From: a bacterium
GTDB lineage: Bacteria; Vulcanimicrobiota; Vulcanimicrobiia; Vulcanimicrobiales; SCRA01
NCBI GenBank assembly: GCA_028869325.1
Contig: JAGWST010000132.1
Location: forward strand, 1 to 8,738
Length of the DNA stretch: 8,738 bases
Direction of reading: 5' to 3'
A program made the position numbers and the translations under genes. Under the pieces are notes generated by a model. It saw only the letters and a list, made by a program, of their open reading frames with translations. It was not told the DNA's origin and ran no database searches. Shown piece after piece: positions 1-8,738 of the stretch. Numbering within the stretch: the stretch's first letter is position 1; each line of letters begins with the position of its first letter.

Positions 1-265
1 CGCCGGCGGTGCGCTGGTGAAGATCAACGAAGAGGTCTACCGGCGCTCGCAGATCCAGCAGATTCGCGCGAAGCTGGAGGAGCATCTGCGCGGGCGCGCG
101 GAGATGACCATGGCGGAGTTCCGCGACATCGTCGGCACGTCGCGCAAGTACAGTGTCCCACTGTTGGAGTGGTTCGACCTCAGTGGCGTGACGGTTCGCT
201 CGGGTGATATGAGGAGACTACGTGCTCATCCGTCGAGCTCGCGAACATCGGAGCCCTCGACGTAG
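1..265 (+). CDS. selB: Selenocysteine-specific elongation factor SelB, C-terminal end (5' truncated by window)
   Basis: SelB is the GTPase that carries selenocysteyl-tRNA(Sec) to the ribosome and recognises the mRNA SECIS hairpin through its C-terminal winged-helix domains. Only the last winged helix is here; the frame is open from the left edge (first full codon at base 2), so the gene begins outside. Seen directly: a helical stretch 'EVYRRSQIQQIRAKLEEHL', then 'FRDIVGTSRKYSVPLLEWFD', then 'GVTVRSGDMRRLR'. This is the usual SelB ending pattern (FRD..GTSRKY..PLLE.FD..GvT.R.GD.R.LR). The family match normally ends near this Arg; a 13-residue Ser/Thr-rich tail (AHPSSSRTSEPST) follows, lying over the 3' end of the convergent ABC ATPase gene with 40 bp of overlap. 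The GTG at 17 is an internal Val codon, not the start. Its presence shows that the organism decodes UGA as Sec, which supports the selenoprotein call at 2459-2884. Confidence 0.88.
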   Translation, partial: AGGALVKINEEVYRRSQIQQIRAKLEEHLRGRAEMTMAEFRDIVGTSRKYSVPLLEWFDLSGVTVRSGDMRRLRAHPSSSRTSEPST

Positions 266-1221
266 GCGTAGACTTCCATATCGATGTTGAGACCCTCGCG
301 GCGCCAGATCTCGAGCGGCATCTCGGCAGCGATGGCGACCCCACCCTCCAGCTGCAGGCGCATCGTCCCTCCGGACTGCGAGGCGTCGGCGATGCGCAGG
401 CGCCAGGAGTATGTACCGCTCCGCGGCTCGTGCGCGATGCGCACGCGCCATGGGTCGAAGGCGATCCGGCGCGGAGCACGGCCCTCCTGCGCGGGGAGCT
501 CCACGAGATTGCTGCCGATGAAGGTGGCCACGAAGTGCGCCGCGGGGTATGCGGCCAATGCCTGCGGCGTATCGGCCTGGACGATCCGGCCGGCGTCCAT
601 GATGGCGATACGATCCCCCAGGAAGCATGCGTCCTCGACGTCGTGGCTCACGACCAGCGTGGGAATGGTCAGCGAGCGCAGGATACGGCGCAGCTCGGCG
701 CGCACGTGCGCGCGGCTGGAGATGTCGAGGGCGGAGAGCGGCTCGTCCAACAATAGCGCTCGCGGCTCCGTCACCAGCGCGCGCGCCAGCGCGACGCGCT
801 GACGCTCGCCGCCCGAGAGCGTCGTCGTGCGCGCCCCGCGCAGGTGGGCGATGCGCAGGCGCTCGAGCATCGCGGTGACGCGCCTCGCGCGCTCCGCTGC
901 GGGAAACGAGAAGAGCCCATAGGCGACGTTGTCGGCCACGTTGAGGTGCGGAAAGAGCGCATAGCTCTGGAAGAGATAACCGATGCCGCGTCGCTCCGGC
1001 GGCAGCGAGAGGCCCGTGGCGCCGTCGTAGAGCGTCTCTCCGTCCAGGCGGATCGCGCCGCCGTCCAGATCGATCAGACCCGCCAGCCCGTTGAGCGTGG
1101 TCGTCTTGCCGCAGCCTGAACGTCCGGCCAGGACCACCACCTCGTTGCCGACGTCCAGCGCGGCGTCGATGGTGAAGTCGGGGAGTCGCTTGCGGAGGCG
1201 AAAGGAGAGCAGCGCGCCCAT
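226..1221 (-). CDS. modC: ModC-like molybdate/tungstate ABC transporter ATP-binding protein
   Basis: A 331-residue ABC ATPase that would power oxyanion import at the inner face of the membrane. All nucleotide-binding motifs are intact: Walker A GRSGCGKT (33-40), Q-loop Gln85 in 'YLFQSYALFPHLNV', signature LSGGERQR (135-142), Walker B ALLLDEP (155-161), D-loop SALD and switch His193 in 'VVSHD'. Residues from about 235 form a beta-rich TOBE-like extension. The short N-terminus without the usual aromatic A-loop lead-in, the 'RRGIGYLFQ..ALFPHLNV..NVAYGL' wording and the length favour ModC over sugar or spermidine ATPases; the substrate is inferred, since sulfate (CysA) and iron (FbpC) ATPases are close relatives. 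The start ATG (1221-1219) shares its A with the TGA of the upstream rnd gene, which implies translational coupling. No ModA or ModB partner is visible in the window. The 3' end overlaps selB on the other strand by 40 bp. Confidence 0.78.
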   Translation of the reverse strand: MGALLSFRLRKRLPDFTIDAALDVGNEVVVLAGRSGCGKTTTLNGLAGLIDLDGGAIRLDGETLYDGATGLSLPPERRGIGYLFQSYALFPHLNVADNVAYGLFSFPAAERARRVTAMLERLRIAHLRGARTTTLSGGERQRVALARALVTEPRALLLDEPLSALDISSRAHVRAELRRILRSLTIPTLVVSHDVEDACFLGDRIAIMDAGRIVQADTPQALAAYPAAHFVATFIGSNLVELPAQEGRAPRRIAFDPWRVRIAHEPRSGTYSWRLRIADASQSGGTMRLQLEGGVAIAAEMPLEIWRREGLNIDMEVYAYVEGSDVRELDG

Positions 1222-2393
1222 CAGGGGTCGATGGCCAAGCGCGGCTCACCCTGGGGGTAGCCGCGCACGGCGATGCGGCGCTCGCCGTTGAGCAACCGCC
1301 AGAGGGGCTCGCCGACGAGGTCGATGCGCCAATCGGAGAGATCGAGCACCCGCGTGAACTCGCCCAGTGTGCGCGGCAGGTCGCGCGCGACGCGCTCCAG
1401 CGCCGCGCGCGGCACCAGCAGCGAGGCCGGCAGCCGGTGCTCCGCGGCGATCGATGCCGTCACCACGCCCATCAGCGTCACCAGGGTCTCGCGCGAGGCG
1501 TCGAGGCCGCGTTGATGCTTGGGTGGAAGCGATGCCTCCGGCCAGGCCTCCCCAGCCGCCACCGCCTCCAGCATCCGCGGCCCCAGCGCCCTCTTCGTCT
1601 GCTCGTTGACGCGGCGCAGGGCGTTGAGGTCATCCACGCTCTTGGGGTGCAGCGCGGCGACCGCAACCAGCACGTCGTCCGAGGCAACGTAGCGCAGTGG
1701 GATGTCGCGCTCGCGCGCCACGCGCTCGCGCAGCTGGGCAAGCTCCGAGAGGATCGCCAGCTCGCGGCGGTTCAGGCGCTGGTTCCCCGAGACTTTGAGG
1801 TAGAGGCGGGCGCCCTCCACGCGATAGCGTGCGGGGTCGGTGAGCGGACCGCACTCCGCGTCGGCCCAGGACAATCTGCCCTGCTGGATGAGCAACTCGC
1901 GCACGCGATCGTGCAATGGGAGCAGGTGCACCACGTCGTCGACCAGGTACTCGACCTGTGCCGGTGAGAGCGGGCGTGCGCTCCAATCGCTCACCGTATG
2001 CGACTTACGCAGACGCACGTGCAGCAGCTCACGCACCAGATCGGCCAGTGAGATCGAGGCGCCGAAGCCGCAGAACGCCGCTGCGATCTGCGTGTCGAAG
2101 ACGCGCGCGGGCAGCTCGTCGAAGCGCTCGTGGAAGATGCGCAGATCGCTCGAGAGGGCATGGCCGATGAGCAGGACGTTGCGCAGCGCGTGTGCCAGCG
2201 GCCTCAGATCGGGGACGGCCAGCGGATCGACCAGCGCGACCCCGTCGTCGAAGGCGAGCTGGAGCAGCATCAGGCGCGGCACATATGAGTTCTCGCCGTG
2301 GAACTCCGTATCCAGGGCAACGCGCTCCGCGCGTTTCGCACGCTCGCAGAGTGCGGTCAAGGCGGAGTGGTCCGCAACGGTGGTCACTTCCAT
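1221..2393 (-). CDS. rnd: Ribonuclease D (DEDDy 3'-5' exoribonuclease)
   Basis: A 390-residue exonuclease expected to trim tRNA precursors and other stable RNAs from the 3' end using two metal ions. The N-terminal DEDDy domain is complete: Exo I 'ALDTEF' with Asp28 and Glu30, Exo II 'IGHALSSDLRIFH' with Asp83, and Exo III 'VEYLVDDVVHL' with Tyr149 and Asp153 in the Y-x3-D spacing. The 'LRKSHTVSDWSARPLSPAQVEY' stretch is characteristic of RNase D. An HRDC-like helical region follows at about 208-285 ('NRRELAILSELAQLRERVARERDIPL'), then a second, more diverged helical region to the C-terminus. E. coli RNase D is about 375 residues, so the length fits. The start at ATG 2393-2391 gives the usual short lead-in; no strong Shine-Dalgarno sequence is visible. 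It is the first gene of a two-gene unit with the ModC-like ATPase and is divergent from the phosphatase selenoprotein 65 bp away. Confidence 0.9.
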   Translation of the reverse strand: MEVTTVADHSALTALCERAKRAERVALDTEFHGENSYVPRLMLLQLAFDDGVALVDPLAVPDLRPLAHALRNVLLIGHALSSDLRIFHERFDELPARVFDTQIAAAFCGFGASISLADLVRELLHVRLRKSHTVSDWSARPLSPAQVEYLVDDVVHLLPLHDRVRELLIQQGRLSWADAECGPLTDPARYRVEGARLYLKVSGNQRLNRRELAILSELAQLRERVARERDIPLRYVASDDVLVAVAALHPKSVDDLNALRRVNEQTKRALGPRMLEAVAAGEAWPEASLPPKHQRGLDASRETLVTLMGVVTASIAAEHRLPASLLVPRAALERVARDLPRTLGEFTRVLDLSDWRIDLVGEPLWRLLNGERRIAVRGYPQGEPRLAIDP

Positions 2394-2458
2394 ATGAGGC
2401 TGGCTTCGCCGCGTTTGGGCAGGCGTCCGCTGCCCGCAGCGTCGAAAGCAATGCGGGC
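2394..2458. promoter_or_regulatory. Divergent intergenic region between rnd and the selenoprotein gene
   Basis: These 65 bp lie between two start codons pointing away from each other, so promoters for both genes should sit here or reach into the coding ends. I see no convincing -35/-10 pair in either direction and only weak purine-rich stretches before either ATG (for the plus-strand gene, 'GAAAGC' about 10 nt upstream). The call rests on gene layout only. Confidence 0.35.
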
Positions 2459-2884
2459 ATGAAGAACGAGGGGAGAATCGGTCGCTTCGTCGTGGCGGGG
2501 CAGCCGACCGACGAGGAGATCCGGGCGCTCGGCGAGCGCGGCTTCGGCATGGTCGTGAACGTCCGGCTCGATACGGAGCTGGAGGAGCCCGAGGAGCCCA
2601 AGGTCCGTGCCGCGGGCTTGGCGTACGCGTCGGTGCCGTACACGCACCAGACGCTGACGCGCGAGCACGTTCAGCGCGTGCGCGAGGCGGCCGAGGCCGC
2701 CGTGGGGAGCGAGGTCTTGCTCCACTGAGCGGGCGGGACGCGGGCCGCGGTCGCGGCCGCCATCATCGAGGCCGAGCGTGACGGCAGCGGAGCGCGCGGC
2801 GCGATCGCGCGCTTGCGCGAGGCCGACTACGACGTGGGCGGTACGCCGTACGAGCGTTTCATCGAGCGCTACTTCGTAACCTAG
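2459..2884 (+). CDS. Predicted selenoprotein: DUF442-type protein phosphatase with selenocysteine at the catalytic position
   Basis: A 141-residue protein read through an in-frame TGA (2726-2728) at residue 90. Seen directly: the N-terminal half 'GRFVVAGQPTDEEIRALGERGF' followed by 'MVVNVRLD' and 'AAGLAYASVPY' matches the opening of the DUF442 / beta-lactamase-hydrolase-like phosphatase fold (SGQPT.e.l..l...GF..VinlR...E). The strand 'GSEVLLH' then runs into TGA and AGGTRAA, giving HUAGGTR where family members have HC-x-x-G-x-R, with Cys as the phosphate-attacking nucleophile and Arg binding phosphate. After the TGA the frame continues plausibly (AAVAAAIIEAERDG, then 'GGTPYERFIERYF') to TAG 2882-2884. 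Stopping at TGA would remove the active-site loop and the last third of the domain. A hairpin suited to SECIS function follows the TGA and selB lies in the same window. Start ATG 2459 is the only in-frame start near the domain; its RBS is weak. A TGC-to-TGA sequencing error or a decayed gene is the main alternative. The substrate is unknown. Confidence 0.82.
2740..2760 (+). promoter_or_regulatory. Candidate bacterial SECIS hairpin downstream of the Sec TGA
   Basis: GGCCGC (2743-2748) pairs perfectly with GCGGCC (2753-2758) around a four-base loop GGTC (2749-2752). Below the stem, C2741-G2759 and G2740-C2760 can pair if G2742 is bulged. The loop G and T lie about 21-23 nt after the TGA, within the spacing usual for bacterial SECIS elements. 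From memory, the E. coli fdhF SECIS also has a GGUC loop at nearly the same distance and a bulged base on its 5' side. The hairpin lies inside the coding frame, as bacterial SECIS elements must. SelB winged-helix binding is inferred. GC-rich DNA makes chance hairpins common, which tempers confidence. Confidence 0.65.
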
Positions 2885-2886
2885 AG

Positions 2887-2915
2887 GACGCCTAACCCTT
2901 CCCGTGCAGGGCGTC
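2887..2915 (+). terminator. Inverted repeat after the selenoprotein stop (weak terminator candidate)
   Basis: GACGCC (2887-2892) and GGCGTC (2910-2915) are exact reverse complements separated by 17 bases, starting 2 nt after the TAG stop. No T-tract follows, so an intrinsic terminator is doubtful. It could be an mRNA 3' stabilising stem or chance in a GC-rich gap before the glycosyltransferase gene. Confidence 0.25.
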
Positions 2916-2942
2916 GCCGCCGCTGGACCGTAATTCGGCGCG

Positions 2943-4487
2943 ATGCGTTCTGCGCAACGCCCGCTCGGGTTGATCCTCGCGCTTATCGCGTTGGCGCTGC
3001 ATCTGGCCACGAGCTGGCGCTACGGATACTTCCGCGACGAGCTCTACTTCATCGCTTGCGCACACCACTTGGCGTGGGGATACGTCGATCAGCCGCCGCT
3101 CGTCGCCGTTGCCGCCTATCTCTCCGCGCCGTTTGGCTTCGCACTGCCGGCGCTGCGTCTGCTGCCGGCCGTGGGCGCGGCGGCGACCGTGTGGCTGGCC
3201 TGCCGGATCGCGCGCGAGCTGGGCGGCGGCGTGAGCGCGGAGCTGCTCTCCGGCCTTACGGTGATGCTGCTGCCGGCGTATCTGCTGCTGGGCAATACGC
3301 TGACCACCACGTCGTTGGAGCCGCTCTCTTGGACGCTGGTCATCTACCTGACGATGCGAATCATCCGCACCGGCGAGATGCGGCTGTGGCCCGCCGCCGG
3401 CGCGGCCGTGGCCTTCGGCCTCTACGGCAAGTACTCGATGGCGCTGCTAGTGGCGGCGTTGCTGATCGGCCTGCTGCTCACCAGGCAGCGGCGTGTGCTG
3501 TTCACGTGGTGGCTGCCGCTCTCGGTGGCGCTCACCCTGGCGCTGGTGCTGCCGAACTTGCTCTGGCAGCTGCGGCACGACTGGCCGATGCTGACGGTGC
3601 TGCACGGCGACGTGCTCAACCGCCACGCCTTCAACAACGGCCTGGAGCTGGAGTACAAGGGCCTGCTGCGCAACGCGGCGGCGTTCGCGGTGCTGCAGAC
3701 CGTCTTCACCCATCCTGTCTTCACGGCGGTGTGGGTGAGTGGGCTCTGCGCCACGCTCTTCGGCCGGTCGCTGGCGCGCTACCGCGCGGTTGCCGTGGCG
3801 TGGCTGGTGCTCTTTGCGCTGGCCGTCGCGCTGGAGGCGAAGGGCTACTACGTGATCGGCATCTATGCCGCGCTGCTGGCGATGGGTGCCGTGGCCATCG
3901 AGCGGGCCTGGCGCGCGCGTCCGCTGCTGTTGCGGGCGGCGCCGGTGGCGGCCGCACTTGTCGCGCTGCCGGCGCTGCCGCTATCGCTGCCCGTTCTGCC
4001 GGTGGATACGCTGATCGCCTACTCGGCGGCGCTGCACCTCACGGGCACGGGCGGCACGCCGCCGCGTCTGATTCAGCCGCTCTTTGCCGAGGAGTTCGGT
4101 TGGGATGAGCTGGCGCGCCACGTCGCGCAGGTCTACGATGCGCTGCCGCCGGAGGTTCGCGCGCGGACCGCGCTCTTTGCTGACACCTACGGAGATGCCG
4201 GCGCGCTCGCGTTCTATGGGCCGAAGTACGGTCTGCCGCCGGTGATCAGCGGGCAGAACAACTACTGGCTGTGGGGGACGCGCGGCTACGACGGCGAGAG
4301 CGTGATCGCCGTCGGCGCGATGCAGACGGATATCCTCAAGGCATCGTTCCGGGAGGTGCGGCTGATCGCGACCTACGGCAATCCCTACAAGTGGGTGGTG
4401 GAGGGGCCGGCGCCCATCTATCTCTGCAGCCACCCGCGTGCGCCGCTCTCCGCGCTCTGGCCGCGCTTCAAGTGGTACGGCGCGTAG
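2943..4487 (+). CDS. GT39/PMT-like polytopic membrane glycosyltransferase
   Basis: A 514-residue integral membrane protein of the GT-C fold, which transfers a sugar from a polyprenyl-phosphate donor to a lipid, glycan or protein on the outer side of the membrane. The first helix (about 7-24) is followed by 'YGYFRDELYFIACA': Asp32-Glu33 in the first extracytoplasmic loop is the position of the catalytic acidic residue in this superfamily. 'HHLAWGYVDQPPLVA' is also the common wording of bacterial GT39 proteins. Many hydrophobic helices fill residues 50-350, including 'YGKYSMALLVAALLIGLLL'. The C-terminal part (about 365-510) is soluble and ends 'KWYGA'. The start ATG gives a short basic N-terminus before the first helix. 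It follows the selenoprotein by 58 bp on the same strand, so co-transcription is possible, but nothing shows a shared task. Donor and acceptor cannot be inferred. Third positions are strongly G/C, as in its left neighbours. Confidence 0.82.
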   Translation: MRSAQRPLGLILALIALALHLATSWRYGYFRDELYFIACAHHLAWGYVDQPPLVAVAAYLSAPFGFALPALRLLPAVGAAATVWLACRIARELGGGVSAELLSGLTVMLLPAYLLLGNTLTTTSLEPLSWTLVIYLTMRIIRTGEMRLWPAAGAAVAFGLYGKYSMALLVAALLIGLLLTRQRRVLFTWWLPLSVALTLALVLPNLLWQLRHDWPMLTVLHGDVLNRHAFNNGLELEYKGLLRNAAAFAVLQTVFTHPVFTAVWVSGLCATLFGRSLARYRAVAVAWLVLFALAVALEAKGYYVIGIYAALLAMGAVAIERAWRARPLLLRAAPVAAALVALPALPLSLPVLPVDTLIAYSAALHLTGTGGTPPRLIQPLFAEEFGWDELARHVAQVYDALPPEVRARTALFADTYGDAGALAFYGPKYGLPPVISGQNNYWLWGTRGYDGESVIAVGAMQTDILKASFREVRLIATYGNPYKWVVEGPAPIYLCSHPRAPLSALWPRFKWYGA

Positions 4488-4594
4488 AGGGGTTGCAACT
4501 TGTCCGCGCAGCGGCGCCCACGATAGCTGGGGTTGGAGCTTGCTTACGCGAGGTGGACGGCATCGGCCGGGCATACCGGATCTCGGAGAAGCTC

Positions 4595-4607
4595 CAAGAA
4601 TTTCTTG
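4595..4607. promoter_or_regulatory. 13-bp palindrome CAAGAA-T-TTCTTG, possible operator
   Basis: A perfect 6+1+6 palindrome, AT-rich in a GC-rich setting, overlapping the possible -35 sequence TTGACC and sitting about 125 bp before the oxidoreductase start. The form suits a dimeric regulator, but no regulator gene is adjacent. Chance cannot be excluded for one copy. Confidence 0.3.
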
Positions 4608-4622
4608 ACCATCTCAACTAGC

Positions 4623-4642
4623 GCCCTGTAGGGCAATCTTTT
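4623..4642 (+). terminator. Weak hairpin with T-run after the glycosyltransferase gene
   Basis: GCCC (4623-4626) pairs with GGGC (4631-4634) around TGTA and is followed by AATCTTTT. The stem is only 4 bp and lies about 135 bp after the glycosyltransferase stop, so this is a weak candidate for an intrinsic terminator on the plus strand. Confidence 0.25.
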
Positions 4643-4731
4643 GAGGGCCGCGGACGCTGGCGGGGCGATAACAGCGACCGGCGCGCGCGTGCTGCGGCAC
4701 TTCCGCCGAGACTCCCGGGTAAGAGGGCAGC

Positions 4732-6078
4732 ATGAAGCAGTTCGACCTCATTGTCATCGGCACGGGTAGTGCAGGCGTCACGACGGCATTCGCTTGCCGG
4801 GAGGCCGGCTGGAGCGTCGCGCTCATCGATTCGCGCCCCTTCGGCGGGACGTGCGCCCTTCGGGGCTGTGATCCGAAGAAGGTGCTGGTGGGCCTTGCGG
4901 AGCTGGCCGACTGGAGCCGGCGAATGCACCGCAAAGGCATCACCAACGAGATTCATGTCGACTGGCCGGCGTTGATGCGCTTCAAGCGATCGTTCACCGA
5001 GCCCGTGCCGGCCAAACGTGAACGATCGTTTGCCGAGGCCGGCATCGCAGCGTTCCACGGCCGCGCGCGGTTCACGGATCGCACGACCGTGCAAGTCGGC
5101 GCGGAGAGTCTCGCCGCGCGCTTCGTGGTCATCGCCAATGGCGCCAAGCCGATGGATCTTGGAATTCCCGGCCAGGAATACCTTACGACGAGCGAAGGCT
5201 TTCTCGACCTCGATACCCTTCCCGACCGCATCGTCTTCGTGGGCGGAGGCTACATCTCGTTCGAGTTCGCCCACGTCGCCGCACGCATCGGCGCGCACGT
5301 TCAGATCCTCCACCGCGGGCAGCGCCCACTGGGGGGCTTCGATCCCGATCTCGTCGAGCAGTTGACAAGGGCAAGCCGAGACCTTGGAATCGATATTCAC
5401 CTCAACACGGAAGTCCTCGCCATCGAGAAGCAGAACGGACAGCTCGTCATTCGCGCAAAGCAATCCGATACCGAAGAGCGCTTCGCGGCCGATCTCGTCG
5501 TGCACGGTGCGGGTCGCGTCTCGGAGATCGACGACCTGCGTCTCGACGTCGCGTGCGTCGCACGCACCAAGCGAGGGGTCGCGGTCAATGAGTATCTCCA
5601 GAGCACGACCAACTCATCGGTCTATGCGGCCGGTGACGCGGCCGCCGGCCCCGGCCTCCCGTTGACACCAGTGGCCGCTACGGAGGGAGAGATTGTCGCC
5701 GAGAATCTGCTCCATGGCAATCGTCGAACAGCCAATTTCAATGGGCTGGCGAGCATCGTCTACACAGTACCGGCACTCGCCGCCGTCGGGCTGGGCGAGG
5801 CCGGGGCACGGGAGCGCGGCCTGCGATTTCACGTCCGCGCAGGCGACACGTCGACGTGGTATTCTCCGCGACGTCTGGGGGTCGAGCACTCCGGCTACAA
5901 GGTGCTGATCGACGAACGGGAAGGCCTCATACTCGGCGCCCACATTCTCGGTCCGCATGCCGAGGAGCTGGCCAACCTCTTCTCCCTGGCGATCCACCGT
6001 GGCATTCCCGCGAAGGACCTCGGAAATGCGCCGTACGCCTATCCGACCGGGGCATCAGACATCGAATACATGGTGTAA
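4732..6078 (+). CDS. FAD/NAD(P)-dependent class I disulfide oxidoreductase (glutathione reductase / MerA-like family)
   Basis: A 448-residue cytoplasmic flavoprotein of the dihydrolipoamide dehydrogenase / glutathione reductase family. FAD-binding GTGSAG is at residues 10-15, and the redox pair Cys41 and Cys46 sits in 'FGGTCALRGCDPKK', the classic GGTCxxxGCxPxK active site. The NAD(P)-binding motif 'VFVGGGYISFEFA' is at about 169-180, the second FAD motif 'SVYAAGD' at 296-302, and a dimerisation domain runs from about 340 to the end. The C-terminus reads 'YAYPTGASDIEYMV' where glutathione reductase has HPTxxE, so the His that serves as acid/base is Tyr437 and its Glu partner is Ser442. The enzyme is therefore probably not a standard glutathione or dihydrolipoamide reductase; the electron acceptor is unknown. 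The start has a fair Shine-Dalgarno sequence (AGAGGG). The next gene begins 88 bp downstream. Codon use looks somewhat less G/C-biased than in the glycosyltransferase. Confidence 0.87.
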   Translation: MKQFDLIVIGTGSAGVTTAFACREAGWSVALIDSRPFGGTCALRGCDPKKVLVGLAELADWSRRMHRKGITNEIHVDWPALMRFKRSFTEPVPAKRERSFAEAGIAAFHGRARFTDRTTVQVGAESLAARFVVIANGAKPMDLGIPGQEYLTTSEGFLDLDTLPDRIVFVGGGYISFEFAHVAARIGAHVQILHRGQRPLGGFDPDLVEQLTRASRDLGIDIHLNTEVLAIEKQNGQLVIRAKQSDTEERFAADLVVHGAGRVSEIDDLRLDVACVARTKRGVAVNEYLQSTTNSSVYAAGDAAAGPGLPLTPVAATEGEIVAENLLHGNRRTANFNGLASIVYTVPALAAVGLGEAGARERGLRFHVRAGDTSTWYSPRRLGVEHSGYKVLIDEREGLILGAHILGPHAEELANLFSLAIHRGIPAKDLGNAPYAYPTGASDIEYMV

Positions 6079-6106
6079 GCGGAGCGTGCGCGGCGTCCTG
6101 AACGAT

Positions 6107-6120
6107 GTAAGAAAGCTTAC
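6107..6120. promoter_or_regulatory. GTAAG-AAAG-CTTAC inverted repeat upstream of the secreted protein gene
   Basis: A 5-bp perfect inverted repeat with a 4-bp centre lies 46 bp before the start of the 220-residue protein and 28 bp after the oxidoreductase stop. TACGAT at 6134-6139 resembles a -10 element, with no matching -35 at standard spacing. It could be an operator or a weak mRNA stem; single copy, so low confidence. Confidence 0.3.
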
Positions 6121-6166
6121 TGCGGGCCTGTGCTACGATGTGGCGTACTCGAAAGGATCATTCTCG

Positions 6167-6829
6167 ATGCATAACCGAACGCTCTCTCGCCCCGTCTTCC
6201 TTGCGGGAGTATTGACATCGCCGCTCGTCGCGGTCGCGCGTCCGGCGTCCGCGCAGACGAAGAATATGCTTTCGTTCGTCCTCCACGCGGCGTTCTTCTC
6301 ATTGGAGACAAAGCAGCCCACGCTCGTCGATCCCCAGGTGTTCGTCAAGCAGGACGGCGCGCCGGGCGGGGTCGGCCCTCAGAACATCACCCACGCGAGC
6401 GGCTTGCGCCCAGTGCAGCTCATGGATCCGCCGGAGAGCGCTCTCTACGCGGCCAACGGGACTCCTCTCGGCGTTACGCTTCAGACCTGGACGGCGGCAC
6501 AGGGCTTGGTCGACCTCACGGCCGAGGGCAGTGACGACACGCATGTCGCCGCGCGATTCGTCCGTCTCATTCCCAACGGCCGCTACAGCCTTTTCGAGGC
6601 TCACTTTGCACCCGAGGGCAACACCTTCACGCCGCTCGACGGTATGGGAAGGAGCAACTCGTTCACCGCGGCAGCCGACGGCGGGGCCGCGATCGCTCTC
6701 ACCGCGCCGGGCACGATGACGCACGCCGACGCCGTTCTCCTCGTCTATCACAGCGACGGCAAAGATCACGGCGCCCAGCGAGGGACGGTCGGCGTGACCG
6801 CACACCACCAGCTCATCGCGCGCCCCTAG
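6167..6829 (+). CDS. Secreted protein of unknown function with N-terminal signal peptide
   Basis: A 220-residue protein; I do not recognise the family. The start at ATG 6167 is supported by AAAGGA about 9 nt upstream and by the signal peptide it creates: 'MHNRTLSRP' then a hydrophobic core 'VFLAGVLTSPLVAVA' and an Ala-x-Ala site (ARPASA-Q) with likely cleavage after residue 29. There is no lipobox cysteine and no cysteine anywhere, so it should be exported by Sec and act outside the cytoplasm. The mature part (about 190 residues) is rich in Thr, Ala, Gly and short hydrophobic strands such as 'ARFVRLIPNGRYSLFEAHF' and 'DAVLLVYHSDGKDHG', suggesting an all-beta domain. The His-containing C-terminal end ('VGVTAHHQLIARP') could bind a metal, but no defined motif is present. 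It lies between the oxidoreductase and the radical SAM gene on the same strand, with about 60-90 bp on each side. An open frame extends upstream but lies over the oxidoreductase gene and is not used. Confidence 0.75.
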   Translation: MHNRTLSRPVFLAGVLTSPLVAVARPASAQTKNMLSFVLHAAFFSLETKQPTLVDPQVFVKQDGAPGGVGPQNITHASGLRPVQLMDPPESALYAANGTPLGVTLQTWTAAQGLVDLTAEGSDDTHVAARFVRLIPNGRYSLFEAHFAPEGNTFTPLDGMGRSNSFTAAADGGAAIALTAPGTMTHADAVLLVYHSDGKDHGAQRGTVGVTAHHQLIARP

Positions 6830-6889
6830 CCGGCGCGCAACGCTGTGCCGCTTACACGTCAGGGCGCCAGATAGGCATGAACATTCAAG

Positions 6890-8467
6890 ATGCGTGAGCT
6901 TCCCGTACACGACTACACGATTCTCAAGAGCGTGCGTGCGGTATGCCCGAAGTGCTTCGCGGGTAACGACGCGTTCGACCCTGAGTATCCGACGGACATC
7001 TGTGACGGTCACCTAGTCGAACGTGCCGGTCGCATATATCTGCGGCGTTTCTGTCGCCGGGGTCACGGAGACGTCTGGTCCCTCTACGAAGAGTCGGCCG
7101 ATCTCTGGCGCTATCTGCAGCAGTGGCGCGTCCCGACCAAGGTCGTCAATCCCGACACCTCGGAGATCTTTCCCGTGCCGATGGGGTACGAACATGGCCT
7201 CGGTCCGGCGCATCTGCAACACTCCTGTATCTATCTGCTGGACATCACCTCCCAATGCAACCTTTCGTGCCCGGCATGTTTCGCGCAATCGAGTCCTGAG
7301 GCTTCGCTCTACCTCCCATTCGATCAGATCGTGCGAGCCGTGGAGACCGCCATCGAGCGCGAGAACGGGCGCTTGGACATCGTCATGCTGAGCGGTGGCG
7401 AACCGACGGTTCATCCGCAACTACGGGAGATCGTCGAGCGGCTCGCGACCTTGCCGGTCACACGGGTGGTCATCAATACCAACGGCATCCGCCTGGCGGC
7501 CGACGATGGGTTCCTCGAATTCGTGGCATCGCATCGAGATCGCGTCGAAATCTACCTGCAGTACGACGGACAGCGCGCCAGCACGCACGAGTATCTCCGC
7601 GGGAGCGACTTGCGCCAGACGAAGAGCCGTGTGGTCGAACGCCTCTCGACTGCGAGGATCTTCACGACGCTGGCGATGACCGTCGCCAAGCACAACGCCG
7701 ATCAGATCGGCGAGGTCCTCGACACGGCATTCGCGACGCCATACATCGGCGGCGTCATGTTTCAGCCGATCTTCGGGTCGGGACGCGCACCAAACATCGA
7801 TCCAATGGATCGTGTCACGACGACCGGCGTGCTTGCGCGCATCGAAGCGCAATCCCGCAACGGCGTCCGCGCGCGCGATTTGATCGCACTACCCTGCAGC
7901 CATCCCGATTGCTGCTCCATTGGCTACTTCATCAGAGATCGCCGAGGCAGCTTTCGGTCACTGGCCTCCGTGCTCGGCGAGCAGGTGCTCCAGCAGAACT
8001 TGAGCCTCGTCGGAAACACCATCGTGTTTGGCGAAGCTGTGGACGTCGTGAAAGACGCTTTGACCAAAGTGATGTCCGAAACGATGACGATGTCGCGCCC
8101 GGAGCTCATCGGCCACCTACGCGCGCTCTGCTCACAGTGCGATCTCGGCCTGACCGAGTTATTCCGCGCGGCGTTCGCCGGCGGAACCGGATCGTTGCCA
8201 AGGTTCACGGCAGAGCGCGTCAAGCGAGTCACAATTAAGCATTTCATGGACGCGGACATGCTGATCGCCGAGCGGCTCGAGCAATGTTGCGTGCACGTCG
8301 CCGGGGCAGGAAACGATCCCGTGCGCATGCCGTTCTGCGCAGCCCGGCTCTTTCCGAAGGTTCGCGCACGGGCAATGGAAGGCATGATGGCCCGCACCGC
8401 CGTACGCGCGCACGTTCAGGATCGCGCCGCGGCATCGGCGATCACGACTTCGGAGCAGAGCCCGTAG
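6890..8467 (+). CDS. Cysteine-rich radical SAM enzyme resembling tetraether / membrane-spanning lipid synthase (Tes/Mss)
   Basis: A 525-residue radical SAM enzyme. The cluster motif is Cys123-x3-Cys127-x2-Cys130 in 'ITSQCNLSCPACFA', followed by the SAM-binding 'MLSGGEPTVHPQL' (166-178) and 'VVINTNGIRLA'. Extra cysteines form groups: an N-terminal CPKC (19, 22) with Cys38 and Cys55 ('RRFCRRGHGDVW', a rubredoxin-like zone), 'LPCSHPDCCS' (336, 341, 342), 'LCSQC' (414, 417), and 'QCCVHVAG' with 'MPFCAARLF' (466, 467, 483). This order, including the FMDA..ERL..CCVH..PFC ending, recalls the archaeal MJ0619/Tes family, which joins lipid tails by C-C bonds, and its bacterial relatives proposed to make membrane-spanning lipids. 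That recognition is from memory of motifs; the substrate is inferred. ATG 6890 is chosen because it places the protein just ahead of the CPKC zone; an upstream ATG (6877) is out of frame. The 3' end overlaps the convergent methyltransferase gene by 52 bp. Confidence 0.8.
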   Translation: MRELPVHDYTILKSVRAVCPKCFAGNDAFDPEYPTDICDGHLVERAGRIYLRRFCRRGHGDVWSLYEESADLWRYLQQWRVPTKVVNPDTSEIFPVPMGYEHGLGPAHLQHSCIYLLDITSQCNLSCPACFAQSSPEASLYLPFDQIVRAVETAIERENGRLDIVMLSGGEPTVHPQLREIVERLATLPVTRVVINTNGIRLAADDGFLEFVASHRDRVEIYLQYDGQRASTHEYLRGSDLRQTKSRVVERLSTARIFTTLAMTVAKHNADQIGEVLDTAFATPYIGGVMFQPIFGSGRAPNIDPMDRVTTTGVLARIEAQSRNGVRARDLIALPCSHPDCCSIGYFIRDRRGSFRSLASVLGEQVLQQNLSLVGNTIVFGEAVDVVKDALTKVMSETMTMSRPELIGHLRALCSQCDLGLTELFRAAFAGGTGSLPRFTAERVKRVTIKHFMDADMLIAERLEQCCVHVAGAGNDPVRMPFCAARLFPKVRARAMEGMMARTAVRAHVQDRAAASAITTSEQSP

Positions 8468-8738
8468 GCGCAAAGTCGTTCGCGGTGCAAGACTCGCCAG
8501 TCGCGGGGATCGAGGTACTCGCCGATCGCAAGCGGCCGGCAGCCGCCAAGGAGTGCCGGATTCATGGCATGCAGACGTTTCAAGAGAGTAGAAATCGCCC
8601 GCGGCAGGCCGGCTTCACCTTCGGCGAGGCCACCGATGCAGAGCCGTCCGCCCGGCGCTAGGAGACGGTATGCGGTGCTGAGAAAGGCAGCGATGGCGTC
8701 CTCAGAGAGCAGATCGACGACGAAGAGGCTTATGATGC
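8416..8738 (-). CDS. Class I SAM-dependent methyltransferase, C-terminal part (runs off right edge)
   Basis: A minus-strand frame is open from the right edge to TGA at 8418-8416, giving 106 residues; its start is outside the window. It reads 'FVVDLLSEDAIAAFLSTAYRLLAPGGRLC', then 'NPALLGGCRPLAIGEYL', then 'DWRVLHRERLCAYGLCSEVVIA'. The acidic 'VVDLLS' strand and the 'AYRLLAPGGRLCIGGL' helix-turn-strand are the usual second half of a Rossmann-fold methyltransferase of the UbiE-like type. The 'NP.L.GGCRP' insert is seen in a subset of such enzymes in bacterial genomes. The SAM-binding GxGxG motif should lie outside, so the call is by C-terminal half only. It is convergent with the radical SAM gene, overlapping its last 52 bp. 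The substrate is unknown; a lipid or quinone would fit UbiE-like enzymes, but this is a guess. Confidence 0.78.
   Translation of the reverse strand, partial: IISLFVVDLLSEDAIAAFLSTAYRLLAPGGRLCIGGLAEGEAGLPRAISTLLKRLHAMNPALLGGCRPLAIGEYLDPRDWRVLHRERLCAYGLCSEVVIADAAARS

Follow-up and report, generated by a model that had tools for sequence, protein, structure and literature searches.

A predicted DUF442-family selenoprotein with selenocysteine in place of the catalytic cysteine in Eremiobacterota-like bacteria

The DUF442 domains most closely related to the protein described here are those of Blh and of the C. pinatubonensis SQR (TIGR01244, NF040641), which share with it a PF04273-type domain and a six-residue loop leading from the nucleophile to an arginine (CRTGTR in SQR). 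According to the accessible parts of two studies, such domains are sulfurtransferases: The DUF442 domain of Blh by itself transfers sulfur from thiosulfate to cyanide (PMC5823870), and a DUF442 domain acts on thiosulfate and cyanide with a kcat/Km of 3.04 x 10^3 per M per s (PMC8533005). In the same part of the latter source, rhodanese-type loops are described as six residues long with the nucleophile in the first and mostly Arg, Thr or Ser in the last position, and the last Arg is critical in a DUF442 sulfurtransferase with the loop CRTGTR. A second group of related proteins consists of phosphatases. NMA1982 (2F46) is a C(X)4R phosphatase with a CRTGTR loop, which uses Cys and Asp71 as the catalytic acid/base, and TpbA, VHR and other dual-specificity phosphatases have the overall PTP fold in common with the DUF442 protein, but their CX5R loop is one residue longer, as seen in the alignment to TpbA. 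Finally, related uses of selenocysteine (Sec) are found in the accessible part of a 2026 review (PMC13188914): the rhodanese-like selenoproteins forms 1-5 (mostly PF00581) likewise carry Sec in a predicted rhodanese-type sulfurtransferase, and the arsenate reductase selenoproteins (TIGR00014, NF041106) are likewise small Sec enzymes of the detoxification type, from families that differ from DUF442 as judged by domain id alone. The protein of this study differs from Blh and SQR in having Sec for Cys, in being a stand-alone protein of 141 residues with no dioxygenase or SQR part, and in scoring below the NCBIfam cut-offs; it differs from the rhodanese-like selenoproteins in its domain family, with no PF00581 match at E <= 0.1, and from NMA1982 in that its family lacks the Asp at this column.

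The DNA analysed here, referred to as the window, is a stretch of 8,738 nucleotides that forms contig C23 of the draft genome G000, which is 82% complete. The following features are relevant:

2..223, forward strand: C-terminal piece of selB, the rest lying on contig C476 (PF09107, 68.5 bits; TIGR00475 at 26-223, 30.9 bits; 77-81% identical to the SelB tails of genomes G001-G003)
226..1221, reverse strand: modC-like ABC transporter ATPase (TIGR02142 modC, 223.9 bits, below cut-off; 64-68% identical in loci L068-L070 by tblastn)
1221..2393, reverse strand: rnd, ribonuclease D (TIGR01388, 273.8 bits, below the cut-off of 298.95; 72-75% identical in L068-L070 by tblastn)
2459..2884, forward strand: predicted Sec-type DUF442 gene of 141 codons including U90, stop codon TAG (translation, PF04273 match, AlphaFold mean pLDDT 97.2)
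2726..2728, forward strand: in-frame TGA, predicted Sec90, aligned with the invariant catalytic Cys (TGA in 16 and TGT or TGC in 5 of 21 full-length copies)
2743..2758, forward strand: predicted bacterial SECIS hairpin with a 6-bp stem, 20 nt from the UGA to the loop (RNAalifold, pair counts, synonymous-codon null, constrained folding)
2749..2752, forward strand: apical loop GGUC, invariant in 16/16 Sec genes and absent from 5/5 Cys genes

The original prediction had placed the TGA at the nucleophile position of a DUF442 protein, followed by 51 sense codons up to a TAG. Both statements agree with the translation of positions 2459-2884, MKNEGR...VLLH-U90-AGGTRAAV...GGTPYERFIERYFVT*, which contains this single TGA. 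With Cys written for Sec, the protein matches PF04273 (BLH_phosphatase/DUF442) with 40.8 bits, as compared to a Pfam gathering cut-off of 26.1 bits. The match covers residues 10-105 and thus continues past the TGA, and the TGA column is that of the invariant active-site Cys, where the Cys of the homologues aligns. The protein can also be assigned to the PF04273 fold, and the full-length AlphaFold model of all 141 residues has a mean pLDDT of 97.2; the solved structures closest in fold are annotated as putative DUF442 phosphatases.

The same TGA, which the original prediction had suggested looking for in related genomes, recurs among the relatives. When 103 genomes of the order were searched, 22 gave a match and 21 of these had a full-length copy; a weak partial match in G034 and a partial second copy in G098 were excluded from the later counts. 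Exactly one TGA was present in 16 of the full-length copies and none in the other five (G030, G032, G050, G066 and G078), and the catalytic codon was always TGA in the former and TGT or TGC in the latter. This occurrence of TGA and Cys codons at one column supports the idea that Sec replaces the catalytic Cys in a DUF442/PF04273 protein. In all pairs of Sec genes, the differences in codons +1 to +45 after the TGA amount to 1527, 1543 and 2897 at the first, second and third codon positions, respectively, i. e. downstream change is concentrated at third positions. A sequencing error or a pseudogene was rejected as the TGA is common to 16 genomes. A global recoding of TGA, already considered unlikely in the original prediction, can be rejected as well, because modC and rnd in the window and four of the 15 Sec-type family genes with their end on the contig terminate at TGA. 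The excluded second copy in G098 (L038, contig C164) contains one TGA and one TAG and is perhaps a decayed paralogue.

In the phylum as a whole, 42 of 149 genomes gave a match; 18 of these lie outside the order, and among the matches listed for them there is no internal stop. A scan of the whole collection gave no match with one protein query and 20 loci with an alignment query. A protein database retrieval of 130 sequences, including the best 120 of 284 matches, yielded 81 proteins in which the Cys motif is intact and 49 that end at the His before the site. One of the latter is the window's own protein, and the stop of the other 48 is presumably also a TGA; the shortened protein P0129 matches G089 in the tree. 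In a quick tree of 108 rows, at least eight changes between Sec and Cys are needed, of which well-supported branches force only two; 12 of the Sec rows in this tree are shortened entries from the set of 49, whose Sec state is presumed.

The DNA behind the TGA has the features of a bacterial SECIS element. For the 16 Sec genes, RNAalifold predicts one hairpin in the 60 nt beginning with the TGA, with positions 18-23 paired to 28-33 around the loop GGUC. A loop of the GGUC type is also present in E. coli fdhF. Pairing was found in 94 of 96 cells, with 14 genes having all six pairs and two having five, and it drops to 23-75% in register-shifted versions of the stem. In shuffles of these sequences, which are related and hence non-independent, the covariation score of the hairpin was reached in 0/500 cases and the compensatory changes on both sides, seen in four of the six pairs, in 1/500, whereas the number of further pair types (6 versus a shuffled mean of 6.4, with 466/500 shuffles as high) was not above chance. 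Since the encoded Ala-Ala-Val-Ala-Ala could by itself appear palindromic, we also used a synonymous-codon null: In 10,000 redraws, with the same reservation as to the relatedness of the sequences, 76.9 pairs (sd 2.8) were obtained as compared to the actual 94, and the loop GGTC was obtained 4.1 times (sd 1.7) as compared to 16/16, in both cases with 0/10,000 redraws as high. The five Cys genes were ordinary in this test, and the GGTC loop was present in 0/5. As a free strand of 45 nt, seven of the 16 Sec genes, including that of the window, favour another fold with a hairpin pair probability of at most 0.22. With the initial 9 or 12 nt constrained to be unpaired, the mean pair probability of the hairpin was 0.66-1.00 in 16/16 Sec genes, and only then was the hairpin dominant in all of them; under the same constraint, the Cys genes had values of 0.83 (G066) and at most 0.06 (the other four). 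These UGA-proximal nucleotides would be covered by the ribosome. The bSECIS model, as given in the accessible part of the 2026 review, demands a loop of 3-9 nt, a stem of 4-16 bp, a G among the first two loop nucleotides and a spacing of 16-37 nt (PMC13188914), and the 4-nt loop GGUC, the 6-bp stem and the 20-nt spacing agree with these rules on loop, stem and spacing, the comparison being confined to these. Scanning the window against Rfam yielded no hits. A covariance model built on the hairpin region picked out a single place per genome in the four genomes of the genus, namely the DUF442 gene. The Cys-type gene of G066 (L030) has a SECIS-like stem with an altered loop; this stem may be a relic, possibly of a recent switch from Sec to Cys.

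The machinery for Sec insertion is encoded in the same genome. The presence of tRNA-Sec, selA and selD, on which the original prediction had been staked, was seen for all three, and selB was found in addition: G000 has a tRNA-Sec with the anticodon TCA (71.7 bits), selA (560.6 bits), selB (272.4 bits), which lies behind selA on contig C476 and has its tail in the first nucleotides of the window, and selD (383.2 bits) with an in-frame TGA of its own. The location of SelB in the window is thus correct for the C-terminal winged-helix piece (PF09107) but not for the remainder, which lies on C476. In the order, selA is present in 86 of 103 genomes, in 16/16 genomes with a Sec-type and in 4/5 with a Cys-type copy; the chance of 16/16 is 0.043 assuming independent genomes, and these genomes are related rather than independent. 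With a search cut-off of 47 bits, a tRNA-Sec near or above 70 bits was found in 12/16 Sec-type and 2/5 Cys-type genomes, it was barely over the cut-off in the Sec-type genomes G089 (50.7) and G102 (47.8) and in the Cys-type genome G032, and there was none over the cut-off in G002 and G101 (Sec-type) or in G030 and G050 (Cys-type). Judged by the sequence, we regard it as near certain that 2459-2884 is a selenoprotein gene in which TGA is read as Sec.

What might the protein do? Its active-site loop, UAGGTR, is of the type CX4R. With Sec written as C, [HY]C-X4-R is present in 54/54 aligned rows, and the columns of Cys/Sec90 and Arg95 are invariant in all 54 members. As far as can be judged from the accessible text of PMC8533005, UAGGTR conforms to the rhodanese-type loop, with Arg95 in 54/54 members at its end, and has the length, the Gly-Thr-Arg end and the position of CRTGTR in the DUF442 sulfurtransferase. 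The only two NCBIfam matches also belong to sulfur transferases. For the TIGR01244 sulfur transferase, the score is 47.5 bits at a cut-off of 85.85, so that this subfamily label stands for a resemblance; for the Blh sulfur transferase/dioxygenase (NF040641), it is 49.3 bits at a cut-off of 625, and the protein of 141 aa does not include the fused ETHE1-like dioxygenase that defines Blh. The combined claim that Sec is inserted at U90 and that the protein is a selenol-based sulfurtransferase is the reading that we favour, and from these sequence features we consider it fairly probable. SelB would bind the hairpin, and tRNA-Sec would thus decode the UGA at codon 90. Sec90, the first residue of the loop U-A-G-G-T-R, would accept sulfane sulfur from a donor, for example thiosulfate or a thiol persulfide, to form Sec-Se-SH and would then pass this sulfur to an acceptor, while Arg95 would activate the donor in the way of the loop-end Arg of the Cys DUF442 domain. 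As compared to Cys, Sec would here have a lower pKa and would be more easily repaired after oxidation. Judged by homology, several relatives probably perform the equal job with Cys.

The original prediction had favoured a phosphatase, perhaps switched by oxidation, in which Sec90 would be the PTP-type nucleophile. This idea has lost its place as the first choice, and we now regard it as unlikely: The loop is CX4R and hence one residue shorter than the PTP signature CX5R, and the column of the general acid D71 of NMA1982 holds Thr in 21 and Ser in three of 24 members, with Asp in 0/54 rows. Moreover, DUF442 domains of equal loop length are measured sulfurtransferases in the accessible text of the sources cited above, and the kcat/Km of the NMA1982 phosphatase is 1.26 per M per s versus the 3.04 x 10^3 per M per s for thiosulfate and cyanide, a rough comparison as proteins and substrates differ. 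The redox-gated phosphatase is kept as a rival because NMA1982 with its CRTGTR loop shows weak phosphatase activity, which is halved but still present in the D71A variant; this activity and the annotation of the closest solved folds count against the sulfurtransferase reading. It seems similarly doubtful that the protein is a selenol redox enzyme, i. e. a peroxidase, reductase or deglutathionylase on the DUF442 fold. Most uncharacterized bacterial selenoproteins are likely to be redox enzymes according to the accessible part of the 2026 review (PMC13188914), but the 54-member alignment shows neither a UxxC or CxxU motif nor another conserved Cys, so that the resolving thiol would have to be external, and the invariant loop-end Arg appears needless for simple redox use.

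The genomic context brings to mind a carrier that supplies selenium to SelD or SelA. In G001, G002 and G003, the order selA-selB-modC-rnd-DUF442 gene is found on a single contig, with the DUF442 gene 4 kb behind selA in these genus-mates and tRNA-Sec about 6-7 kb further along in G001 and G003; G000 likely shares this order, with selA and most of selB on the other contig. We nevertheless regard such a carrier as very unlikely, since 66 of the 86 genomes in the order with selA yielded no full-length copy, G030 has a Cys copy with neither selA nor a selD above the cut-off, and selA and the DUF442 gene lie on separate contigs (of drafts) in the 16 order-mates from other genera in which both occur. 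A general role as selenium donor for SelD was rejected on the first two grounds. For the favoured sulfurtransferase, it is tempting to speculate on a wider role, though this seems a long shot: a Sec nucleophile on a tyrosine-phosphatase fold that carries both sulfur and selenium (Sec-Se-SH/Sec-Se-SeH), is encoded beside selA-selB in one genus of the Eremiobacterota and feeds persulfide or selenide pools. Finally, a true stop at the TGA (by nonsense mutation, sequencing error or regulated termination) with a relic downstream is hardly credible: gene prediction halts there and 49 of the 130 retrieved proteins among the matches listed end one residue before, but the TGA occupies the same codon in 16 genomes, change behind it is biased to third positions, the full-length fold is predicted with confidence (pLDDT 97.2), and the hairpin loop of the TGA genes is missing from the Cys genes.

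The original prediction had regarded the selenoprotein family as possibly new, and the sources searched agree with this idea. Comparing names and domain ids, we found no PF04273, TIGR01244 or phosphatase entry in Table 1, as accessible, of the 2026 review (PMC13188914; 119 families and subfamilies), and the accessible parts of a 2022 review (PMC9312934) and of the deep-Sep paper (PMC12013277) contain no selenoprotein named for DUF442, PF04273 or a phosphatase. Among the papers listed by a search of the freely accessible literature, made partly by title, there was none on DUF442, PF04273, TIGR01244, Blh or phosphatase selenoproteins; a search on Eremiobacterota together with selenoproteins found no paper, and among the papers listed under names of the phylum, none mentions selenocysteine. 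By these sources and by its sequence, the DUF442 selenoprotein would be an addition to the 2026 inventory of selenoprotein families. It would place Sec in a sulfur-transfer site on the tyrosine-phosphatase fold, and the near Cys and Sec versions within one bacterial order are a natural experiment on the benefit of selenium in persulfide chemistry. As gene prediction cuts the genes at the active site (49 of the 130 proteins retrieved among the matches listed), the find would correct many public entries. For the Eremiobacterota, a phylum on whose selenoproteins the literature search found no paper, it also provides a clean set of SECIS elements.

The other genes around the DUF442 gene give few hints. 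Both rnd and the modC-like gene are conserved neighbours in the genus and probably have no share in the function of the DUF442 protein; for the ATPase at 226-1221, the PhnT2 model scores slightly above modC TIGR02142. Among the window genes and 10 annotated neighbour proteins, genes of sulfide or persulfide metabolism were not evident, and the 10 neighbour proteins hold no hint at a pathway. Outside the genus, the neighbours that recur in three to five genomes are a peptidase M23, a 3-hydroxyacyl-CoA dehydrogenase, parts of a branched-chain amino-acid ABC transporter and a peptidase M3, and one further recurring neighbour has no Pfam match. The window also encodes, on the forward strand, a pyridine nucleotide-disulfide oxidoreductase with a C-x4-C motif (4732-6078), which is below the cut-off of all 25 NCBIfam models shown, and a radical SAM protein (6890-8467) that comes closest to the NCBIfam model TrsS '(seleno)protein' (209.5 bits, cut-off 490) and to the tetraether lipid synthase Tes (171.8 bits); its frame contains no TGA.

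The selD genes of the order are of interest in their own right. A search for the motif of the selD Sec site gave a plausible site in 10 of 16 loci and none in four, and the matches in G007 and G046 as well as the second match in G058 are likely to be other frames. In G000, selD (L125 at about 1533, contig C78) has its in-frame TGA in the context SSCAG-U-ASK, with two hairpins downstream in the predicted fold. In the genus, the hairpins behind the TGA of selD differ, and in the order-mate G059 the second hairpin carries a GGUCU loop.
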